DNA of 64,000 nt. Source: Fuscovulum ytuae (GTDB lineage Bacteria > Pseudomonadota > Alphaproteobacteria > Rhodobacterales > Rhodobacteraceae). Made by a program: the position numbers and the translations under genes. The notes under the pieces were generated by a model that was not told the origin of the DNA, did no database searches, and saw only the letters and a list, made by a program, of their open reading frames with translations. Shown in pieces: positions 1 through 64,000 of the stretch (the stretch's first letter is position 1; each line of letters begins with the position of its first letter). Location of the stretch: positions 186,001 through 250,000 of the forward strand of contig NZ_CP124535.1 of NCBI RefSeq assembly GCF_029953595.1, written 5' to 3'.

Positions 1-750
1 GATGATTGCGAGTCCTCGGCGTGCCGGGCGGCCAAGAAGGCAGAAGAAAAGCTTGATGATGCCAAGGACAAGCTGAAAGACCGGGCCGAGGATGTCGAAG
101 AGGCCAAGGCCGATCTGGAAAAGGTTGCCAAGTCCCTGAAGCTTGCAGAGCTTTCGGCATCGGTCGTGTCGCTTTCGGGCGATCTTGATGCGGTGCAAAA
201 GGCCGAGGCTGCGGCGAAAGACGCCGCCGAGGCCGCCGAGGGTAAGGCCAAGGAATTGGCCGATCTCTTGGAGACGGCGGCAAAGGCGCTGGAAGAGGCC
301 AAATCGGCCTCTCAGGCCGCAAAGGACGCCACGGCCAAGGAAGAGGAAGATGTCGCAGCGGCGCAGGATGCTTTGAAGGCCGCGATGGCCCATGCGGCAG
401 ATCTTTTGGACGGCAGTGAAGAGGAAGCGGCGGCCCGTCAGGCGGTTCTGGATGCGCAAGACGCGTTGACCGTTGCGCTGGCTGCCCTTGGTGTGGCGCA
501 GGACGCCGCCGCCGATTTGGCCGAGGATCTGTCGGAAGTGACCGACGCGCCGGCCGATGTCACAGATGCGGGCGCGGATCTGGCCGAGGCCTCAAAGGAC
601 GGCGACGCCGCCGCGACCGAGGCCGAGGCATCGATGGATGCGGCCGATGCGGCGCTGGAGGCGCATGACGCGGCAACCGAAGACCTGAAAGCCGCCGTGA
701 CCGAAACCAGCGACCCGGCCGCCGCGCAAAGTGGATCGGGCGACGTCTAA
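1..750 (+). CDS. Ala/Asp/Glu-rich coiled-coil protein, 5' end missing
   Basis: The frame is open from the first base of the window to a TAA at 748-750, so only the C-terminal 249 residues are seen. It is built almost wholly of Ala, Asp, Glu and Lys with long heptad-like stretches (for example KKAEEKLDDAKDKLKD near the start), which predicts an extended alpha-helical coiled coil; the last ~70 residues are more acidic. I see no catalytic motif, and the N-terminus that might show a signal peptide or membrane anchor lies outside. I do not recognise the family. A strong terminator follows. Confidence 0.75.
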   Translation, partial: DDCESSACRAAKKAEEKLDDAKDKLKDRAEDVEEAKADLEKVAKSLKLAELSASVVSLSGDLDAVQKAEAAAKDAAEAAEGKAKELADLLETAAKALEEAKSASQAAKDATAKEEEDVAAAQDALKAAMAHAADLLDGSEEEAAARQAVLDAQDALTVALAALGVAQDAAADLAEDLSEVTDAPADVTDAGADLAEASKDGDAAATEAEASMDAADAALEAHDAATEDLKAAVTETSDPAAAQSGSGDV

Positions 751-845
751 GGCCGAAACATCCGCGCATCCCGGAAACGGTGGGGGGCATCGGAGGCCGG
801 GATGCAAGGGGCCAGAGGGCGGGGCGACCCGTCCCGCGGCAGGAG

Positions 846-877
846 GGGCCGCGCGGGATCACCGCGCGGCCCTTTTT
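846..877 (+). terminator. Intrinsic terminator of the coiled-coil gene
   Basis: An 11-bp perfect stem (GGGCCGCGCGG at 846-856, CCGCGCGGCCC at 862-872) has a 5-nt loop and is followed by TTTTT. It lies about 100 bp past the stop. Confidence 0.85.
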
Positions 878-1013
878 CCTGTGGCCACGGGGGGCGCGAC
901 GCCGCCATTGAAGCGCGCTGGGCGCGTGACGGCGCTTGATCTTGCCACGTGCGGCTTGTATCCCGCACCGTCCCGTCTAAAATGGCGGAAAACCAGTGAT
1001 CAAAGGGGATGCC

Positions 1014-1601
1014 ATGTCCTGGACGGACGAGCGGGTCGAAACGCTCAAGCGCATGTGGGCCGAAGGCCAGTCGGCCAGCCAGATCGCCAAGGAACTGGGC
1101 GGCGTCACGCGCAATGCGGTGATCGGCAAGGTGCATCGTCTTGGCCTGTCCAACCGCGCCCCCGGCGGGCGCGAGGATGAGGATGAGGCACCCGTTGCTG
1201 CAAAGCCCGAACCCAAGCCCGAACCGGCAGGAACCACGGCGCGCGCCGAACCCGCGCCGCCGCGCCCCGCGCCCGAACGGCCCGTGGCAGCCCCGTCCAA
1301 TGTGACGCCGCTCCCGGTGCGCAAACCCATCGTGCCGGCAGGCCAACCCCTGCCGCCGCAACCTTCCGCCAATGAGATCAGCCCCGAAGCGCTGGCCTCG
1401 GTCCGCGAGGTGGAAAAACGCGCGCGCCGCCTGACCCTGATGGAACTGACCGAACGGACCTGCAAATGGCCCATCGGCGATCCGGCGACGGATGACTTCT
1501 GGTTCTGCGGCCTGCCCTCACTGCCCGGCAAACCCTATTGCGAAGCGCATGTCGGCGTGGCCTTCCAACCGATGAGCGCCCGCCGCGACCGTCGCCGCTG
1601 A
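1014..1601 (+). CDS. gcrA: GcrA cell cycle regulator
   Basis: The 195-aa product begins MSWTDERVETLKRMW, the GcrA N-terminal helix-turn-helix, followed by the SASQIAKELGG/VTRNAVIGKVHRLGL segment. A Pro/Ala-rich linker (residues ~55-125) leads to the C-terminal block TCKWPIGDPATDDFWFCG and CEAHVGVAFQP, which in this family binds RNA polymerase sigma70. GcrA activates promoters carrying CcrM-methylated GANTC sites and drives the S-phase programme. The start is the ATG at 1014, with AAAGGGGA just upstream; a GTG at 996 in frame would add six residues without a ribosome site. It is convergent with hrpB. Confidence 0.96.
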   Translation: MSWTDERVETLKRMWAEGQSASQIAKELGGVTRNAVIGKVHRLGLSNRAPGGREDEDEAPVAAKPEPKPEPAGTTARAEPAPPRPAPERPVAAPSNVTPLPVRKPIVPAGQPLPPQPSANEISPEALASVREVEKRARRLTLMELTERTCKWPIGDPATDDFWFCGLPSLPGKPYCEAHVGVAFQPMSARRDRRR

Positions 1602-1617
1602 CCCGCAGGGACAGCGC

Positions 1618-1722
1618 GAAAATTTCCACTGGAAATTTTCCCCTTGCCCGGCCTCTGGCCGGGCGAAAAATTTTCGGATGAAAATTTTTCTGGGGAAGGA
1701 AAATTTTTCGAGAAAAATTTTC
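1618..1722. repeat. Cluster of four perfect hairpins between gcrA and hrpB
   Basis: Four adjacent perfect inverted repeats fill the convergent gap. They are GAAAATTTCC/GGAAATTTTC at 1618-1640 (loop ACT), GCCCGGCC/GGCCGGGC at 1646-1664 (loop TCT), GAAAAATTTTC/GAAAATTTTTC at 1665-1690 (spacer GGAT) and GAAAATTTTTC/GAAAAATTTTC at 1699-1722 (spacer GA). The AT-rich composition is unlike the flanking genes. The GC-rich second hairpin, followed by AAAAATTTT, could end transcription in either direction; the rest looks like a small interspersed repeat. Confidence 0.8.
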
Positions 1723-1734
1723 GACAGCGCGCCG

Positions 1735-4203
1735 TTACGTGCCGCGCGGCTTGGCCCGCAAGGTGGGTTCGGCCACGGTCGGGTCTTCGGGCCAGGGATG
1801 CCGCGGGTATTGTCCCCGCATATCCTTGCGCACATCGGCATAGGAGGCCGCCCAAAAGCCTGGCAGGTCCATCGTCACCTGCACCGGGCGCTGGGCGGGC
1901 GACAGCAGGGTGATGCGCAGCGGCGTCCGCGCCGCGCCCACCACGGGATGGGTCGTCACGCCAAACATTTCCTGCAACCGGATCTCGATGCCCGGCGCGT
2001 CGCCTTCATAGTCGATGGGCACGCGACGACCGAGCGGGGTTTCGAAATGCCCCGGCGCAATCCGGTCAAGAGCCTGCATCTGGTCCCAATCCAGCATGGC
2101 GCGCAGCGCCTCGGTCAGGTCCAGCCCGCGCAGATTGGCCTCGGTCCGGGCGCGACCCAGATGCGGCAGCAGCCAATCCTCCAGCCCCGCCAGCAGCGCC
2201 TGATCTGTCATATCGGGAAAGCCCGCCCCGCCGCCCCGTGCCAGTTCCACCCTTGCGCGAAAACGCCGCGCGGCAGGCGTGAAGGGCAGGCCGATTTGGC
2301 GGATGCCATCGAGTGCCGCCCGCGCCACCGCCTCAACCGGGGCGTCGGGCCATGTCCGATCCTCCAGCACCAGCGCACCCAGCCGTTCCTGCCGCCGCGC
2401 CAGCACCTTGCCCTCGCGCCGCGACCATTCACAGACCTCCTGCCAGCGGATGCGGTGGGCATAAAGGGCGCGGACCTCTGCCTCGCTGATCGCCACGGCC
2501 TGCCGCACCACCGCCTCGCGCGGGTCGCCATCCAGATCGGTCGCCACGATCAGCCGCGCGCCCGACAGGGGCAGGCCCGCCGCCATCGCCGCCCCCTTGC
2601 CGCCGGACAGCACCCAGCGCGGGGCCTCGCCCTTGCGCCGCAGGCCGATCCGGTCGGGATAGGCCAATGCCGCCATCTGCGCGGGTGACAGCCCCGGCTC
2701 AGTGCCCACCTGCAGCGCGCGGGACAGACGCCGCGCCTCATCCCGAATGCGCTCGATCGTGCCGCGATGGGCCTGCGGTGGCGGGCGATCCACCGCCTTC
2801 AACCGGGCCAGAAGGTCGGGCGGTTCGCCCCGCAGCGGGTCGCGCTCGGCCAAAAGCGCGGCCAGCGTCGCCGCTTCCGGCCCTGCCACGGCCAACATAT
2901 GCCCAAGGCGCGGATGCAGGGGCAGGGCGGCCAGCCGTTTGCCATGATCGGTGATCCGGCCCCCCGCATCCAGTGCCCCCAGATCGGAGAGAAGCGCCCG
3001 CGCCTCGGCCAGGACGCCGGGATGCGGCGGGGTCAGGAAAGGCAGTGCCGCGCTGCCCCATAGCGCGAGTTCAAGGGCCAAGGGCGCAAGATCCGCCGCC
3101 TCGATCTCGGCGGGCGGGAAGGGGGCAAGGCCACCTTCCTCTCCCTTTGTCCAATAGCGATAGCAGACCCCTTCGGCCACCCGCCCCGCGCGGCCGCGCC
3201 GCTGTTCGGCCTCGGCCCGTGTCACCCGCTCGGTCACCAATCGCGACATGCCCGAGGGCGCATCAAACCGCGCCCGCCTGGCGCGGCCCCCATCGACGAC
3301 CACCCGCACATCCGGGATGGTCAGCGAGGTTTCGGCGATCGATGTCGCCAGCACCACCTTGCGCGCCCCCAAAGGCCCCGCAACCGGGGCCAGCGCCGCC
3401 CGCTGGGCCGCGAATTCCATCGCACCAAACAGGGGCCGTACCACCACGCCCGCAGGCAGCCGCCCGGTCAGCGTCGCCTCTACCCTGCGGATTTCCCCTT
3501 CGCCGGGCAGAAAGACCAGCACGCCGCCGTCTTCGGTTTCCTCCAGCGCCTGCTGGACAAGGTTCGCCACCCCCGCTTCGTATCGCAGCGACGCATCAGG
3601 GGGGCGCGGCAGCCAGCGTGTCTCGACCGGAAAGGCGCGACCTTCCGAGGTGACCATCGGCGCATCCCCCATCAGCCGCGCCACAGGGGCGGCATCCAGC
3701 GTCGCCGACATGACCAGAAGCATCAGGTCCTCGCGCAGCGCGCCCCGGATTTCAAGGCAAAGCGCCAGCCCCAGATCGGCATTGAGGGAACGTTCGTGAA
3801 ACTCGTCGAAAATCACCGCCCCGATCCCGTCCAGCCCCGGATCGGACTGGATCATCCGGGTCAGGATGCCTTCGGTGACCACTTCGATCCGGGTGGCAGG
3901 CGACAGCTTCGCCTCGCCCCGGATTCGGTAACCCACGGTCTGCCCCACCGCTTCGCCCAAACTCTCGGCCATCCGCTCGGCCGCCGCGCGGGCGGCAAGG
4001 CGGCGGGGTTCCAGCATCACGATGCGCCCCGCGGGCACCAGCCCCGCAGCAAGGATGTCCAGCGGCACGCGCGTCGTCTTCCCCGCCCCCGGCGGGGCCT
4101 GCAAGACGGCCATGCCCCTGTCGGCCAGCGCGGCGCGCAGGGCGGGCAGGGCCTCGTCAATGGGCAGGGCGGGCTGGGGCAGGGCGGGGCTTGAGTCGAT
4201 CAT
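1735..4203 (-). CDS. hrpB: ATP-dependent RNA helicase HrpB
   Basis: This 822-aa protein has the DEAH/RHA order of HrpB: Walker A QAPPGAGKTTRVPLD near residue 40, Walker B IFDEFHERS (a DEFH variant) near 135, motif III MSATLD, and motif VI QRRGRAGR around 330. A helicase-associated domain and the HrpB C-terminal region (..PVQVTMDLPGFW) follow. Its length matches E. coli HrpB (about 809 aa). The cellular role of this helicase is poorly defined. It is transcribed leftwards and its ATG is 31 bp beyond the stop of the DUF3108 gene, so the two may share a transcript. Confidence 0.95.
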   Translation of the reverse strand: MIDSSPALPQPALPIDEALPALRAALADRGMAVLQAPPGAGKTTRVPLDILAAGLVPAGRIVMLEPRRLAARAAAERMAESLGEAVGQTVGYRIRGEAKLSPATRIEVVTEGILTRMIQSDPGLDGIGAVIFDEFHERSLNADLGLALCLEIRGALREDLMLLVMSATLDAAPVARLMGDAPMVTSEGRAFPVETRWLPRPPDASLRYEAGVANLVQQALEETEDGGVLVFLPGEGEIRRVEATLTGRLPAGVVVRPLFGAMEFAAQRAALAPVAGPLGARKVVLATSIAETSLTIPDVRVVVDGGRARRARFDAPSGMSRLVTERVTRAEAEQRRGRAGRVAEGVCYRYWTKGEEGGLAPFPPAEIEAADLAPLALELALWGSAALPFLTPPHPGVLAEARALLSDLGALDAGGRITDHGKRLAALPLHPRLGHMLAVAGPEAATLAALLAERDPLRGEPPDLLARLKAVDRPPPQAHRGTIERIRDEARRLSRALQVGTEPGLSPAQMAALAYPDRIGLRRKGEAPRWVLSGGKGAAMAAGLPLSGARLIVATDLDGDPREAVVRQAVAISEAEVRALYAHRIRWQEVCEWSRREGKVLARRQERLGALVLEDRTWPDAPVEAVARAALDGIRQIGLPFTPAARRFRARVELARGGGAGFPDMTDQALLAGLEDWLLPHLGRARTEANLRGLDLTEALRAMLDWDQMQALDRIAPGHFETPLGRRVPIDYEGDAPGIEIRLQEMFGVTTHPVVGAARTPLRITLLSPAQRPVQVTMDLPGFWAASYADVRKDMRGQYPRHPWPEDPTVAEPTLRAKPRGT

Positions 4204-4234
4204 GCCCCCTTATCGCGGCGCCAAGGGCCAGAGT

Positions 4235-4975
4235 TCAACGCCGGATCAGCCGCGCCTTGCCGTAAAGACTGTCCATCGTCACTTCCACCACCCGCATCTG
4301 ACCCGTCTCGGTGGGCAGATAGGTGAGAGAGAAGGGAAAGCTGGTCTTTTCCGCCAGATCCTCGGGCGGAAACCCTGCCACGCGGCGATATTCGCCCGAA
4401 CAGGTCACCGCGCCGCCTTCCAGCGCCTGCGGCGGGCCCAGCGTCAACTGACTTGCGCGTCGCCCGTCGAACATCTTCAGCGCCCGGTCGCATTCCGCCC
4501 CCGGTGCCACATCGCGCAGCGTGGCATAAAGCGCCGTCAACGGGTCCACCGTTCCGCCTTGGCTGGCGGGCTCCACATCCCAATCGGCGGGGCTTCGGGG
4601 CGGGTTGTAGACGCGCAGCTGCGGCACGCCGCCCTTGTAATCCATCACGGATTCCGAGCGGCGCTTGCCCGTATCCGCCGTCTCGGCATAGCGCGTGGGG
4701 ATAAAGCGTCCGCCCCGGATCACCCCTTCGGACCGCGCGTCATAAGCCACGCGCCGGATCATCGCCATGATCCCAGATGAGGCGAGCCGCCCCACCACGG
4801 CATAGCCTTCGCCCTGCTGATTGGCCGAAAAGGTCAGGCTGCCCGCTGTGAAGCCGCGCAGCACCAGATCGAACCGCGCCTGATCCTGCACGGTCTGGGC
4901 GGCGGCGGGCAATGACGCGGGCAGAGCGAGCGTCACCATCACGGCAAGCCTGCAAAGCCGGGCGGTCATCCGCAT
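4235..4975 (-). CDS. Exported DUF3108 domain protein
   Basis: This 246-aa protein begins MRMTARLCRLAVMVTLALP and has a clear signal peptide cleaved around PAAAQ. The mature part (FDLVLRGFTAGSLTFSANQQGEGY...) resembles DUF3108, a periplasmic or envelope beta-rich family of unknown function found in proteobacteria. The start is the ATG at 4975, which has AAAGGGG at good spacing; an in-frame start at 5053 would add 26 residues that do not look like a leader. It is immediately upstream of hrpB on the same strand. Confidence 0.85.
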   Translation of the reverse strand: MRMTARLCRLAVMVTLALPASLPAAAQTVQDQARFDLVLRGFTAGSLTFSANQQGEGYAVVGRLASSGIMAMIRRVAYDARSEGVIRGGRFIPTRYAETADTGKRRSESVMDYKGGVPQLRVYNPPRSPADWDVEPASQGGTVDPLTALYATLRDVAPGAECDRALKMFDGRRASQLTLGPPQALEGGAVTCSGEYRRVAGFPPEDLAEKTSFPFSLTYLPTETGQMRVVEVTMDSLYGKARLIRR

Positions 4976-5159
4976 GTTTTGCCCCTTTCGCGATGTTATG
5001 GCCAGAAGGCCGCGCCTTTCCCCACTGGCATAACCCGCGCGGGTCAGGCACAAAAGCCCCGCGCCCCCGGCCTGCGGTCATTTCCGCGCGAGCGGGGACG
5101 TGATCGGCAGGCCTCCGCCGAAAGCGGGGCAATGGGTGGAATGGGGGCCAGAGAGGCGC

Positions 5160-6155
5160 ATGGCCAGAGGCGAGATCGACGTGGCGGCACTGGCCACAGG
5201 CGTGGCGGCGGGGGACCGTCGGGCGCTGGCGCGGGCCATCACGCTGGTGGAAAGCGGGCGGGCCGATCACCGGGCGCAGGCGCTTGATCTTCTCGGGCGG
5301 CTGGGCGCCGGATCAGAGGGGGGACGGCAAGCGCTGCGCCTTGGCCTGTCCGGCACGCCGGGGGTGGGGAAATCCACCTTCATCGAAAGCTTTGGCCTGA
5401 TGCTGACGGGGCAGGGCAAGCGGGTCGCGGTGCTTGCGGTCGATCCCTCCTCGGCGCGATCCGGCGGGTCGATCCTTGGCGACAAGACGCGGATGGAGCG
5501 GCTGTCGCGTGACCCCCACGCCTTCATCCGCCCGTCCCCCAGTCAGGCCCAGATGGGCGGCGTCGCCCGCCGCACGCGCGAGGCGGTCGCGCTCTGCGAG
5601 GCGGCGGGGTTCGACCTTGTCCTGATCGAAACCGTGGGGGTGGGGCAATCCGAAACCGTGGTGGCCGAACTTTGCGACCTCTTCCTCCTCCTTCTTGCCC
5701 CGGCGGGTGGGGATGAGTTGCAGGGCGTCAAGCGCGGGATCATGGAGATGGCCGACCTCATCCTGATCAACAAGGCTGATGGCGATCTGAAACCCGCCGC
5801 GCTGCGCACCATGGCCGATTACGCGGGCGCCCTGCGCCTTTTGCGCCGCCGCCCGCAGGACCCGGAGGGGTTCCCCAAGGCGATCTGCGTCTCGGCCCTT
5901 GAAACCCTTGGCCTTGCCCCCGCTTGGGACGAGATGCAGGCGCTCGCCCGCTGGCGGCAGGAAAACGGCCATTGGACCGCCCGCCGCGCCGCGCAGGCCC
6001 GCCACTGGTTCGAGGAAGAGGTGCGCCAAGGCCTTCTGGCCGCCCTGACCCGCGACCCTGTCCGCACGCGGATAGAGGAATTGGGCCAAGCCGTCGCGCA
6101 AGGCCAGCTGACCCCCGAAGCCGCCGCCGCGCAGCTCCTCTCTCTCCTGCCCTGA
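5160..6155 (+). CDS. meaB: Methylmalonyl-CoA mutase-associated GTPase MeaB
   Basis: This 331-aa P-loop GTPase of the MeaB/ArgK G3E family protects and reloads adenosylcobalamin on methylmalonyl-CoA mutase. Visible motifs are the P-loop [16 protein letters not shown] (about residue 65), DPSS([14 protein letters not shown]), ETVGVGQSE (switch II) and the guanine-specificity motif NKADGD. The ATG at 5160 with GAGAGG just before it was preferred to a GTG at 5100 that has no ribosome site. The mutase gene is not adjacent. A strong 3' structure follows. Confidence 0.94.
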
Positions 6156-6159
6156 CCCT

Positions 6160-6190
6160 TTCCATCTTCTGTCTGAAAATATCCCGGGGG
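6160..6190 (+). repeat. 3'-end motif copy 1 (CATCTT..AAAATA..CCGGGGG)
   Basis: Four bases after the meaB stop the sequence reads CATCTTCTGTCTGAAAATA and then TCCCGGGGG. The same layout (CATCTTGGC, a few bases, AAATAC, CTC) directly follows the stops of tusA (52742-52763) and the M15 peptidase gene (61505-61525) on the other strand. It appears to be a gene-end repeat; its function is unknown to me. Confidence 0.6.
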
Positions 6191-6191
6191 A

Positions 6192-6240
6192 ATCGCCCGT
6201 CCGGCACGCGCGGGCGATGGGGGCTGGCCCCCTCTTTCTT
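6192..6240 (+). terminator. Double hairpin terminator after meaB
   Basis: ATCGCCCG/CGGGCGAT (6192-6199 and 6211-6218) is followed at once by GGGGG/CCCCC (6219-6223 and 6228-6232) and the pyrimidine tract TCTTTCTT. This is a plausible rho-independent end for meaB. Confidence 0.6.
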
Positions 6241-6405
6241 CCCCCGCCTCCCACGGTTAGGATCAAAAAATCCCCGCCCAACCGCGCCGATTGCGGCAAG
6301 GGTCGCTTGACGCGGGCGGGCTTTCCACTTACACGCCCCCAATCGAATTCGGACGCCCGGGGTGACTCGGGCCTATGTCCTGTTTACACACGAAGGATGA
6401 AGACG

Positions 6406-6693
6406 ATGTCGCGCGTCTGCGAACTGACGGGCAAGGGCCCGATGACCGGCAACACCGTGAGCCACGCGAACAACAAGTCGCGTCGCCGCTTTCTGCCGAA
6501 CCTGAACGAAGTGACCCTGATCTCGGACGTTCTGGGCCAGTCCTTCAAACTGCGCATCTCGGCCGCCGCGCTGCGGACCGTGGATCATCGCGGCGGGCTG
6601 GATGCCTTCCTCGCCAAGGCGAAGGATGACGAACTGTCGGCCGCCGCGCTCAAGATCAAGAAAGACATCGCCAAGGCACAGGCTGCGGCCTGA
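6406..6693 (+). CDS. rpmB: 50S ribosomal protein L28
   Basis: The 95-aa product starts [20 protein letters not shown] and contains [12 protein letters not shown], the standard bL28 N-terminal signature; the length is normal for alphaproteobacteria. L28 is part of the large ribosomal subunit. The ATG at 6406 is chosen because AAGGA at 6393-6397 sits 8 nt upstream; an ATG at 6397 overlaps that site. It is monocistronic, with its own strong terminator 22 bp past the stop. Confidence 0.97.
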
Positions 6694-6715
6694 TCCTTTC
6701 GGCCGGAAATTGGAA

Positions 6716-6744
6716 AGGCCCCGCATCACCTGCGGGGCCTTTTT
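6716..6744 (+). terminator. Intrinsic terminator of rpmB
   Basis: A 10-bp perfect stem AGGCCCCGCA/TGCGGGGCCT with a 5-nt loop (TCACC) is followed by TTTTT. Confidence 0.92.
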
Positions 6745-6807
6745 CCATGCACCGCGCGACTTTTGGCCGTCTTTCTTTCCCCGATGGCACGATTTAGGCT
6801 GCGCCCC

Positions 6808-7149
6808 ATGATGCAGCGCCTTGCCGCCCTTTTGCTGTCGCTTTGCCTTGCCCTGACCTCGGTCACGGCGGCGATGGCGCATGTGCAATCGGCGGGCGCG
6901 CATCAGATCGTGCTGTGCGGCACGCCGGGGATCGAAGAAACCATCACGCTCAATGCCTTTGGCGACCCGGTCGAGACGCCGCATCACTGCCCCGACTGCC
7001 TTTCCGTCACGGCCCTTGTCCTGCCCGATGCGCCCGCGCTGTCGCGCCCGGCGACGCAGAGGCGGACCGTTCCGCCCGCACCTGTGGCATGGGCCCCGTT
7101 GGCACAGGCGCTTATACCCACGGCGCGTGGGCCCCCGGTCCTGATCTGA
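6808..7149 (+). CDS. Small exported protein next to a copper chaperone (DUF2946-like)
   Basis: The 113-aa product opens MMQRLAALLLSLCLALTSV, a signal peptide ending near AMAH. The mature part holds a Cys after QIVL and an HHCPDCLS motif, an arrangement often seen in short DUF2946-type proteins encoded beside copper genes. The C-terminus is Pro/Ala-rich. It is 63 bp upstream of the PCu(A)C chaperone gene and probably cotranscribed, so a role in periplasmic copper handling is inferred, not shown. Longer starts at 6763 and 6784 would put a charged stretch ahead of the leader. Confidence 0.65.
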   Translation: MMQRLAALLLSLCLALTSVTAAMAHVQSAGAHQIVLCGTPGIEETITLNAFGDPVETPHHCPDCLSVTALVLPDAPALSRPATQRRTVPPAPVAWAPLAQALIPTARGPPVLI

Positions 7150-7212
7150 TCCACAGGGGCCTTCCCGGCCAATCGCAAACAGAAACAGACCAATCACATC
7201 AGGACCGATCCG

Positions 7213-7743
7213 ATGACCTTTCGTATGACCATTGCCGCCCTTGCGGCTGCTCTCTCCCTTTGCTTGCCCGCCACGGCGCAAGAGCATCCCGATGGGCTGC
7301 ATGTCCATGACGTCTATGCCCGTTCCATGGGGCAGATGGGCGCTTCAGGGGCCATCTTCTTCATGATGCACAACAATACTGCGACGGATGACCGCCTGAT
7401 CGCCGCCACCGCCGATGTGGCCGAACGGGTGGAACTGCACACCCATAAGGAAGACGCCAATGGCGTGATGCAGATGCTTGAGGTGAAGGAAGGCTTTCCC
7501 CTTGCCGCAGGCGATATGCATGCGCTGGAACGCGGCGGAGATCATGTCATGCTGATGGGACTGACGCGGGAGTTGAAGGATGGCGACACCTTCCCCCTGA
7601 CGCTGACCTTCGAACAGGCCGGTCAGATCACGGTCGAGGCCGTGGTGGACAATGCCCGCAAGCCCGGCCAAGGCATGATGGATCATTCGGGCCATGGCGA
7701 CATGGATCATTCCAACCATATGAACCACGGTTCGGGCGGCTGA
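7213..7743 (+). CDS. Periplasmic copper chaperone PCu(A)C
   Basis: This 176-aa protein has a signal peptide (MTFRMTIAALAAALSLCLP..ATA), the PCu(A)C beta-barrel (VHDVYARSMGQMGASGAIFFMMHN) and the copper-ligand set ELHTHK...MQML...HVMLMGL. Members deliver Cu(I) to the CuA site of cytochrome oxidase. The tail is an extra His/Met-rich stretch (MMDHSGHGDMDHSNHMNH) that could bind more metal. AGGA at 7201-7204 supports the ATG at 7213. A perfect GC hairpin follows. Confidence 0.9.
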   Translation: MTFRMTIAALAAALSLCLPATAQEHPDGLHVHDVYARSMGQMGASGAIFFMMHNNTATDDRLIAATADVAERVELHTHKEDANGVMQMLEVKEGFPLAAGDMHALERGGDHVMLMGLTRELKDGDTFPLTLTFEQAGQITVEAVVDNARKPGQGMMDHSGHGDMDHSNHMNHGSGG

Positions 7744-7754
7744 TCGCTGCCGGG

Positions 7755-7780
7755 GCGGGGGGGCCATGCGGCCCCCCCGC
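7755..7780. repeat. Perfect 11-bp GC hairpin after the copper chaperone
   Basis: GCGGGGGGGCC (7755-7765), loop ATGC, GGCCCCCCCGC (7770-7780). No T-tract follows, so it is either a transcript-end stabiliser or a REP-like unit, not a classical terminator. Confidence 0.6.
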
Positions 7781-7852
7781 ACCCCCCCAATCTCCATCCC
7801 CCCCACCGCTTCACCCTTGCCGCGCCCTTGGCAGGCTTGCTAGGCAAGGCGC

Positions 7853-8299
7853 ATGACGCATCGCATCCTTTTCGTCTGTCTGGGCAATATCTGCCGCTCT
7901 CCCACCGCCGAGGGCGTCTTCCGCGCCTTGGCCAAGGCAGAGGGGCTTTCCGTGACGGTCGACAGCTGCGGCACTGGCGGCTGGCATACGGGCGAGGCCC
8001 CCAATCCCCCCGCCGTCATCGCGGCACAGGCACGGGGCTATGACCTGTCAGCCTTGCGCGCCCGCCAGATCACGGCCGAGGATTTCACCCGCTTTGACCG
8101 TATCCTCGTGATGGATCGCGCCAATCTGCGCGACACCCGCGCCCTTTGCCCCGCAGGGGGGACAGAGCCGGAACTGTTTCTGACCTACGCGCCCCAGCAC
8201 GGCACCGAGGTGCCGGACCCTTGGTATACGGGCGAATATGACCGCGTGCTGGACATGATCGAAGACGCCGCGGGCGGCCTGATCGCCGCCTTGCGCTAG
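7853..8299 (+). CDS. Low-molecular-weight protein-tyrosine phosphatase
   Basis: This 148-aa enzyme shows the LMW-PTP active-site loop CLGNICRS (CX5R) at residues ~9-16 and the general-acid motif DPWYTGEYD near the C-terminus. It is cytoplasmic and dephosphorylates phosphotyrosine. The length is typical for the family. It is convergent with the 8307-8621 gene, and no exopolysaccharide genes are adjacent, so it is likely a stand-alone phosphatase. Confidence 0.94.
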   Translation: MTHRILFVCLGNICRSPTAEGVFRALAKAEGLSVTVDSCGTGGWHTGEAPNPPAVIAAQARGYDLSALRARQITAEDFTRFDRILVMDRANLRDTRALCPAGGTEPELFLTYAPQHGTEVPDPWYTGEYDRVLDMIEDAAGGLIAALR

Positions 8300-8306
8300 G
8301 GCGTCC

Positions 8307-8621
8307 TCAGCCCGCGCAATAGGCCTCGGCCGTGGCACCGAAATTCTTGTAGCGTTCCCAGAAGGCGTCATCGGCGGCGCGCTGCGACAGCCATGTCTCA
8401 TGCGCGAGGTCAGGGTCAGAAAAGAACCGCGCCGCGCGGCGCTGATCGCCGCCGCCCAAGGTCATGTCGGCAACCTGCTGGATACAGGAACAGATCCGCC
8501 GGTTCGCGGCATCCCTGTCCGACCGCAGGCAGGCGCGTTCAATCGGCCCGGCCTGAACCATCTGCATGTTCAAAGGAAGAAGAAGCACGGCCAGAGCCGC
8601 GCCGGAAAGGAAGGGTCTCAT
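8307..8621 (-). CDS. Conserved exported small protein, function unknown
   Basis: The 104-aa product starts [19 protein letters not shown], a signal peptide, and carries four Cys in the mature part (ERACL, CSC, and AYCAG at the C-terminus) that could form disulfides. Similar Rhodobacteraceae proteins are sometimes labelled arginine transporter, which nothing in the sequence supports. A longer start at 8648 would add nine charged residues before the leader. It is convergent with the phosphatase, 7 bp away. Confidence 0.7.
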
Positions 8622-8844
8622 CGTCTCTGCCTCTTGCCGCTGGGCCATGCCCCGCAGTCATTTTTCTGCGCCGGAGTATGCCGATTGTGCGGGTTTTTTC
8701 AATCCGTCCAAAGGGCGGCCCGCATCACATTTCGCCCAGCCAGCAAGGCCCCGCCCCACGCTGCCGATCCAGCCCGCCAAACAGGCGCATAACTTGCCCC
8801 CACAGGGGCTTTCCGACCCTTCTGCGACAAGCTATATGCGCGCC

Positions 8845-10644
8845 ATGACCCAGCTTGACCTCATCCGCAATTTCTCCATCGTGGCCCATATCGACCACGG
8901 CAAATCCACCCTCGCCGACCGTCTCATCCAGATGACGGGGACGGTGGCCGAACGCGATATGAAGGCGCAACTCCTCGACAGTATGGATATCGAGAGGGAG
9001 CGGGGCATCACCATCAAGGCCAACACGGTGCGGATCGAATATCCCGCCAAGGATGGCCGGACCTATATCCTGAACCTCATCGACACGCCCGGCCATGTCG
9101 ACTTCGCCTATGAGGTCAGCCGCTCCATGCGCGCGGTGGAAGGGTCTTTGCTGGTCGTCGATGCGTCCCAAGGAGTCGAGGCGCAGACGCTCGCCAATGT
9201 CTATCAGGCCATTGATGCCGGTCATGAAATCGTGCCGGTCCTCAACAAGATCGACCTCCCCGCCGCCGATCCCGACCGGGTGAAGGAGAATATCGAGGAT
9301 GTCATCGGCCTTGATGCCTCTGACGCCATCCCGATTTCCGCCAAGACGGGCCTCGGCATCCCGGATGTGCTAGAGGCCATCGTCCACCGCCTCCCCGCGC
9401 CCAAGGGCGACCGTGACGCCCCGCTGAAGGCGATGCTGGTTGATAGCTGGTATGACGCCTATCTCGGCGTCGTCGTCATGATCCGCGTCATGGATGGCGT
9501 CATCCGCAAGGGCGACCGGGTCAAGATGATGCAGACCGGCGCGATCTACGGGATCGACAAGCTGGCCGTCCTGAAACCCCAGATGGTGGATATCCCCGAA
9601 CTTGGGCCGGGTGAGATCGGCGTCCTCACCGCCTCGATCAAACAGGTCCGCGACACCCGCGTGGGCGACACGATCACCCATGAACGCAAGGGCTGCGACA
9701 CGCCCCTTCCCGGCTTCAAACCCGCGCAGCCCGTGGTGTTCTGCGGCCTCTTCCCCGTGGACGCGAACGATTTCGAAGCCCTCCGCGACGCCATCGAAAA
9801 GCTCGCCCTCAACGACGCGAGCTTCAGCTATGAGATGGAAACCTCCGCCGCCCTCGGCTTTGGCTTCCGCTGCGGCTTCCTTGGCCTTCTGCATCTGGAG
9901 GTGATCCGCGACCGGCTGGAACGCGAATATGACCTCGACCTCATCACCACCGCGCCTTCGGTGGTCTTCAAGCTGCATATGAAGGATGGCGAGGTGCGCG
10001 ATCTGCACAACCCCGCCGATATGCCCGACCTCACCTATATCGACCATATCGAAGAGCCGCGCATCAAGGCCACGATCATGGTGCCCGACGAATATCTGGG
10101 CGATATCCTGAAGCTCTGCCAAGACCGTCGCGGCATCCAGCTGAACCTCACCTATGCGGGCAACCGCGCCATGGTGGAATATGACCTGCCCTTGGCCGAG
10201 GTGGTCTTTGATTTCTACGACCGCCTGAAATCGGTGACCAAAGGCTATGCCTCCTTCGACTACCAGATTTCTGAATATCGTGAGGATTTCCTGGTCAAGA
10301 TGTCCATCCTCGTGAATGAGGAACCGGTCGACGCCCTCTCGATGATGGTCCACCGCGACCGGGCCGAGATGCGGGGCCGCGCGATGGTGGAAAAGCTCAA
10401 GGAACTGATCCCCCGCCACATGTTCAAGATCCCGATTCAGGCGGCAATCGGCGGCCGCGTCATCGCGCGCGAGACGCTGAGCGCGATGCGCAAGGACGTG
10501 ACGGCCAAATGCTATGGCGGCGACGCGACGCGGAAGCGCAAGCTTTTGGAAAAGCAGAAGGCCGGGAAAAAGCGGATGCGCCAATTCGGCAAGGTAGAGA
10601 TCCCACAGGAGGCGTTTATCTCGGCGTTGAAGATGGATGGGTGA
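8845..10644 (+). CDS. lepA: Elongation factor 4 (LepA)
   Basis: The 599-aa translational GTPase begins [22 protein letters not shown] and shows P-loop [17 protein letters not shown] (G3) and [10 protein letters not shown] (G4). The C-terminal LepA-specific domain ends [16 protein letters not shown]. LepA acts on stalled or initiating ribosomes. Its length equals the usual 599 aa when the ATG at 8845 is used; the frame stays open upstream to 8566, but that region is not LepA-like. It is monocistronic here. Confidence 0.97.
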
Positions 10645-11094
10645 TCATCCGTAAAGCGCAGGCTTGACGCTTCACCTGCCTTCTAACCGCGGATACTCCC
10701 CGCCCCGGGCCTGATCCGGGGCCTCGGTATCAGGCCGTACAGCGGATACCGCAGGAGGTCCCGGATCAAGCCCGGGACGCGGGTTTCTCCGCTCTCTCTG
10801 GCTGGCCCTAGGCTGCGTAGTCGGCAAGCACGGCCCGTAGGGGCCTCCCCCCACCGCCCCGTCAAAACAACCCCGCGCCGCCCGGCAAGGGCTTGCTCCG
10901 GTCGCCAGGACGATACCCCCGGTTTGGTAAACGAACTGTGATCGGCCGAGAGATCGGCGTCTGCCCGAGGCCCTGTCATAAGGCCGCGGACTTCCTACCT
11001 AACGCAAGGGCCTCTGGCCCGATGGCTTGCCGCCGGTTGCCGGGGCAGGCCCTCTGTGACGGACCCAATGAACCTGTAACAAGTGGAATGCGTA
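10645..11094. other. Intergenic region with one large palindrome
   Basis: About 450 bp without a convincing gene. It contains the interspersed palindrome at 10704-10776. The rest is GC-rich with no tRNA-like fold and no open frame with coding character. The promoter of the 11095 gene must lie towards its right end. Confidence 0.5.
10704..10776. repeat. Long imperfect palindrome (REP-like)
   Basis: CCCGGGCCTGATCCGGGGCC at the left pairs with GGTCCCGGATCAAGCCCGGG at the right. Nested inside is a second inverted pair, GGTATC (10726-10731) and GATACC (10745-10750). This CCCGGG-ctGATC-CGGG layout resembles interspersed palindromes common between alphaproteobacterial genes. Confidence 0.65.
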
Positions 11095-11655
11095 ATGATG
11101 AAAAGAACCCTGTCGGCTGCCCTCGTCTTTGGCAGCCTCTCTTTTGCCGCTTCGGCCTCTGAGGCGGTTGTCGTCTCGAAAGCCATCACCGAGGCGGAGG
11201 TCACCGCCGCACAACAGGCATGGTGTGCCGCCCTTGTTGACATTTCAGCGACCCATGACCGCGATGGTCAAGAGGCGGCCAAGGCGCTTGCCGGGGACGT
11301 GATCGACGCTGCCTACGGCTATCAGATGGGCGTGGTTCTCTTCAAACCGACGCTGACCGTCGTCCCGCAGACCTTCCGCCCCACGCGCGAGGGGGCGCTG
11401 GCCTATTTCGTCGGTGGCGATCCGGCCTTCCCGAATGATACAGGTTTCGCCCTGAAGGGCTGGACCGATTGCAGCATCGCCAACAACGCCGTCTTCATCA
11501 CCGGCGACAGCGCGACCACGATGGGCAATGTGTCGATCACCGCGAAGGACGGGTCGGTGACGACGGTCGATAAGACCTGGCAATTCGTCAAGGATGATGC
11601 CGGGGCCTTGCGCATCGTCCTGCATCACTCGTCGCTGCCCTACACGGCCCAGTAA
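11095..11655 (+). CDS. Exported SnoaL/NTF2-like domain protein
   Basis: The 186-aa product has a signal peptide (MMKRTLSAALVFGSLSFAASA) and a mature region that reads like an NTF2-like alpha+beta cone: an N-terminal helix EAEVTAAQQAWCAALVDIS and C-terminal strands VTTVDKTWQFVKDDAGALRIVLHHSSLP. Relatives in this family are often mislabelled phosphoribosyl-AMP cyclohydrolase; no such motif is present. Function unknown. GTGGA at 11083-11087 fits the ATG at 11095. It stands alone. Confidence 0.7.
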   Translation: MMKRTLSAALVFGSLSFAASASEAVVVSKAITEAEVTAAQQAWCAALVDISATHDRDGQEAAKALAGDVIDAAYGYQMGVVLFKPTLTVVPQTFRPTREGALAYFVGGDPAFPNDTGFALKGWTDCSIANNAVFITGDSATTMGNVSITAKDGSVTTVDKTWQFVKDDAGALRIVLHHSSLPYTAQ

Positions 11656-11712
11656 CGCGACCCCAAAACGGAGGGCGGGGGGCACCTGCCCTCCGCCCGA
11701 CGTCGGGCACCC

Positions 11713-11865
11713 TTAAAACAACCCATCCCCGCCTTGCGTCTTCTCCACCACCGCATCCGCCACGACCGCCCCGGCGCCGACCAGAACCACGGGGGCGCAG
11801 GCGGGCAGGGAGAGAAGCGCGATCAGTGTGGCGATCCCGGTTTTGCCCATCAGGGTCTTGCGCAT
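11713..11865 (-). CDS. 50-aa lipoprotein
   Basis: Reading leftwards from the ATG at 11865 gives a 50-residue peptide. It has a basic start, a hydrophobic stretch (IATLIALLSLP), a lipobox LPAC at residues 20-23 and a short Gly/Ala/Val-rich tail (VVLVGAGAVVADAVVEKTQ). AAAGGA lies 8-10 nt upstream. It is predicted to be lipidated and anchored in an envelope membrane; function unknown. It is divergent from the ParA gene. Confidence 0.75.
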   Translation of the reverse strand: MRKTLMGKTGIATLIALLSLPACAPVVLVGAGAVVADAVVEKTQGGDGLF

Positions 11866-11991
11866 CGGGTGGTCCTTTCCTTGTCTCGTCCTGCCCAGAC
11901 TAGGGCATCCGATGCCCCCCTGTCACCGACCCATAACCCCCGTTTATGGGGGTATCCCTTATGGTTAACCAGTTCCCCTCCCAGCGTGCGC

Positions 11992-12039
11992 TCTGTGCCC
12001 ACAGTTTGCGGCACAAAAGGCGGCACAGAACAGGGCACT
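11992..12039. repeat. Two-copy 48-bp element, copy 1
   Basis: The element reads CTGTGCCCACAG, then TTTGCGGCACAAAA, then CGGCACAGAACAGGGCAC. It contains three GGCAC units spaced about 12 bp apart. An inverted copy with roughly 90% identity lies at 49279-49326. Here it sits between the divergent lipoprotein and parA genes. Confidence 0.7.
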
Positions 12040-12120
12040 GCCGATGCAGGGCCATTCCGCCACATTGACGCACTGCCGCGAAAATGCTGCAATGCAGCAT
12101 TGGGGTGATTGGAGAGTCGC

Positions 12121-12747
12121 ATGGGCAAGGTGATCACCGTCGCACAGCAGAAGGGCGGGGCCGGGAAAACCACGCTTGCCGTCAATCTGGCGGTGGAATT
12201 TCTGCAACGTGGCCAAAGGGTTGCGCTTCTGGACACCGATCCGCAGGGCAGCCTTGGCCGCTGGTTCATGGCGCGGCGCGATGGGGTGGGGGTGGACGGC
12301 CTCGACTTCTCAACCGCCTCCGCATGGGGGGTCAGCTACGAATGCGAGAAACTCCGCAAGATCAATGACTTGGTCATCGTCGACACGCCCCCAAAGGTGG
12401 ATGCCGACCTCCGCCCCGCCCTGCGCGAGGCCGATCTGGTGCTGATCCCCGTCGCCTCCAGCCACCTTGATCTTTGGGCGGTGGATGGGGTTCTCGACCT
12501 GATCCTGCGCGAATCCCGCCCTGCGATGATCGTGCTCAATCGTTGGAAATCCGGCACCCGTCTGGCGGATGAGGTTGCGCAAGCCGCTGAAGGCAAAGCA
12601 GAAATTGCCAGTTCCCGTCTCGGCTCCCGCGTTGCGTTCGCCGAGGTGCTGGGGCAGGGTCGGGGGGTCGGTGAAGGGCCCAAAACCCCCGCGCGGGCCG
12701 AAATGGCGGCGCTGGCCGACGAGATTGCCGCCCGCTTTCAGCCCTGA
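12121..12747 (+). CDS. ParA-family ATPase
   Basis: This 208-aa deviant-Walker ATPase starts MGKVITVAQQKGGAGKTTLAV (deviant Walker A KGGAGKTT), with Walker A' LLDTDPQGS and Walker B VIVDTPP. It lacks an N-terminal HTH domain and has no parB next to it, so it is an orphan ParA/MinD-like protein positioning some cargo other than the chromosome origin; the target is unknown. GGAGAG just upstream sets the ATG at 12121. Its 3' end overlaps the convergent membrane-protein gene by 10 bp. Confidence 0.88.
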   Translation: MGKVITVAQQKGGAGKTTLAVNLAVEFLQRGQRVALLDTDPQGSLGRWFMARRDGVGVDGLDFSTASAWGVSYECEKLRKINDLVIVDTPPKVDADLRPALREADLVLIPVASSHLDLWAVDGVLDLILRESRPAMIVLNRWKSGTRLADEVAQAAEGKAEIASSRLGSRVAFAEVLGQGRGVGEGPKTPARAEMAALADEIAARFQP

Positions 12748-12929
12748 TCCGGGCCTTTCACGATCAGCACCCAGAAGGCATAACCCCCTGCTGCGGCGAA
12801 CAAAACCGCCCAGAACGGATTGCCCATCCACAATTCAAACGCCGCCCAAGCCAGCGGCACGCCCGCCGTCACCCAGCGCACCCAAGGCCGCCGGAACATC
12901 GGGTGGTTTGCGTCGAGAAAGCCTTTCAT
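12738..12929 (-). CDS. 63-aa membrane protein
   Basis: The product starts MKGFLDANHPMFRRPWVRW and has two predicted membrane helices (VTAGVPLAWAAFELWM and PFWAVLFAAAGGYAFWVLIV). It matches a small conserved Rhodobacteraceae protein type I have seen only as hypothetical. The frame stays open upstream to 13172, but the conserved part begins at the ATG at 12929. Confidence 0.75.
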   Translation of the reverse strand: MKGFLDANHPMFRRPWVRWVTAGVPLAWAAFELWMGNPFWAVLFAAAGGYAFWVLIVKGPDQG

Positions 12930-13056
12930 CCGAACCTCTTGCCAGCCTTCCCCCCATATGGGGCAGGCGGGCGGATTTGTCCAAGCCTTCCGACGGCGCC
13001 GGGGTGGCGGCGGCATCGGGCTTGCGCTAGTCTGGCTTGCAGGCAGGGGGTAAGCC

Positions 13057-15021
13057 ATGGAAAAGAAACCGGAATCTACGATGTTCCCGCATCTGTTCAC
13101 GCCGCTTTCCATCCGGGGCGCGCGCATCCGCAACCGCATCCTTTCCACTGGCCATGACACGGTTCTGCCCATCGATGGTACGGTGAATGACGCGCTGATC
13201 GCCTATCACCGGGCAAGGGCAAAGGGCGGGGTGGGGCTGATCGTCACGCAGGTGGCAGGCGTGCATGAGACGGCCCGTTATACTTCGCATCTTCTGATGG
13301 CGACAGAGGATGGCTGCATCCCCGGCTATCGTGCGCTGGCCGATGCGGTGCATGCGGAAGGCGCGGTGATCTTTTCCCAGCTTTTCCATCCGGGGCGCGA
13401 GATTATGGAAAGCGCGGATGGCTTGCTGGCGGTGGCCTATGCGCCGTCCTCGGTGCCGAATGAACGGTTCCACGTTATGCCGCGCGCGCTGACCCTGCCT
13501 TTAATTGCTGAGATTGTAGCAGGTTACGCTGCGGCGGCGCGGCGGATGCGGGTGGCGGGGCTGGATGGGGTGGAGGTGGTGGCAAGCCACGGCTATCTGC
13601 CTGCGCAATTCCTGAACCCTCGCGTGAACCTGCGGACCGATGCCTATGGCGGTGAGGGGCGACTTCGGTTCCTGCGCGAGGTGCTTCTTGCCATCCGTGA
13701 CGCGACGGATGAGGATTTCGTCATCGGCCTGCGGATCAGCGCGGGCGAGCGTGAGGAGGATGGGCTGACGGCGGCAGAGGCGCTGGCGGCCTCCATCGCG
13801 CTGGAATCCGAACTGGATTACGTGAATGTCACCACAGGCACATCGGCCACCTTAGGGGGCGCGATGCATATCGCGCCGCCCATGGCCTTTGCGCCCGGCT
13901 ATGTTGCCCCAGACGCGTCGGCCTTTAAGCGGGCCTTGAGGGTGCCCGTCTTTGTCGCGGGCCGCATCAACCAACCGCAAGAGGCCGAGGCCATTCTGGC
14001 GGCGGGGCAGGCCGATATGTGCGGGATGACTCGCGCGCTGATCGCTGACCCCGAGATGCCGGCCAAGACAGCGCGGGGGGCGGTGGACGATATCCGCGCT
14101 TGTATCGGCTGCAATCAGGCCTGTATCGGTCATTTCCACAAGGGCCTGCCCGTGTCCTGCATCCAGCATCCTGAAACGGGGCGGGAACTGACCTTTGGGC
14201 ATCTGGCGCGCGCAGAAAGGCGCAAGCGGGTGATGGTGGTGGGGGCGGGACCTGCCGGGATGAAGGCGGCGGTGACGGCGGCGCGGCGGGGGCATGAGGT
14301 TACGCTCTGGGAGGCGGCGGCACAGCCGGGGGGGCAGGCGTTGCTGGCGCAACTCCTTCCACGGCGGGCGGAATTCGGCGGCCTTGTCACCAACTTGATG
14401 CGCGAGGTGGAGCGGGCGCAAGTTCGCCTGCGGCGCGGCGTGCGGGTGACGGAAGAGGTGCTGCGCGAGGAAGCCCCCGATGCCGTCATCCTTGCCACCG
14501 GGGCGGTGCCGCATGTGCCGGACCTGCCGACAGATGGCGACATGCAGGTGGTGACCGCGTGGCAGGTTCTGCGCGGCGAGGTCCGGGTCGGCGCGCGGGT
14601 GGTGGTGGCAGATTGGCGCTGTGACTGGATCGGGCCGGGGGTGGCCGAGGCATTGGCGAAGGCCGGGTCATCGGTGGTGCTGGCGGTGAACGGCCTGCAT
14701 GCGGGCGAGGTGCTGCCGCTTTACGTGCGTGACAATATCGCGGCCGAGTTGCATAGGCTGCGCGTTGAGGTGCGGCCTTATGCGCGGCTTTACGGCACGG
14801 CGGGGGATACGGTGTTCTTGCAGCACACGCCCAGCGGCGAGGCGATGGAGGTGGCAGGGGTCGATACCCTTGTCCTTTGCCTTGGCCATCGCCCGGTCGA
14901 CGATCTGGCCGAAGTTGCGGCGCGGTTGGGGATCGAATGCCATATGGCGGGCGATTGCCTTGCCCCCCGCACCGCCGAAGAGGCGGTGTATGAGGGGCTC
15001 AAGGCGGGCGTCGCGGTCTAG
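13057..15021 (+). CDS. Old-yellow-enzyme-type NADH:flavin oxidoreductase / N-methyl amine demethylase
   Basis: This 654-aa protein has the 2,4-dienoyl-CoA reductase/trimethylamine-dehydrogenase architecture. It begins with an FMN TIM barrel (LFTPLSIRGARIRNRILSTGHDT, DGVEVVASHGYLPAQFLNPRVN), then a 4Fe-4S loop with CIGCNQACIG and SCIQHPETGRE. A FAD/NAD domain starting VMVVGAGPAGMKAA follows. The sequence resembles N-methylproline (stachydrine pathway) demethylase and Pseudomonas-type DgcA more than dienoyl-CoA reductase. Substrate is inferred to be a small N-methylated amine. GGGGG upstream supports the ATG at 13057, though 13081 is possible. Its tail overlaps the eptA tail by 4 bp. Confidence 0.85.
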   Translation: MEKKPESTMFPHLFTPLSIRGARIRNRILSTGHDTVLPIDGTVNDALIAYHRARAKGGVGLIVTQVAGVHETARYTSHLLMATEDGCIPGYRALADAVHAEGAVIFSQLFHPGREIMESADGLLAVAYAPSSVPNERFHVMPRALTLPLIAEIVAGYAAAARRMRVAGLDGVEVVASHGYLPAQFLNPRVNLRTDAYGGEGRLRFLREVLLAIRDATDEDFVIGLRISAGEREEDGLTAAEALAASIALESELDYVNVTTGTSATLGGAMHIAPPMAFAPGYVAPDASAFKRALRVPVFVAGRINQPQEAEAILAAGQADMCGMTRALIADPEMPAKTARGAVDDIRACIGCNQACIGHFHKGLPVSCIQHPETGRELTFGHLARAERRKRVMVVGAGPAGMKAAVTAARRGHEVTLWEAAAQPGGQALLAQLLPRRAEFGGLVTNLMREVERAQVRLRRGVRVTEEVLREEAPDAVILATGAVPHVPDLPTDGDMQVVTAWQVLRGEVRVGARVVVADWRCDWIGPGVAEALAKAGSSVVLAVNGLHAGEVLPLYVRDNIAAELHRLRVEVRPYARLYGTAGDTVFLQHTPSGEAMEVAGVDTLVLCLGHRPVDDLAEVAARLGIECHMAGDCLAPRTAEEAVYEGLKAGVAV

Positions 15022-16628
15022 TTGCAAGCCATCAGATCGAGGGCGGGGTTGCGTATCTCGGTCTGGATATCCATCAGGCCGAGGACGGTGTGGAACACGA
15101 TGTCTTGGCTTTGCGGTTGTGCGGCCTTCTGTGTCAGGCAGGGGCGATTCACCTTGAAGGCTTGGGCATAGGGTTCAGGCAGCCACATGACCATCGGCAC
15201 GCGGGTCTGCGTTTCCGGGGCCATGAAATAGGGCGCGGCATGCAGGTAAAGGCCATCTTCGCCAAGGCTTTCGCCATGGTCTGACAGGAAGAACACGGCA
15301 GGGATCACATCGGATTGCGCGGCCAGCATGTCGATCGTCTGGGCGATCACCTTATCGGTCATGCGGATGGTATTGTCATAAGCGTTGATGATTTCCTGCT
15401 GCGTGCAATCGGCGAATTCGGCCGTCCGGCAGGCGGGGGAAAAATGTTCCTCGGCCTGCGGGTAGCGCAGATAGTAGCTTGGGCCGTGGCTCCCGATCAT
15501 GTGCAGGAAAAGCACGGTGTCGCGGGTGATCTTGGGCAGCGCGTCCTTCAAAGGGTTCAGGAAGACGGCGTCCGTGCATTCCCCTTCGGCGCAGGCGGCG
15601 GGGTCGTCGGCGGCGGTCATGCGCCGCGCTTCGACAACGCGGCCAGCGGTGCCCTGATCGCCCGTATTGTTATCCCACCACAAGACATCGACATCGGCGT
15701 GGTGCAGCACGTCGATCAGGTTTTCCTGCCGGATGGAGCGGTCGTAGGAATAGCCATCCCGCGTCAGGTTCGACAACAAGCAGGGGACCGAGACGGCGGT
15801 AGAGGTGCCGCAAGACGAGACGTCGGTGAAGTTGATCACGTCACGCTTGGCCAGTTCGGGTGTCGTGTCCTGCGCATAGCCATTCAGGCCGAAATTCTGT
15901 GCACGGGCGGTTTCGCCCACGAAGACCACGGTCAAGACGGGCTTGCCTGCGGCGGTGATGAGGGGGCCTTTCTTGGCATCCCGGCCCAAGGGGGCCACGG
16001 CCACATCCTTTGCCTTCAGCATCATCTTGGCATAGCGCGCGGCCCCGCCGATGGCGGCACCGGGTTGATAGCTGGCCAGCAGTTCCTTGCGTTCGCGGGC
16101 GACGGCGGCATAGGCCTTGAAGTCGCTGAACAGTGCCCCGGCAAAGATGGCAAGCGTAACGACGATGGTTAGCGCCCAGCGCCAGAGATTGCCAAGGAAC
16201 GGTGTCGGCTTGACCTTCACCCACAGCGCGGCGGCGGCGGGCAGCAGGCCCCAGATCGTGACATGGATCAGGAATTGTGGGGTGATGAGGTGCTTGCTTT
16301 CCGTCACCGTCGTCAGCATCGCGTTCTGGATCATCTCGCGGTCGATCACGATGCCGAGCTTGTCCATGTAATAGGACGTGACGGCGGAGAGGATCAGCAG
16401 GAACGCCGCCATCGGGCGCAAAAGCCAGCGGAACCCAAAGAGCGTGAGGGTCAGCATCGTCAGCATCGACACCGCTAGCCCCCAGCCTGCCAAAAGGCGG
16501 AGATCGCCATCAAAGATCGCCCATCCACGCTGCCAGAAGGTGGCGTTGTGGAAGGCCATTATGAAGGCTGTGACGCCAAGGCTGTAGGGAAGGGCCGCGA
16601 TGACGGGGCGAGTTGGGCGAAAGCGCAT
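15018..16628 (-). CDS. eptA: Phosphoethanolamine transferase (EptA-like)
   Basis: The 536-aa inner-membrane enzyme has five N-terminal hydrophobic helices, then a periplasmic alkaline-phosphatase-fold domain. It shows VFVGETARAQNFGLNGY (Zn site), the nucleophile region SSCGTSTAVSVPCLLSN, a DVLWWDNNTG motif and VFFLSDHGESLGE (Zn-binding Asp/His). Members add phosphoethanolamine to lipid A or other glycans. The start at 16628 (MRFRPTRPVIAAL) leads directly into the first helix. No two-component pair is next to it. Confidence 0.9.
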   Translation of the reverse strand: MRFRPTRPVIAALPYSLGVTAFIMAFHNATFWQRGWAIFDGDLRLLAGWGLAVSMLTMLTLTLFGFRWLLRPMAAFLLILSAVTSYYMDKLGIVIDREMIQNAMLTTVTESKHLITPQFLIHVTIWGLLPAAAALWVKVKPTPFLGNLWRWALTIVVTLAIFAGALFSDFKAYAAVARERKELLASYQPGAAIGGAARYAKMMLKAKDVAVAPLGRDAKKGPLITAAGKPVLTVVFVGETARAQNFGLNGYAQDTTPELAKRDVINFTDVSSCGTSTAVSVPCLLSNLTRDGYSYDRSIRQENLIDVLHHADVDVLWWDNNTGDQGTAGRVVEARRMTAADDPAACAEGECTDAVFLNPLKDALPKITRDTVLFLHMIGSHGPSYYLRYPQAEEHFSPACRTAEFADCTQQEIINAYDNTIRMTDKVIAQTIDMLAAQSDVIPAVFFLSDHGESLGEDGLYLHAAPYFMAPETQTRVPMVMWLPEPYAQAFKVNRPCLTQKAAQPQSQDIVFHTVLGLMDIQTEIRNPALDLMACN

Positions 16629-16958
16629 GGACTCTGTCTTCCCCCGCGCGGGGGAGGTGATTTCAGCAGAACGGCTGGTTTGCAAGGGAACAATATCCTG
16701 TAGCTGGACCGGGGCGCCGGTCTTTGGCGGATCACTAGCCCAGGCCTTTCGCGCGCGCCATGAAACAACGGTCGTGCAGGATGGGCCTGCAACCAGAGTT
16801 GTAGGTGGAAAAGCTGAGTCTGGGGGGAACCTAAACAGGAGGGGCTGCAGGTCGCATGGGCGTATCTGGCCAATGCAAGTGATGACCCACTCTATTCATT
16901 TTCGAACATAAATGCGTGGAAACGGCCTGTTTTATGGCCAAATACTTGTGTTTTTCGC
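16629..16958. other. Intergenic region between dgcA and eptA
   Basis: 330 bp that ends the leftward dgcA operon and must contain the eptA promoter. I see no credible gene, tRNA or strong terminator in it; its right part (16890-16950) is AT-richer than the surroundings. Confidence 0.4.
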
Positions 16959-19049
16959 TTATGGCGTGAGATGGGTGGCAGGCATCAACTCTGCGATCTC
17001 GCGCCGGAAGGAGAGGGCATCACCAAGCGGCGGAGCATCCAGTTCTTCGGCATAGCGGCGGCCTGCATAGGTGGCCCATGCTATCGGGCCGGGGGCTGCT
17101 GCATCGCCGATCAGCTTGATCGACGCGATCCCCGCCCCCTGCCAATCCTGAGCCCGCAGCGCGTGGTAAAGCGCGTCTTCCGGTCGGCGGGAGGTGACCA
17201 TGAGGACGGCATCGCAGTCAAGCGTGGTGGTCTTGCCGCTCCACAGACAGGTCAGGTCGGCGGCGTTGGCGTGGATCGTGTCAGGGGCGTGGGACAGGTG
17301 GATGGTCACGCCAAGATCGGCAAGGCGGCGCTGGATGGTGGCCTGTTCCAGCGTGTTGTCGGTCCATTCCGCAACCTTGACGGCGGGGGTGACGAAATGC
17401 ACGCGGCAGCCGCGCGCGACCAGCAGTTCGGCAAGCACGGACCCCATGTAGAAATGATCGTCATCGTAAAGAAGGACGGTGCCCCCCATGGGACCTTCCC
17501 CCGCCATCAGGTCATCGGGCGTGAAGATCGGCATCGCCGCATCGGTGGGGATTGGGTGCAGATGCAGCCTTGCCACGGCGTCGCGCCGCCAATGGCATCC
17601 CGTGGCGATGGCGACGTGCTGGATGCCGAAACCAAGGATGTCGTCGGCGGTCAGGCGGCTGTCGAGATAGGTCTGCACATTGGGCATCGGCGCGATCTGA
17701 CCCGTACGGTAATCGGCCACGCGGCCCCAAGCGGACAGGCCGGGAAGCAGCCGTTCCCGCGCCACACGGCCCCCCAGAACGGTGCCCGCCTCGGCCAGCG
17801 TCACCTGATAGCCGCGCTTGCCAAGGATATGGGCCGCCTCGAGCCCCGCAGGGCCCGCGCCAACGATCAGCACGCTCTCCGACGCGCCCTTGGGATGCAT
17901 CCGTTCAGGATGCCAGCCTTTGCGCCATTCCTCCATGAAGGCGGTGTTTTGGGTGCAGCGGCTGATGCCTTGGGTCATGTCGCCGGAAACGCAGATGTTG
18001 CAGCCGATGCATTCGCGGATGTCGTCGAAACGGCCTTCCTCGATCTTCTTGGGCAGGAAAGGGTCTGCGATAGAGGGGCGGGCGGCCCCGATGAAATCAA
18101 GGATACCCGCCTTGATCTGCCGCACCATGGCATCGGCGCTGGTGAAGCGGCCCACGCCCACCACGGGTTTCGAGGTCAGCTCCTTGATCCCCTTGACCAG
18201 ATCCTCCTGCGCGCCTTCGGGTTTGAAGCGCGAGGTGCCAGAGCAGGCCTCCCACGTGCCTTGGGCCAGATCCCAGATATCGGGCAGGTCGCCATGCATT
18301 GCGATGAAATCGCGCAGTTCGGCGTTGGAAAAGCCCATCTCGCCCGCCTCGTGCAGCGACAGGCGGAGGGAGATGGCCATGTCTCCCTTCGTTTCTTCGC
18401 GCGCCTCTTCCACGATCTCGCGCAGAAAGCGCGCGCGGTTTTCAAGGCTGCCGCCATATTCATCGGTTCGATGGTTGGTGTTGCGCGACAGGAAATGTTG
18501 CAGGATGCCAAAGCCATGTGCGCCATAAAGGCAGATCAGGTCGAAGCCAGCGGTCTGGCTGCGGCGAAAGGCATTGCGGAACCAGCGGCGCAGGTCGCGG
18601 ATATCCTCGCGGTCCATGGTGCGGGCTTGTACGGGATCGGAGGTGAAGGTCAGGATTGGCCCGCCCGTCACGGCCAATGGCACCTCGCGCGAATAGAGGT
18701 TGGGGCCGTTGATGCCGGAATAGGCCAGCTGGATGCCCGCCAAGGCGCCATGGCTTTTCATCGCTTCGGCCATCCGGGCCAAGGCGGGGATGTCGCGGTC
18801 ATCCCAGAGATGCTGTTCGATGAAGGGGGTGATTTCGGATGTTGGGTGAATTTCGGTCTGTTCGGTGAAGATCACGCCCCAGCCACCTTCGGCCTTGGTC
18901 CGGCGCATCTCGACCACGGCAGAGGGGTCGCGATAGCCGCCGCCGTTGCAGTGCGGCACTTGGTAAAAGCGGTTCTTGGCAACCTTCGGCCCGATGCGGA
19001 CGGGTTCGAAGAGGATGTCATAGCGGCTGTCGCGGGTGTCTTTGGGCAT
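16959..19049 (-). CDS. dgcA: DgcA-like dimethylglycine/dimethylamine dehydrogenase-family flavoprotein
   Basis: The 696-aa protein matches trimethylamine-dehydrogenase architecture. It has an FMN barrel with NRFYQVPHCNGGG, whose Cys is the site of 6-S-cysteinyl-FMN in that family. The 4Fe-4S loop CIGCNICVSGDMTQGISRC has the family spacing C-x2-C-x2-C-x11-C, and a dinucleotide-binding domain follows (VLIVGAGPAGLEAAHILG). Where TMA dehydrogenase has Tyr60 (TEYCS) this has TEQTE, the Gln typical of dimethyl substrates. Roseobacter proteins of this type are named DgcA, but the neighbours are a polyamine-type transporter and a nitrilase, so dimethylglycine is uncertain. GAGG upstream fixes the ATG at 19049. 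Confidence 0.82.
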   Translation of the reverse strand: MPKDTRDSRYDILFEPVRIGPKVAKNRFYQVPHCNGGGYRDPSAVVEMRRTKAEGGWGVIFTEQTEIHPTSEITPFIEQHLWDDRDIPALARMAEAMKSHGALAGIQLAYSGINGPNLYSREVPLAVTGGPILTFTSDPVQARTMDREDIRDLRRWFRNAFRRSQTAGFDLICLYGAHGFGILQHFLSRNTNHRTDEYGGSLENRARFLREIVEEAREETKGDMAISLRLSLHEAGEMGFSNAELRDFIAMHGDLPDIWDLAQGTWEACSGTSRFKPEGAQEDLVKGIKELTSKPVVGVGRFTSADAMVRQIKAGILDFIGAARPSIADPFLPKKIEEGRFDDIRECIGCNICVSGDMTQGISRCTQNTAFMEEWRKGWHPERMHPKGASESVLIVGAGPAGLEAAHILGKRGYQVTLAEAGTVLGGRVARERLLPGLSAWGRVADYRTGQIAPMPNVQTYLDSRLTADDILGFGIQHVAIATGCHWRRDAVARLHLHPIPTDAAMPIFTPDDLMAGEGPMGGTVLLYDDDHFYMGSVLAELLVARGCRVHFVTPAVKVAEWTDNTLEQATIQRRLADLGVTIHLSHAPDTIHANAADLTCLWSGKTTTLDCDAVLMVTSRRPEDALYHALRAQDWQGAGIASIKLIGDAAAPGPIAWATYAGRRYAEELDAPPLGDALSFRREIAELMPATHLTP

Positions 19050-19059
19050 AAGGCGGGCC

Positions 19060-19824
19060 TCAGATCGGGCGGTAATCAATCAATTGGGTCTGCATCAGCG
19101 CGGGGTCCGGCTGGCGGTCGATATCGGCAACCAGCAGGGCAGGGCCGGGGCCCGCGGCAGCAAGGACGGCCGCATCGGGTGCCGCGATGACAGAGGCGCC
19201 GCAATAGGCGATATCGCCTTCTGTGCCGCAGTAATTGGCATAGACGATGGTCACGCCGTGGTTGATCGCATGGGCCGGCACGACCAGACGGCTGACATGG
19301 GTGTTGGGTTCGGGGTTTGCGGTGGGCACAAGGATCAGGTCGGCCCCCATCTCGGCAAGGCTGCGCACCAATGGCGCGAATTCAATGTCATAGCAGATGA
19401 GTAGGGCCGCCCGGATGCCGCCCAGATCAAAGACCGATACGGCATCGCCAGGGGCGTAGATGGATTTTTCGCGCGGGCCGAAGAGTTGGACCTTGCGGTA
19501 ATGACCGATCTCGCGGCCTGCCGCATCGAGGGCGATGGCAGAGTTATAGATGCGCTCGCCGTCCCGCTCGGCATAGCCGATAACGATGCCGCAGCCATGG
19601 CTTTGGGCCAGCGCGGCAAGGCGTTGGTGCCAAGGTCCGCCACGCAGCTGCGCATGGGCGGGAATATCGGGTTGGTTGTAGCCGGGCAAGAATACCTCGG
19701 GCGCGACAAGGGTGATTGCCCCCATGGCCGCGGCGGCACGCAAGGCGGCGTCGAGGGCGGCGAAGGCCGCCTCGTCCGATCCATCGGGCGAAGGGCCTTG
19801 CCAGAGGGCGATGGGAAAGGACAT
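19060..19824 (-). CDS. Nitrilase-superfamily amidohydrolase
   Basis: This 254-aa protein has the Glu-Lys-Cys catalytic triad of carbon-nitrogen hydrolases: E in LVAPEVFLPGYN, K in HYRKVQLFG, and the Cys in LLICYDIEF. It is cytoplasmic and hydrolyses an amide, carbamoyl or nitrile group. It lies 10 bp before dgcA and after potD, so the natural substrate is probably an amide derived from an imported amine; N-carbamoylputrescine amidase-like chemistry is one option. GGAG supports the ATG. Confidence 0.87.
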   Translation of the reverse strand: MSFPIALWQGPSPDGSDEAAFAALDAALRAAAAMGAITLVAPEVFLPGYNQPDIPAHAQLRGGPWHQRLAALAQSHGCGIVIGYAERDGERIYNSAIALDAAGREIGHYRKVQLFGPREKSIYAPGDAVSVFDLGGIRAALLICYDIEFAPLVRSLAEMGADLILVPTANPEPNTHVSRLVVPAHAINHGVTIVYANYCGTEGDIAYCGASVIAAPDAAVLAAAGPGPALLVADIDRQPDPALMQTQLIDYRPI

Positions 19825-19853
19825 CGGGTCTCCTGCACCGGGATGGGGGGAGT

Positions 19854-19875
19854 GGGGGGCCAGATGCGGCCCCCC
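19854..19875 (-). promoter_or_regulatory. Hairpin between potD and the nitrilase gene
   Basis: GGGGGGCC (19854-19861) and GGCCCCCC (19868-19875) form a perfect 8-bp stem in the 61-bp gap after potD. There is no T-tract. Hairpins after binding-protein genes commonly stabilise their mRNA or partly stop read-through, which would lower nitrilase and dgcA expression. Confidence 0.55.
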
Positions 19876-19885
19876 GCGCGTTTCG

Positions 19886-20914
19886 TCACTTTTTCAGGTT
19901 GGTCCAGATCGCGTCGTAGAATTGCTGGGTTTCCTGATCGCAGACCTGAATGAAGCTGCCAGCCGGGGCATCGGCGGGCGGGTTGTTTTCGGGGCTGCTC
20001 TTGATCGCGTCATCAAGGAAGGGTTCGACCCCCGACACGCCCGAGATATAGGCGGCATAGTTCGTCACCGCCGCGGAATTTTCCGGCTGAAGCAGGAAGT
20101 TCATGAATTTCAGCGCATTCTCGCGGTTGGGCGCGTCCTTCAGCAGAACGACGTTATCCATCCAGACGACATAGCCTTCCTTGGGATAGGCATATTCGAC
20201 ATTCGCCCCTTCAGCGCGGGCCTTGGCGGAAAAGCCGTTGAAGATCATCCCCGCCGCCGCATCGCCCGACACCAGCACATCCTTGGCCGTATCCGACCCG
20301 AAAGAGGCCCAATGCTGCTTGGCGTTGATCAGCATGTCATTCAGCGCCTTGAGCTGTTCCTTATCCTGCGAACATTGCGGGATGCCCAGATAGAGGGAGC
20401 CAAGCGCCAGCACCTCGCCCTGGCTGTCGAGGACGTTGATCTTGCCCTGCAATTCGGCGGGCGGATCGAAGATCATGGCCAGCGTGTTGATATCGCCCTG
20501 ATAGACATCGCGGTTCACCGAAAAAGCGGTGGAACCCCACTGGTAGGGGATGGAGGATTGGCGACCCGGATCGAAGGGCACGTCCATCCATTGCGGGGCG
20601 ATATTGCCGAAATTGGGCAGATCCTCGGGGGCGAAAGTATCCAGCAGGCCTTCGCCCTTCATGATGGCGACCATGTAGTCGGTGGGCACGGCCACGTCAT
20701 ATTGGCCCATCTTCCCGGCTTTCAGCGCGGCGAGCATGGCTTCGTTGCTGTCAAAGGTGTCGATCGTCACGGTGATCCCGGTTTCGGCGGTGAATTTATC
20801 CACCAGTTCCTGGGGGATGTATTCGAACCAGTGATAGACCGAGAGGTTGCCTTCGGCCTGCGCCGCCCCGGAAAGAAGCGCAAAGGCGGTGGCGGTGGTG
20901 AGTAGCTTTTTCAT
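19886..20914 (-). CDS. potD: Spermidine/putrescine ABC transporter substrate-binding protein
   Basis: The 342-aa periplasmic protein has signal peptide MKKLLTTATAFALLSGAAQA and mature start EGNLSVYHWFEYIPQELVD, the PotD/PotF signature region. Conserved blocks are PTDYMVAIM, YQWGSTAFSVN and MIFNGFSAKA. It captures a polyamine-like cation for the PotABC pump. GGGAG precedes the ATG. It is the fourth gene of potABCD. Confidence 0.9.
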   Translation of the reverse strand: MKKLLTTATAFALLSGAAQAEGNLSVYHWFEYIPQELVDKFTAETGITVTIDTFDSNEAMLAALKAGKMGQYDVAVPTDYMVAIMKGEGLLDTFAPEDLPNFGNIAPQWMDVPFDPGRQSSIPYQWGSTAFSVNRDVYQGDINTLAMIFDPPAELQGKINVLDSQGEVLALGSLYLGIPQCSQDKEQLKALNDMLINAKQHWASFGSDTAKDVLVSGDAAAGMIFNGFSAKARAEGANVEYAYPKEGYVVWMDNVVLLKDAPNRENALKFMNFLLQPENSAAVTNYAAYISGVSGVEPFLDDAIKSSPENNPPADAPAGSFIQVCDQETQQFYDAIWTNLKK

Positions 20915-20932
20915 GGATGACTCCCGTTGGGT

Positions 20933-21736
20933 TCAGGATCGGGTTCTTTGCCCGATGCGGTTGACGAGGTAGGACAGCGTCACAAGGATCACGGATACGG
21001 CCAGCAACATGGTGGAAATTGCCATGATGTTGGGTTTGATCCCCTGCTTGACCGATCCGAAGATGGCGGTGGGCAGGGTCTCCATCCCGGCACCCTTGAC
21101 GAAATTGGTGATGATGAAGTCGTCAAGCGAGATGATGAAGGCCAGAAGAAAGCCCGACAGGATGCCGGGCATCATCAGCGGCAGCAGGATCAGGCGGAAG
21201 GCCTGTGCCCGGCTGGCATAAAGGTCGCGCGCCGCCTGTTCATAGGTGTCTTCGATCCCCTGCAGCCGGGCCGCGATGGGCAGATAGGCAAAGGGGATGC
21301 AGAAGGTGATATGGGCGATCAGGATCGTCAGGTATCCGGTCGTCAGCCCGATTGTGGAAAAGAAGATCAGGCAGGCCACAGCCACGACGATTTCAGGCAC
21401 CATCAGGGGCAGGTTGATCAGGGCGAAAGTCGCCGATTTCCCTCGGAACCGCCCGCCCCGGATCATCGCCACGGCCGCGGCCACGGCGATGGCGGTGGCG
21501 GTGGTGGCGGCAAGAACGGCGATGGTGATGGAATTCCACGCCGCCGCCTTGAAGCGCGGCGCTTCCGGTCCAGTGAAGACATCCGCATACCAGCGCCAAG
21601 AGAAACCGCCCCATGTGGTGATGGAGGTGGATCCGTTGAAGGAATAGATCATCACCACGATCAGCGGCGCATAAAGGATGACAAGGCAGGCCACCGCCAT
21701 GGGCAGAAAGCCGGGATAGTGGCGCACGCCCTTCAT
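20933..21736 (-). CDS. potC: Polyamine-type ABC transporter permease (PotC)
   Basis: This 267-aa membrane protein has six predicted helices and the permease EAA loop ([30 protein letters not shown]). It forms the channel with PotB. Its start overlaps the potB stop by 4 bp, which indicates translational coupling, and 18 bp separate it from potD. Confidence 0.9.
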
Positions 21737-22653
21737 CGCGCCTCCTCTTTCGCCTGCGCGCGGGCGTAGATCATCAGCACGATCAGGACGAGGGTCATCA
21801 GGATCATCGCCGCCGCCGCGCCAAAGGGCCAGTTGCCCTGCGATCCGCGGAATTGTTCGTCGATCAACGAGCCGATCATGAAGGTCTTGGCGCCCCCCAG
21901 CAGGTCGGGCGCAAGAAAGGCGCCGAGCGAGGGAACAAAGACAAGGATGCAGCCTGCGATGATGCCGGGTTTCACCACCGGCAGCACAATCTCGCGCAGG
22001 GTGACCCAGCGAGAGGCGTACAAGTCTGCCGCCGCCTCTGACAGGGCGAAGTTATAGCGTTCCACGGCAGCATAGATCGGAAGCACCATGAAGGGCAGGT
22101 AGCTGTAGAACAGGCCCAACTGCACGGCGAGGTTGGTGTTCACCAAGGGAAGCGGGTCCGAGATGAGCCCGATGGACATCAGGCTTTCGTTCAGGGGCCC
22201 GTTTTCGCGGATCAGGAATTTCAGGCTGACCGTGCGGATCAGCAGGTTCACCCAATAGGGGATCGTGACCAGAAAGAGCCAGACCGCCCGCGCTTTGGGG
22301 GGCCGTGTCGCGATGAACCAAGCGGTGGGAAAACCCACGATCAGGCAGATCAGCGTGGCAAGTGCTGCCTGCCAGATCGACCGCCAGAAGATGGTGATAT
22401 AGGTCCATTCGATGGTGGGCGGTTCATCCCCGAAAAGGCCCCGGTTCAGAAAGAACTGGTCATAGGCGGCCAGCGTGAAATCCCAGATCACGCCGCCCCG
22501 GAATTCCTTGGTCAGGAAGGAATAGACGGCCATCAAAAGGACGGGCAGCACGAGGAAGATGCCGATCATCGCCCATGTCGGCAGGAGAAGCGGCCCCACA
22601 AGGCCACGATAGCCCGTACCATTGCCTTTGGGCGGGGGCGTGATCCCGGCCAT
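21733..22653 (-). CDS. potB: Polyamine-type ABC transporter permease (PotB)
   Basis: This 306-aa permease has six helices. The EAA loop is the segment [19 protein letters not shown], before the last helices. A large periplasmic loop follows the first helix, as in PotB/PotH. It begins within the last base of potA and overlaps potC by 4 bp, so it belongs to a tightly coupled operon. Confidence 0.9.
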
Positions 22654-23708
22654 CAGTCGGCCAGAAGGCGGGCCGCGCCTTCCTCCAGATGCAGAGCGAC
22701 GGCGCTGCCGGGGGCGGGGATTTCGGTGCGGGCCGAGTTTTGCAGGCGCACATGAAATTCCTCACCCGTGGGCAGGCGGGTCAGAAGTTGCAGGTCCGTG
22801 CCCAGATAGACCACGCGATCCACCACTGCCGTCAGATCGCCCTCTATGGCTAGCGACAGACGTTCGGGCCGGATCGACAAATGATGCTTGCCCGGCCCGT
22901 TTCCAGCAGCGGCACAGGTGATGGCATGGCCGCCGGGCAGGATGACATGGGCGGTGTCGCCTTCGACTCGGTCCACCATCACCTCCAGAAGGTTCGTCTC
23001 ACCGATGAAATCGGCCACGAAACGGTTCAACGGCGCCTCATAGATATCGCGCGCCGTTCCGATCTGCTGCACCCTGCCTTGGGACATGACGGCGATCCGG
23101 TCCGACATCGTCAACGCTTCTTCTTGGTCATGGGTGACGAAGATGAAGGTGATGCCTGTCTGTTCCTGAAGGGTCTTCAACTCTACCCGCATGGCCTGCC
23201 GCAACTTCAGGTCCAACGCGGAAAGCGGTTCATCCAGAAGCAGAACCTTGGGTTCCGGGGCCAAGGCGCGGGCCAAGGCAACGCGCTGCTGCTGGCCCCC
23301 CGAAAGCTGTGACGGCAGGCGATCGGCAAAAGCAGAAAGGTGGACCATTTCCAGCATCCGGCCCGCGCGGGCGGTGCGTTCGGACAGGCCTACCCCCTTC
23401 ATCTTCAGCCCGAAGGCCACATTTTCCAGCACGGTCATGTGTGGGAAAAGGGCGTATTGCTGGAACACGGTATTGACGGGGCGGTGGTTTGGTTCCAGCC
23501 CGGCGATATTCTGGCCGAACAGATGGATTTCGCCTTCGGTCACATCCTCGAACCCCGCGATGCAGCGCAGAAGCGTGGTCTTTCCGCAGCCGGAAGGGCC
23601 AAGCAGGGTGAAGAATTCATTATCCGCGATGGCAAGCGATACGCCGTGCAGCGCGGTGGCGGTGCCATAGCGCTTGACCACGGAACGGATGTCGATGGCA
23701 GTTGACAT
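22653..23708 (-). CDS. potA: Polyamine-type ABC transporter ATPase (PotA)
   Basis: This 351-aa ATPase shows Walker [14 protein letters not shown]-loop QQYALFPH, signature [16 protein letters not shown] and Walker [13 protein letters not shown], then switch His [10 protein letters not shown]-terminal TOBE domain ([12 protein letters not shown]) follows. It is the first gene of the operon potA-potB-potC-potD-nitrilase-dgcA and is divergent from the LuxR gene across a palindrome. Confidence 0.93.
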
Positions 23709-23759
23709 GCGGCCCCATACCCCTTGCAGTATGAGGGAAGGTTAAGTTTGGCCCGCGCG

Positions 23760-23775
23760 GGGGGTATATACCCCC
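23760..23775. promoter_or_regulatory. Perfect 16-bp palindrome in the potA/luxR divergent promoter
   Basis: GGGGGTATATACCCCC lies in the 78-bp gap between potA and the LuxR gene, only 11 bp before the regulator start. A related half (CATACCCC) occurs at about 23716-23723 and ATGAGGG at 23731. It is likely an operator for autoregulation, though the factor is unproven. Confidence 0.6.
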
Positions 23776-23786
23776 AGAGAGGTATG

Positions 23787-24578
23787 ATGCATCCGCTGCC
23801 CAACAGCGCCGAGGGACAATTGGCCCAAGTCATCCGCCGCATCGGCGGGGCGGGTTTTGAGGGCGCGTTGCAGGATTGGTTCCGCCGCTGTGTGGCACCC
23901 GACAACCTGATCATCCTTGCCTATCGCGATGCTGGGCCGCCGCAGGTTCTGTTTCGCCAATCGGACCAGCCGCAGGTCTTTTCGCAACTCGACAGCACCT
24001 ATCTGGCGGGGGCCTATCTTCTGGACCCTTATCACGACCTACATGTCAGCCGGGTTCCGGCGGGGGCTTATCGGTTGCGCGACGTGGCCCCCGATGCTTT
24101 TCACCGCAGTCGGTATTTCCGCGAATATTACCAGCAAACGACACTGGTGGATGAGATCACCTTCGTCCTTTACCCGGTGGCGGATGTGTCCCTTAACATC
24201 TGCCTTGGCCGCGATGCGACCTCGGCCCAGCCCTTTTCGGCCCGCGAGGTGGAGTTGTGCCAGCGCCTTGCCCCGGTGGTGACCGCGCTGGGTGAGGCGC
24301 ATTGGCAGGGGCTGCGCGCCGAACGGGGCGCGGCGGATGATGTGACGACGCAGCTCATGCGTGGGCTGGAAGGTGCGCGGGGGATCCGCCTGTCGCCCCG
24401 GCAGGCGGAAGTTGCTCTTTTGATCCTGCGGGGTCATTCCACCGTGTCCATCGGTTTGCGGCTGGGGGTCAGCGCGCAGACGGTGAAGGTCTTTCGCAAA
24501 CAGCTTTACGCCCGCTGTGGGATCACCTCGCAGGCTGAGCTTTTTGCGCTTTTGCTGCCGCTTCTCGCCACGGGTTAG
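23787..24578 (+). CDS. LuxR-family transcriptional regulator
   Basis: This 263-aa protein has an N-terminal GAF/autoinducer-like region with many aromatic residues (PDNLIILAYRDAGPP, YLLDPYHDLH, RYFREYYQQT). The C-terminal LuxR HTH is LSPRQAEVALLILRGHSTVSIGLRLGVSAQTVKVFRKQLYAR. It lies between the divergent pot operon and a PuuC-like dehydrogenase, so it probably controls amine uptake and oxidation, not quorum sensing. AGAGG precedes tandem ATGs at 23784 and 23787; 23787 gives better spacing. Confidence 0.85.
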   Translation: MHPLPNSAEGQLAQVIRRIGGAGFEGALQDWFRRCVAPDNLIILAYRDAGPPQVLFRQSDQPQVFSQLDSTYLAGAYLLDPYHDLHVSRVPAGAYRLRDVAPDAFHRSRYFREYYQQTTLVDEITFVLYPVADVSLNICLGRDATSAQPFSAREVELCQRLAPVVTALGEAHWQGLRAERGAADDVTTQLMRGLEGARGIRLSPRQAEVALLILRGHSTVSIGLRLGVSAQTVKVFRKQLYARCGITSQAELFALLLPLLATG

Positions 24579-24666
24579 GTTTTTCCGAAGCAGCGGGGCG
24601 GAAATCTGTTGTCACAAGTGGCGGGTGCGGCTGGCAGTTTGGGATTGCGAACAGGGGGGATGGGCT

Positions 24667-26151
24667 ATGGCGGATGGATCGGATTGGCGGGCCTTGGCGG
24701 CAGGGATCGCGCCGCGCACGGGGCTGTGGATCGACGGGCAATGGCAGGAGGCGGCGTCGGGCGCGCGCTTTGCCACGGTGAACCCCGCCAATGGCGCGGT
24801 GCTGGCCGAGGTGGCGCGAGGCGATGCGGCGGATATCGACCGCGCTGTGCAGGCCGCGCGCCGCGCCTTTGACGATGGGCGCTGGTCGCGCAAATCCCCG
24901 GCCGAACGCAAAGAGGTGCTGCTAAAGCTGGCTGCGCTGATCCGGGCCAATGTGCCGGAACTGGCGCTGCTGGATACGTTGGATATGGGGAAACCTATTG
25001 CCGAATCCTCGACCATCGACGCGCCCGGGTCGGCGCATTTCTTTCAGTGGCATGCCGAGGCCATCGACAAAATCTATGACGAGATCGCACCGACAGGCCC
25101 CGGCGATATCGCCATGATCCGGCGCGAGGCGTTGGGGGTGGTGGGGGCGGTTGTGCCGTGGAACTTCCCCCTCGACATGGCGACGTGGAAATTGGCGCCT
25201 GCGCTGGCTGTCGGGAATTCGGTCGTTCTGAAACCGGCGGAACAGTCGCCGCTTTCGGCCCTGCGTCTTGCGGAACTGGCAGCCGAGGCCGGACTGCCAG
25301 AGGGCGTTCTGAACGTTGTGCCGGGCTATGGACATGAGGCGGGGCAGGCCCTGGGCCTGCACGCGGATGTGGATTGCCTTGCCTTCACCGGATCGACCGA
25401 GGTGGGCAAGCTGTTCCAGACCTATGCCGGGCGGTCGAACATGAAACAGGTCTGGCTGGAAACCGGGGGCAAATCACCCAACCTGATCTTCCCCGATGCC
25501 GATCTGGACCGTGCCGCCGACATGGCTGCCTTTGGCATCTTCTTCAATGCGGGCGAGGTTTGCTCTGCCAATTCTCGCCTGCTCGTCCATCGCGACGTGC
25601 ATGACGCGATGGTCGAGCGGCTGGTCGCCCGCGCAGGTGCGGTGGTGCAGGGCGATCCGCTGGATATGGCTACAACGATGGGGCCGATGGTGGATAGCCA
25701 CCATGCAGGCCGGGTGGCCGGTTTCATCGACCGTGCAAGGGGCAGCGGGCGGCTGGTGACAGGGGGCGAAAGGATCTCGCGCCACGGATCGGACGCATGG
25801 ATCACGCCCACGATCTTTGATCGGGTCGACCCAAACTGCGAATTGGCGCGGGAAGAGGTGTTTGGCCCCGTCCTTGCCGTGATCCCCTTCACGGATGAGG
25901 CAGAGGCGGTGCGCATCGCCAATGATACGGCTTATGGGCTTGCCGCATCTGTCTGGACGCGCGACATTGACCGCGCCTTCCGGGTCAGCGCGGCGCTTCG
26001 GGTTGGCACTGTTTCCATCAACACGGTGGATGCGCTTTCGGCGATGACACCCTTTGGCGGGGTAAAGCAATCCGGCTTTGGGCGTGATCTGTCCTTGCAT
26101 AGTTTTGACAAGTACAGTGCATTGAAGACGGTCTGGGTAAAGTTAGGCTGA
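24667..26151 (+). CDS. Aldehyde dehydrogenase, PuuC-like
   Basis: This 494-aa NAD(P)-dependent enzyme shows the substrate-entry motif PWNFPLDMATWK, the NAD fold FTGSTEVGK, catalytic Glu in LETGGKSPNLIF and nucleophile Cys in FFNAGEVCSANSR. Its C-terminus (FGGVKQSGFGRDLSLHSFDKYSALKTVWVKL) resembles gamma-glutamyl-gamma-aminobutyraldehyde dehydrogenase PuuC. It is downstream of the LuxR gene and opposite the pot operon, which fits polyamine-derived aldehyde oxidation. The frame is open upstream to 24517, inside luxR; the ATG at 24667 has a G-rich site. Confidence 0.9.
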   Translation: MADGSDWRALAAGIAPRTGLWIDGQWQEAASGARFATVNPANGAVLAEVARGDAADIDRAVQAARRAFDDGRWSRKSPAERKEVLLKLAALIRANVPELALLDTLDMGKPIAESSTIDAPGSAHFFQWHAEAIDKIYDEIAPTGPGDIAMIRREALGVVGAVVPWNFPLDMATWKLAPALAVGNSVVLKPAEQSPLSALRLAELAAEAGLPEGVLNVVPGYGHEAGQALGLHADVDCLAFTGSTEVGKLFQTYAGRSNMKQVWLETGGKSPNLIFPDADLDRAADMAAFGIFFNAGEVCSANSRLLVHRDVHDAMVERLVARAGAVVQGDPLDMATTMGPMVDSHHAGRVAGFIDRARGSGRLVTGGERISRHGSDAWITPTIFDRVDPNCELAREEVFGPVLAVIPFTDEAEAVRIANDTAYGLAASVWTRDIDRAFRVSAALRVGTVSINTVDALSAMTPFGGVKQSGFGRDLSLHSFDKYSALKTVWVKLG

Positions 26152-26383
26152 CGTTGCGGAAGCCTTTGCGACTCGTTCACAGCTGAGTCTATAAGGTGGC
26201 TATGCCGATCCGTTATGATGAATAGTGCGGTGGGGTTGATTGCCCTGCCTCTGGAAACAAATCGTTCTGATAACTTTTGTCGAAAACTGAAAGCAGTGAT
26301 TGACGCAACGTCACTCCAGCGTCACGCTGTAAGGGTTCACGGGTTGGGGATTATCGGTGGACGGGGCGCTTCGGGGGGTGCCG

Positions 26384-26773
26384 ATGGCAGAGCTTAAACG
26401 GATTCTTCACGTCGAAGACGATGAGGATATCCTCATGATCGCGCGTCTGGCCCTTGCCGATCTTGGCGGGTTTGAGGTGCTGCAATGCATGTCCGGTCCC
26501 GAAGCGATCGAAAAGGGTGCGGCCTTTGCGCCGAACCTTCTGCTGCTGGACTTTATGATGCCGGAAATGAACGGCTTGCAAACGCTTCAGGCGCTGCGGA
26601 CGCAGGCGCCGCTTGCCGATGTGCCAGCGATCTTCATGACCGCCAAGCAGATCGAGACCGGCCATGCCGAATTCGACGGACTTGGCGTTTTGGGCAAGAT
26701 TACCAAGCCTTTCGATCCCGTTGCCCTGTCGAATGACATCATGCGCCTCTGGGGCCAGCGGCCGCAGGCCTAG
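26384..26773 (+). CDS. Single-domain response regulator
   Basis: This 129-aa protein is a bare CheY-like receiver. It has acidic pocket HVEDDED near residue 10, phosphoacceptor Asp in LLLLDFMMPEMNG, Thr in FMTAK and Lys in GKITKPF. There is no output domain. It is convergent with, and 15 bp from, the HPt gene, so it may pass phosphate to or from HPt. The ATG at 26384 follows CGGGGGG. Confidence 0.88.
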   Translation: MAELKRILHVEDDEDILMIARLALADLGGFEVLQCMSGPEAIEKGAAFAPNLLLLDFMMPEMNGLQTLQALRTQAPLADVPAIFMTAKQIETGHAEFDGLGVLGKITKPFDPVALSNDIMRLWGQRPQA

Positions 26774-26788
26774 GCGGGGCAGGGGCCG

Positions 26789-27151
26789 TTATGGCCCCTT
26801 GGCGATGGTTTCTTCGATCGCGTCGAGCAGCGTTTCCAACGCAAGTTCCAACTCGGGTGGAACCTCGATCACAGCCAAGGCCTCTTTCCACGGGTTGAGC
26901 ATTTCATCCACCTCGCCCGCCACGCGGCCAAGCGATTCGAAGCCCAGAGTGGGCGCCACACCGCGCATCTTGTGCGCGTCTTCCTGCAAGACCCGCATGG
27001 TTGCCGGATCGGGATTGCGGAAATCAGCAGAGCGCAGGTAGCTGGTTAGACGTTCACGGCGCGGGGCGAGTGTCGCCACGAAATGCGCGCGGATCGGCGC
27101 AAGGCGGGCGGCCAGATCGGCCTGCTGGGGAACATCAGCCTGGAACGTCAT
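26789..27151 (-). CDS. Histidine phosphotransfer (HPt) protein
   Basis: This 120-aa all-helical protein has the HPt signature AHKMRGVAPTLGFESLGRVAGEVD, where the His is the phosphoacceptor. It starts 4 bp after the kinase stop, so the two are probably made together. HPt proteins relay phosphate between a kinase and a separate receiver, here perhaps the CheY-like protein encoded at 26384-26773. Confidence 0.85.
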   Translation of the reverse strand: MTFQADVPQQADLAARLAPIRAHFVATLAPRRERLTSYLRSADFRNPDPATMRVLQEDAHKMRGVAPTLGFESLGRVAGEVDEMLNPWKEALAVIEVPPELELALETLLDAIEETIAKGP

Positions 27152-27155
27152 ATCG

Positions 27156-28580
27156 TCAGTCCTTCAAGGGAAAATCGATGACAAAGGTCGTGCCTTCGCC
27201 AAGTGCGCTTGTGTAATCGACGCTGCCCCCATGCGCCGACATGATTTCCTGTGCAATGCACAGACCCAGCCCGGTGCCGCCATGCGACCGGCGATCCGAA
27301 GAATCGACCTGAGTGAATTTTCCAAACACCTTTTCACGCGAATTGGGCGGGATGCCGATGCCATGATCCTGCACCTCGACCCAAGCGCGGCCTGCGCTGC
27401 GGCGGATACGCACTTCGACCTTTTCACCCCGCTTTGAGAACTTCACAGCGTTGGACAGAAGGTTGTCCAGCACCTGATGCAGGCGGTCCCGATCCGCCCG
27501 CACAAAGACGGGCTGCGCGCCGGGGGAAAAGTCGATGCTGATCCCGTAGGTTTGGGCAAAGGTTTCCATTGCCCCGATGCATTCCTCGACAATGTCGGCG
27601 AGGTCAATCTCATCGAAGCTATAGCTCATCTGCCCGGATTCGAGTTTTTGCAGATCGAGCAGATCATTGATCAGCGCAGAGAGGCGGATGCTGTTTTTAT
27701 GTGCGATTTCAAGAATGTTGCGCGCCTTGGCCGGATCGTTGTCGTAGGCCCCGGTGCGCAACAGACCAAGCGCCCCGTTGATCGAGGTCAGGGGCGTGCG
27801 CAATTCATGGCTGACGACGGACACGAATTGCGACTTCACCTCATAGGCGGCCTGCACCCGGTCACGTTCGCGCCGCAACTCATCCAACTGGTCAAGGCCG
27901 CGCCTGTAGAGCCTAAGGAAGATGATCGAACATTCGATCACAAAGAACAGCACGAAAACGACGGTAAAGAGTTGAAGCCACAGGAAATTCTTCAGGGGCG
28001 GCATCACGGCCAACAGGTCGGACACGGGAATGTAAAGGAAGACGCCCGTATAGACGACCAAGCGCAGAAGAAGGATCTGCGGGATCTGGTGGTTGTTCAC
28101 CGCCGCGAAGAGGCCCGCCGCAAAAAGGAAGAACAACGGCATGAAGTGGGATGATATCCCCTCCAGATGCGCGACGATCCCAGCCCAGAGGGCGATCGAT
28201 ATGCTGCTGAGCGTGGCCGTCAGGAAGAGAAGGTTCCGGTAGCGCCGCGCCTCGCGCAGGCTGCCGCCTTTCCAGCGCACGATGCGCAAAGACACCCAAG
28301 TGTCGGAAAATTCGCAGAACTGGATGAAGAGATAGCAGAAAACTGCGATCTCGATATCGTAGTAAAAGCCGCAAAGAAGGCCCGCCGCCGCATAGATCGT
28401 CTGGCGTTTCCAGAACAGCACAAGGCCGCCGTTCACATAATCGCGCACCTGTTTTTCCAGACGCGCGGCACTAGTTTCCATTCGCAGCATCCCGCGGACG
28501 TGGCGGCGCAGGCGCGCAATGGCAGATGGCCGCTGATTGCGGTCTGCCTGGCTGCTTGTGCTGAGCGGTGTGGATGTCAT
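27156..28580 (-). CDS. Membrane sensor histidine kinase
   Basis: This 474-aa protein has six predicted membrane helices (residues ~60-220) forming an integral sensor. A short coiled coil (QLDELRRERDRVQAAYEVK) leads to the H-box FVSVVSHELRTPLTSINGAL, then N-box VLDNLLSNAVKFS, G1 VQDHGIGIPP and G2 GGTGLGLCIAQEIMSAHGG. There is no receiver domain, so phosphate must leave through HPt or a separate receiver. It follows the 28601 gene by 20 bp and precedes HPt. The signal sensed is unknown. Confidence 0.92.
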   Translation of the reverse strand: MTSTPLSTSSQADRNQRPSAIARLRRHVRGMLRMETSAARLEKQVRDYVNGGLVLFWKRQTIYAAAGLLCGFYYDIEIAVFCYLFIQFCEFSDTWVSLRIVRWKGGSLREARRYRNLLFLTATLSSISIALWAGIVAHLEGISSHFMPLFFLFAAGLFAAVNNHQIPQILLLRLVVYTGVFLYIPVSDLLAVMPPLKNFLWLQLFTVVFVLFFVIECSIIFLRLYRRGLDQLDELRRERDRVQAAYEVKSQFVSVVSHELRTPLTSINGALGLLRTGAYDNDPAKARNILEIAHKNSIRLSALINDLLDLQKLESGQMSYSFDEIDLADIVEECIGAMETFAQTYGISIDFSPGAQPVFVRADRDRLHQVLDNLLSNAVKFSKRGEKVEVRIRRSAGRAWVEVQDHGIGIPPNSREKVFGKFTQVDSSDRRSHGGTGLGLCIAQEIMSAHGGSVDYTSALGEGTTFVIDFPLKD

Positions 28581-28600
28581 TCCCGTGCGGCCTTCTATCC

Positions 28601-28987
28601 CTAATGCAGCCGTACCCTGCGCAGCGCATCCATGGCCACGTCAATCGTGGCGGGAATCAACTGTTCGGGTAGCGGGACCCGGCGATAATCCAGCATCAGG
28701 AAAGTGGTGTCGATGCAGGTTGTCCGATGAGGCACGTAGTTCGTCTGCGAAAATGTTCCATGGGCCTCGATTGCATCGCCCAAGGATATTTCGCCCAGAA
28801 AACGTTCCATCAGCGCAGGGTCGGATAGGGTAAAGGTCGTGCGCTGCGGATAGGGGTTGCGTCCGGGCGTGTCTTGCGCGGGTTCAAGCGAGATGTCGAC
28901 CAGCAGCCGCCGCTCGGGGCGTTCCAGCAAAAGCAGGTCGGCGACTTCGCCGAAGAAGCGGAAGGATTGGAAATAGCGCGGCATCAT
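28601..28987 (-). CDS. Conserved protein upstream of the histidine kinase, function unknown
   Basis: The 128-aa product (MMPRYFQSFRFFGEVADLLL...) is soluble, with alternating hydrophobic and charged strands and no motif I recognise. It starts the leftward operon with the kinase and HPt, 20 bp from the kinase. An alternative ATG at 29011 adds eight residues; the choice between them is open because both have only G-rich upstream sequence. Confidence 0.6.
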   Translation of the reverse strand: MMPRYFQSFRFFGEVADLLLLERPERRLLVDISLEPAQDTPGRNPYPQRTTFTLSDPALMERFLGEISLGDAIEAHGTFSQTNYVPHRTTCIDTTFLMLDYRRVPLPEQLIPATIDVAMDALRRVRLH

Positions 28988-29543
28988 GGCCCCCAAGGCA
29001 TGGTCTTGCATCTACCCGCCGCCATCAGAGTGCCGACGGGATCATTACCGCCCCGGTGTCGCGCGTCACTTGGACCATTTTGTGGTCACCCTGAGGTCAA
29101 TTCTGGCGCTTTCGTGCTGTTCTGGGCCGAATCGCGTAAAAGCTGACTTGCAATATTTCAATTCCACTGTAGGCAGAGTGTTGCGAAATGGGAAACAGTG
29201 GTCTGTGGTCAGAACTTGTGCGGATGTCCGGAATCCTCAAATTCAGCAAAAGGGGCTGCATGAGGAGCTACCTACAAAATCTTGTATGGTAAGGATTTTT
29301 CGTGATTGCCTATTTGCCACAGTTTCGCCGGATTCGCAGAAAGTGGGAAAAATGGGTTAGCGTTTTGTCCAAGCGCATGCCCTTGTAAATTAACAATTGT
29401 TACCAAGTGAGCGCGCAATGGCCAGCCTACCACCCCAAAGACGCGACGCCCGCTTCAACGCGGCGTCGGGTTCCAAGGTGAACGATGGGAAGTCTCTTCC
29501 CGCCATCGGACCTGCGCGAGAGGCAGGTGGAACCGGGAACTTG
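28988..29543. other. Divergent control region of the kinase operon and the AHL synthase
   Basis: About 550 bp, clearly AT-richer between 29140 and 29410 than the surrounding genes. It holds the perfect palindrome TAACAATTGTTA at 29391-29402. A frame fused to the synthase runs from 29397, but its first 49 codons read as low-complexity charged sequence, so I treat this as leader DNA. Confidence 0.5.
29391..29402. promoter_or_regulatory. Perfect 12-bp palindrome upstream of the AHL synthase
   Basis: TAACAATTGTTA, preceded by T, so that TTAA and TTAC flank CAATTG. It is close to, but not equal to, the CtrA half-site pair TTAA-N7-TTAA. It lies about 140 bp before the chosen start. Confidence 0.5.
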
Positions 29544-30131
29544 ATGCTGACGACAACACTCTCATTCCAGAACATGCACCAACATGGTGACCTGTTCGTG
29601 AATCTTCTGCGCGCAAGGCGTAACTCTTTCATCGTAAAGAACAATTGGCGCTTGCCCGAAGCCGAGGGCATGGAGTTCGACCAATACGATACGCCCGCCA
29701 GCCGCTGGATCGCCGTGCATGAGAATGGCGAAGTTCTGGCCGGCGTGCGTCTGACCCCGACGACGGCACGGGTGGGCATGTATACCTACATGATCCGTGA
29801 TGCGCAGCGCGGCATGCTCGAGTCCATCCCGTCGGACCTGATGGATTTCGAGGCCCCGGTGGACCCGAAAATCTGGGAAGCGTCGCGCATCTTCGTATCC
29901 AATGCCGTGCCCGCGCGGCTGCGCAAAAAGGTTCAAGGCGATCTGATGTACGAGATGATCCGCACTGCGCGATCCCTTGGGGCGCAGAAGATCATCGCTT
30001 TCGGCCCTGCGGTCTGGCCGCGCTGGATCGGGCGGCTTGGCCTGAGGGCCAAACCCGCCGGGCCGGTCATGGAGCTTGACGGCGTGCGGGTGCAGGTTGC
30101 TGTGATGGACCTTGACCCACGCCTGCATTAA
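29544..30131 (+). CDS. Acyl-homoserine-lactone synthase (LuxI family)
   Basis: This 195-aa protein carries the conserved LuxI residues in order: R and F in ARRNSF, W in NNWRLPEAEG, E/D/D in MEFDQYD, R in AGVRLTPT, and E/R in WEASRIFVS. It makes an acyl-HSL from S-adenosylmethionine and an acyl-ACP or acyl-CoA donor. There is no adjacent LuxR partner; instead it is surrounded by phosphorelay genes. Its end overlaps the convergent receiver/GGDEF gene by 65 bp. Start: ATG 29544; in-frame ATG 29418 and TTG 29397 are alternatives. Confidence 0.88.
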   Translation: MLTTTLSFQNMHQHGDLFVNLLRARRNSFIVKNNWRLPEAEGMEFDQYDTPASRWIAVHENGEVLAGVRLTPTTARVGMYTYMIRDAQRGMLESIPSDLMDFEAPVDPKIWEASRIFVSNAVPARLRKKVQGDLMYEMIRTARSLGAQKIIAFGPAVWPRWIGRLGLRAKPAGPVMELDGVRVQVAVMDLDPRLH

Positions 30132-31173
30132 GCTCTCCGCGCAGGCGCGCCAGATCATCGGTCAGCATCTGGCGCAACATGCCTTCATAGGCGGTGCGAT
30201 CCTGTTCACCACGATACCGCGCAAGTGACCGTTCCGGCAGGCTGCGCGGCACGGGGGCGGGGGGGCCTGCATTCTGAAGCTTCTTTTCAACCGCTGCTGC
30301 CGCCTTGTTCACCGATTGCAGCGATCCAAACCGCGTGATCGATCCAAGCGACATGCGTTCGCCCACGGCGACGGTGATCCCCTGTCCGGCAAGGATCGAT
30401 CCGTTGATATGCGCCTCGATATCTTCGGGCGTCAGGCGGCTGCGATTGTGGCTGATGGCCAGAAAGATGCCATTGCCGCGATAGGAAAGGACGCTGCCTT
30501 CGCCTTCGGTCGCCTCGGCAAAGGCCTGGCCGACCATGCGCAATCGCGCAAGGAATTCGGACGGGCGATGCTGGGCGTGCATGCGTTCCACATCCTGTAC
30601 CTTCAGCGCGATGACATTTGACGTAAAGAGCCGCGCCCGTGTCAGGGAGAGGATATAGTTTTCGAAAGACAGATAGGCGATCGTGCGGGGCAAGGTGCCC
30701 AGATCGACCGGATCATGCAGAGATACGGCCGGGAATGTCTTGATCTCACGCTTGAGCCGTTCAAGCATGGTTTGCGTATCGGCCAGACGGGTGCGTTCTT
30801 CAACAAGACGATGGGCCATGCCGATCCGGGCCGAGAGTTCCAAAAGATCGAAGGGTTTGGTGATGTAATCGGTGGCCCCGGCCATGAAGGCGCGCTCGAT
30901 ATAGTCGCGCTGCGACATGGCGGTCAGCATCAGGATGGGCGTTGTGGCATAGGCATGCAGGCCGCGCACCTCGCGGCAGAGGGCGATGCCATCCATGCCG
31001 GGCATTTGGATGTCCAGCAGAAGGCAATCGAACGGGGTCGTGGTCGCTGCGATCACGCCAAGCGCTTCATGTGCCGAACGGGCCCTCGACATGCGTTCAT
31101 GGCCCGCAAGCGCCAGCGCCTCGGCCAGAAGGTCAAGAATCGTGTCGTCATCATCGACGGCGAGTATCTTCAT
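30067..31173 (-). CDS. Response regulator with degenerate GGDEF-like output domain
   Basis: This 368-aa protein begins with a receiver (KILAVDDDDTILDLL, phospho-Asp in LLLDIQMPGMDG, LTAMS, TKPFDLLEL). A helical linker (ERTRLADTQTMLERLKREIK) leads to a C-terminal domain with GGDEF-type topology in which the signature is replaced by YRGNGIFLA, so cyclase activity is unlikely. The last ~40 residues are charged and low-complexity. It overlaps the AHL synthase tail to tail. It is probably a protein-binding or c-di-GMP-sensing output. Confidence 0.8.
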   Translation of the reverse strand: MKILAVDDDDTILDLLAEALALAGHERMSRARSAHEALGVIAATTTPFDCLLLDIQMPGMDGIALCREVRGLHAYATTPILMLTAMSQRDYIERAFMAGATDYITKPFDLLELSARIGMAHRLVEERTRLADTQTMLERLKREIKTFPAVSLHDPVDLGTLPRTIAYLSFENYILSLTRARLFTSNVIALKVQDVERMHAQHRPSEFLARLRMVGQAFAEATEGEGSVLSYRGNGIFLAISHNRSRLTPEDIEAHINGSILAGQGITVAVGERMSLGSITRFGSLQSVNKAAAAVEKKLQNAGPPAPVPRSLPERSLARYRGEQDRTAYEGMLRQMLTDDLARLRGELNAGVGQGPSQQPAPARRQAP

Positions 31174-31574
31174 GCTGCAACCAGGTGCCTAGGGCGTCCG
31201 CAGGTTGTCACCTACACTCAATCCGCGCGGTCGGACTTCCGCACGGCACAGCAACAGCACTGGCATTACTGAACCCCTTCTCTTCGGGCAAATCATGTCC
31301 AGAGCGGGGCAGAAATCCGGCGTTTTGACCGAAAGGATGGGGAATCTTCGGGGCAGGGGGCATATTGTTTCGTTTAAGCTGACGATGAAGCGTTCAGGGC
31401 ACGTGGGCGCGCGCGGCCTTTCTCTGGACGCAAGACGGGTGGGCCGTCCCGTGCGGGCAGGCTATTCGGGATGGCGTGAAGCTGCGTCAAATTATTTCAT
31501 CAAGGGAAAATAATTTGACGTGGATTGCGCGCGAGGATTAGCCTTCTGGCAACAAACCACAAAAGACGACTGAC
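31174..31574. other. Divergent control region upstream of tmm
   Basis: 400 bp between the receiver/GGDEF gene and tmm. The right half contains the perfect inverted repeat at 31485-31520. No gene is apparent; an open frame at 31205-31513 has no coding character. Confidence 0.5.
31485..31520. promoter_or_regulatory. 13-bp perfect inverted repeat upstream of tmm
   Basis: CGTCAAATTATTT (31485-31497), 10-bp spacer, AAATAATTTGACG (31508-31520). The centres of the arms are 23 bp apart, about two helical turns, as in dimer operators. It is 66 bp before the tmm start. It could also be read as an RNA hairpin or as a member of the AT-rich hairpin family seen elsewhere in the window. Confidence 0.65.
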
Positions 31575-31586
31575 ATGGAGGGTGAC

Positions 31587-32930
31587 GTGAAGAAACGTGT
31601 TGCGGTGATCGGCGCAGGGCCATCGGGGCTTGCGCAGCTGAGGGCTTTCCAATCCGCCAAGGCGAAGGGTGCCGATATCCCCGAAGTCGTCTGTTTTGAA
31701 AAGCAATCGAACTGGGGCGGGCTCTGGAACTATACGTGGCGCACCGGGCTGGATGAAAACGGCGAGCCGGTCCATTGTTCGATGTATCGCTATCTGTGGT
31801 CCAATGGGCCTAAGGAAGGCCTTGAGTTCGCCGACTATTCCTTTGAGGAACATTTCGGAAAGCAGATCGCCAGCTATCCGCCGCGCGCCGTTCTGTTCGA
31901 CTATATCGAGGGCCGGGTGAAGAAGGCGGGGGTGCGCGACTGGATCCGCTTTTCCACCACGATCCGCATGGTGAAGTATCACGAAGCAACGGGAACCTTC
32001 ACCGTCACCGCGCATGATCTGAAGGCGGATCGGATGTATGACGAGGAATTCGATCATGTGATTGTCGCCTCGGGCCATTTCTCGGTGCCGAACGTTCCGG
32101 AATATCCGGGTTTCGACAAGTTCAACGGGCGTGTCCTGCATGCCCATGATTTCCGCGATGCGCGGGAATTCACGGGCAAGGACCTGCTGATCATGGGCAC
32201 GTCCTATTCGGCCGAGGATGTCGGGTCGCAATGCTGGAAATACGGGGCAAAGTCGATCACCAGCACCTATCGCCGCGACCCCATGGGCTTTAACTGGCCC
32301 GCGAATTGGGAGGAAAAGCCGGGTCTGGTGCGGGTGGATGAGAATACTGCCTATTTCGGCGATGGCAGCAGCAAGAAGATCGACGCAATCATCCTTTGCA
32401 CGGGCTACAAGCACCATTTCCCCTTCCTGCCCGATGATCTGCGGCTGAAAACGGCGAACCGGCTTGCAACTGCGGACCTCTACAAGGGTGTGGCGTGGGT
32501 GCATAACCCCAAGCTGTTCTATCTGGGCATGCAGGACCAGTGGTTCACCTTCAACATGTTCGATGCGCAGGCTTGGTGGGTGCGGGATGCGATCATGGGG
32601 CGCATCGCCATTCCGTCGGACAAGGCGGTGCTTCTAAAGGATGTCGAAAACCGGGTCGCAGGCGAGGATGCGGGGCAGGATGCCCATGACGCCATCCATT
32701 ACCAAGGCGATTATGTGAAGGAGCTGATTGCCGAGACGGATTATCCGTCCTTTGACGTGGATGGGGCCTGCGAGGCCTTCTTCGAGTGGAAGGACCATAA
32801 GAAGAAAGACATCATGTCCTTCCGCGACAATGCCTATAAATCGGTGATTACCGGCACGATGGCCCCGATCCACCATACGCCATGGAAGGACGCGCTGGAG
32901 GATTCGATGGAAAGCTATCTGAAGAACTGA
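31587..32930 (+). CDS. tmm: Trimethylamine monooxygenase (flavin-containing)
   Basis: This 447-aa flavin monooxygenase oxidises trimethylamine to TMAO with NADPH and O2. It shows FAD motif [37 protein letters not shown], the FMO fingerprint [16 protein letters not shown] motif [13 protein letters not shown] and [12 protein letters not shown], all as in characterised roseobacter Tmm. Start: GGAGGG lies just before the GTG at 31587, giving VKKRVAVIG, which matches the known N-terminus; the ATG at 31575 has no ribosome site. It heads the methylated-amine block and ends at a terminator. Confidence 0.95.
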
Positions 32931-32953
32931 CCATCCCTCACGCGCATGAATCA

Positions 32954-32990
32954 ACGGCTCCGGTCCTGTACCGGGGCCGTTTGTCTTTTT
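32954..32990 (+). terminator. Intrinsic terminator of tmm
   Basis: ACGGCTCCGG/CCGGGGCCGT (one G-U pair) with a 7-nt loop, followed by TTGTCTTTTT. Confidence 0.85.
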
Positions 32991-33078
32991 GCAGTCGCCC
33001 CCATTCTGCCGAAAAATTGTGCAATTTCGACGCGCATGTGCCGTTTACGACACTTAATTCGGCCCGCAATTCGCGGTT

Positions 33079-33096
33079 GGGGAAATTTTTTTCGCC
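33079..33096. promoter_or_regulatory. A-tract/T-tract motif upstream of amt
   Basis: GGGGAAATTTTTTTCGCC lies about 100 bp before amt. Closely similar sequence occurs before the APC permease (34871-34888) and before dmmD (37053-37068). An imperfect palindrome, CGAAAAATTGTGCAATTTCG, occurs nearby at about 33011-33030. Confidence 0.45.
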
Positions 33097-33198
33097 TTGG
33101 GTGAATTTCTGGCGCGGCGTCACGCCCCATCCATGGTCTACTTTTCGAACAAGCCGCCTTGGCGACGATCAGGGCGGCACCGACAACAGGGGAAATCG

Positions 33199-34584
33199 AT
33201 GGAAGAACAAGTTGCAGCTTTGGCGGCCGAACTTGCCGCCCTTAAGGATGCCACGGCCGGATTGAACCGGACGACGGCAGAAACCTTCTACTACCTAACC
33301 ATTCCGCTGATGGTGCTGATCCACGCGGGCTTCCTGTCTTATGAGATGGGGGCCTCGCGCGCGAAAAACGCGCTGGCGTCGGGGATCAAGAACATCCTCG
33401 CCTTCGCCTTCATCATCCCGACCTTCTACTATGCGGGCTGGTTCATCTATTGGGCCTTCCCCACCGGGTTTTCGATGTCGGCGGGTCCTGCGGGGATCTC
33501 TGGCCTTGAATATGCCATCGCGGCGGCAAGTCCGGTTGGGTCGGTGATGGGGCCCAGTCTGGCCGATAGCGCGACGGGCGTCTTCTTTGGGGCCTTTGCG
33601 ATGTTCGCTGCAACCACGGCATCCATCATGTCGGGCAGCCTGATCGAGCGTATCCAGATCGTGGGCTTTACCATTCTGGCCATTGCGCTGGGCAGCTTTG
33701 TCTGGATTCTTGGCGCGGCCTGGGGTTGGCATGCGGATGGCTGGTTGGTCACGAGCCTTGGTTACCACGATTTCGGCGCATCCGGCGTGGTGCACGCCAT
33801 TGCAGGCTTCTTCACGTTGGGCGTCCTGATCAACCTTGGCGCGCGAATCGGGAAGTTCAATCCCGATGGTACGGCCAATTCGATCCCAGGCCATTCGATG
33901 CCGGCAACGCTTGTGGGCCTGATGCTGATCATCGCGGGGTTCTGGGGCTTTCTTATGGCCTGCGTCATCTTCCCGGGTGAACCGTGGTCGTGGGGAATCG
34001 GCATCTTTGCCAATATCTACGGCACGCCGGTTACGCTTTCGGCACTCACCTTCAACATCCTGATGGGCTTTGCCGGTGGCGCGATTGCGGCATGGGCGAT
34101 GACCCGCGATCCGTTCTGGATGATGTCAGGGGCGCTCGGCGGCATCATCTCGGTGGCGGCGGGGCTTGATCTTTACTGGCCGCCGATGGCCTTTGTCATC
34201 GCTATGATCGGCGGGGTGATCATGCCGCTCGCTGCGGGTGTTGTCGAAAAGATGCGCATTGACGATGCCGTGGGGGCCGTTGCCCTGCACGGCGTGGTCG
34301 GCCTTTGGGGCGTGGTCGCGGTGGGGATCTTCGCGTCGGGCTATCCGGCCCTGACGGCGGAAGGCGCGCCGGCCATCACGCTTTACGGGCAGATCGTCGG
34401 TGCTGTCGTGATGGCGGTTCTGGGCTTTGTTCCGGGCTATGTCATCTCGCTTCTGCTCAAGCAAATGGGGCTCTTGCGCGTCCCGGCAGAGTCCGAGGTG
34501 ATGGGCCTTGATAAGGTCAAGGTGCCTGCGCAGGCCTATCCCGAATTCCTGACGGGGCCTGCCCCCACCACTCCGGCCGAATGA
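33199..34584 (+). CDS. amt: Ammonium transporter (Amt family)
   Basis: This 461-aa inner-membrane protein has about 11 helices. Amt motifs include GHSMPATLVGLMLIIAGFWGF, DDAVGAVALHGVVGLWGVVAVGIFA and the twin His positions (VVHAIAG and ALHGV). It begins with a short charged helix (MEEQVAALAAELAALKDATAGL) not usual in AmtB. No glnK is adjacent; it is followed instead by a 54-aa membrane protein. In this block it likely recovers ammonium from methylamine breakdown, or may carry methylammonium. AGGGGA fixes the ATG at 33199. Confidence 0.93.
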   Translation: MEEQVAALAAELAALKDATAGLNRTTAETFYYLTIPLMVLIHAGFLSYEMGASRAKNALASGIKNILAFAFIIPTFYYAGWFIYWAFPTGFSMSAGPAGISGLEYAIAAASPVGSVMGPSLADSATGVFFGAFAMFAATTASIMSGSLIERIQIVGFTILAIALGSFVWILGAAWGWHADGWLVTSLGYHDFGASGVVHAIAGFFTLGVLINLGARIGKFNPDGTANSIPGHSMPATLVGLMLIIAGFWGFLMACVIFPGEPWSWGIGIFANIYGTPVTLSALTFNILMGFAGGAIAAWAMTRDPFWMMSGALGGIISVAAGLDLYWPPMAFVIAMIGGVIMPLAAGVVEKMRIDDAVGAVALHGVVGLWGVVAVGIFASGYPALTAEGAPAITLYGQIVGAVVMAVLGFVPGYVISLLLKQMGLLRVPAESEVMGLDKVKVPAQAYPEFLTGPAPTTPAE

Positions 34585-34606
34585 AACGCGGAAAGGACAA
34601 AGAACC

Positions 34607-34771
34607 ATGCTGATCGGAACGAACATCACTGACTGGTCCGCCGTCGAAGGCACCTATTACGCAGGTGTCGGGTCAGAGGGCATCTGGCTTGCGATTTCCA
34701 TCGTGCTTTGCATCGGGGCCCTGGTCCTTGGGGCGCGGCATGAGAAGGCGGCCTATCGGAAGGTGAAATAG
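34607..34771 (+). CDS. 54-aa single-helix membrane protein downstream of amt
   Basis: The peptide starts MLIGTNITDWSAVEGTYYAG, then has one membrane helix (IWLAISIVLCIGALVLGA) and a basic tail (RHEKAAYRKVK). AAAGGA sits 10 nt upstream, the gene begins 22 bp after amt, and a strong terminator follows, so it is cotranscribed with amt. No family is known to me; a small accessory subunit of the transporter is the simplest inference. Confidence 0.75.
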   Translation: MLIGTNITDWSAVEGTYYAGVGSEGIWLAISIVLCIGALVLGARHEKAAYRKVK

Positions 34772-34797
34772 ACCACAAAGCCCTTGAGAAAAAAGAC

Positions 34798-34827
34798 AAA
34801 GGCCCGGGCATCTCGCCCGGGCCTTTT
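34798..34827 (+). terminator. Intrinsic terminator after amt and the 54-aa gene
   Basis: AAAGGCCCGGGC/GCCCGGGCCTTT forms a perfect 12-bp stem with loop ATCTC and ends in TTTT. Confidence 0.92.
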
Positions 34828-34870
34828 CGCATGGCCAAAGGTGCGCATGTCATGCTGCGGCGCAGCTAGA

Positions 34871-34888
34871 GGAAAAATTTTTTCGCAC
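34871..34888. promoter_or_regulatory. A-tract/T-tract motif upstream of the APC permease
   Basis: GGAAAAATTTTTTCGCAC, nearly the same as the sequences at 33079-33096 (amt) and 37053-37068 (dmmD). It lies about 235 bp before the permease start. Confidence 0.45.
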
Positions 34889-35123
34889 AGATAAAAATAT
34901 CTCGCCTTGTGCATAAGAGCGTGCTTTGTTGCGTGCACCGGACTCGATCGCCTTGGCAGAGCAAACCTGCGCGACGGGGCCCGTCAGGAGGCAGGGCCAT
35001 AGGCTGCCCTGCAAGCCCAAAGCCGCCCCGACGCGGAAGCCGGGACGGACAAGCAAAAGCCGGAGCGCGGGCAGGGTAAACCCCAAGCAACCGGCGCCAA
35101 CAGGGAACGAGGGAGTTAACTAA

Positions 35124-36887
35124 ATGTCGTCAACTGCAAGTAACGGCGAGCTGCAACGCGCGCTGGACTGGAAGGGTGCCTTCTGGGTTGCTGCGGGGGT
35201 GCCCCCGCTGGTTCTGTTCTCCATCGGCGGGATCGCCGGCGTGGCGGGGCAGGCGGCCTTTGCCGTCTGGATCTTGTCCATGTGCATGGGTTTTCTGCAA
35301 TCCTTCACCTATGCCGAAATGGCGGGGATGTTCGGCAACAAGTCGGGCGGGGCGTCGATCTATGGCGCGACCGCATGGCTGCGCTATTCCAAGTCGATCG
35401 CGCCGCTCTCGGTCTGGTGCAACTGGTTTGCGTGGTCGCCGGTGCTGTCACTCGGCTGTGCGATTGCGGCAGGCTACATCCTGAACGCGCTGTTCCCAAT
35501 CCCGCATGCCGATAGCCAAGTTGTGGTCGACTGGGTGGCGGCGAACCTTGCCAGCTATACCGAGGCGACTCAGGCGGTGATCGACTACATGGCTGCCAAT
35601 GCCGGGACTTCGGCCGCCGATGCCATCACGGCAGTGGCCACGGCGGATGCGGTCAGCGCGCTGACCCCCACGATCCGTGTCTGGGAAGCCTATGCCCTGT
35701 CCATCCCCGGCCTTGGGACCCTGCATTTCAATTCGACCTTCGTGATCGGCGCGATCCTGATGTTCATCATCTTCGCCATCCAGCATCGCGGCATCGCCTC
35801 GACGGCCAGCGCGCAGAAGGTGCTGGCGGTCATCGTTCTGATCCCGCTTTTCCTTGTGGGCATCGTGCCGATCCTGACCGGATCGATCGACATGATGAAT
35901 GTAAGCGAGATCGTCCCCCCGTCGGTCGCCTATGGCGGCGATGTCGGTGCATGGGATATCGGCGGTTGGACGCTGTTCCTTGGCGCGATGTATATCGCGG
36001 CATGGTCGACCTACGGGTTTGAAACGGCGGTCTGCTACACGGCGGAAATGAAGAACCCGGCGACGGACACGTTCAAGGCCATCTTCTTTTCGGGCCTTCT
36101 CTGCATCGTCTTCTTCTTCATGATCCCCTTCTCGTTCCAAGGCGTCTTCGGGGCGGCGGGGATGCTTGATCCCGGCATCGTGGATGGCACGGGCGTGGGG
36201 GCGGCGCTGTCGTCGATGGTCAGCTCGTCCAATGTGATCGTGCAGATCTTCATCATCCTGATGATCATGGCGCTGTTTCTGGCGATCATGACGGCGATGG
36301 CAGGGTCTTCGCGCACGCTCTATCAGGGGTCGCGTGACGGCTGGCTGCCGAAATACCTGTCCCATGTGAACGAACATGGTGCGCCGACCAATGCGATGTG
36401 GACGGATCTGGGGTTCAACCTGTTCCTTCTGGCGCTGGCCTCGGATGCGGGGGGGTATTTCTACGTTCTGGCCATCTCGAACGTGGGCTATCTGACCTTC
36501 AACTTCCTGAACCTGAATGCAGGCTGGATCCACCGGATCGATTCGGGCCATGTGCATCGGCCTTGGAAGGCCCCGACCTTCCTGATCGGGCTGAACACGG
36601 TTCTGGCTTTCGTCAACGCGCTGTTCCTTGGGGCTGGGGCGAAGGTCTGGGGCTATGAGAATGCGCTCTGGTCGGGTGTGGTCTTTGCCGCGCTGATCCT
36701 GCCGGTATTCTGGTTCCGCCATTATCTGCAAGACGGCGGCAAGTTCCCGCCCGAAGCGTTGGAGGATCTGGGCCTGTCGAATGGCGATCTGGGCGAAAGA
36801 AAAGCCGGTTTCCTGCCCTATCTTGCGCTGATCGGCGGGGCGGCGGTTGTCCTTTGGGCGAACTGGTTCTTCGTCCTGCCGGGCTGA
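35124..36887 (+). CDS. APC-family amino acid/amine permease
   Basis: This 587-aa integral membrane protein has about 12 helices and APC-superfamily features: the N-terminal SIGGIAGVAGQAAFAVW helix, YAEMAGMFGNKSGGASIYG and the later GYFYVLAISNVGYLTFNFLN. An insertion of ~60 residues between helices 3 and 4 (PHADSQVVVDWVAANLAS...) is longer than usual. It lies between amt and dmmD, so an N-methylated amine or quaternary ammonium substrate is inferred; no substrate residue can be assigned. It ends at its own terminator. Confidence 0.85.
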   Translation: MSSTASNGELQRALDWKGAFWVAAGVPPLVLFSIGGIAGVAGQAAFAVWILSMCMGFLQSFTYAEMAGMFGNKSGGASIYGATAWLRYSKSIAPLSVWCNWFAWSPVLSLGCAIAAGYILNALFPIPHADSQVVVDWVAANLASYTEATQAVIDYMAANAGTSAADAITAVATADAVSALTPTIRVWEAYALSIPGLGTLHFNSTFVIGAILMFIIFAIQHRGIASTASAQKVLAVIVLIPLFLVGIVPILTGSIDMMNVSEIVPPSVAYGGDVGAWDIGGWTLFLGAMYIAAWSTYGFETAVCYTAEMKNPATDTFKAIFFSGLLCIVFFFMIPFSFQGVFGAAGMLDPGIVDGTGVGAALSSMVSSSNVIVQIFIILMIMALFLAIMTAMAGSSRTLYQGSRDGWLPKYLSHVNEHGAPTNAMWTDLGFNLFLLALASDAGGYFYVLAISNVGYLTFNFLNLNAGWIHRIDSGHVHRPWKAPTFLIGLNTVLAFVNALFLGAGAKVWGYENALWSGVVFAALILPVFWFRHYLQDGGKFPPEALEDLGLSNGDLGERKAGFLPYLALIGGAAVVLWANWFFVLPG

Positions 36888-36911
36888 TCGGGGCGATTGT
36901 AGAAGCAGGGA

Positions 36912-36938
36912 AGGGCGGTCCAATGGGCCGCCCTTTTT
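36912..36938 (+). terminator. Intrinsic terminator of the permease gene
   Basis: AGGGCGG...CCGCCCT with inner pairs around AAT and a following TTTTT. Confidence 0.8.
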
Positions 36939-37034
36939 CATGCGGGGAATCAGGCGGGCCATGGGCCGGTTCCCAACTTGCCCGTTCGGCAGGCGGGGCG
37001 TGGCGGTTTTTGGCCCCTCAGGACGGTTTCATAT

Positions 37035-37068
37035 GGAAAACTTTCCCTGACAGGAAAACTTTTTGCAC
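37035..37068. promoter_or_regulatory. Direct repeat upstream of dmmD
   Basis: GGAAAACTTT occurs at 37035-37044 and again at 37053-37062, 18 bp start to start; the second copy continues TTGCAC. Direct repeats of this kind are bound by AraC/GlxA-type regulators, and one is encoded at the end of this operon (40991-42010). It lies about 70-105 bp before dmmD. Confidence 0.5.
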
Positions 37069-37139
37069 ATGAAGGTTGATTTCGTGGGGGGATGGTTGGA
37101 GAGTATGGCCAACAAACAAGTCCATCGGGAGGGACGGAA

Positions 37140-38276
37140 ATGACGAATTCGTGGCGCTTTTCCACGCTGGGTGATCGGCACCGCGCGCTGGGATCGAACC
37201 TTGAAGATTGGAGCGGGATGGGAACCGCTTGGTCCTATGACGGGGACCCGGATGCCGAATACATGGCGATCCGCACCAAGGCCGGGCTGATGGATGTGTC
37301 AGGCCTGAAGAAGGTCCATATCACGGGGCCTGCCGCCAGCCATGTGATTGAACGCGCCACCACTCGGAACATGGAAAAGCTGATGCCGGGCCGGTCGGTC
37401 TATGCCTGCATGCTGAACGATGCGGGCAAGTTCATCGAGGATTGCGTCATCTATCGCCTTGCCCCCAACAGCTTCATGGTGGTGCACGGGTCGGGACAGG
37501 GGCATGAGCAGCTGACCATGGCCGCGACGGGACGCGATGTTTCGGTCCGCTTCGACGACAACACCCATGACCTGTCGCTGCAGGGCCCGCTGGCGGTGGA
37601 CTATCTGGAAAAGCACGTCCCCGGCATCCGGCAGCTTCCCTATTTCTCTCAGATGCAGACCAGTCTGTTCGGCAAGCCCGCCATGATCTCGCGCACCGGT
37701 TACACCGGTGAGCGGGGGTATGAGCTGTTCGTGCGCGGTCAGGATGCGCCGATGATCTGGGATCGCATTCTGGACGAAGGCAAATCGATGGGGATCATCC
37801 CCTGCAGGTTCACCACGCTCGACCTCCTGCGCACTGAGAGCTATCTCTTGTTCTTCCCCTTCGACAATTCCGAGATGTATCCGTTCGAGGATGAAGGGCC
37901 GGGCGATACGCTGTGGGAGCTGGGTCTCGACTTCACCGTATCCCCTGGCAAGGTGGGCTTCCGTGGCGCGGAAGAGCATTACCGCCTGAAGGGCAAGGAA
38001 CGGTTCAAGATTTGGGGCCTGAAGATGGAAGGCACCAACGTGCCGGGCAATGGCGCGCCGATCTATCGGGATGGCAAGAAGGTGGGGGTTGTGACGCAGG
38101 CGATGTATTCGCCGCTGAACAAGCACAACATCGCCATCGCGCGTATTCCGGTGGATTGCGCCAATAACGAAACGAAACTGGTGGTGAACTGCGCCACGCA
38201 TGGCGAGATTGCCGCCGTGACGCATTCGATGCCCTTCTATGACGTGGAAAAGAAGCGGCGTACCGCCAAGGACTGA
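37140..38276 (+). CDS. dmmD: GcvT-like tetrahydrofolate-binding protein of the dimethylamine cluster (DmmD)
   Basis: This 378-aa aminomethyltransferase-fold protein shows ADGLMD-like AGLMDVSGLKKVHITGP, LNDAGKFIEDCVIYRL, SRTGYTGERGYELFV and the C-terminal barrel with LKMEGTNVPGNGAPIY. Proteins of this fold transfer one-carbon units onto tetrahydrofolate, so it probably takes the formaldehyde released on demethylation. In Ruegeria pomeroyi a dmmD gene next to dmmABC is needed for growth on methylated amines; identity with it is inferred from position. GGGAGG fixes the ATG at 37140. Confidence 0.78.
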   Translation: MTNSWRFSTLGDRHRALGSNLEDWSGMGTAWSYDGDPDAEYMAIRTKAGLMDVSGLKKVHITGPAASHVIERATTRNMEKLMPGRSVYACMLNDAGKFIEDCVIYRLAPNSFMVVHGSGQGHEQLTMAATGRDVSVRFDDNTHDLSLQGPLAVDYLEKHVPGIRQLPYFSQMQTSLFGKPAMISRTGYTGERGYELFVRGQDAPMIWDRILDEGKSMGIIPCRFTTLDLLRTESYLLFFPFDNSEMYPFEDEGPGDTLWELGLDFTVSPGKVGFRGAEEHYRLKGKERFKIWGLKMEGTNVPGNGAPIYRDGKKVGVVTQAMYSPLNKHNIAIARIPVDCANNETKLVVNCATHGEIAAVTHSMPFYDVEKKRRTAKD

Positions 38277-38285
38277 ACCAGGACA

Positions 38286-38315
38286 GGGCACGCCGATCCG
38301 ATGGCGTGCCCTTTT
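38286..38315 (+). terminator. Hairpin with T-tract between dmmD and dmmA
   Basis: GGGCACGCC/GGCGTGCCC is a perfect 9-bp stem with an 8-nt loop, followed by TTTT. It sits inside what looks like one operon, 10 bp after dmmD and 34 bp before dmmA, so it may end part of the transcripts. Confidence 0.75.
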
Positions 38316-38348
38316 CCACAACCGGACCCAACCGGAACTGACAGGACC

Positions 38349-38969
38349 ATGAGCCAGACCGTTTTCGAAAAATCGATCCGCAGCCGCCCTGTCTATGGTG
38401 TGCTGCAACCGCGTGCGGGCACGGCGCATCTTTGCGTGGCCGATGGTGAAGGGGCGGGCGCGATCCGTGATCTTTTTGCCAAGGCCGGGGAAGCTGCCGC
38501 CGCGATGCTGGAAAAGACGCACATCATTTATGTGCCTGGTGCGAATGGCACGGATGAATTCGCGAGTCTTGAGGCACTCGGGGCCGCGCAATGCCACCGA
38601 TCGCCGTCCTTCTGGGCGGCGGAACCGCGGCTGCGCAAGGTGCTGGCCGATGCCCATATGGGCCTGCAGGTCTATCTGGCGGGAACCGAGACGCTGATCG
38701 GTCTGGCGCAGCGCGATGTGATGGAGGCAGGGCTTCCCCATGACGCGGTGCAGACCGAACATCGCGGGTCGCTGGCCCGCCGCGTGCAATGCGTGCATTG
38801 CAAGGGCATCACCGAAAACGTGACGACCGATCCCTTCGTCTGTTCCCATTGCGGGCTGAACCTGTTCGTCCGCGACCACTACTCCCGCCGCCTTGCGGCC
38901 TTTCAGGGGGTGAATATCGACGCCGAGGATCCCGGACAGGTTCCCCCGGCGGTGGAGCGTTTCAAATGA
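38349..38969 (+). CDS. dmmA: Dimethylamine monooxygenase subunit DmmA
   Basis: This 206-aa protein ends in a zinc-ribbon-like region, CVHCKGITENV...FVCSHCGLNLFVRDHYSRRL (two CxxC pairs), as in the DmmA family. The N-terminal ~150 residues contain HIIYVPGANGTDEF and a soluble alpha/beta core. DmmA, DmmB and DmmC together oxidise dimethylamine to methylamine and formaldehyde. Its stop overlaps the dmmB start (ATGA), so translation is coupled. Confidence 0.9.
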   Translation: MSQTVFEKSIRSRPVYGVLQPRAGTAHLCVADGEGAGAIRDLFAKAGEAAAAMLEKTHIIYVPGANGTDEFASLEALGAAQCHRSPSFWAAEPRLRKVLADAHMGLQVYLAGTETLIGLAQRDVMEAGLPHDAVQTEHRGSLARRVQCVHCKGITENVTTDPFVCSHCGLNLFVRDHYSRRLAAFQGVNIDAEDPGQVPPAVERFK

Positions 38970-39931
38970 GCGTCGGGGCCCCCAGACTGGATGTTGTCGT
39001 GACCGAGGTGGTGGAGGTGAACGCCCTCATCAAACGGTTCCGTTTCGAACGTGCGGATGGCGAAGACATGCCGCATTTCTCTGGCGGGTCGCATGTGGTG
39101 GTCGAGATGGACGACCATGGCACGCGCCGGATGAACCCCTATTCGCTGATGTCCGATCCTTCAGATACAAAGGGATACGAAATCTCGGTCCGAAGGGATG
39201 AGGTTGGGCGGGGCGGATCGCTTTACATGCACCGTCATGTCGTGCCGGGGATGCGGATGCAAATCGGCCATCCGGTGAACCTGTTCCCGCCGGATGCGCG
39301 GGCGCGAAAGCACCTGTTCCTTGCAGGCGGCATCGGGATCACGCCCTTCATGTCGATGATGGCCCAGCTTGCGCCAATGGGGCAGCGGTTCGAACTCCAC
39401 TATTCCGTGCGCTCCGAGGCGCTGGGGGCCTATGCGGACCGCTTACGCGACGCCTATCACGAACGCGTCCATATCTATGTCGATGACAAGGGGCAGGCGA
39501 TTGACCTGAAGACCCTGCTGTCTACCCAACCCCTTGGCACGCATCTTTATGTCTGCGGGCCGAAGGGGATGATCGAATGGGTAAAAACCACGGCGGCGGG
39601 CCTGGGCTGGCCCGCCAATACCGTGCATTCCGAGGAATTCCTCGCCCCGCCCGTGGGCCAGCCCTTCACGGTTGAACTGGCGGCATCGGGCAAGATGGTG
39701 CAGGTCGGCGCCGCGCAGTCGATCCTTGAGGCGATAGAGGCCGCGGGTGTGGATGCCCCCTATCTTTGCCGTGGCGGGGCCTGCGGACAGTGCGAGACGA
39801 ATGTCATCCGCTGCGACGGACATATCCACCACCACGACCACTGGCTTTCGGATGAAGAAAAAGCTAGCGGCACCAAGATCATGCCATGCGTGTCGCGGTT
39901 CGAGGGCAAATCCCTCGTCCTTGACCGCTAA
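38966..39931 (+). CDS. dmmB: Dimethylamine monooxygenase reductase subunit DmmB
   Basis: This 321-aa phthalate-dioxygenase-reductase-type protein has a flavin domain with RRMNPYSLMSDP, an NAD domain with FLAGGIGITPFMSMM and VCGPKGMI, and a C-terminal 2Fe-2S ferredoxin domain CRGGACGQCETNVI...IMPCVSR (C-x4-C-x2-C plus a distal Cys). It would pass electrons from NAD(P)H to the DmmC haem centre. It is coupled to dmmA by a 4-bp overlap. Confidence 0.93.
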   Translation: MSVGAPRLDVVVTEVVEVNALIKRFRFERADGEDMPHFSGGSHVVVEMDDHGTRRMNPYSLMSDPSDTKGYEISVRRDEVGRGGSLYMHRHVVPGMRMQIGHPVNLFPPDARARKHLFLAGGIGITPFMSMMAQLAPMGQRFELHYSVRSEALGAYADRLRDAYHERVHIYVDDKGQAIDLKTLLSTQPLGTHLYVCGPKGMIEWVKTTAAGLGWPANTVHSEEFLAPPVGQPFTVELAASGKMVQVGAAQSILEAIEAAGVDAPYLCRGGACGQCETNVIRCDGHIHHHDHWLSDEEKASGTKIMPCVSRFEGKSLVLDR

Positions 39932-39942
39932 GGGAGGACGCG

Positions 39943-40986
39943 ATGGGATTCGAGTTCAACAACGAGACATTCCGCAACGATTTCACCTTCAAGAACTCGG
40001 AGCGGGCGATCAAACGCTTCCCATTCCCCTTTGACCGGGACGACTACATGTATTCGGTCAATATGGAACCGCATGTGCCGGGCCGTCCCGGATCGGTGTT
40101 CGAACACGCCTTCGACGTGGATGAACACTACCTTGCTGAAATGCGCGACCGGGAACTGGTCCTGAAGGAAGACCCGCTGCGCTGCCAATCCCTGCCGCAT
40201 ATGGAATTGGCGGGCTGGGACCTGCTTGAACTGATCATGGAAAGCAAGGCGCGGGATTACCCGCATTGGTTTGAACTGCACAAGACCGGCAAGCGTTGGA
40301 CTTGGATCAACAAGCCGATGCAGATCGAACAGACCTTCACCTTCCTTGATCCCTCGACGCTGCCTTATGGCCCGATGGAATACATCACCCGCCAAGCGCA
40401 GGGTGATTTCACCTTGCAGGATCAGCGCGACGAAAACCTCTGGATCGAAGCCGGGATGGTGACGACGCAGGCCGACTGGTCCTTGGATTTCGACATCGGG
40501 ATGGGCTTTCATGAATGGCACGCCCCCGTGCCGCTTGCGCATGAAAAGGGGGTTTTCGACCGCGCGCTGAAATTCCTGCTGAAACTTCAGCACGGCGCAC
40601 CGGTGCGGCGGTTCAATTGGACCCATACGGTGGACCCTCTGCTGGATACGAGCCCGGAGACCTATCCCAAATGGGGCCCGACCCGGACCGAGATCACGAT
40701 GGACAACCTTGGCCAGCGCATGCATCTGCGGGTGGAATTGCAGACCCTGTGGCGGCTGCCCCGGTCCAATGCCATCGCCTTCCCGATCCGCTGCTATCTG
40801 ATCAAATATGATGAGTTGGTGACCATCCCGAAATGGGCCCGCCGCTTGCATCGGGTGGTGCGCGACATCCATCCCGATCTGGCCGCCTATAAGGGGTTCC
40901 TCAGGAACCGCGATCTGATGACGGCATGGCTTGCGCAATATGACGATGGCGCGCCCACCTCGCCCGGTTGGTGGCCAGAGGACTGA
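39943..40986 (+). CDS. dmmC: Dimethylamine monooxygenase catalytic subunit DmmC
   Basis: This 347-aa protein belongs to the haem-dependent oxidative N-demethylase family (DUF3445). Recognisable blocks are FPFPFDRDDYMYSVNMEP, FTFLDPSTLPYGPMEYI, IGMGFHEWHAPVPLAHEKG, RRFNWTHTVDPLLD and the C-terminal LHRVVRDIHPDLAAYKGF. It is the oxygenase that removes a methyl group from dimethylamine. It starts 11 bp after dmmB. Confidence 0.92.
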   Translation: MGFEFNNETFRNDFTFKNSERAIKRFPFPFDRDDYMYSVNMEPHVPGRPGSVFEHAFDVDEHYLAEMRDRELVLKEDPLRCQSLPHMELAGWDLLELIMESKARDYPHWFELHKTGKRWTWINKPMQIEQTFTFLDPSTLPYGPMEYITRQAQGDFTLQDQRDENLWIEAGMVTTQADWSLDFDIGMGFHEWHAPVPLAHEKGVFDRALKFLLKLQHGAPVRRFNWTHTVDPLLDTSPETYPKWGPTRTEITMDNLGQRMHLRVELQTLWRLPRSNAIAFPIRCYLIKYDELVTIPKWARRLHRVVRDIHPDLAAYKGFLRNRDLMTAWLAQYDDGAPTSPGWWPED

Positions 40987-40990
40987 TCGC

Positions 40991-42010
40991 GTGGCAAAGC
41001 CCGTCTCCGAGGCAGGCAAGCCCACGGTGCTGGGCTTTCTGCTCTTTCCCGGTTTCCCGATGGCCTGCCTTACCTCGGCCATCGAACCTTTGCGCGCTGC
41101 GAATGAAATCGTGGGGCGACGCGAATTTTCGTGGAAACTTCTGGCCGAAGAGGCAGGCCCGGTGCGGTCATCCGCCGAGGTGAAGTTCGACCCCGACGCC
41201 ACGCTGACCGAGGCCGGGGAACTCGACTACCTCTTCTTCCTCTCCATGCCGCAATCGCAATTCGTTCACCCGAAACGGTCAAACGCGCAGGTGCGCTGGA
41301 TGGATCGGTCGGGCGTGGTGCTGGGCGGGTTTTCCGGCGGCATCTTTCCCCTGGTGCGGTCCGGGGTGATGGGCGGTCATGTCTGTTCCGTCCATTGGTG
41401 CTATGACGCTGCCTTCAAGGCGGAATTTGCGGATATCGCCGTCAGCCAATCGGTCATCATCCGTGACAGGCGGCGGCATACGGCCAGCGGGGCAGGGGCG
41501 GTGTTCGACCTGATGCTGCGGATGATCGAAGAAAAGCTGGGCCGCGACACGATGACCGAGGTGGCTTGCTGGTTCCAGCATCCCTTCGTGCGCGCCGATG
41601 ATGCGACCCAGAAGGTCCCAGTTCAAAAACGGGGCGGAACAGATGACATGCTGCCCGACATGATCCGGCAGGCGATCCGCGTCTTTGCCGATCATATCGA
41701 AGACCCGGTCCAGATTTCCGACGTGGCCGAGGCGCTGGGGATATCCGAGCGCCATCTTGAACGCAGTTTCAAACAAGCGACGGGGCAGTCACCGCTGAAA
41801 TACTATCGCCTGCTGCGGCTGAAGAAAGCCCGCCAGAAGGTGCTTTATTCCACCCAGACGATCACCGAGATCGCGCTTTCGGTGGGCTATGCCAGTTCCA
41901 CGCCGATGACCCGCCACTATGCCGAAGCCTTCGGCGTAAACCCGGCGGATGAACGGCGGCGGTTGGTGGGCCTGCGCGGTCTTGCAGGTGCCCTGCCACC
42001 TTCGGAATGA
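40991..42010 (+). CDS. GlxA/AraC-family transcriptional regulator
   Basis: The 339-aa protein starts at the GTG at 40991, 4 bp after the dmmC stop. It has an N-terminal DJ-1/PfpI-like domain (VLGFLLFPGFPMACLTSAIEPLRAAN, GGFSGGIFPLVRSG, VCSVHWCYD). A C-terminal AraC HTH pair follows, ISDVAEALGISERHLERSFKQATGQSP and ITEIALSVGYASSTPMTRHY. This architecture is that of GbdR/CdhR-type activators of methylated-amine catabolism. It likely controls the dmm genes; the direct repeat at 37035-37062 is a candidate site. Confidence 0.9.
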   Translation: MAKPVSEAGKPTVLGFLLFPGFPMACLTSAIEPLRAANEIVGRREFSWKLLAEEAGPVRSSAEVKFDPDATLTEAGELDYLFFLSMPQSQFVHPKRSNAQVRWMDRSGVVLGGFSGGIFPLVRSGVMGGHVCSVHWCYDAAFKAEFADIAVSQSVIIRDRRRHTASGAGAVFDLMLRMIEEKLGRDTMTEVACWFQHPFVRADDATQKVPVQKRGGTDDMLPDMIRQAIRVFADHIEDPVQISDVAEALGISERHLERSFKQATGQSPLKYYRLLRLKKARQKVLYSTQTITEIALSVGYASSTPMTRHYAEAFGVNPADERRRLVGLRGLAGALPPSE

Positions 42011-42013
42011 TCC

Positions 42014-42856
42014 TCAGACCAGACCCAGCGTCGCAATCCCCGCAAAGACAAGCGCCACACCGCCCCATTGCGCCGCTCGCATCGGTTCATGCAGGAAGCG
42101 CCACGCCAGAAGGATTGTCACGATCCCGAATATGGATGAGGCGACCGAGGCATATTCCGCATTCTCCATCCCTCCCGCCAGTGTAACGGCGCTTATCGCA
42201 CCGACATCAAGGAACCCCATCAACAAAAGCGCGGGCCAGATCCGGCCAAGACCACCCGTCCCGGGCCGCCGCTGTATCAGCCAAACCAGCGCGATGCACA
42301 GCGCGGTAATGCGGGTGATCGCGGCCACAGGCATATGCGCGCCGGTTTCGGCCGACCATTGCGCCAGCCCGAACGTCACAGCGAAGGAGACAGAGGCCAG
42401 CGCCGCCCATCCCACTGCGGCGATGCGGCTGCCCGATGACGTGCCACCTTCGCCCCGCGCGACGATGGCCACGCCCGCCACAACGGCCAGAACGGCCAAC
42501 CAGACCAGCGGCCCGGCCTCTTCTCCCCGCGCGATGGCGAATAGGACGGACAAAACGGGGTAGGATCCGCAGATCGGGGCCACCAGCGACACAGGGCCGA
42601 TGGTGAAGGCGCGATAAAGCGCAATATTGGCGCTGACCGTTCCCACACCTGCGGCCAATGCCAGCGCCGCCTGCTGCGGGCCAATGGCCCACCAGCCGCC
42701 GACGATCACCGCAATCGGGATCAGCGGGATCAGGCCAAAGATCGTGACGACGGTGAAGATCACCGCCACATCGGCTTTGCCCCCCACGCGGCGGATGGTA
42801 AAATCGTGCAGTCCCCAAAACAGGGCGGCGAGAAGTCCAAGGGAAAGTGCAATCAC
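42014..42856 (-). CDS. EamA/DMT-family transporter
   Basis: This 280-aa protein has ten hydrophobic helices in two EamA repeats (first: ALSLGLLAALFWGLHDF; second begins at about residue 150, VGWAALASVSFAVTFGLAQW). It probably exports a small metabolite. It begins with a GTG (42856) after GAGGCA and is convergent with the GlxA regulator, 3 bp apart. It may share a divergent promoter region with tdm. Confidence 0.85.
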   Translation of the reverse strand: MIALSLGLLAALFWGLHDFTIRRVGGKADVAVIFTVVTIFGLIPLIPIAVIVGGWWAIGPQQAALALAAGVGTVSANIALYRAFTIGPVSLVAPICGSYPVLSVLFAIARGEEAGPLVWLAVLAVVAGVAIVARGEGGTSSGSRIAAVGWAALASVSFAVTFGLAQWSAETGAHMPVAAITRITALCIALVWLIQRRPGTGGLGRIWPALLLMGFLDVGAISAVTLAGGMENAEYASVASSIFGIVTILLAWRFLHEPMRAAQWGGVALVFAGIATLGLV

Positions 42857-42965
42857 GGTGCTGCCTCGTTTTTCCCATCATGGCGCTTGCCCCAAAGGGA
42901 GACGCCGGATATTCTTTTTGTGAAACAGTTTTTACGCTGATGCAACTCTGGCGGGGGGAGTGGCC

Positions 42966-45341
42966 ATGCTCGATCTTTATCCCAAAGTCATCCCCGGCCC
43001 GCCGCGCCCAAGCCGAATCCTCACCGCGACCTCGGCTCTGCCGCAGTCGGGTAAGGAACGCTACGAAGTGGCGGGGAATGGCGCAATCCTGATCCGCATC
43101 GGCGCGGGGGATCGTGTCACCATTGCCAATCCCGAAGGCGGGCAGCGGGCGGAACTTGTGGCCGCAGACGGGCAGGGGCGCATCGATGCGGGCCTTCTGG
43201 GGGTTGCGGCCAATTCCGACGCGGGCGGGTTGAAGGCGCTTCTGTCAGCAGGGCCACGGCTGGGGTCCGGCATGGGCGGGCTGCGGTTGGGTCTGGAACG
43301 GCGGGGGATTGATCTGTCCAAGGCCGGGGCCCTTGCGATCTTTGGCGGCGAAAGCCCGGCGGGCAGCGAGGAAACCTTCACCGTCACCCGCGATGGCGTG
43401 CTTATCATTGCCGCGCCGGGCGGCGAGATGGAGCCTGACGGGCAGGATACCGCCACGCCCCTCGTTGTGCAGGTGCAACGTGCCTCCCTGTTGACCGTCC
43501 GGCAGTTCGATCTGCCCGATCCGCTGGCCGATCCGGTGCTGGACCTGCGGGTGAAATCAGCCACGGCACGGGCCTATTTCGTGAAGGCGGGCGACTATAT
43601 CCAGATCATCGACGTGGATGGCCGCCAATGCACCGATTTTCAGGCCTTCGCCGCGCGCAAACTCGACAAGGGGATCGAACATGCGCTGGATGTGACCACC
43701 TCGCGCACCCTGATGGGCCATGCCTATTCGATGCCGGGGCTGCATTCGAAATATTACGATCAGGACATGCTGTCGCTTCTAGAGGTGGTGCAGGATACCG
43801 TCGGTCGCCATGACGCCTTCGCCATGGCCTGCGCGGCCAAGTATTACGATGATATCGGCTATCCCGGCCATGCCAACTGCTCCGACAATTTCAACGGTGC
43901 GCTGGCGGAATTCAACATCTCGGGCCGACCCGGCTGGATGGCAGTGAACCTGTTTTTCAATACGGGCATCGACGCGCATGGCGTGCTGTATTCCGATGAG
44001 CCGTGGTCGCGCCCCGGCGACTATGTCCTTTTCCGCGCGCTGACCGATCTGGTTTGCGTGTCCTCGGCCTGCCCGGATGACACCAGCCCGGCCAATGGCT
44101 GGTATCTTAGCGATATCCATGTCCGCACCTATTCCGGCGCGGAAAAGTTCAGCCGCGCCATCGCATGGCGCGCCACCCCAGATTCGGAGCCGAAGATGAC
44201 CAAGGACACCGCCTTTGCCGAAAGGACCGGGGCGCTGACCCGGCATGTGGTGGAATACAAGGGCTATTGGCTGCCGCAGGTCTATTCATCGAACGGCGCG
44301 ATCGAGGAATATTGGGCCTGCCGGGAAAAGGCCGTCGTGCTGGACCTGTCGCCCCTGCGCAAGTTTGAGGTGACGGGACCGGATGCCGAGGCCTTGATGC
44401 AATGGACCCTGACGCGGGATGTCAAAAAGCTGAGCGTGGGGCAGGTCGTCTATTCCGCCATGTGCTATGAACATGGCGGGATGATCGATGACGGCACCCT
44501 GTTCCGGCTGGGGCGTGACAATTTCCGCTGGATCGGCGGCGATGATTACGGCGGCATCTGGCTGCGCGAACAGGCCGAGAAGTTGGGCCTGAAGGTGATG
44601 GTGCGGTCCTCGACGGATCAGCTGCATAACCTTGCCGTGCAAGGGCCGAACAGCCGCAAGATCATGGAGCGGATGATCTGGACCGCGCCGCATCAGCCTT
44701 CGATCGCCGAACTGGGCTGGTTCAGGCTGACCGTGGGCCGTCTGGGCGGGCCGGAGGGCGCGCCGGTGGTGGTGTCGCGCACGGGCTATACGGGCGAGCT
44801 TGGGTTTGAGGTGTTCTGCCACCCGAAGGACGGCAACGCCGTCTATGACGCCGTCTGGGAACATGGCCGCGACCTTGGGCTGAAACCGATGGGCCTTGCC
44901 GCGCTGGATATGGTGCGGATCGAGGCGGGGCTGATCTTCGCCGGCTATGATTTCAGCGACCAGACCGACCCGTTCGAAGCAGGCATCGGCTTTACCGTGC
45001 CGTTGAAGTCGAAAACCGATGATTTCATCGGGCGCGAGGCGCTGATCCGGCGCAAGGAAAACCCGCGCTGGAAATTCGTGGGGCTGGAGATCGACGCAAA
45101 TGTCGATGTGGGCCATGGCGATTGCATCCATATGGGCCGCGCGCAGGTGGGGGAGGTGACCTCGTCCATGCGGTCGCCCCTTCTGGGCAAAAATATCGCG
45201 CTGGCGCGGGTCGATGTCGCCCATGCCGAAGTGGGCACCGCGCTGGAGGTGGGCAAGCTGGACGGCCATCAGAAACGCCTGCCTGCGGTGATCGTGCCCC
45301 TGTCGCATTACGACCCGAAGAAGACGCGTCCGCAAAGCTAA
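42966..45341 (+). CDS. tdm: Trimethylamine-N-oxide demethylase (Tdm)
   Basis: This 791-aa fusion has an N-terminal DUF1989-like region and a C-terminal GcvT-like tetrahydrofolate domain, the known layout of TMAO demethylase. The N-terminal half contains three candidate metal-ligand Cys (RQCTDFQAF, GHANCSDNFNGAL, SACPDDTSPANGWYLSD). The C-terminal half shows VVLDLSPLRKFEVTGPDA, SRTGYTGELGFEVFCHP and VGEVTSSMRSPLLGKNIALA. It converts TMAO to dimethylamine and formaldehyde, passing the carbon to folate. GGGGGAG 5 nt before the ATG at 42966 sets the start. Confidence 0.87.
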   Translation: MLDLYPKVIPGPPRPSRILTATSALPQSGKERYEVAGNGAILIRIGAGDRVTIANPEGGQRAELVAADGQGRIDAGLLGVAANSDAGGLKALLSAGPRLGSGMGGLRLGLERRGIDLSKAGALAIFGGESPAGSEETFTVTRDGVLIIAAPGGEMEPDGQDTATPLVVQVQRASLLTVRQFDLPDPLADPVLDLRVKSATARAYFVKAGDYIQIIDVDGRQCTDFQAFAARKLDKGIEHALDVTTSRTLMGHAYSMPGLHSKYYDQDMLSLLEVVQDTVGRHDAFAMACAAKYYDDIGYPGHANCSDNFNGALAEFNISGRPGWMAVNLFFNTGIDAHGVLYSDEPWSRPGDYVLFRALTDLVCVSSACPDDTSPANGWYLSDIHVRTYSGAEKFSRAIAWRATPDSEPKMTKDTAFAERTGALTRHVVEYKGYWLPQVYSSNGAIEEYWACREKAVVLDLSPLRKFEVTGPDAEALMQWTLTRDVKKLSVGQVVYSAMCYEHGGMIDDGTLFRLGRDNFRWIGGDDYGGIWLREQAEKLGLKVMVRSSTDQLHNLAVQGPNSRKIMERMIWTAPHQPSIAELGWFRLTVGRLGGPEGAPVVVSRTGYTGELGFEVFCHPKDGNAVYDAVWEHGRDLGLKPMGLAALDMVRIEAGLIFAGYDFSDQTDPFEAGIGFTVPLKSKTDDFIGREALIRRKENPRWKFVGLEIDANVDVGHGDCIHMGRAQVGEVTSSMRSPLLGKNIALARVDVAHAEVGTALEVGKLDGHQKRLPAVIVPLSHYDPKKTRPQS

Positions 45342-45413
45342 GGAATTAGGGTGGCGGGGCGAAACGCTTTGCGCTAATCCCCGCGCATTCCCTGCTTGCG
45401 AAAGGATGCCAAG

Positions 45414-46082
45414 ATGAAGGCCGCCGTCGTCACCTTTCCCGGTTCCAACTGCGACCGTGATCTTGCCGTCGCGTTCGAGCGGGCGGGATGGCACGTCACC
45501 CGCGTCTGGCACAAGGATACAGACCTGCCCCCCGGCGTGGATGTGGTGGGCATTCCCGGCGGCTTTTCCTTTGGCGATTACCTGCGCTGCGGCGCCATTG
45601 CGGCGCAATCGCCCATCGGCGCGGCGGTCAAGGCCCATGCCGCGCGGGGTGGGTTTGTCCTTGGCATCTGCAACGGCTTTCAGGTCCTGACCGAGATGCA
45701 GCTTCTGCCCGGTGCGCTGATGCGCAATGCGGGCCTGAAATTCGTCTGCCGGATGCAGGGGTTGCGGGTGGCCACCACCGACAGCGCCTTTACCGCCGAA
45801 TACGGGATGGGGCAGGCGATCACGGTGCCTGTGGCCCATCACGATGGCAATTACACCATCGATGACGAAGGTCTGGCCCGACTGAAGGGCGAGGATCGCA
45901 TCGCCTTTACCTATGACGGCAATCCCAACGGGTCGATGGCCGATATCGCGGGCGTCTTGTCCGAGAATCGGCGTGTCCTTGGGATGATGCCGCATCCCGA
46001 ACGTGTGGTTGACCCGGCGCAGGGCGGCACCGATGGCGCGGCGCTGTTCAAGGCGTTGATGGGCGGGTTGACGCTTGCCTGA
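45414..46082 (+). CDS. purQ: Phosphoribosylformylglycinamidine synthase subunit PurQ
   Basis: This 222-aa class I glutamine amidotransferase supplies ammonia to PurL in purine synthesis. It shows [13 protein letters not shown] at the N-terminus, [15 protein letters not shown], nucleophile Cys in [20 protein letters not shown] and [10 protein letters not shown]. It is separated from purS and purL, which are not in the window. AAAGGA at 45401-45406 fixes the ATG at 45414. It is 72 bp after tdm and probably transcribed apart from it. Confidence 0.96.
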
Positions 46083-46139
46083 CGAGGGCTTTTCGTCGGC
46101 TTCTTGAAGGGGCCTGCGGAGCGGGCCTAAATTGCCACC

Positions 46140-47906
46140 ATGCAGGACGCCGATCACCTTTCCAGCGCCGAGTCTGACACGCCGCCCGGCATTTCCTGGC
46201 GCGCGAAACTGGTGATTGCGCTTTTGGTTCTGGTGGCCATCGGCGTGGTGCTGGTGACGAACCGCTGGCTTTCGGAACGCTTTACCGAAACCACCCGCAA
46301 CCGGGCCGAATTGCGCCTTGCGCTGTATTCCGGGAATATGGTGTCGGAATTGCAGCGCACCTCGGTCGTGCCGCTGCTATTGGCGGGTGACCCCGCGCTG
46401 ATAGAGGCGCTGCGCAACCGCAGCTTTGCCGATACGTCACAAAAACTGATCCGGGTGCAGTCTGAGATCGGGGTGGCCTCGATCCTCTTGATCGATGCCG
46501 ATGCCCGTACGGTGGGGGCCACGAACCGTAACCTGTTGGGGACGAACCATCGCGGCAGCCCCTATTTCATCGAAGCGCAGCGCAACAAGGACACGGTCTT
46601 TACCGCGCAGGCGCGCGAAGGCGGCGGGTTCGACTTCACCTATTCCCGGTCGGTGCTGGTGGATGGCCGCTTTGCAGGCGTCATCGTGGTGGCGGTCGAT
46701 CTGATGAAATACGAACGCGCTTGGGCGGGTTTGCAGGATGCGGTCATGGTCACCGACAGCGAGGGGACGGTGATCCTTGCCACCGAACCGCGCTGGCGCG
46801 GCCTGCCGATGGCCGAGGCGCTGGCTGTGCGCGATGCGCCTTCGGCGCTGAGCCGGGCCTTGCAGGCGACGGCGGATTGGGCGCAGGCCCCGCCCGATGC
46901 CTATGTCCGGGGCGAGGCGGTGATGAAGACCGAGGCGCGGGTGCCGTTCCGTGGCTGGCGGATGATCACCTTCACGGCCTATGATTCCGTCCGCGAAAGG
47001 GTCAACGGCATTCTGGCGCTGGAGATCATGGGCTTTGCCATCCTGATGGCGCTGACCTTCTACATGCTGTCGCGCAAGGCATGGTCGCAAAGCATGAGCT
47101 TTCAGAAGGAATCTGCCGAACTTCGGATGCTGAACGCCCGCCTGCAGCGCGAGATTGCGGAACGCGAAAAGGTGCAGAAGGACCTTGCCGTGGCCGAATT
47201 GACGCTGGCGCAATCGTCCAAGCTTGCCGCGCTGGGCGAAATGTCGGCTGCGGTCAGTCATGAATTGAATCAACCGCTTGCGGCGATGAAGACCTATCTC
47301 GCGGGGGCGCGGCTGCTTCTGCAACGGAAACGGCCGGAAGAGGCGCTGTCATCGTTCCAACGCATTGATGACCTGATCGAACGCATGGGGGCGATCACAC
47401 GGCAGCTGAAATCCTATGCCCGCAAAGGGGGCGAGGCGTTCGAGCCTGTGGATCTGCGATCTGCCCTGTCTGGTGCGCTATCGATGATGGAGCCGCAGTT
47501 GAAACAGCGGGTGGTGCGCATCACCCGCACGCTGCCGCGCACGCCCGTGATGGTGATGGCTGACCGTATCCGTCTGGAACAGGTCATCATCAACCTTCTG
47601 CGCAATGCGCTGGATGCCACGCGCGACCGCCGCGATCCGCAGATCGACCTGATCTTGTCATCGGGCGATGTGGCGATGCTGGCCGTGCGGGATAATGGCA
47701 CGGGAATCAAGGACTTGGACAACCTGTTCGAGCCTTTCTACACGACCAAGAAACCGGGCGAGGGGGTGGGGCTTGGCCTTGCCATCTCATCGGGCATCGT
47801 GACCGACCTTGGCGGTCGGCTGACGGCGCGCAATGCCGAAGGCGGCGGCGCGGTGTTTGAAATGCAACTGCCCTTGCTGGGCAAAGAAGTCGAAGCAGCG
47901 GAATGA
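46140..47906 (+). CDS. dctB: DctB-like sensor histidine kinase
   Basis: This 588-aa membrane kinase has a helix at residues ~20-40, then a periplasmic double-PDC sensor (ETTRNRAELRLALYSGNMVSELQRTSVVPLLLAG...). A second helix near 300 leads to a coiled coil, H-box LGEMSAAVSHELNQPLAAMKTYL, N-box IINLLRNALDATRDR and G boxes DNGTGI and PGEGVGLGLAIS. The layout is that of DctB, which senses C4-dicarboxylates. No dctPQM transporter is adjacent, so the ligand is not certain. It is followed at 7 bp by its regulator. Confidence 0.85.
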   Translation: MQDADHLSSAESDTPPGISWRAKLVIALLVLVAIGVVLVTNRWLSERFTETTRNRAELRLALYSGNMVSELQRTSVVPLLLAGDPALIEALRNRSFADTSQKLIRVQSEIGVASILLIDADARTVGATNRNLLGTNHRGSPYFIEAQRNKDTVFTAQAREGGGFDFTYSRSVLVDGRFAGVIVVAVDLMKYERAWAGLQDAVMVTDSEGTVILATEPRWRGLPMAEALAVRDAPSALSRALQATADWAQAPPDAYVRGEAVMKTEARVPFRGWRMITFTAYDSVRERVNGILALEIMGFAILMALTFYMLSRKAWSQSMSFQKESAELRMLNARLQREIAEREKVQKDLAVAELTLAQSSKLAALGEMSAAVSHELNQPLAAMKTYLAGARLLLQRKRPEEALSSFQRIDDLIERMGAITRQLKSYARKGGEAFEPVDLRSALSGALSMMEPQLKQRVVRITRTLPRTPVMVMADRIRLEQVIINLLRNALDATRDRRDPQIDLILSSGDVAMLAVRDNGTGIKDLDNLFEPFYTTKKPGEGVGLGLAISSGIVTDLGGRLTARNAEGGGAVFEMQLPLLGKEVEAAE

Positions 47907-47913
47907 GGGAAAC

Positions 47914-49242
47914 ATGGCACGGGCAATGAAGGTGGCGATTGTCGATGACGAGGCCGACATGCGGCAGTCGATCAGCCAATGGCTGGCCCTTTCCGGTTTC
48001 GATACAGAGACTTATGCCAGCGCGGAAGAGGCGCTGAAGGGCATCGGGCCGGAATTTCCGGGGGTTGTCGTCAGCGATATCAAGATGCCGGGGATGGATG
48101 GCATGGCCTTTCTGAAACGCCTGATGGGCATGGATTCAGGGCTCCCTGTCATCATGATCACCGGGCATGGCGATGTGCCCATGGCGGTCGAGGCCATGCG
48201 AGTCGGCGCCTATGACTTTCTGGAAAAACCCTTTAATCCCGATAGGATGACGGAACTGGCCAAACGCGCGACCCAGACGCGGCGGTTGACGCTGGACAAC
48301 CGGGCCCTGCGGAAGGAGCTGTCGGACGGGTCGGTCCTGATGAAGAAACTGATCGGATCAAGCCCGGTGATGGAACGGCTGCGCGAGGATATTCTCGATC
48401 TGGGTCAAGCAGATAGCCATGTCCTGATTGATGGCGAAACGGGCACGGGCAAGACGCTGGTCGCCCATGCCCTGCACGCCGTGGGGCCGCGCGCGTCGAA
48501 GAAATTCGTCACCATTTCCTGCGCGGCATGGTCCGAGGATCAATTGGCGGCCAAACTGTTTGGCCCGTCCGAGGATGGGCAGATCCCGCTGGTGGAAGAG
48601 GCGCGGGGGGGCACGCTCTGTCTTGAGGATGTCGAGGCGCTGAGCCAACCCTTGCAGGCGCGGCTTCTGACGGTGATCAACGAACAGGGCATGCCGCCCG
48701 AAACCCGCATCATCGCCATCTGCAACGAACATGCGCCCGATAAGACACTGGAAGATGTGCTGCGGTCCGATCTCTACTACCGGTTGGGGGCGATGACCAT
48801 TCTTTGCCCACCCCTTAGGGTTCGGGGCGAGGATATCCTGACCCTCTTCACCCGGATGTCGGAACAGTTTTCCGAAGAATATGGCTGCGACGCGCCACAG
48901 GTGACGGCGCAAGAGGCGGCGCAACTCTTGCAGGCCCCGTGGCCGGGGAATGTGCGCCAATTGGTCAATATCGCGGAACGGGCCGTGTTGCAGAACCGCC
49001 GGGGATCGGGGTCGATCGCCTCGCTTCTGATGGCGGATAACGAGGCGACGGGGCCTGCCATGACCACCGAGGGTAAGCCCTTGAAGGAATATGTCGAGGC
49101 TTTCGAACGGATGCTGATCGACAATACGATGCGCCGCCACAAGGGCAGTATCGTTGCCGTGATGGATGAGTTGTGCTTGCCGCGCCGGACGCTGAACGAG
49201 AAGATGGCCAAGTATGGCCTCAGCCGGGCGGAATATACCTGA
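47914..49242 (+). CDS. dctD: DctD-like response regulator lacking GAFTGA
   Basis: This 442-aa regulator has a receiver (VAIVDDEADMRQSIS, VVSDIKMPGMDG, GAYDFLEKPFNPDRM), an AAA+ domain with Walker A GETGTGKTLVAHAL, and a C-terminal Fis-type helix (RRHKGSIVAVMDELCLPRRTLNEKMAKYG). In sigma-54 activators the segment after LFG carries GAFTGA; here it reads LFGPSEDGQIPLVEEARGGTL (residues ~215-235), several residues shorter with the loop gone. It therefore probably does not act with sigma-54. Walker B is altered to LCLEDVE. It is translated just after dctB. Confidence 0.85.
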   Translation: MARAMKVAIVDDEADMRQSISQWLALSGFDTETYASAEEALKGIGPEFPGVVVSDIKMPGMDGMAFLKRLMGMDSGLPVIMITGHGDVPMAVEAMRVGAYDFLEKPFNPDRMTELAKRATQTRRLTLDNRALRKELSDGSVLMKKLIGSSPVMERLREDILDLGQADSHVLIDGETGTGKTLVAHALHAVGPRASKKFVTISCAAWSEDQLAAKLFGPSEDGQIPLVEEARGGTLCLEDVEALSQPLQARLLTVINEQGMPPETRIIAICNEHAPDKTLEDVLRSDLYYRLGAMTILCPPLRVRGEDILTLFTRMSEQFSEEYGCDAPQVTAQEAAQLLQAPWPGNVRQLVNIAERAVLQNRRGSGSIASLLMADNEATGPAMTTEGKPLKEYVEAFERMLIDNTMRRHKGSIVAVMDELCLPRRTLNEKMAKYGLSRAEYT

Positions 49243-49802
49243 AACGGGCATTAACCTGCGGAAATCGCTGAAAAAGCCTGTGCCCTGTTTTGTGCCGGGT
49301 TTTGTGCCGCAAACTGTGGCCACAGATGTGGTCCCGCCCGGTCGATTAACCCTAACCAAAGGTTGATCGGCCATCTCGCGCCTCACCCTCCGGTCGCGCT
49401 TTCTGGGGGGCGGTGAAATTCACCCATTGTGTTTGGCGCGTCTTTGCCGCTAGGGTCGCGGGACGCGGGACGCATGTCTCGCCGATGAATTCTCTGCCCA
49501 CTATTGCCGGACCTTTGGAATGGACCGCGACAGTGGCAGTCGGATCGGCCGCAAGGTCGTCAGTTTGCCTGCGAGGTCACAAGACGCAGCGGGCTTAATT
49601 AGGTGGATGCCGTAAGGCGTTCGAAAGAGAACCGCGATGATGCGCGCGATTTCGATGACGAAAACCGAGGGATGCCCACCGGGCATGGCCCGGCCATTCG
49701 TCCCGCGCCGTCATTCCCAGACAAGCCGCCTTTTCATGTCCGACCCCGATCCCGGAGTTCGCTCCGGCCCGGGCAGGCCATGCCGGGGCGCATCAGGATA
49801 TC
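49243..49802. other. Long leader/intergenic region upstream of rne
   Basis: 560 bp without a credible gene. It holds copy 2 of the 48-bp element (49279-49326), right after dctD. The stretch before rne contains several GC hairpin-forming segments (49670-49790, for example CGGAGTTCGCTCCG) and is likely the rne 5' untranslated region, the place where RNase E autoregulates in other bacteria. Confidence 0.5.
49279..49326. repeat. Two-copy 48-bp element, copy 2 (inverted)
   Basis: It reads GTGCCCTGTTTTGTGCCG, then GGTTTTGTGCCGCAAACTG, then TGGCCACAG, the reverse complement of the element at 11992-12039 with only a few differences. In this copy CTGTGGCCACAG is a perfect palindrome. Confidence 0.7.
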
Positions 49803-52583
49803 ATGGCCAAGAAGATGCTTATCGACGCCACGCATGCGGAAGAGACCCGCGTCGTGGTGGTGGACGGAAACAAGGTTGAAGAATTCGACTTTGAAACGGT
49901 GAACAAACGCCAGCTTGCTGGCAATATCTACCTCGCAAAGGTCACACGGGTTGAGCCGTCGCTTCAGGCGGCCTTTGTCGATTACGGCGGGAACCGGCAT
50001 GGTTTCCTTGCCTTTGCCGAAATCCACCCGGACTACTACCAGATCCCCGTCGCGGACCGTAAGGCGCTGATCGAGGAAGAGCGCGCCTATAACCGCGCGC
50101 AGGAAGAGGAAGAGAACCGCCGCTCGCGCAGCCGTTCGCGGCCGCGCCCCGAAGGCGCGCGCCGCGATGCGGTGAAAACGGTTGAGATCAGCGGCATGGA
50201 TGTCGTCGATCTGGACGAGGAAGAGACCGAGGACAACGCCGCCGAGGCGGTGGAGGATCTGGCCGAGGCCGCACCCGTGGCCGAGCAGGCCGCCGAACAC
50301 GACCATGGGCATGATCACGACCACGGGCATGACCATGGGCAGGATGGCGAGCAGAACGGCGAAAACGGGTCCGAGAATGGCGGCGAGAATGGCGATCGCC
50401 CCTACCGTGCCATGGACCATGCCAGCGACACGGATGACGAGATCGAGTCGGTCGCCGAAGAGGATGTCGCCGAAGAGATCAGCGCACCGCGAAAGCCCCG
50501 CCCGCGCAAATACAAGATTCAAGAAGTGATCAAGGTCCGGCAGATCATGCTGGTCCAGGTCGTGAAGGAAGAGCGCGGCAATAAGGGCGCGGCGCTGACC
50601 ACCTATCTGTCGCTGGCAGGCCGCTATTGCGTGCTGATGCCCAACACTGCGCGGGGCGGCGGCATTTCCCGCAAGATCACGCAGGCCGCAGACCGCAAGA
50701 AACTGAAGGAAATCGCGCAAGAGATCGAGGTGCCGGAAGGCGCGGGCCTGATCATCCGCACGGCCGGGGCCAAGCGCACCAAGGCCGAGATCAAGCGTGA
50801 TTACGAATACCTGATGCGGCTGTGGGAACAGATCCGCGAACTCACGCTCAAATCCATTGCGCCCGCCGCGATCTATGAGGAAGGCAACCTGATCAAGCGG
50901 TCGATCCGCGATCTTTATAGCCGCGAGATCGACGAGGTTCTGGTCGAGGGCGAGGCGGGCTATCGCACCGCCAAGGACTTCATGCGGATGATCATGCCGT
51001 CCCACGCCAAGGTGGTGAAGCGGTATGAGGACACGATGCCCCTCTTCGCCCGCTATCAGGTGGAAAGCTATCTGGGCGGCATGTTCAACCCGGTGGTGCA
51101 GCTGAAATCCGGGGGCTACATCGTCATCGGCGTGACCGAGGCTTTGGTGGCCATCGACATCAACTCAGGACGGGCCACGAAGGAAGGGTCGATCGAGGAA
51201 ACCGCGCTGAAGACGAACCTTGAAGCGGCGGAAGAGATCGCGCGGCAATTGCGTCTGCGCGACCTTGCCGGGCTGATCGTGATCGACTTCATCGACATGG
51301 AAGAGCGGAAGAACAACGCCGCCGTCGAAAAGCGCCTGAAGGAAAAACTGAAGACGGATCGCGCACGGATTCAGGTGGGCCGCATCTCGGGCTTTGGCCT
51401 GTTGGAGATGAGCCGCCAGCGCCTGCGTCCCGGCATGCTGGAAAGCACCACGCAGCCCTGTTCGCATTGCCATGGCACGGGTCTGATCCGGTCGGATGAC
51501 AGTCTGGGCCTGCAAATCCTGCGTGCGCTGGAGGAAGAGGGGACGCGGAAGCGGTCGAAGGAGGTGCTGTTGAAGGCGCCTGTGGGGATCGTGAACTTCC
51601 TCATCAACCAGAAGCGCGAACATGTGGCGCTGATCGAGGCGCGGTATGGCATGAGCGTGCGGATCGAAGGCGATCCGGCACTGGTCAGCCCGGATTACGT
51701 GATCGAGAAGTTCAAGACGGCCACCCGTGTGGTGCCGGAACCGACGGCGGTGATTTCGGGCCATGCCGGTCTGATGGGTGCCCCGGTCGATGAGGACGAG
51801 GACGAGGATCTGCCCTTCGACGAGGATCTGGACGAGGTCGAAGAGGTTGAGGTCGCCGAAGAGCCGCGCGAGGCGCGGGGTGAGGCGCGGGCCGAAGGGC
51901 GCGATGGTCGCGCGGCCACGGGCGACGGCGGCGGTAAGAAAAAGCGCCGTCGTCGGCGCAAGAAGAAGGGCGGCGCGCAGGGCGGCCAGCCGGGGGCTGA
52001 GGCGACAGCCGCCACCGGCGAAGGGGCTGAGAGCGACGAAGAGGATGGCGACGAGGCCGAGGTCGCGGTGACTGAGGCTGCGGCTGAGGCCGCGGCGGAG
52101 CCCGTAGTGACCGAGGCAGTGGTGAGCGAGGCCCCTGCCGAAGTGGCCGCAGAGCCCGCGCCGGAAGCGCCGAAGAAGAAAGTGACCCGGTCGCGCAGCC
52201 GCAAGGCGGCCCCGGCGGCCGAGGCCGTGACGGCAGAGCCTGTGGCGGATGCGGCGGTTGAGGTGGCGGTTGAGGCGGCGGCCCCGGTCGAGGCGGTGGA
52301 GCCCCCGGCGAAACCCGCCAAGAAACCCGCCAGCCGGTCGCGCGCGAAGAAGAAGCCCGAGTCCGAAGCACCCGCGGCCGAAGTTGCGGCGGCCGAAGTT
52401 GCGGTGGAAGCCGCGGCTTTCCCTGCCGATCCGGGCCTGGCCCCCGCGCCGGAGGCCGCGCTGCAGGCCGATCCGGGCGAGGCAGAGGTGGCCGCCATCG
52501 CGCCTGCACCCGCAGCAGAACCTGCGGCAGAGGAAGGCCCGCCCAAGCCGCGCAAGAAGGGCTGGTGGTCGCTCGGCCGCTAA
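49803..52583 (+). CDS. rne: Ribonuclease E/G
   Basis: This 926-aa endoribonuclease initiates mRNA decay and rRNA processing. The N-terminal S1 domain starts at KKMLIDATHAEETRVVVVDG and is interrupted by a ~120-residue acidic insertion with a His-rich run. The catalytic core contains RDLAGLIVIDFIDMEERKNN (Mg-binding Asp) and GRISGFGLLEMSRQRLRP. The Zn-link is CSHCHGTG. The C-terminal ~330 residues are low-complexity Ala/Glu/Pro with Arg/Lys-rich patches, the degradosome scaffold, ending KPRKKGWWSLGR. Confidence 0.96.
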   Translation: MAKKMLIDATHAEETRVVVVDGNKVEEFDFETVNKRQLAGNIYLAKVTRVEPSLQAAFVDYGGNRHGFLAFAEIHPDYYQIPVADRKALIEEERAYNRAQEEEENRRSRSRSRPRPEGARRDAVKTVEISGMDVVDLDEEETEDNAAEAVEDLAEAAPVAEQAAEHDHGHDHDHGHDHGQDGEQNGENGSENGGENGDRPYRAMDHASDTDDEIESVAEEDVAEEISAPRKPRPRKYKIQEVIKVRQIMLVQVVKEERGNKGAALTTYLSLAGRYCVLMPNTARGGGISRKITQAADRKKLKEIAQEIEVPEGAGLIIRTAGAKRTKAEIKRDYEYLMRLWEQIRELTLKSIAPAAIYEEGNLIKRSIRDLYSREIDEVLVEGEAGYRTAKDFMRMIMPSHAKVVKRYEDTMPLFARYQVESYLGGMFNPVVQLKSGGYIVIGVTEALVAIDINSGRATKEGSIEETALKTNLEAAEEIARQLRLRDLAGLIVIDFIDMEERKNNAAVEKRLKEKLKTDRARIQVGRISGFGLLEMSRQRLRPGMLESTTQPCSHCHGTGLIRSDDSLGLQILRALEEEGTRKRSKEVLLKAPVGIVNFLINQKREHVALIEARYGMSVRIEGDPALVSPDYVIEKFKTATRVVPEPTAVISGHAGLMGAPVDEDEDEDLPFDEDLDEVEEVEVAEEPREARGEARAEGRDGRAATGDGGGKKKRRRRRKKKGGAQGGQPGAEATAATGEGAESDEEDGDEAEVAVTEAAAEAAAEPVVTEAVVSEAPAEVAAEPAPEAPKKKVTRSRSRKAAPAAEAVTAEPVADAAVEVAVEAAAPVEAVEPPAKPAKKPASRSRAKKKPESEAPAAEVAAAEVAVEAAAFPADPGLAPAPEAALQADPGEAEVAAIAPAPAAEPAAEEGPPKPRKKGWWSLGR

Positions 52584-52714
52584 GCCCTGCGGAGGAAAGA
52601 TCGGGGGCCGGGACGCATGTTCCGGCCCTTTCCCTTTGCGGAGGCCCAGAAAGCGGCGCGCCTTGCGGCGCAAGTTTTTTGGGTCGCCTGCGCGGCCTTC
52701 GCCGCTTGGCTCCG

Positions 52715-52749
52715 CCGGGGGTCCCCCCCGGGACCCCCGGAGTATTTTT
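52715..52749 (+). terminator. Terminator after rne
   Basis: CCGGGGGTCCC (52715-52725) pairs perfectly with GGGACCCCCGG (52730-52740) and is followed by AGTATTTTT. It lies about 130 bp past the stop. The reverse strand reads as the gene-end motif of tusA, so the structure may serve both genes. Confidence 0.75.
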
Positions 52750-52763
52750 CGCCAAGATGAAGG
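52742..52763 (-). repeat. 3'-end motif copy 2 (after tusA)
   Basis: On the minus strand, 3 bp after the tusA stop, the sequence is TTCATCTTGGCGAAAAATAC, then TCCGGGGG. It matches the motif following meaB (6160-6190) and the M15 peptidase gene (61505-61525). Confidence 0.6.
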
Positions 52764-52766
52764 GGG

Positions 52767-53015
52767 TTAGCGAGAGGGGGAGGGGCCGCGTTCGATCAGA
52801 TAGGCGGTGACGGGGCCGTTCTCTTCGGCGGCGAGGAAGTGGTGCCCGGCTTCGGCGCAGAAATGCGGCAGGTCGATTGCGGCCATGCGGTCGGTCGCGG
52901 TGAGGCGCAGAATCTGGCCCGGAGCCATGCCCGCCAGCGCCTTGCGCGCCTTGAGGACGGGCAGGGGGCAGAGGAGGCCTTCGCAATCCAGCGTGATGTC
53001 GGGCGGGCGGGTCAT
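52767..53015 (-). CDS. tusA: TusA-family sulfurtransferase
   Basis: The 82-aa product contains the TusA active-site motif LDCEGLLCPLPVLKARKAL, with the catalytic Cys in CPxP, and the expected beta-alpha-beta length. Members carry persulfide sulfur for tRNA thiolation or other sulfur-transfer pathways. It is divergent from ccdA, which encodes a thiol-redox membrane protein. Confidence 0.92.
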   Translation of the reverse strand: MTRPPDITLDCEGLLCPLPVLKARKALAGMAPGQILRLTATDRMAAIDLPHFCAEAGHHFLAAEENGPVTAYLIERGPSPSR

Positions 53016-53108
53016 GGCGCGGACTTAGCGCAAGGCGCGGGGCAGGGCCACGGCAATGTGACGAAAGACCGTGATGACGGCGCGGATGGAAGCGGGTAAC
53101 AGGGGTTT

Positions 53109-53870
53109 ATGTTCGGGATCGAGATCATGGATGCGGGGATGGGGGCGGCAATGCTGGTGGCATTGCTGGGGGGCGTGCTGTCCTTTCTGTCGCCCTGCGT
53201 CCTGCCCATCGTGCCGCCCTATCTGGCCTATATGGGCGGCATTTCCATGGGCGAGATGACGGCGGGGGGCAAATCGGCGCGGCGGCGGGTGATGTTGCCT
53301 GCGCTGTTCTTCGTCATGGGCCTGTCGACGGTCTTTCTTCTGCTGGGGTTCACGGCCAGCGCTTTCGGAGCCTTCTTCCTGAAGAATCAGGTGCTGTTCT
53401 CGCAGGTCGCGGGGGCGGTGGTCCTTGTCTTCGGGCTGCATTTCCTTGGGGTCTTCCGCATCGGTCTTCTGGACCGCGAGGCGCGGCTGGATGCGGGCGA
53501 CAGGGGCGGTTCGGCGCTGGGGGCCTATGTCCTTGGGCTGGCCTTTGCCTTTGGTTGGACGCCCTGTATCGGGCCACAGCTGGGCGCTATCCTGTCGCTT
53601 GCCGCGCAAGAGGGATCGGTGCAGCGGGGCACGCTGCTTTTGGGGGTCTATGCGGCGGGTCTGGGCATACCATTCCTGCTGGCTGCGCTGTTCATCGAAC
53701 GCGCCATGGGGATCATGCAGCGGCTGAAGCGGCATATGAAATGGATCGAGCGGACAATGGGCGGTCTTTTGGTCATCGTCGGTCTGGCGCTGTTGACCGG
53801 GGCTTTTACCGATTTCAGCTGGTGGCTTCTGGAAACCTTTGATCGCTTTGGCATTCCCCTCTTGGGCTAA
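53109..53870 (+). CDS. ccdA: Cytochrome c biogenesis protein CcdA
   Basis: This 253-aa membrane protein has six helices and the CcdA redox Cys pair: the first in FLSPCVLPIVPPYLAYMGG (residue ~33) and the second in FGWTPCIGPQLGAILSLAA (residue ~155). It moves reducing equivalents from cytoplasmic thioredoxin to periplasmic thiols for cytochrome c maturation. The length is typical. Confidence 0.94.
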   Translation: MFGIEIMDAGMGAAMLVALLGGVLSFLSPCVLPIVPPYLAYMGGISMGEMTAGGKSARRRVMLPALFFVMGLSTVFLLLGFTASAFGAFFLKNQVLFSQVAGAVVLVFGLHFLGVFRIGLLDREARLDAGDRGGSALGAYVLGLAFAFGWTPCIGPQLGAILSLAAQEGSVQRGTLLLGVYAAGLGIPFLLAALFIERAMGIMQRLKRHMKWIERTMGGLLVIVGLALLTGAFTDFSWWLLETFDRFGIPLLG

Positions 53871-53930
53871 GGCGCGGGGCAGGCCATACTGCGGCCCGTG
53901 CGATGTGCAGGCAGGGTGCAGGGTTTTTCA

Positions 53931-55163
53931 ATGACAGAACTGGGGCCACGGGAGACGGGCCGGGTGCGGCGGCGGCGGGTCTTTTATATTCCGGGCTTCG
54001 ACCCCCTGCAGACGCGGCGCTATCGGCAGTTCTACCGGCAAGAGGGGCCGGCGCAGGCCGCGATTTCGGGCTATGGGCTGGAAGTGGGGGCAAAACCCGC
54101 AGGCATTGCCCATGGCTGGAGTGTGAAGGCCCAGATCGACGGCGAAGAGGTGCGGGCCGAGGTCGAGGTGCTGGTCTGGGCCGATATCATCGGATCCTCG
54201 ATGCGGCGGACGATCCCTGCGACCTATGGGCAGATGCTGCGCACGGCTTGGGTCTATGTGGCATCAGGCGCGCTGTTTCGGCTGGGGCGGTTGCGCAAGG
54301 GGCCGACCTTGGCCGCGCTTTACCCGGTGGTGATGCTGTCCCTGCAAGCCGTTCTGGCGGGGCTGGCGGGCTGGGGGATCGGGCTGGGGCTGGCGGCGCT
54401 GTTGCCGGGGCCTTTGGGCCTGGCGCTGGGCCTTGGGGCGGGGTTGGGGCTGGCTTGGGCCGTGCTGCGCCTGTTTCAGCGGGCGGATCGCCGGTTCCTT
54501 GCCTATTACCTGATGCATGATTACGCCTTTTCGGCGCGCCATTGGGGGGCCTATCCGCCCCGATTGGACCGCCGGATGACCGAGTTTCGCGCCCGCATCC
54601 GCGCCGCCGTGGCGGAGGAGGGGGTGGATGAGGTGCTGGTCGTGGGCCATTCTTCGGGCGCGATCCTTGGGGTGACGATCCTGGCCGATCTTTTGCGCGA
54701 GGGGGGGGCGGAGCGGAGTGCGGCCCTGTCCTTCCTGAGCCTTGGGCAGGTGGTGCCGATGGTGTCCTTTCTGCCCGAGGCAAAGCGGCTGCGCGCGGAT
54801 CTTGCCTATCTTGCCGCGCAAGAGGCGGTGACGTGGGTGGATGTGACGGCGCCGGGGGATGGCTGTGCCTTCGCGCTGTGCGATCCGGTGGCGGTGACGG
54901 GGGTGGCGCCGGAAGGGAAGCGCTGGCCCTTGGTCATCTCGGCCGCGTTCAGCCAGACCTTCAGCCCCGAGCGGTGGCGGGCGATGCGCTATCGCTGGTT
55001 CCGACTGCATTTCCAATATATGTGCGCCTTTGATCGGCCCGGCGATTACGATTATTTTCGGATCACGGCGGGGCCCTTGACGCTGGGCGCGCGCTATCGC
55101 GGGCGGGTGCCGTCCAAAAGCCGGATCGAGCGGGCCATGTCGGGCCATCGGAGCGTAGCATGA
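53931..55163 (+). CDS. Membrane-associated alpha/beta-hydrolase-like protein
   Basis: The 410-aa product has a hydrolase-type nucleophile elbow, VLVVGHSSGAILGVTILADLL (GHSSG), and two or three Leu/Gly/Ala-rich membrane helices at residues ~140-190. An N-terminal block, RRVFYIPGFDPLQTRRYRQFY, would fit the oxyanion-hole strand. The substrate is unknown. It overlaps the P450 start (ATGA) and is therefore coupled to it. The start at 53931 is chosen because upstream codons lack conservation-like character. Confidence 0.7.
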   Translation: MTELGPRETGRVRRRRVFYIPGFDPLQTRRYRQFYRQEGPAQAAISGYGLEVGAKPAGIAHGWSVKAQIDGEEVRAEVEVLVWADIIGSSMRRTIPATYGQMLRTAWVYVASGALFRLGRLRKGPTLAALYPVVMLSLQAVLAGLAGWGIGLGLAALLPGPLGLALGLGAGLGLAWAVLRLFQRADRRFLAYYLMHDYAFSARHWGAYPPRLDRRMTEFRARIRAAVAEEGVDEVLVVGHSSGAILGVTILADLLREGGAERSAALSFLSLGQVVPMVSFLPEAKRLRADLAYLAAQEAVTWVDVTAPGDGCAFALCDPVAVTGVAPEGKRWPLVISAAFSQTFSPERWRAMRYRWFRLHFQYMCAFDRPGDYDYFRITAGPLTLGARYRGRVPSKSRIERAMSGHRSVA

Positions 55164-56509
55164 GGGTGCCAAAGCCCCCTGTGCGGCCCGACCGCGTGTC
55201 GTGGTGGCGCTATTTGCGGCTGTTCCGGGCCGATATCCTGTCGGCGCAACCCGCGCGGCTGTATCGGGCCTGGATGGCGGAGTTTCGGACGCCGTTTTTT
55301 CGCAGCTATATGTGCAATGATCCGGCGCTGGTGCGGTTGGTGCTGCAGGAAAGGCCGGACGATTTCCCGAAATCCGACCGGGTGCGTGAGGGGCTGGCGC
55401 CCCTGCTCGGCCGGTCGGTCTTTGTGACGAATGGGGAAGAGTGGAAACGCCAACGCCGGATCATCGATCCGGCCTTCGAAGGGGGGCGATTGCGGGATAC
55501 CTTTCCCGCGATGTGGGCGGCGGGCGAGGCGGCGGTCGCGCGGATGGGCGAAGGCGTGGTGGAGGTGGAGGAATTCGCCAGCCATGCCGCGGCGGATGTG
55601 ATCTTCCGGACGTTGTTTTCCCTGCCCATCGAGGATCGGGATGCCACGGCGGTGTTCCAAGCCTTTCGCGCCTATCAGCGCACGCAGCCCATTCTGAATC
55701 TGGCGGCCTTTATCCCCCTGCCGCGCTGGCTGCCGCGCGGGTTTCGGCGTGGCACGCGGGCGGCGGCGGCGGATATTCGGCGTTTGATCACCGCGATGAC
55801 GGCGCGGCGGGCGGCCGAGATCGCAGCAGGCAGGGCGCCCGACGATCTGGCCACGAAGATCATGGTGACGGCGGACCCGGTGACAGGGGAACGGTTCGGG
55901 ACCGAAGAAATGGTCGATCAGGTCGCCATCTTCTTCCTTGCGGGCCATGAGACAAGTGCATCCGCGCTGGGCTGGGCGCTGTGGCTTTTGGCGGCGCATC
56001 CGGAGGTGCAAGAGGCGGTGGCGGCGGAGGCGGCGGGGATGGAGGCCACGTTTTCCGCCCTGTCGCGGTTGAAACTGACGCGGGATGTGTTCCGCGAAAC
56101 GCTGCGCCTGTTCCCGCCCGTGCCGATGATGGTGCGCGAGACGACCTGCCCGGAGGTGTTTCGCGGGCGGGAGGTGACGCCGGGGGCGCAAGTGGTGTTG
56201 TCCTCTTGGCATCTGGGGCGGCATGAGCGGATCTGGTCCCAGCCGGACGACTTTGATCCGGGGCGCTGGGGGCGGGACGAGACGAAGGCCGCGGCGCGGG
56301 ACGGCTGGCTGCCGTTTTCCAGTGGGCCGCGGGTTTGCACCGGGGCGGGCTTTGCCATGGCGGAAGGGGTGCTTCTTCTGGCGCTGCTGGTCCGGGCCTT
56401 CCGGTTTGAGGTGGTGGAGGGGCGGGTGCCGGTGCCTGTGGCGCATCTGACGGTGCGGGCGAAGGACGGGATCTGGCTGCGGGTGTCGCGGCGGGGAGAC
56501 GAAATCTGA
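55160..56509 (+). CDS. Cytochrome P450
   Basis: This 449-aa soluble P450 shows the I-helix oxygen-activation motif FFLAGHETSASALGWAL, the ExxR pair in RDVFRETLRLFPP, and the haem loop FSSGPRVCTGAGFAMAE (Cys ligand). The C-helix WKRQRRIIDPAF also fits. It resembles CYP families that hydroxylate fatty acids or terpenoid-like substrates in bacteria; the substrate cannot be assigned. It is translationally coupled to the upstream hydrolase-like gene. Its stop is inside the first of four hairpins. Confidence 0.93.
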   Translation: MRVPKPPVRPDRVSWWRYLRLFRADILSAQPARLYRAWMAEFRTPFFRSYMCNDPALVRLVLQERPDDFPKSDRVREGLAPLLGRSVFVTNGEEWKRQRRIIDPAFEGGRLRDTFPAMWAAGEAAVARMGEGVVEVEEFASHAAADVIFRTLFSLPIEDRDATAVFQAFRAYQRTQPILNLAAFIPLPRWLPRGFRRGTRAAAADIRRLITAMTARRAAEIAAGRAPDDLATKIMVTADPVTGERFGTEEMVDQVAIFFLAGHETSASALGWALWLLAAHPEVQEAVAAEAAGMEATFSALSRLKLTRDVFRETLRLFPPVPMMVRETTCPEVFRGREVTPGAQVVLSSWHLGRHERIWSQPDDFDPGRWGRDETKAAARDGWLPFSSGPRVCTGAGFAMAEGVLLLALLVRAFRFEVVEGRVPVPVAHLTVRAKDGIWLRVSRRGDEI

Positions 56510-56610
56510 CGCAGATTTCGTGGCGATTTCTGCACGCAGAAATCGGGTGGACGGCGCTTCAAGGCGGAATTTGCGTCAAATTCCGCTGCGATTTCTGCGT
56601 CAGAAATCGC
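56501..56610. repeat. Cluster of four perfect hairpins after the P450 gene
   Basis: Four consecutive perfect inverted repeats with 2-3 nt loops. They are GAAATCTG/CAGATTTC (56501-56519), GATTTCTGC/GCAGAAATC (56525-56544), GCGGAATTTG/CAAATTCCGC (56564-56586) and GCGATTTCTG/CAGAAATCGC (56588-56610). Three share the ATTTCTG(CG) core and two share the loop CGT. They span the P450 stop and reach the stop of the convergent 56610-56840 gene. Confidence 0.8.
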
Positions 56611-56840
56611 TAAACCACGCGGCGGATCGGTTCTTGATTGCAGATGATGATGAACTGTCCCGAGTTTTCCAGCACCGGATAACCGCGCCGACGCATCTCG
56701 GTCAGGAAGACATCCCGGCCCACATAGCGTTCCACATCACGGACCTGCCGCCGGATCACCCCGCCATCCCGCGCGGCTTGCGAGCTGAAGAGATGGGCGA
56801 TCCATCCTTCGGTCGTATAGGGGAGAAGGTTTCGGTTCAT
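56610..56840 (-). CDS. Conserved 76-aa protein, function unknown
   Basis: The product starts MNRNLLPYTTEGWIAHLFSS and includes a basic helix (RRQVRDVERYVGRDVFLTEMRRRGYPVLENSGQFIIICN). It matches a small Rhodobacteraceae protein sometimes mislabelled phosphoribosylanthranilate isomerase; at 76 aa it cannot be that barrel. It is the last gene of the fumC-led operon, 34 bp after the ribbon-helix-helix gene. Confidence 0.7.
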   Translation of the reverse strand: MNRNLLPYTTEGWIAHLFSSQAARDGGVIRRQVRDVERYVGRDVFLTEMRRRGYPVLENSGQFIIICNQEPIRRVV

Positions 56841-56874
56841 CCCCCCAAATTGGCCTGAGTCGGTAAATTCCCGG

Positions 56875-57090
56875 TTAACCGCGATAATGGCGCAGCACGA
56901 AAACCCGGATGGCCGAGGCAAGGCCCACATCGCCTTCGCGCGCCTCGTCCACCTGAACCGCCAATTGGTTCAGCGTCAGTCCCCGTTCGGTGGCGATGGC
57001 GCGGAAGGCTTGCCAGAACTCTTCCTCTAGGCTGACGCTGGTGCGGTGGCCGCGCAGGGTTAGGGAATGTTTGGCAGGGCGGGCGGTCAT
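56875..57090 (-). CDS. Ribbon-helix-helix domain protein
   Basis: The 71-aa product, containing HSLTLRGHRTSVSLEEEFWQAFRAIATERGLTLNQLAVQVD, has the beta-strand plus two-helix pattern of RHH DNA-binding proteins. It is likely a small transcription factor, possibly autoregulatory. Its start overlaps the DUF4169 gene stop by 4 bp. Confidence 0.8.
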   Translation of the reverse strand: MTARPAKHSLTLRGHRTSVSLEEEFWQAFRAIATERGLTLNQLAVQVDEAREGDVGLASAIRVFVLRHYRG

Positions 57091-57278
57091 TCCGTGCCCT
57101 CGGGGGCGTCACGTCTATGCGCATCCAGATCACGGGCGGATTTTTCCGCCCGCGCCTGTTCAAGGTCCCGCTCGGCCTTGGTCCGGCCGAATTTCGCGGC
57201 ATTCTCATCCCCCTTGGCGCGGGCGGCCTTGCGGGCCGCCTCTTTCCGTTTTGCGCGCAGGTTGACGATTTCCGCCAT
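57087..57278 (-). CDS. DUF4169 family protein
   Basis: This 63-aa, very basic and acidic helical peptide begins MAEIVNLRAKRKEAARKAARAKGDENAAKFGRTKAERD, the DUF4169 pattern of small alphaproteobacterial proteins of unknown function. It sits 3 bp after fumC and overlaps the RHH gene, so it belongs to the fumC operon. Confidence 0.8.
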   Translation of the reverse strand: MAEIVNLRAKRKEAARKAARAKGDENAAKFGRTKAERDLEQARAEKSARDLDAHRRDAPEGTE

Positions 57279-57281
57279 GGA

Positions 57282-58676
57282 TCAGCCTTTGGGGCCGATC
57301 ATGTCCTCGGGCCGCACCACGCGGTCGAAGGTTTCCTCATCCACAAAGCCCAAGGCGATTGCCTCTTCCTTCAGGGTGGTGCCGTTCTTGTGGGCGGTCT
57401 TGGCGACCTTGGTGGCGTTGTCATAGCCGATGGTGGGCGCGAGTGCCGTCACCAGCATCAGCGATTCCTTCATCAGCTTGTCGATCCGCGCCACATTGGC
57501 CTGCGTGCCCACCACCATGTTATCGGTGAAAGACCCCGCCGCATCGCCCAAAAGCTGCATGGATTGCAGCACGTTATAGGACATCATCGGGTTGTAGACG
57601 TTCAGTTCGAAATGGCCCTGGCTTCCGGCAAAGCCCACGGCGGCGTCATTGCCCATGACATGGGCGCAGACCATGGTCAGCGCCTCGGCCTGCGTGGGGT
57701 TCACCTTGCCGGGCATGATCGACGAACCCGGTTCGTTTTCCGGCAGGATCAGCTCTCCCAGGCCCGACCGGGGGCCGGACCCCAAAAGCCGCAGGTCATT
57801 GGCGATCTTGAAGAGCGCCGCCGCCACGGTCTTGAGGGCGCCCGAGAACATCACCATTGCGTCATGCGCGGCCAGCGCCTCGAACTTGTTGGGCGCGGTG
57901 ACGAAGGGCAGGCCCGTGATCTCGGCGATGCGGGCGGCCACGCGGGTATCCCAGCCGACGCGGGTATTCAGCCCGGTGCCGACGGCAGTGCCGCCTTGCG
58001 CCAGTTCATAAATGTCGGGCAGGCAGGCCTTGATGCGCGCGATCCCCTTGTCGACCTGCGTCGCATAGCCGGAAAATTCCTGCCCCAGCGTGAGGGGCGT
58101 GGCATCCTGCGTATGGGTGCGGCCGATCTTGATGATGTCCTTGAATTCCGCCGATTTCGCCCAAAGCGCCGCCGACAGCTTTTCCAGCCCCGGCAGCAGC
58201 ACGTCGCGCGCCATCATGCCGATGGCCACATGCATCGCAGTGGGGAAGGTGTCGTTCGAGGATTGCCCCATATTCACATGGTCATTCGGGTGGACGGGTT
58301 TCTTCGACCCCATCACGCCGCCCAGCATCTCGATCGCGCGGTTCGAGATGACCTCGTTCGCGTTCATGTTCGATTGCGTGCCCGATCCGGTCTGCCAGAC
58401 GACAAGGGGGAAGTTGTCGTCGAACTTGCCGTCGATCACCTCTTGCGCTGCTGCGGCAATGGCGTTCCCCAGTTCGGGCGCGATGTCGCCCTGATCGATA
58501 TTGACCAGCGCGCAGGCCTTCTTGATCACGCCCAAGGCGCGGATGATCGCCACGGGCTGGCGTTCCCAGCCGATGGGGAAATTGATGATCGACCGCTGGG
58601 TCTGTGCGCCCCAGTATTTGTCGGCGGGAACGTCCAGCGGGCCAAAGCTGTCGGTTTCGGTGCGGGTGGCGGACAT
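57282..58676 (-). CDS. fumC: Fumarate hydratase class II
   Basis: This 464-aa tetrameric TCA-cycle enzyme interconverts fumarate and malate. It contains [48 protein letters not shown] and the family signature [23 protein letters not shown] lies 7 nt before the ATG at 58676. It heads a leftward operon with three small genes of unknown role. Confidence 0.97.
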
Positions 58677-58787
58677 GGGCAAGCCTCCTGTTTTCGCTGC
58701 GTCCGCCTTAGCGGGGGGCGTGGCTGAAATCAATTGGCATACCGTCGCATACCGTGCGGGGCGGGGAATTTTCGACCCTGGCGCGGG

Positions 58788-59252
58788 TCAGTGCTTGCGG
58801 AACTTGTCCAGACTGACGATTTCGGCATCCTGATGGGGCGGGGGATCGTCATCGCCATCATCGTCGTCCTCATCCTCATCTTCCTCGTCATCGCTGTCGT
58901 CATGCGTTTCGAAGCGCAGGCCGAATTCGACGGAGGGATCGACGAAGGTGCGGACCGCGTCGAAGGGGATGATCAGAGGTTCGGGCTGATTGCCGAAATT
59001 CAACGTCACGCCGAAATGGTCGTCGGTGACGGTAAGGTTCTCGTACCAATGTTGCAGGACCACCGTCATTTCCGACGGATAGCGCTCCTTCAGCCAATCG
59101 GCGATGGCGACGCCGGGATGCGTCGTGTCGAAGGTGATGAAGAAATGATGCGCGCCGGGCAGACCGTCGCGCGCCACATCGCGCAGGACAGTCTGGATCA
59201 GGCCGCGCATCGCCCGGTGCATCAGGTTGCCATAATCGATGGATCGGGCCAT
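58788..59252 (-). CDS. sspB: ClpXP specificity-enhancing factor SspB
   Basis: This 154-aa alphaproteobacterial SspB starts MARSIDYGNLMHRAMRGLIQ. It has the substrate-binding fold (HHFFITFDTTHPGV..YPSEMTVVLQHWYENLTV, FGVTLNFGNQPEPLIIPF), then a long acidic linker (DDSDDEEDEDEDDDDGDDD) and the ClpX-binding tail AEIVSLDKFRKH. It tethers ssrA-tagged proteins to ClpX. AAAGGA fixes the ATG. The larger frame continuing upstream to 60500 is an antisense-free artefact over chrA. Confidence 0.95.
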   Translation of the reverse strand: MARSIDYGNLMHRAMRGLIQTVLRDVARDGLPGAHHFFITFDTTHPGVAIADWLKERYPSEMTVVLQHWYENLTVTDDHFGVTLNFGNQPEPLIIPFDAVRTFVDPSVEFGLRFETHDDSDDEEDEDEDDDDGDDDPPPHQDAEIVSLDKFRKH

Positions 59253-59344
59253 GCGCTGTCCTTTCCGCTGCTGCCCCCAATTAAGGGGGATTCGGCTGCG
59301 AAGGAAAGGGGGCGGTTCGGGAAGTTGTCGCTTTCGCTTGCCGA

Positions 59345-60613
59345 TCAGGGGGAAAGCGGCTGGTCCAGACCGGCCAGGTGGAGCAGAAATCCCCCCGCCG
59401 CTGCCATCAGAAGGACAAGAGGCAGCGGCATATGCCGCCGCAAGAGCAGCCACCCCGCGATCAGGGCCAGCGCGGCAAAGCCGGGGCGAAAGCTTGCCAG
59501 ATCGGGCGCGATCAGGTCCGCCGGCCCAAAACCTGCCCGACCAATCCGCGCGAAAAAGACATGGGCCGCGAACCACAGCGCGAGGTTGGCGATCACCCCC
59601 ACCACGGCGGCCATGATGGCCTGAAGCGCGCCGCCAAGGCGCGGGTCGGCGGTGATCCGGGCAATCCATGGGGCACCGGCGAAGATCATCAGGAAAGAGG
59701 GCACGAAGGTCGCCCAAAGCGTCACCGCCGCCCCGGCCATGCCCATGACCCAGCCGCCATCGCGATATGCGGCCATGTACCCCACGAATTCGGTGACAAG
59801 GATCAGGGGGCCGGGCGTGGTTTCTGCGAGGCCGAGGCCGTCCATCATTTGCGGCAAGGTGAGCCAGCCCTTCTCTTCGACCACCGCCTGCGCCATCCAA
59901 GCCAGCACGGCATAGGCCCCGCCGAAGGTGAGCAGGGCGAGTTTCGCGAAGAAGGCGCCGATTTCGGCCAGAATGCCGCCCTCGGCTGCCCAGAGCAGGG
60001 CAAGGGGCGCAAGCCAGACCACCGACCAGAGAAGGATGGTCGCCAAGGTGCCGCGCAGCGCGGGGGCGGGGGGCAGGGGGCCAGCCTCGCCCCTTGCGGC
60101 GGCAAAGCCCCAAAGGCCCGCGATCAGGATCACCACGGGGAAGGGGGCGTTCAGCGCGAAAAGGGCAAGAAAGGCGAGCGTTGCGATGACCAGCGCCGCG
60201 CGGCCTTTCAGCGCGCGCTTGGCCAGACGCAAAAGCGCCTCGATCACGATTACGGCGACGGCGGCTTGCACACCGGAAAAGACCGCCTGCACAAGGGGCA
60301 GCGTGCCATAGGCCGCATAGATCATGGAAAGCGCCAGCACCACCGCCGCCCCCGGCAGGACGAAGAGCCCACCCGCAATCAGCCCGCCCAGCGTGCCGCG
60401 CAGCCGCCAGCCCGACCAGGTGGCAAGCTGCATCGCCTCTGGCCCCGGCAAAAGCATGCAAAAGGAAAGGGCCGAGAGGTATTCCTTTTCCGTCAGCCAT
60501 TTGCGGTCATCGACCAGCATCCGGTGCATCAGCGCGATCTGCGCGGCAGGGCCACCAAAGGACAGAAGTCCGATCTGGCCAAAGCTGCGGAAAAGATCGC
60601 GTAAGGATGTCAT
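59345..60613 (-). CDS. chrA: Chromate efflux transporter ChrA
   Basis: This 422-aa membrane protein has about ten helices in two homologous halves. The first begins FRSFGQIGLLSFGGPAAQIALMH with the signature SFCMLLPGPEAMQLATWSG, and the second has FAKLALLTFGGAYAVLAWM and GLGLAETTPGPLILVTEFVGY. This is the CHR-family double-domain layout. It may export chromate or sulfate-like anions. Confidence 0.92.
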   Translation of the reverse strand: MTSLRDLFRSFGQIGLLSFGGPAAQIALMHRMLVDDRKWLTEKEYLSALSFCMLLPGPEAMQLATWSGWRLRGTLGGLIAGGLFVLPGAAVVLALSMIYAAYGTLPLVQAVFSGVQAAVAVIVIEALLRLAKRALKGRAALVIATLAFLALFALNAPFPVVILIAGLWGFAAARGEAGPLPPAPALRGTLATILLWSVVWLAPLALLWAAEGGILAEIGAFFAKLALLTFGGAYAVLAWMAQAVVEEKGWLTLPQMMDGLGLAETTPGPLILVTEFVGYMAAYRDGGWVMGMAGAAVTLWATFVPSFLMIFAGAPWIARITADPRLGGALQAIMAAVVGVIANLALWFAAHVFFARIGRAGFGPADLIAPDLASFRPGFAALALIAGWLLLRRHMPLPLVLLMAAAGGFLLHLAGLDQPLSP

Positions 60614-60676
60614 CGGGCGGAGATAGCCTGCCGCCCGTGACGGGACAATGACAGGGTCGCGCCTTTAAATGGGAAA

Positions 60677-60700
60677 CCCCGCCGGGGTGAACCGGCGGGG
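60677..60700 (-). terminator. GC hairpin downstream of apt
   Basis: CCCCGCCGG/CCGGCGGGG with a 6-nt loop lies between the apt stop and chrA. On the minus strand it is followed only by GTTTCCC, so termination would be weak. Confidence 0.45.
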
Positions 60701-60806
60701 GGGTGGGGTTGTGGTCCCTGCAAGCAGCGCCGGGGTGGGTAGCCCCGACGAGACTCAGTCTTAAGGGCACGGGGTTAAGAAAAGGTTAGCGGCAAGATGC
60801 TGCGCG

Positions 60807-61340
60807 TCAGAGCCCTTCGAAGGCGCACAGGGCATGCACATCCATCCCCATCCCTTCCAGCCGTTTCCGGCCACCCAGATCGGGCAGGTCCACCACGAAG
60901 GCGCAGCCGATGACCTCGGCCCCCAGCCGTTCGATCAGCTTGATCCCTGCCTCGGCCGTGCCGCCCGTGGCCAGAAGGTCATCGACCAGAAGCACCTTCT
61001 CGCCCGGCTGGATGGCGTCGTCATGCACCTCGACCGTCGCCTCGCCATATTCGAGCGTGTAGCTTTCCGAAATCACCGCCCCTGGCAGCTTGCCCTTCTT
61101 GCGGATCGGGATGAAGCCGGTGGAGAGTTGATGCGCCACCGCGCCGCCAAGGATGAACCCCCGCGCCTCAAGCCCTGCGACCTTGTCGATGGGTTGGCCC
61201 GCATAGGGGGAAAGGAGCTGGTCCACGCACATCCGGAACCCGCGCGGATCGGCGAAGAGGGTGGTCACGTCGCGAAACAGGATGCCCTCATGCGGGAAGT
61301 CGACGATGGTGCGGATGTAATCCTTGACGGTCTTGGCCAT
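60807..61340 (-). CDS. apt: Adenine phosphoribosyltransferase
   Basis: This 177-aa salvage enzyme turns adenine plus PRPP into AMP. It shows [20 protein letters not shown], the [13 protein letters not shown] region, and the PRPP loop [14 protein letters not shown]. Length and motifs are typical. The ATG at 61340 is chosen; the frame is open upstream but that part is not Apt-like. It is near mtnP, which releases adenine, so the two fit one salvage route although they are separated by an M15 peptidase gene. Confidence 0.96.
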
Positions 61341-61504
61341 GGCGTCCCCTTTGGTCGTGTTCCCCTTGATGTAGCGGGCCGTTTCAGGGGCGTCGAGAGG
61401 GGCTGGGCCGACCGGGGGGGGCAGCGTCGGACCTTGCGGTCCGTCTGCCCCCCGCCTGCCGGGGCATGACGGCCTGACGGCGGCGCGGGTGGCGAGGTTT
61501 TTTT

Positions 61505-61525
61505 GAGTATTTGGGCCAAGATGAA
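61505..61525 (-). repeat. 3'-end motif copy 3 (after the M15 peptidase gene)
   Basis: On the minus strand the sequence CTTCATCTTGGCCCAAATAC, then TC, follows the peptidase stop by about 30 bp and runs into seven A residues. It matches the motif after meaB and tusA. Confidence 0.6.
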
Positions 61526-61552
61526 GCGCCAAGCGGAGGGTCTTTTCTAGGG

Positions 61553-62374
61553 TCAGTCCAGCCGGGGGGCCTGCACATGCATCCAGTCGCGGTTGCGCGC
61601 GCGGCCAAGCGAGGTCCAGCCTTCGGATTCCCAGATTTCCCAGAAGGGTAGGTAGTCGGGCCGGGCGAGGCGGGCGCGATCGGCCCCCCAATGCAGGCGG
61701 TTTTCGGTATCGTCGAAATCATAGGCAAGGCCCCAGGCATGCATGGACCAGCGGCTTTCGCTGCCGCGCATCCGGCGGGGGGCGTAGTCGCCTGAAAAGA
61801 TATCAAGCCGCAGGTCGCGCAGCCTTTCGGCCCCGTAATGCAGATGGATGCGGTGCAGGATGCGGGTGACAGAGGCGGCGGTTGCCTCATGCGCCCAGAG
61901 GAAGGCGCGCGTCTCGGCCAGGTTCCAGGCGATGCGGAAGGGCCAGGGGGAGGGGACCTTGACCATCGGCGGGGTAAAGCCGCCCGGCTGCCCATGCGGG
62001 CCGAAGGTGGCGGTCACCTCCCGCTCGGTCGGCCAGAGGGCCGGGGGGGCGGGACGCAGGTCGCGCCAATCGGGGCGCTGCCCCGTCTGGTGCAGGATGA
62101 GAAGTGCGGTCACGGCATAATCCGTCTGCGGGCCCCAGAGCCCGTCGATCGGCCCGGGATCCATGCCATCCCTGCGCGCCAGCGCCTGAAGACAGGCAAT
62201 CGCGCGGCGACGGGGGGGCCAGACCTGCCAGCCCTTGGGCAAGGGGGGCAGGCTGGCAAGCGCGGTGCGGATGGCGGCATCGCTGCGGGGACCGCGCGTG
62301 CCGTCGGCGGGGCCGGGATCATGGCCCAGCGCGGCAAGGCGGCGTTGCAGGAAACGGATATGAGAGGCGCGCAT
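61553..62374 (-). CDS. Peptidoglycan-binding M15-family peptidase
   Basis: The 273-aa product opens with two short peptidoglycan-binding-like repeats ([31 protein letters not shown] and [21 protein letters not shown]). It ends with an M15/VanY-like catalytic domain showing the metal motif [12 protein letters not shown] (H...D) and the third ligand His in RDWMHVQAP. It would cleave D-Ala peptide crosslinks or stems. There is no obvious signal peptide, which is odd for a cell-wall enzyme. Confidence 0.82.
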
Positions 62375-62449
62375 GGGGCTTGGCCTTTGTCATGAGGACG
62401 GGCCGCCATTGCGCGCCGGCAGGGTTTACCGGGGCTTAAGCGTGCGCAC

Positions 62450-63334
62450 TCAGCCCGCCGCTGCCCCGCCCAGCACCCGCCCCGCCACGGCATCAAGACG
62501 CGCCAGAAGGTCTGGGTCGCGCTTGTCGGGCGCGGTCATCAGCGCCATGTCCAGCGCGCGGTCGCAGCCATGCGGGCAGGGCGCGCGGTCAGCGCCAAGG
62601 CGCGCGGGCAGGCCTGCCACAAGGGCGCGGGCATTCCCGGCATTGGCCGTCAGCGTGGCGATGACGGCGGCCACATCCACCGCATCATGGCCCGGATGCC
62701 AGCAGTCGTAATCCGTGACCATCGCGACCGAGGCATAGCAAAGCTCCGCCTCGCGGGCGAGTTTCGCCTCGGGCATCCCCGTCATGCCGATGACATCGGC
62801 ACCCCAAGAACGATAAAGCCGCGATTCGGCGAGGGTGGAGAATTGCGGCCCCTCCATCGCGATATAGGTGGCCCCCTCATGCACCGTGACGCCCGCCCCA
62901 CGCGCGGCATCGGCGCAGGCGGCGGACAGGCGGGGGCAGGTGGGATGGGCAAAGCCCACATGGGCCACGCAGCCCGCGCCGAAAAAGGATTTGGGCCGCG
63001 CGAAGGTGCGGTCGATATATTGATCCACCACGACGAAATCGCCGGGGCGGAAATCTTCGCGCAAGCTGCCCACGGCAGAGACGGCCACCACATCCGTGCA
63101 GCCCAGCCGTTTGAGCGCGTCGATATTGGCGCGGAACGGCACGTCAGAGGGCGCATGGACATGGCCGCGCCCATGGCGGGGCAGAAAGGCCATCGGCACG
63201 CCGTCCAGACGGCCCAGCAGCACCTCATCCGAAGGCTTGCCCCACGGGGTTTTCACCTTCACCCAGCTTGCGCCTTCCAGCCCGTCGATCTGATAGACCC
63301 CGGACCCGCCGATCACGCCGATCATCGTCTTCAT
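62450..63334 (-). CDS. mtnP: S-methyl-5'-thioadenosine phosphorylase
   Basis: This 294-aa trimeric enzyme phosphorolyses methylthioadenosine to adenine and methylthioribose-1-phosphate. It contains GVIGGSGVYQIDGLEG, PRHGRGHVHAPSDVPFRANI, VAVSAVGSLRE, and EGPQFSTLAESRLYRSWGADVIGMTGMPEAKLARE. It starts at the ATG 63334 with GGGGG upstream. MTA arises from polyamine and AHL synthesis. It is divergent from the DMSP-lyase-type gene. Confidence 0.95.
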   Translation of the reverse strand: MKTMIGVIGGSGVYQIDGLEGASWVKVKTPWGKPSDEVLLGRLDGVPMAFLPRHGRGHVHAPSDVPFRANIDALKRLGCTDVVAVSAVGSLREDFRPGDFVVVDQYIDRTFARPKSFFGAGCVAHVGFAHPTCPRLSAACADAARGAGVTVHEGATYIAMEGPQFSTLAESRLYRSWGADVIGMTGMPEAKLAREAELCYASVAMVTDYDCWHPGHDAVDVAAVIATLTANAGNARALVAGLPARLGADRAPCPHGCDRALDMALMTAPDKRDPDLLARLDAVAGRVLGGAAAG

Positions 63335-63443
63335 CTGTCGCCCCCTTGATGCCGCAGGCAGCTTAGGCGGGGCAAGGCGGGGCGGGAAGGGGGATGCGTG
63401 CGCGGGCGTTCCGTGCTTGGGTGCGACAAAAGGGGGGCGGGGC

Positions 63444-64000
63444 ATGGATGCGGTCGAACTGGCGGCGGGGGTGAGGGCGGCCTTCTTGGCAGCGGGGGCG
63501 GAGGAGGCGCTGGCGGGCTGGCCCGCGCTGCACATGACGCGCGCGGTGGGGCCTTCGGTCTTGCCCGTCTGCGCGGTTCTGGATGCGGCGGTGGCGGGGG
63601 CGCCCGATGCCTTTGCGCCCTTGGTTGCAGGCTTGCGCGACGGGGCTGCGGGGCTGCGCTGGGGGCAGACCTACGGGGTGGCGGATTTCGGGGCGGATTT
63701 TCTGCAGGGCTATGGCTGGACCGAGTTGATCGGTCTGCGCGGCCCGATCGCCAGTAAGACGGTGGCGGTGGGGTTCCTTGTTCTTGGGCCGGGGGTGGCC
63801 TATCCGCCCCATGCGCATGAGGCGACCGAGGTCTATCTGCCAGTATCGGGGGTGGCGGAATGGCAGCGGGGGGATGGTCCTTACGCGCCCGTCTTGCCGG
63901 GTGAGGCGATCCGGCATCCGTCATGGATGCCGCATGCGATGCGGACGGGGGCGAAGCCTCTGGTCGCGGCCTATGTCTGGCGGGGGGGCGATCTGGCGGC
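63444..64000 (+). CDS. Cupin DMSP lyase-like protein (3' end missing)
   Basis: The frame from the ATG at 63444 runs off the window (185 residues seen) and so is nearly complete for this family (~190-230 aa). It has an N-terminal helical part and a C-terminal cupin with the metal motif YPPHAHEATEVYLPVSG and a second motif IRHPSWMPHAMRTG. This is the pattern of the DddL/DddQ-type DMSP lyases, which cleave dimethylsulfoniopropionate to acrylate and dimethyl sulfide. Substrate is inferred from motif and taxonomy. Confidence 0.78.
   Translation, partial: MDAVELAAGVRAAFLAAGAEEALAGWPALHMTRAVGPSVLPVCAVLDAAVAGAPDAFAPLVAGLRDGAAGLRWGQTYGVADFGADFLQGYGWTELIGLRGPIASKTVAVGFLVLGPGVAYPPHAHEATEVYLPVSGVAEWQRGDGPYAPVLPGEAIRHPSWMPHAMRTGAKPLVAAYVWRGGDLA

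Follow-up and report, generated by a model that had tools for sequence, protein, structure and literature searches.

The gene block at 31575-45341 of the window (the whole analysed stretch of 64,000 nucleotides of Fuscovulum ytuae, a relative of Rhodobacter) raises the question of whether an APC-type permease and an EamA transporter, lying among genes of trimethylamine (TMA) breakdown, have new roles in the uptake or release of methylated amines, as was proposed in a sequence-only reading. That reading had listed tmm, amt, the APC permease, dmmDABC, an AraC-type regulator, EamA and tdm, and all of these genes were confirmed by NCBIfam and Pfam profile searches of the window proteins, along with their order and directions, EamA alone pointing leftward (Table 1); a 54-codon open reading frame between amt and the permease had been overlooked. 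The block is best explained overall as the canonical aerobic trimethylamine module with its known importer and two uncharacterised partners, a reading to which a probability of about 0.82 is given.

Table 1. Positions in the window, strands and supporting evidence of the features of the trimethylamine block
Feature	Position	Strand	Evidence
Candidate operator ahead of tmm, a perfect 13-base inverted repeat	31485..31520	.	sequence pattern
tmm, trimethylamine monooxygenase	31575..32930	+	NF058570 834 bits, cut-off 675
amt, ammonium/methylammonium transporter family	33199..34584	+	PF00909 184 bits
54-residue membrane protein, one hydrophobic stretch	34607..34771	+	ORF behind amt
tmoP, APC-type TMAO permease, 587 aa	35124..36887	+	NF053774 820 bits, cut-off 690
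dmmD, GcvT-like subunit of dimethylamine monooxygenase	37140..38276	+	PF01571, PF08669
dmmA	38349..38969	+	NF041259 115 bits, cut-off 60
dmmB, ferredoxin-reductase subunit	38966..39931	+	PF22290, PF00111, PF00175, PF00970
dmmC, haem-dependent oxidative demethylase alpha-like subunit	39943..40986	+	PF11927 225 bits
AraC-family regulator, GlxA/GbdR type	40931..42010, start provisional	+	GbdR model 207 bits, below cut-off 480
EamA (DMT superfamily) transporter	42014..42856	-	PF00892
Putative EamA/tdm shared divergent promoter region	42857..42965	.	alignment of window + 20 relatives
tdm, TMAO demethylase	42966..45341	+	NF053776 1217 bits, cut-off 1100

The genes for Tmm, Tdm and DmmABC were all found in the window by profile matches. 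The Pfam domains included GCV_T in DmmD, DmmA-like_N in DmmB and HODM_asu-like in DmmC, followed by AA_permease_2 in the permease and an AraC helix-turn-helix in the regulator. The starts of tmm, amt and tdm (the ATG codons at 31575, 33199 and 42966, respectively) and those of dmmD, dmmA and dmmB were chosen by eye, and that of tdm was also present in the 20 relatives aligned with the window. The sole other match to Tmm in the genome was a 37-bit fragment. The order tmm-amt-permease-dmmDABC-regulator-EamA-tdm-purQ, with EamA leftward, was found again in three further loci (L017, L018 and L027), so it is no chance arrangement. No pattern close to the inverted repeat upstream of tmm was found in the 80 retrieved permease loci.

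In the known families, Tmm oxidises TMA to trimethylamine N-oxide (TMAO), TmoP, an APC-type permease, imports external TMAO, Tdm converts TMAO to dimethylamine (DMA) and a formaldehyde unit, and DmmDABC converts DMA to monomethylamine (MMA). If these copies act as their families do, TMAO would be formed by Tmm and taken in by TmoP, DMA and the formaldehyde unit would be released by Tdm, and MMA would be yielded by DmmDABC, followed by the action of GmaS, MgsABC and MgdABCD, which are encoded elsewhere in the genome and would finish the route; TmoXWV would be the second TMAO importer of the same genome. The pathway itself is already known. The methylamine clusters of R. pomeroyi DSS-3 and Methylocella silvestris, as given in the available part of PMC5520151, resemble the block in tmm, tdm, dmmDABC and amtB, whereas here tmoXWV and gmaS-mgs-mgd are far from the tmm-tdm block and tmoP is the importer inside it.

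The sequence-only reading had noted that the usual importer and the methylamine enzymes were missing from the window, and had drawn from this its argument for new transport roles. The first part was borne out for TmoX, GmaS and MgdA, since searches of the genome with the OpuAC, glutamine synthetase and soxB models, respectively, gave no match inside the window, and candidates for all three were found elsewhere in the genome. The argument itself fails because the search of the rest of the genome, which the same reading had proposed, recovered both tmoXWV and gmaS-mgs-mgd; on one contig, the tmm-tdm block lies at about 0.22 Mb, tmoXWV at about 1.51 Mb and gmaS-mgs-mgd at about 2.41 Mb. The TmoX protein was found to share 78.6% identity with the R. 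pomeroyi TmoX of 4XZ6 (phmmer, 542 bits) and to keep seven of the seven residues of the TMAO pocket, which comprises an aromatic pocket and Glu131. Beside it were found an ATPase (TIGR01186, 327 bits, cut-off 326.6) and a permease (TIGR03416, 355 bits, below the cut-off of 363), both of the betaine/choline importer type. The three genes, at about 1.507-1.511 Mb, agree with the TmoXWV importer (4XZ6; PMC8918994, in the portion available) but lie outside the window and are flanked by TorS/TorR-like sensor genes; a literature search linking TorS with tmoX found nothing.

The GmaS candidate, a type III glutamine synthetase (TIGR03105, 658 bits), was found to adjoin MgsA-, MgsB- and MgsC-type genes and an mgdABCD-type operon. 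These genes were named from TIGR03105, their domain composition and order, and their similarity to island copies; mgdD was named by position alone (Pfam E 0.065). MgdA and MgdC were closer to the copies of other methylamine islands than were the two other sarcosine-oxidase-type operons of the genome. By these assignments, gmaS, mgsABC and mgdABCD of the N-methylglutamate pathway are all present.

The pairing of EamA with a divergent tdm is conserved. Among 296 family genomes, of which 69 were Tdm-positive and 227 Tdm-negative, an EamA relative at E <= 1e-20 was found in 32 of the former and 6 of the latter; 28 of the 38 relatives were at most 2 kb from tdm, and 26 were divergent from it. The importers present in these 26 cases were TmoX only in 13, TmoP only in 4, both in 3 and neither in 6 (TmoX counted at >=49% identity), and EamA tracks Tdm, not the type of TMAO importer. 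Since TmoX or TmoP stood together with EamA in 20 of the 26, EamA does not replace them. The candidate explanation that either the permease or EamA stands in for TmoXWV was rejected, as TmoXWV is in the genome and the presence of EamA is independent of importer type. The proposed part of EamA in methylated-amine transport has gained support from its conserved linkage to tdm, and its newness as an importer replacement is lost. The pathway does not require EamA, as 37 of the 69 Tdm-positive genomes were without a relative at this threshold and 10 of the 38 relatives were away from tdm. The W14 and H17-D18 motif in the first helix was considered as a marker of tdm-linked EamA and rejected, being present in all 38 relatives, the 28 near tdm and the 10 not. 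Several other EamA proteins encoded in the window's own genome also had an aspartate at the D18 place, and one of the 15 extracted paralogs (L151) had the full HD, a weak control in which the paralogs were mechanically picked and some were plainly wrong-frame ORFs.

The EamA gene starts about 110 bases from the divergent tdm, and the two would probably be expressed together, with EamA moving a small amine. Because EamA follows Tdm and not the importers, release of DMA, or of some similar amine, at the step catalysed by Tdm is favoured over uptake, and release of surplus DMA is ranked as its most likely job, as a tentative proposal. In the available part of PMC5520151, DMA builds up in the medium of an R. 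pomeroyi dmmD mutant; a literature search found nothing joining EamA to trimethylamine N-oxide demethylase or to dimethylamine export. Passage of DMA through the membrane is possible without a carrier, which counts against the export reading.

Not far short of an even chance is given to the alternative that the cargo of EamA is unrelated to amines (a folate-related compound or an amino acid, for example), or that EamA lies near tdm through inherited gene order that serves no function. EamA transporters are numerous and diverse, with 61 domain matches in this genome, and 4 of the 10 relatives away from tdm were in genomes without a tdm match in either score band. This alternative is opposed by the divergence being kept where the pair was inverted as a unit (L053 and L057), where dmmD was on a different contig or separated from tdm by 11-20 kb (G245, G111 and G236), and where several of the tdm-linked EamA proteins were only 36-39% identical to that of the window.

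An import function for EamA, as a LicB-like carrier of a methylated amine (TMA, DMA, TMAO or choline), is ranked second among its jobs and is considered unlikely. The EamA model (PF00892, 80.7 bits; mean pLDDT 92) gave DMT fold matches, the best by Foldseek being the choline importer LicB (7paf; E 7.7e-8, TM 0.81), which was also the best, though weak, match by sequence profile (E 0.045). The match to 5i20, which we take to be YddG, was as good by TM-score (0.84), with no sequence match at E <= 1; this comparison was of the window EamA model alone. The LicB fold match is also counted in favour of the main reading, and the 5i20 match and the weakness of the LicB sequence match are counted against it. 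EamA differs from both structures in being 17-18% identical to them and in having tdm as its genomic partner. Against import stand this equally good fold match, the TmoX or TmoP alongside in those 20 divergent cases and a genomic tie to tdm, not to tmm or dmm.

The fuller proposal, in which Tdm and a dedicated EamA amine transporter under a shared promoter would release DMA made faster than Dmm uses it while a methylammonium-type Amt works with the 54-residue partner, is doubtful as a whole. If it is true, EamA and the 54-residue protein would belong to the trimethylamine pathway as members so far unrecognised, and EamA would open the biological release of dimethylamine into the environment to genetic study; the EamA link, if it holds up in experiments, would provide a candidate gene for bacterial dimethylamine loss. 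Dimethylamine is connected to marine aerosol formation in the available text of PMC5520151.

The permease was assigned by profile to the curated TMAO permease family TmoP, its match to NF053774 covering model positions 1-519 of 520. Every other NCBIfam model gave <=45 bits in the same scan (E <= 0.001), it was the only match to NF053774 in the genome, and Tdm was over its cut-off in 12 of the 12 TmoP-bearing genomes among the 296. That it is a general amino-acid permease present by chance is most improbable in view of these three results, although its APC fold (PF13520; model mean pLDDT 84) had its nearest solved structures among amino-acid transporters of the LAT, BasC, AdiC and ApcT type. 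TmoP is reportedly the TMAO permease of Methylocella silvestris BL2, as is said of work by Zhu et al. in 2014, and the window protein agrees with it along the whole model and lies beside tmm, dmm and tdm. The suggested part of the permease in methylated-amine transport is thus strengthened by family membership, while its novelty is lost because the family is curated and tmoP is already named in cluster figure legends (PMC5520151 and PMC4543880, in the parts available).

The permease was found to bear a 54-residue insertion of three helices at about residues 129-182, after the helix at 92-123, which had been regarded as an oddity. The insertion was complete in 20 of the 21 long forms aligned (the window and 20 of the 80 permease loci, with 4 short forms) and partly deleted in L053, so that it is ordinary for its branch. 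All 80 retrieved permeases were 560-610 aa, 78 of them at least 574 aa, and an insertion special to this genome was rejected, as the long form is common to all 80. The four short-form relatives (530-540 aa) lack it and are just 54-55% identical to the window permease, which is counted against the main reading.

The Amt protein gave 195 bits to TIGR00836, below the cut-off of 343, and amtB is named in the methylamine cluster legend available from PMC5520151. The gene for the 54-residue protein was found downstream of amt in 36 of the 37 relatives examined, and the protein was present in 37 of the 69 Tdm-positive genomes and in 1 of the 227 others; neither Pfam nor NCBIfam gave a noteworthy match to it. 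Amt and this membrane partner probably handle MMA or ammonium; if so, a small accessory subunit would be added to a well studied transporter family.

The AraC-type regulator is possibly a relative of TmaR, to which it is likened by type and position. As described in the accessible sections of PMC13390433, TmaR is the AraC-type master regulator of R. pomeroyi (SPO1584), its main clade has more than 44% identity to SPO1584, and tmaR adjoins mgd. The window gene agrees in its position downstream of dmmDABC, and six relatives (L041, L044, L047, L051, L064 and L065) were found to contain a regulator of the window type beside an mgdC-type gene, whereas in four Paracoccus loci (L034, L038, L046 and L075) a different AraC relative, 29-32% identical to that of the window, was found beside mgdA.

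The trimethylamine block was located by profile searches and was found to contain tmm, amt, an APC-type permease gene, dmmDABC, an AraC-type regulator gene and tdm on the plus strand, with the EamA gene as the sole minus-strand member, placed between the regulator and tdm. Curated profiles named tmm (834 bits, cut-off 675), tdm (1217 bits, cut-off 1100), the DmmA family (115 bits, cut-off 60) and the permease, which matched the TMAO permease (TmoP) profile with 820 bits (cut-off 690); the gene inventory and order described in the sequence-only reading were therefore correct. The block adds one more case of an established pathway cluster whose importer belongs to a known family, and its interest lies in two uncharacterised partners, the EamA protein and a small protein linked to Amt, which are linked to the pathway genes and have putative roles in the pathway.

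Features of the window and of related loci in the same genome (C1, the same contig at genome scale; L107 and L119, fetched loci)
Feature	Coordinates	Strand	Remarks
Window	186001-250000		Positions on the 3.9-Mb contig; genome of 4.19 Mb in three contigs
LuxI-kind ORF	29397-30131	+	Resembles autoinducer synthase, judged by eye
Inverted repeat	31485-31497 / 31508-31520		Perfect, 13 bases; about 55 bases 5′ of tmm; candidate operator
Trimethylamine block	31575-45341	+ (EamA -)	
Small protein gene	34607-34771	+	54 residues, one hydrophobic stretch; 22 bases 3′ of amt
Permease gene (tmoP)	35124-36887	+	587 aa
EamA gene	42014-42856	-	
EamA-tdm gap	42857-42965		
TmoX candidate	C1:1510229-1511188		
TorS-like hybrid kinase and TorR-like regulator genes	L107:6332-9878 (C1 about 1.511-1.515 Mb)		Flank tmoXWV
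72-residue ORF	L119:3650-3868 (C1 about 2.4176 Mb)	+	Hydrophobic stretch; follows second amt in mgs-gmaS-mgd cluster

In the whole genome, only this permease matched the TmoP model, and tmoP was found to be named in the legends on dmm-type clusters in PMC5520151 and PMC4543880; its role, read earlier as possibly new, is therefore the already known one of a TMAO permease, and this copy would be expected to transport TMAO. The insertion at about residues 129-182 was complete in 20 of the 21 aligned long forms (19 loci and the window) and partly deleted in locus L053, whereas it was missing from four short-form relatives (530-540 aa) of three family genomes. The permease model (mean pLDDT 84) contained three confident helices in the insertion, following helix 92-123, and amino-acid transporters were its nearest solved structures in the fold search. 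In the usual APC topology, the loop with the insertion would lie on the periplasmic side. TmoP was reportedly characterised by Zhu et al. 2014.

The permease scan of named genomes returned at least 595 loci, of which the best 80 were retained; the closest permease among the matches listed was that of Rhodobacter kunshanensis (96% identity). The window order, with amt present and EamA pointing leftward ahead of tdm, was found again in three loci (L017, L018 and L027), and two others (L019 and L020) kept the order but without the amt-type gene. An EamA relative was present in at least 24 of the 80 loci, a lower bound because many of the loci are incomplete, and it adjoined tdm in all 24 when only the 14 window genes used as queries were counted as neighbours; the pair had the window orientation in 22 and was inverted as a unit in two (L053 and L057). 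No pattern close to the inverted repeat upstream of tmm was found in any of the 80 loci.

Elsewhere in the genome, the OpuAC search gave five matches, and the four main ones were compared with solved structures. The TmoX candidate showed 78.6% identity (542 bits) to Ruegeria pomeroyi TmoX (4XZ6) and kept all seven of the residues that PMC8918994 gives for the TMAO pocket; genes for an ATPase and a permease lie next to it. A second OpuAC protein (locus L099) showed 40% identity to TmoX and kept four of the seven. The flanking TorS-like kinase (600 bits, under the cut-off of 676.5) and TorR-like regulator (254, under the cut-off of 275) suggest TMAO-sensing control of this importer; TorS together with tmoX was not found in the literature search. 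In family genome G092 (loci L189 and L193), short-form tmoP, tmm, tmoXWV and tdm form a single row, which shows that the two TMAO importers can occur in the same cluster.

Ten matches were found in the glutamine synthetase search, one of them exceeding the type III model (658 bits, cut-off 470); its gene has a second amt and co-oriented MgsA-, MgsB- and MgsC-type genes for neighbours, and an mgdABCD-type operon starts about 3 kb from these genes. Its MgdA and MgdC showed 79-94% and 62-80% identity, respectively, to methylamine-island copies (best matches, 18 loci listed); the genome has two further sarcosine-oxidase-type operons, in L115 and L116, which match these copies less well. The L115 operon adjoins a glutamate dehydrogenase gene. 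Of the two findings that would together have removed the transport novelty according to the sequence-only reading, one, a tmoXWV-gmaS set elsewhere in the genome, was made; for the other, an amino-acid substrate of the permease, the family substrate is TMAO.

Among 296 family genomes sampled from a larger group, almost all of different genera, Tdm was over the cut-off in 69 and TmoP in 12, and TmoX was present in 41 at 60% identity or more and in 59 at E ≤ 1e-80. An EamA relative (E ≤ 1e-20) was found in 38 genomes: 32 of the 69 Tdm-positive and 6 of the 227 Tdm-negative ones (Fisher p 7e-18, the related genomes not being independent), or 34 of 81 versus 4 of 215 when lower-scoring full-length Tdm was counted in. 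By coordinates, 28 of the 38 lay no more than 2 kb from tdm, 26 divergently and two on the same strand; Tdm was above the cut-off in 25 of the divergent pairs and below it in one, and 169-348 bases separated the matched parts. The importers of the 26 divergent cases were TmoX only (at least 49% identity) in 13, TmoP only in four, both in three and neither in six; with the Tdm co-occurrence, EamA thus tracks Tdm and not any importer. On visual inspection, the EamA-tdm gap of the window contained a promoter-like TTGnnn-N17-TATTCT followed by an AT-rich GTTTTA-type stretch, and most of 20 relatives kept both. The EamA model (mean pLDDT 92) had LicB as its top match by E-value, with 5i20 equally good by TM-score. 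Release of dimethylamine at the Tdm step is the favoured guess for EamA, at roughly one chance in three, because its partner enzyme Tdm makes dimethylamine and because dimethylamine builds up in the medium of R. pomeroyi blocked at Dmm, as described in PMC5520151.

The 54-residue protein, overlooked in the sequence-only reading, had relatives in eight of the 80 permease loci, all eight with amt at 71% identity or more, and in 38 of the 296 family genomes (37 of the 69 Tdm-positive and one of the 227 others). In 36 of the 37 relatives outside this genome, an amt match in the same orientation preceded the gene by 13-109 bases, the remaining relative lying at a contig end, and dmmD was the next recognised gene downstream in 15 of the 37. 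Searches of Pfam and NCBIfam gave nothing better than E 0.037, and the literature search for an Amt-linked small membrane protein with methylamine returned archaeal work only. The 72-residue ORF behind the second amt showed weak similarity to the 54-residue protein (E 3e-4, probability 38.5%).
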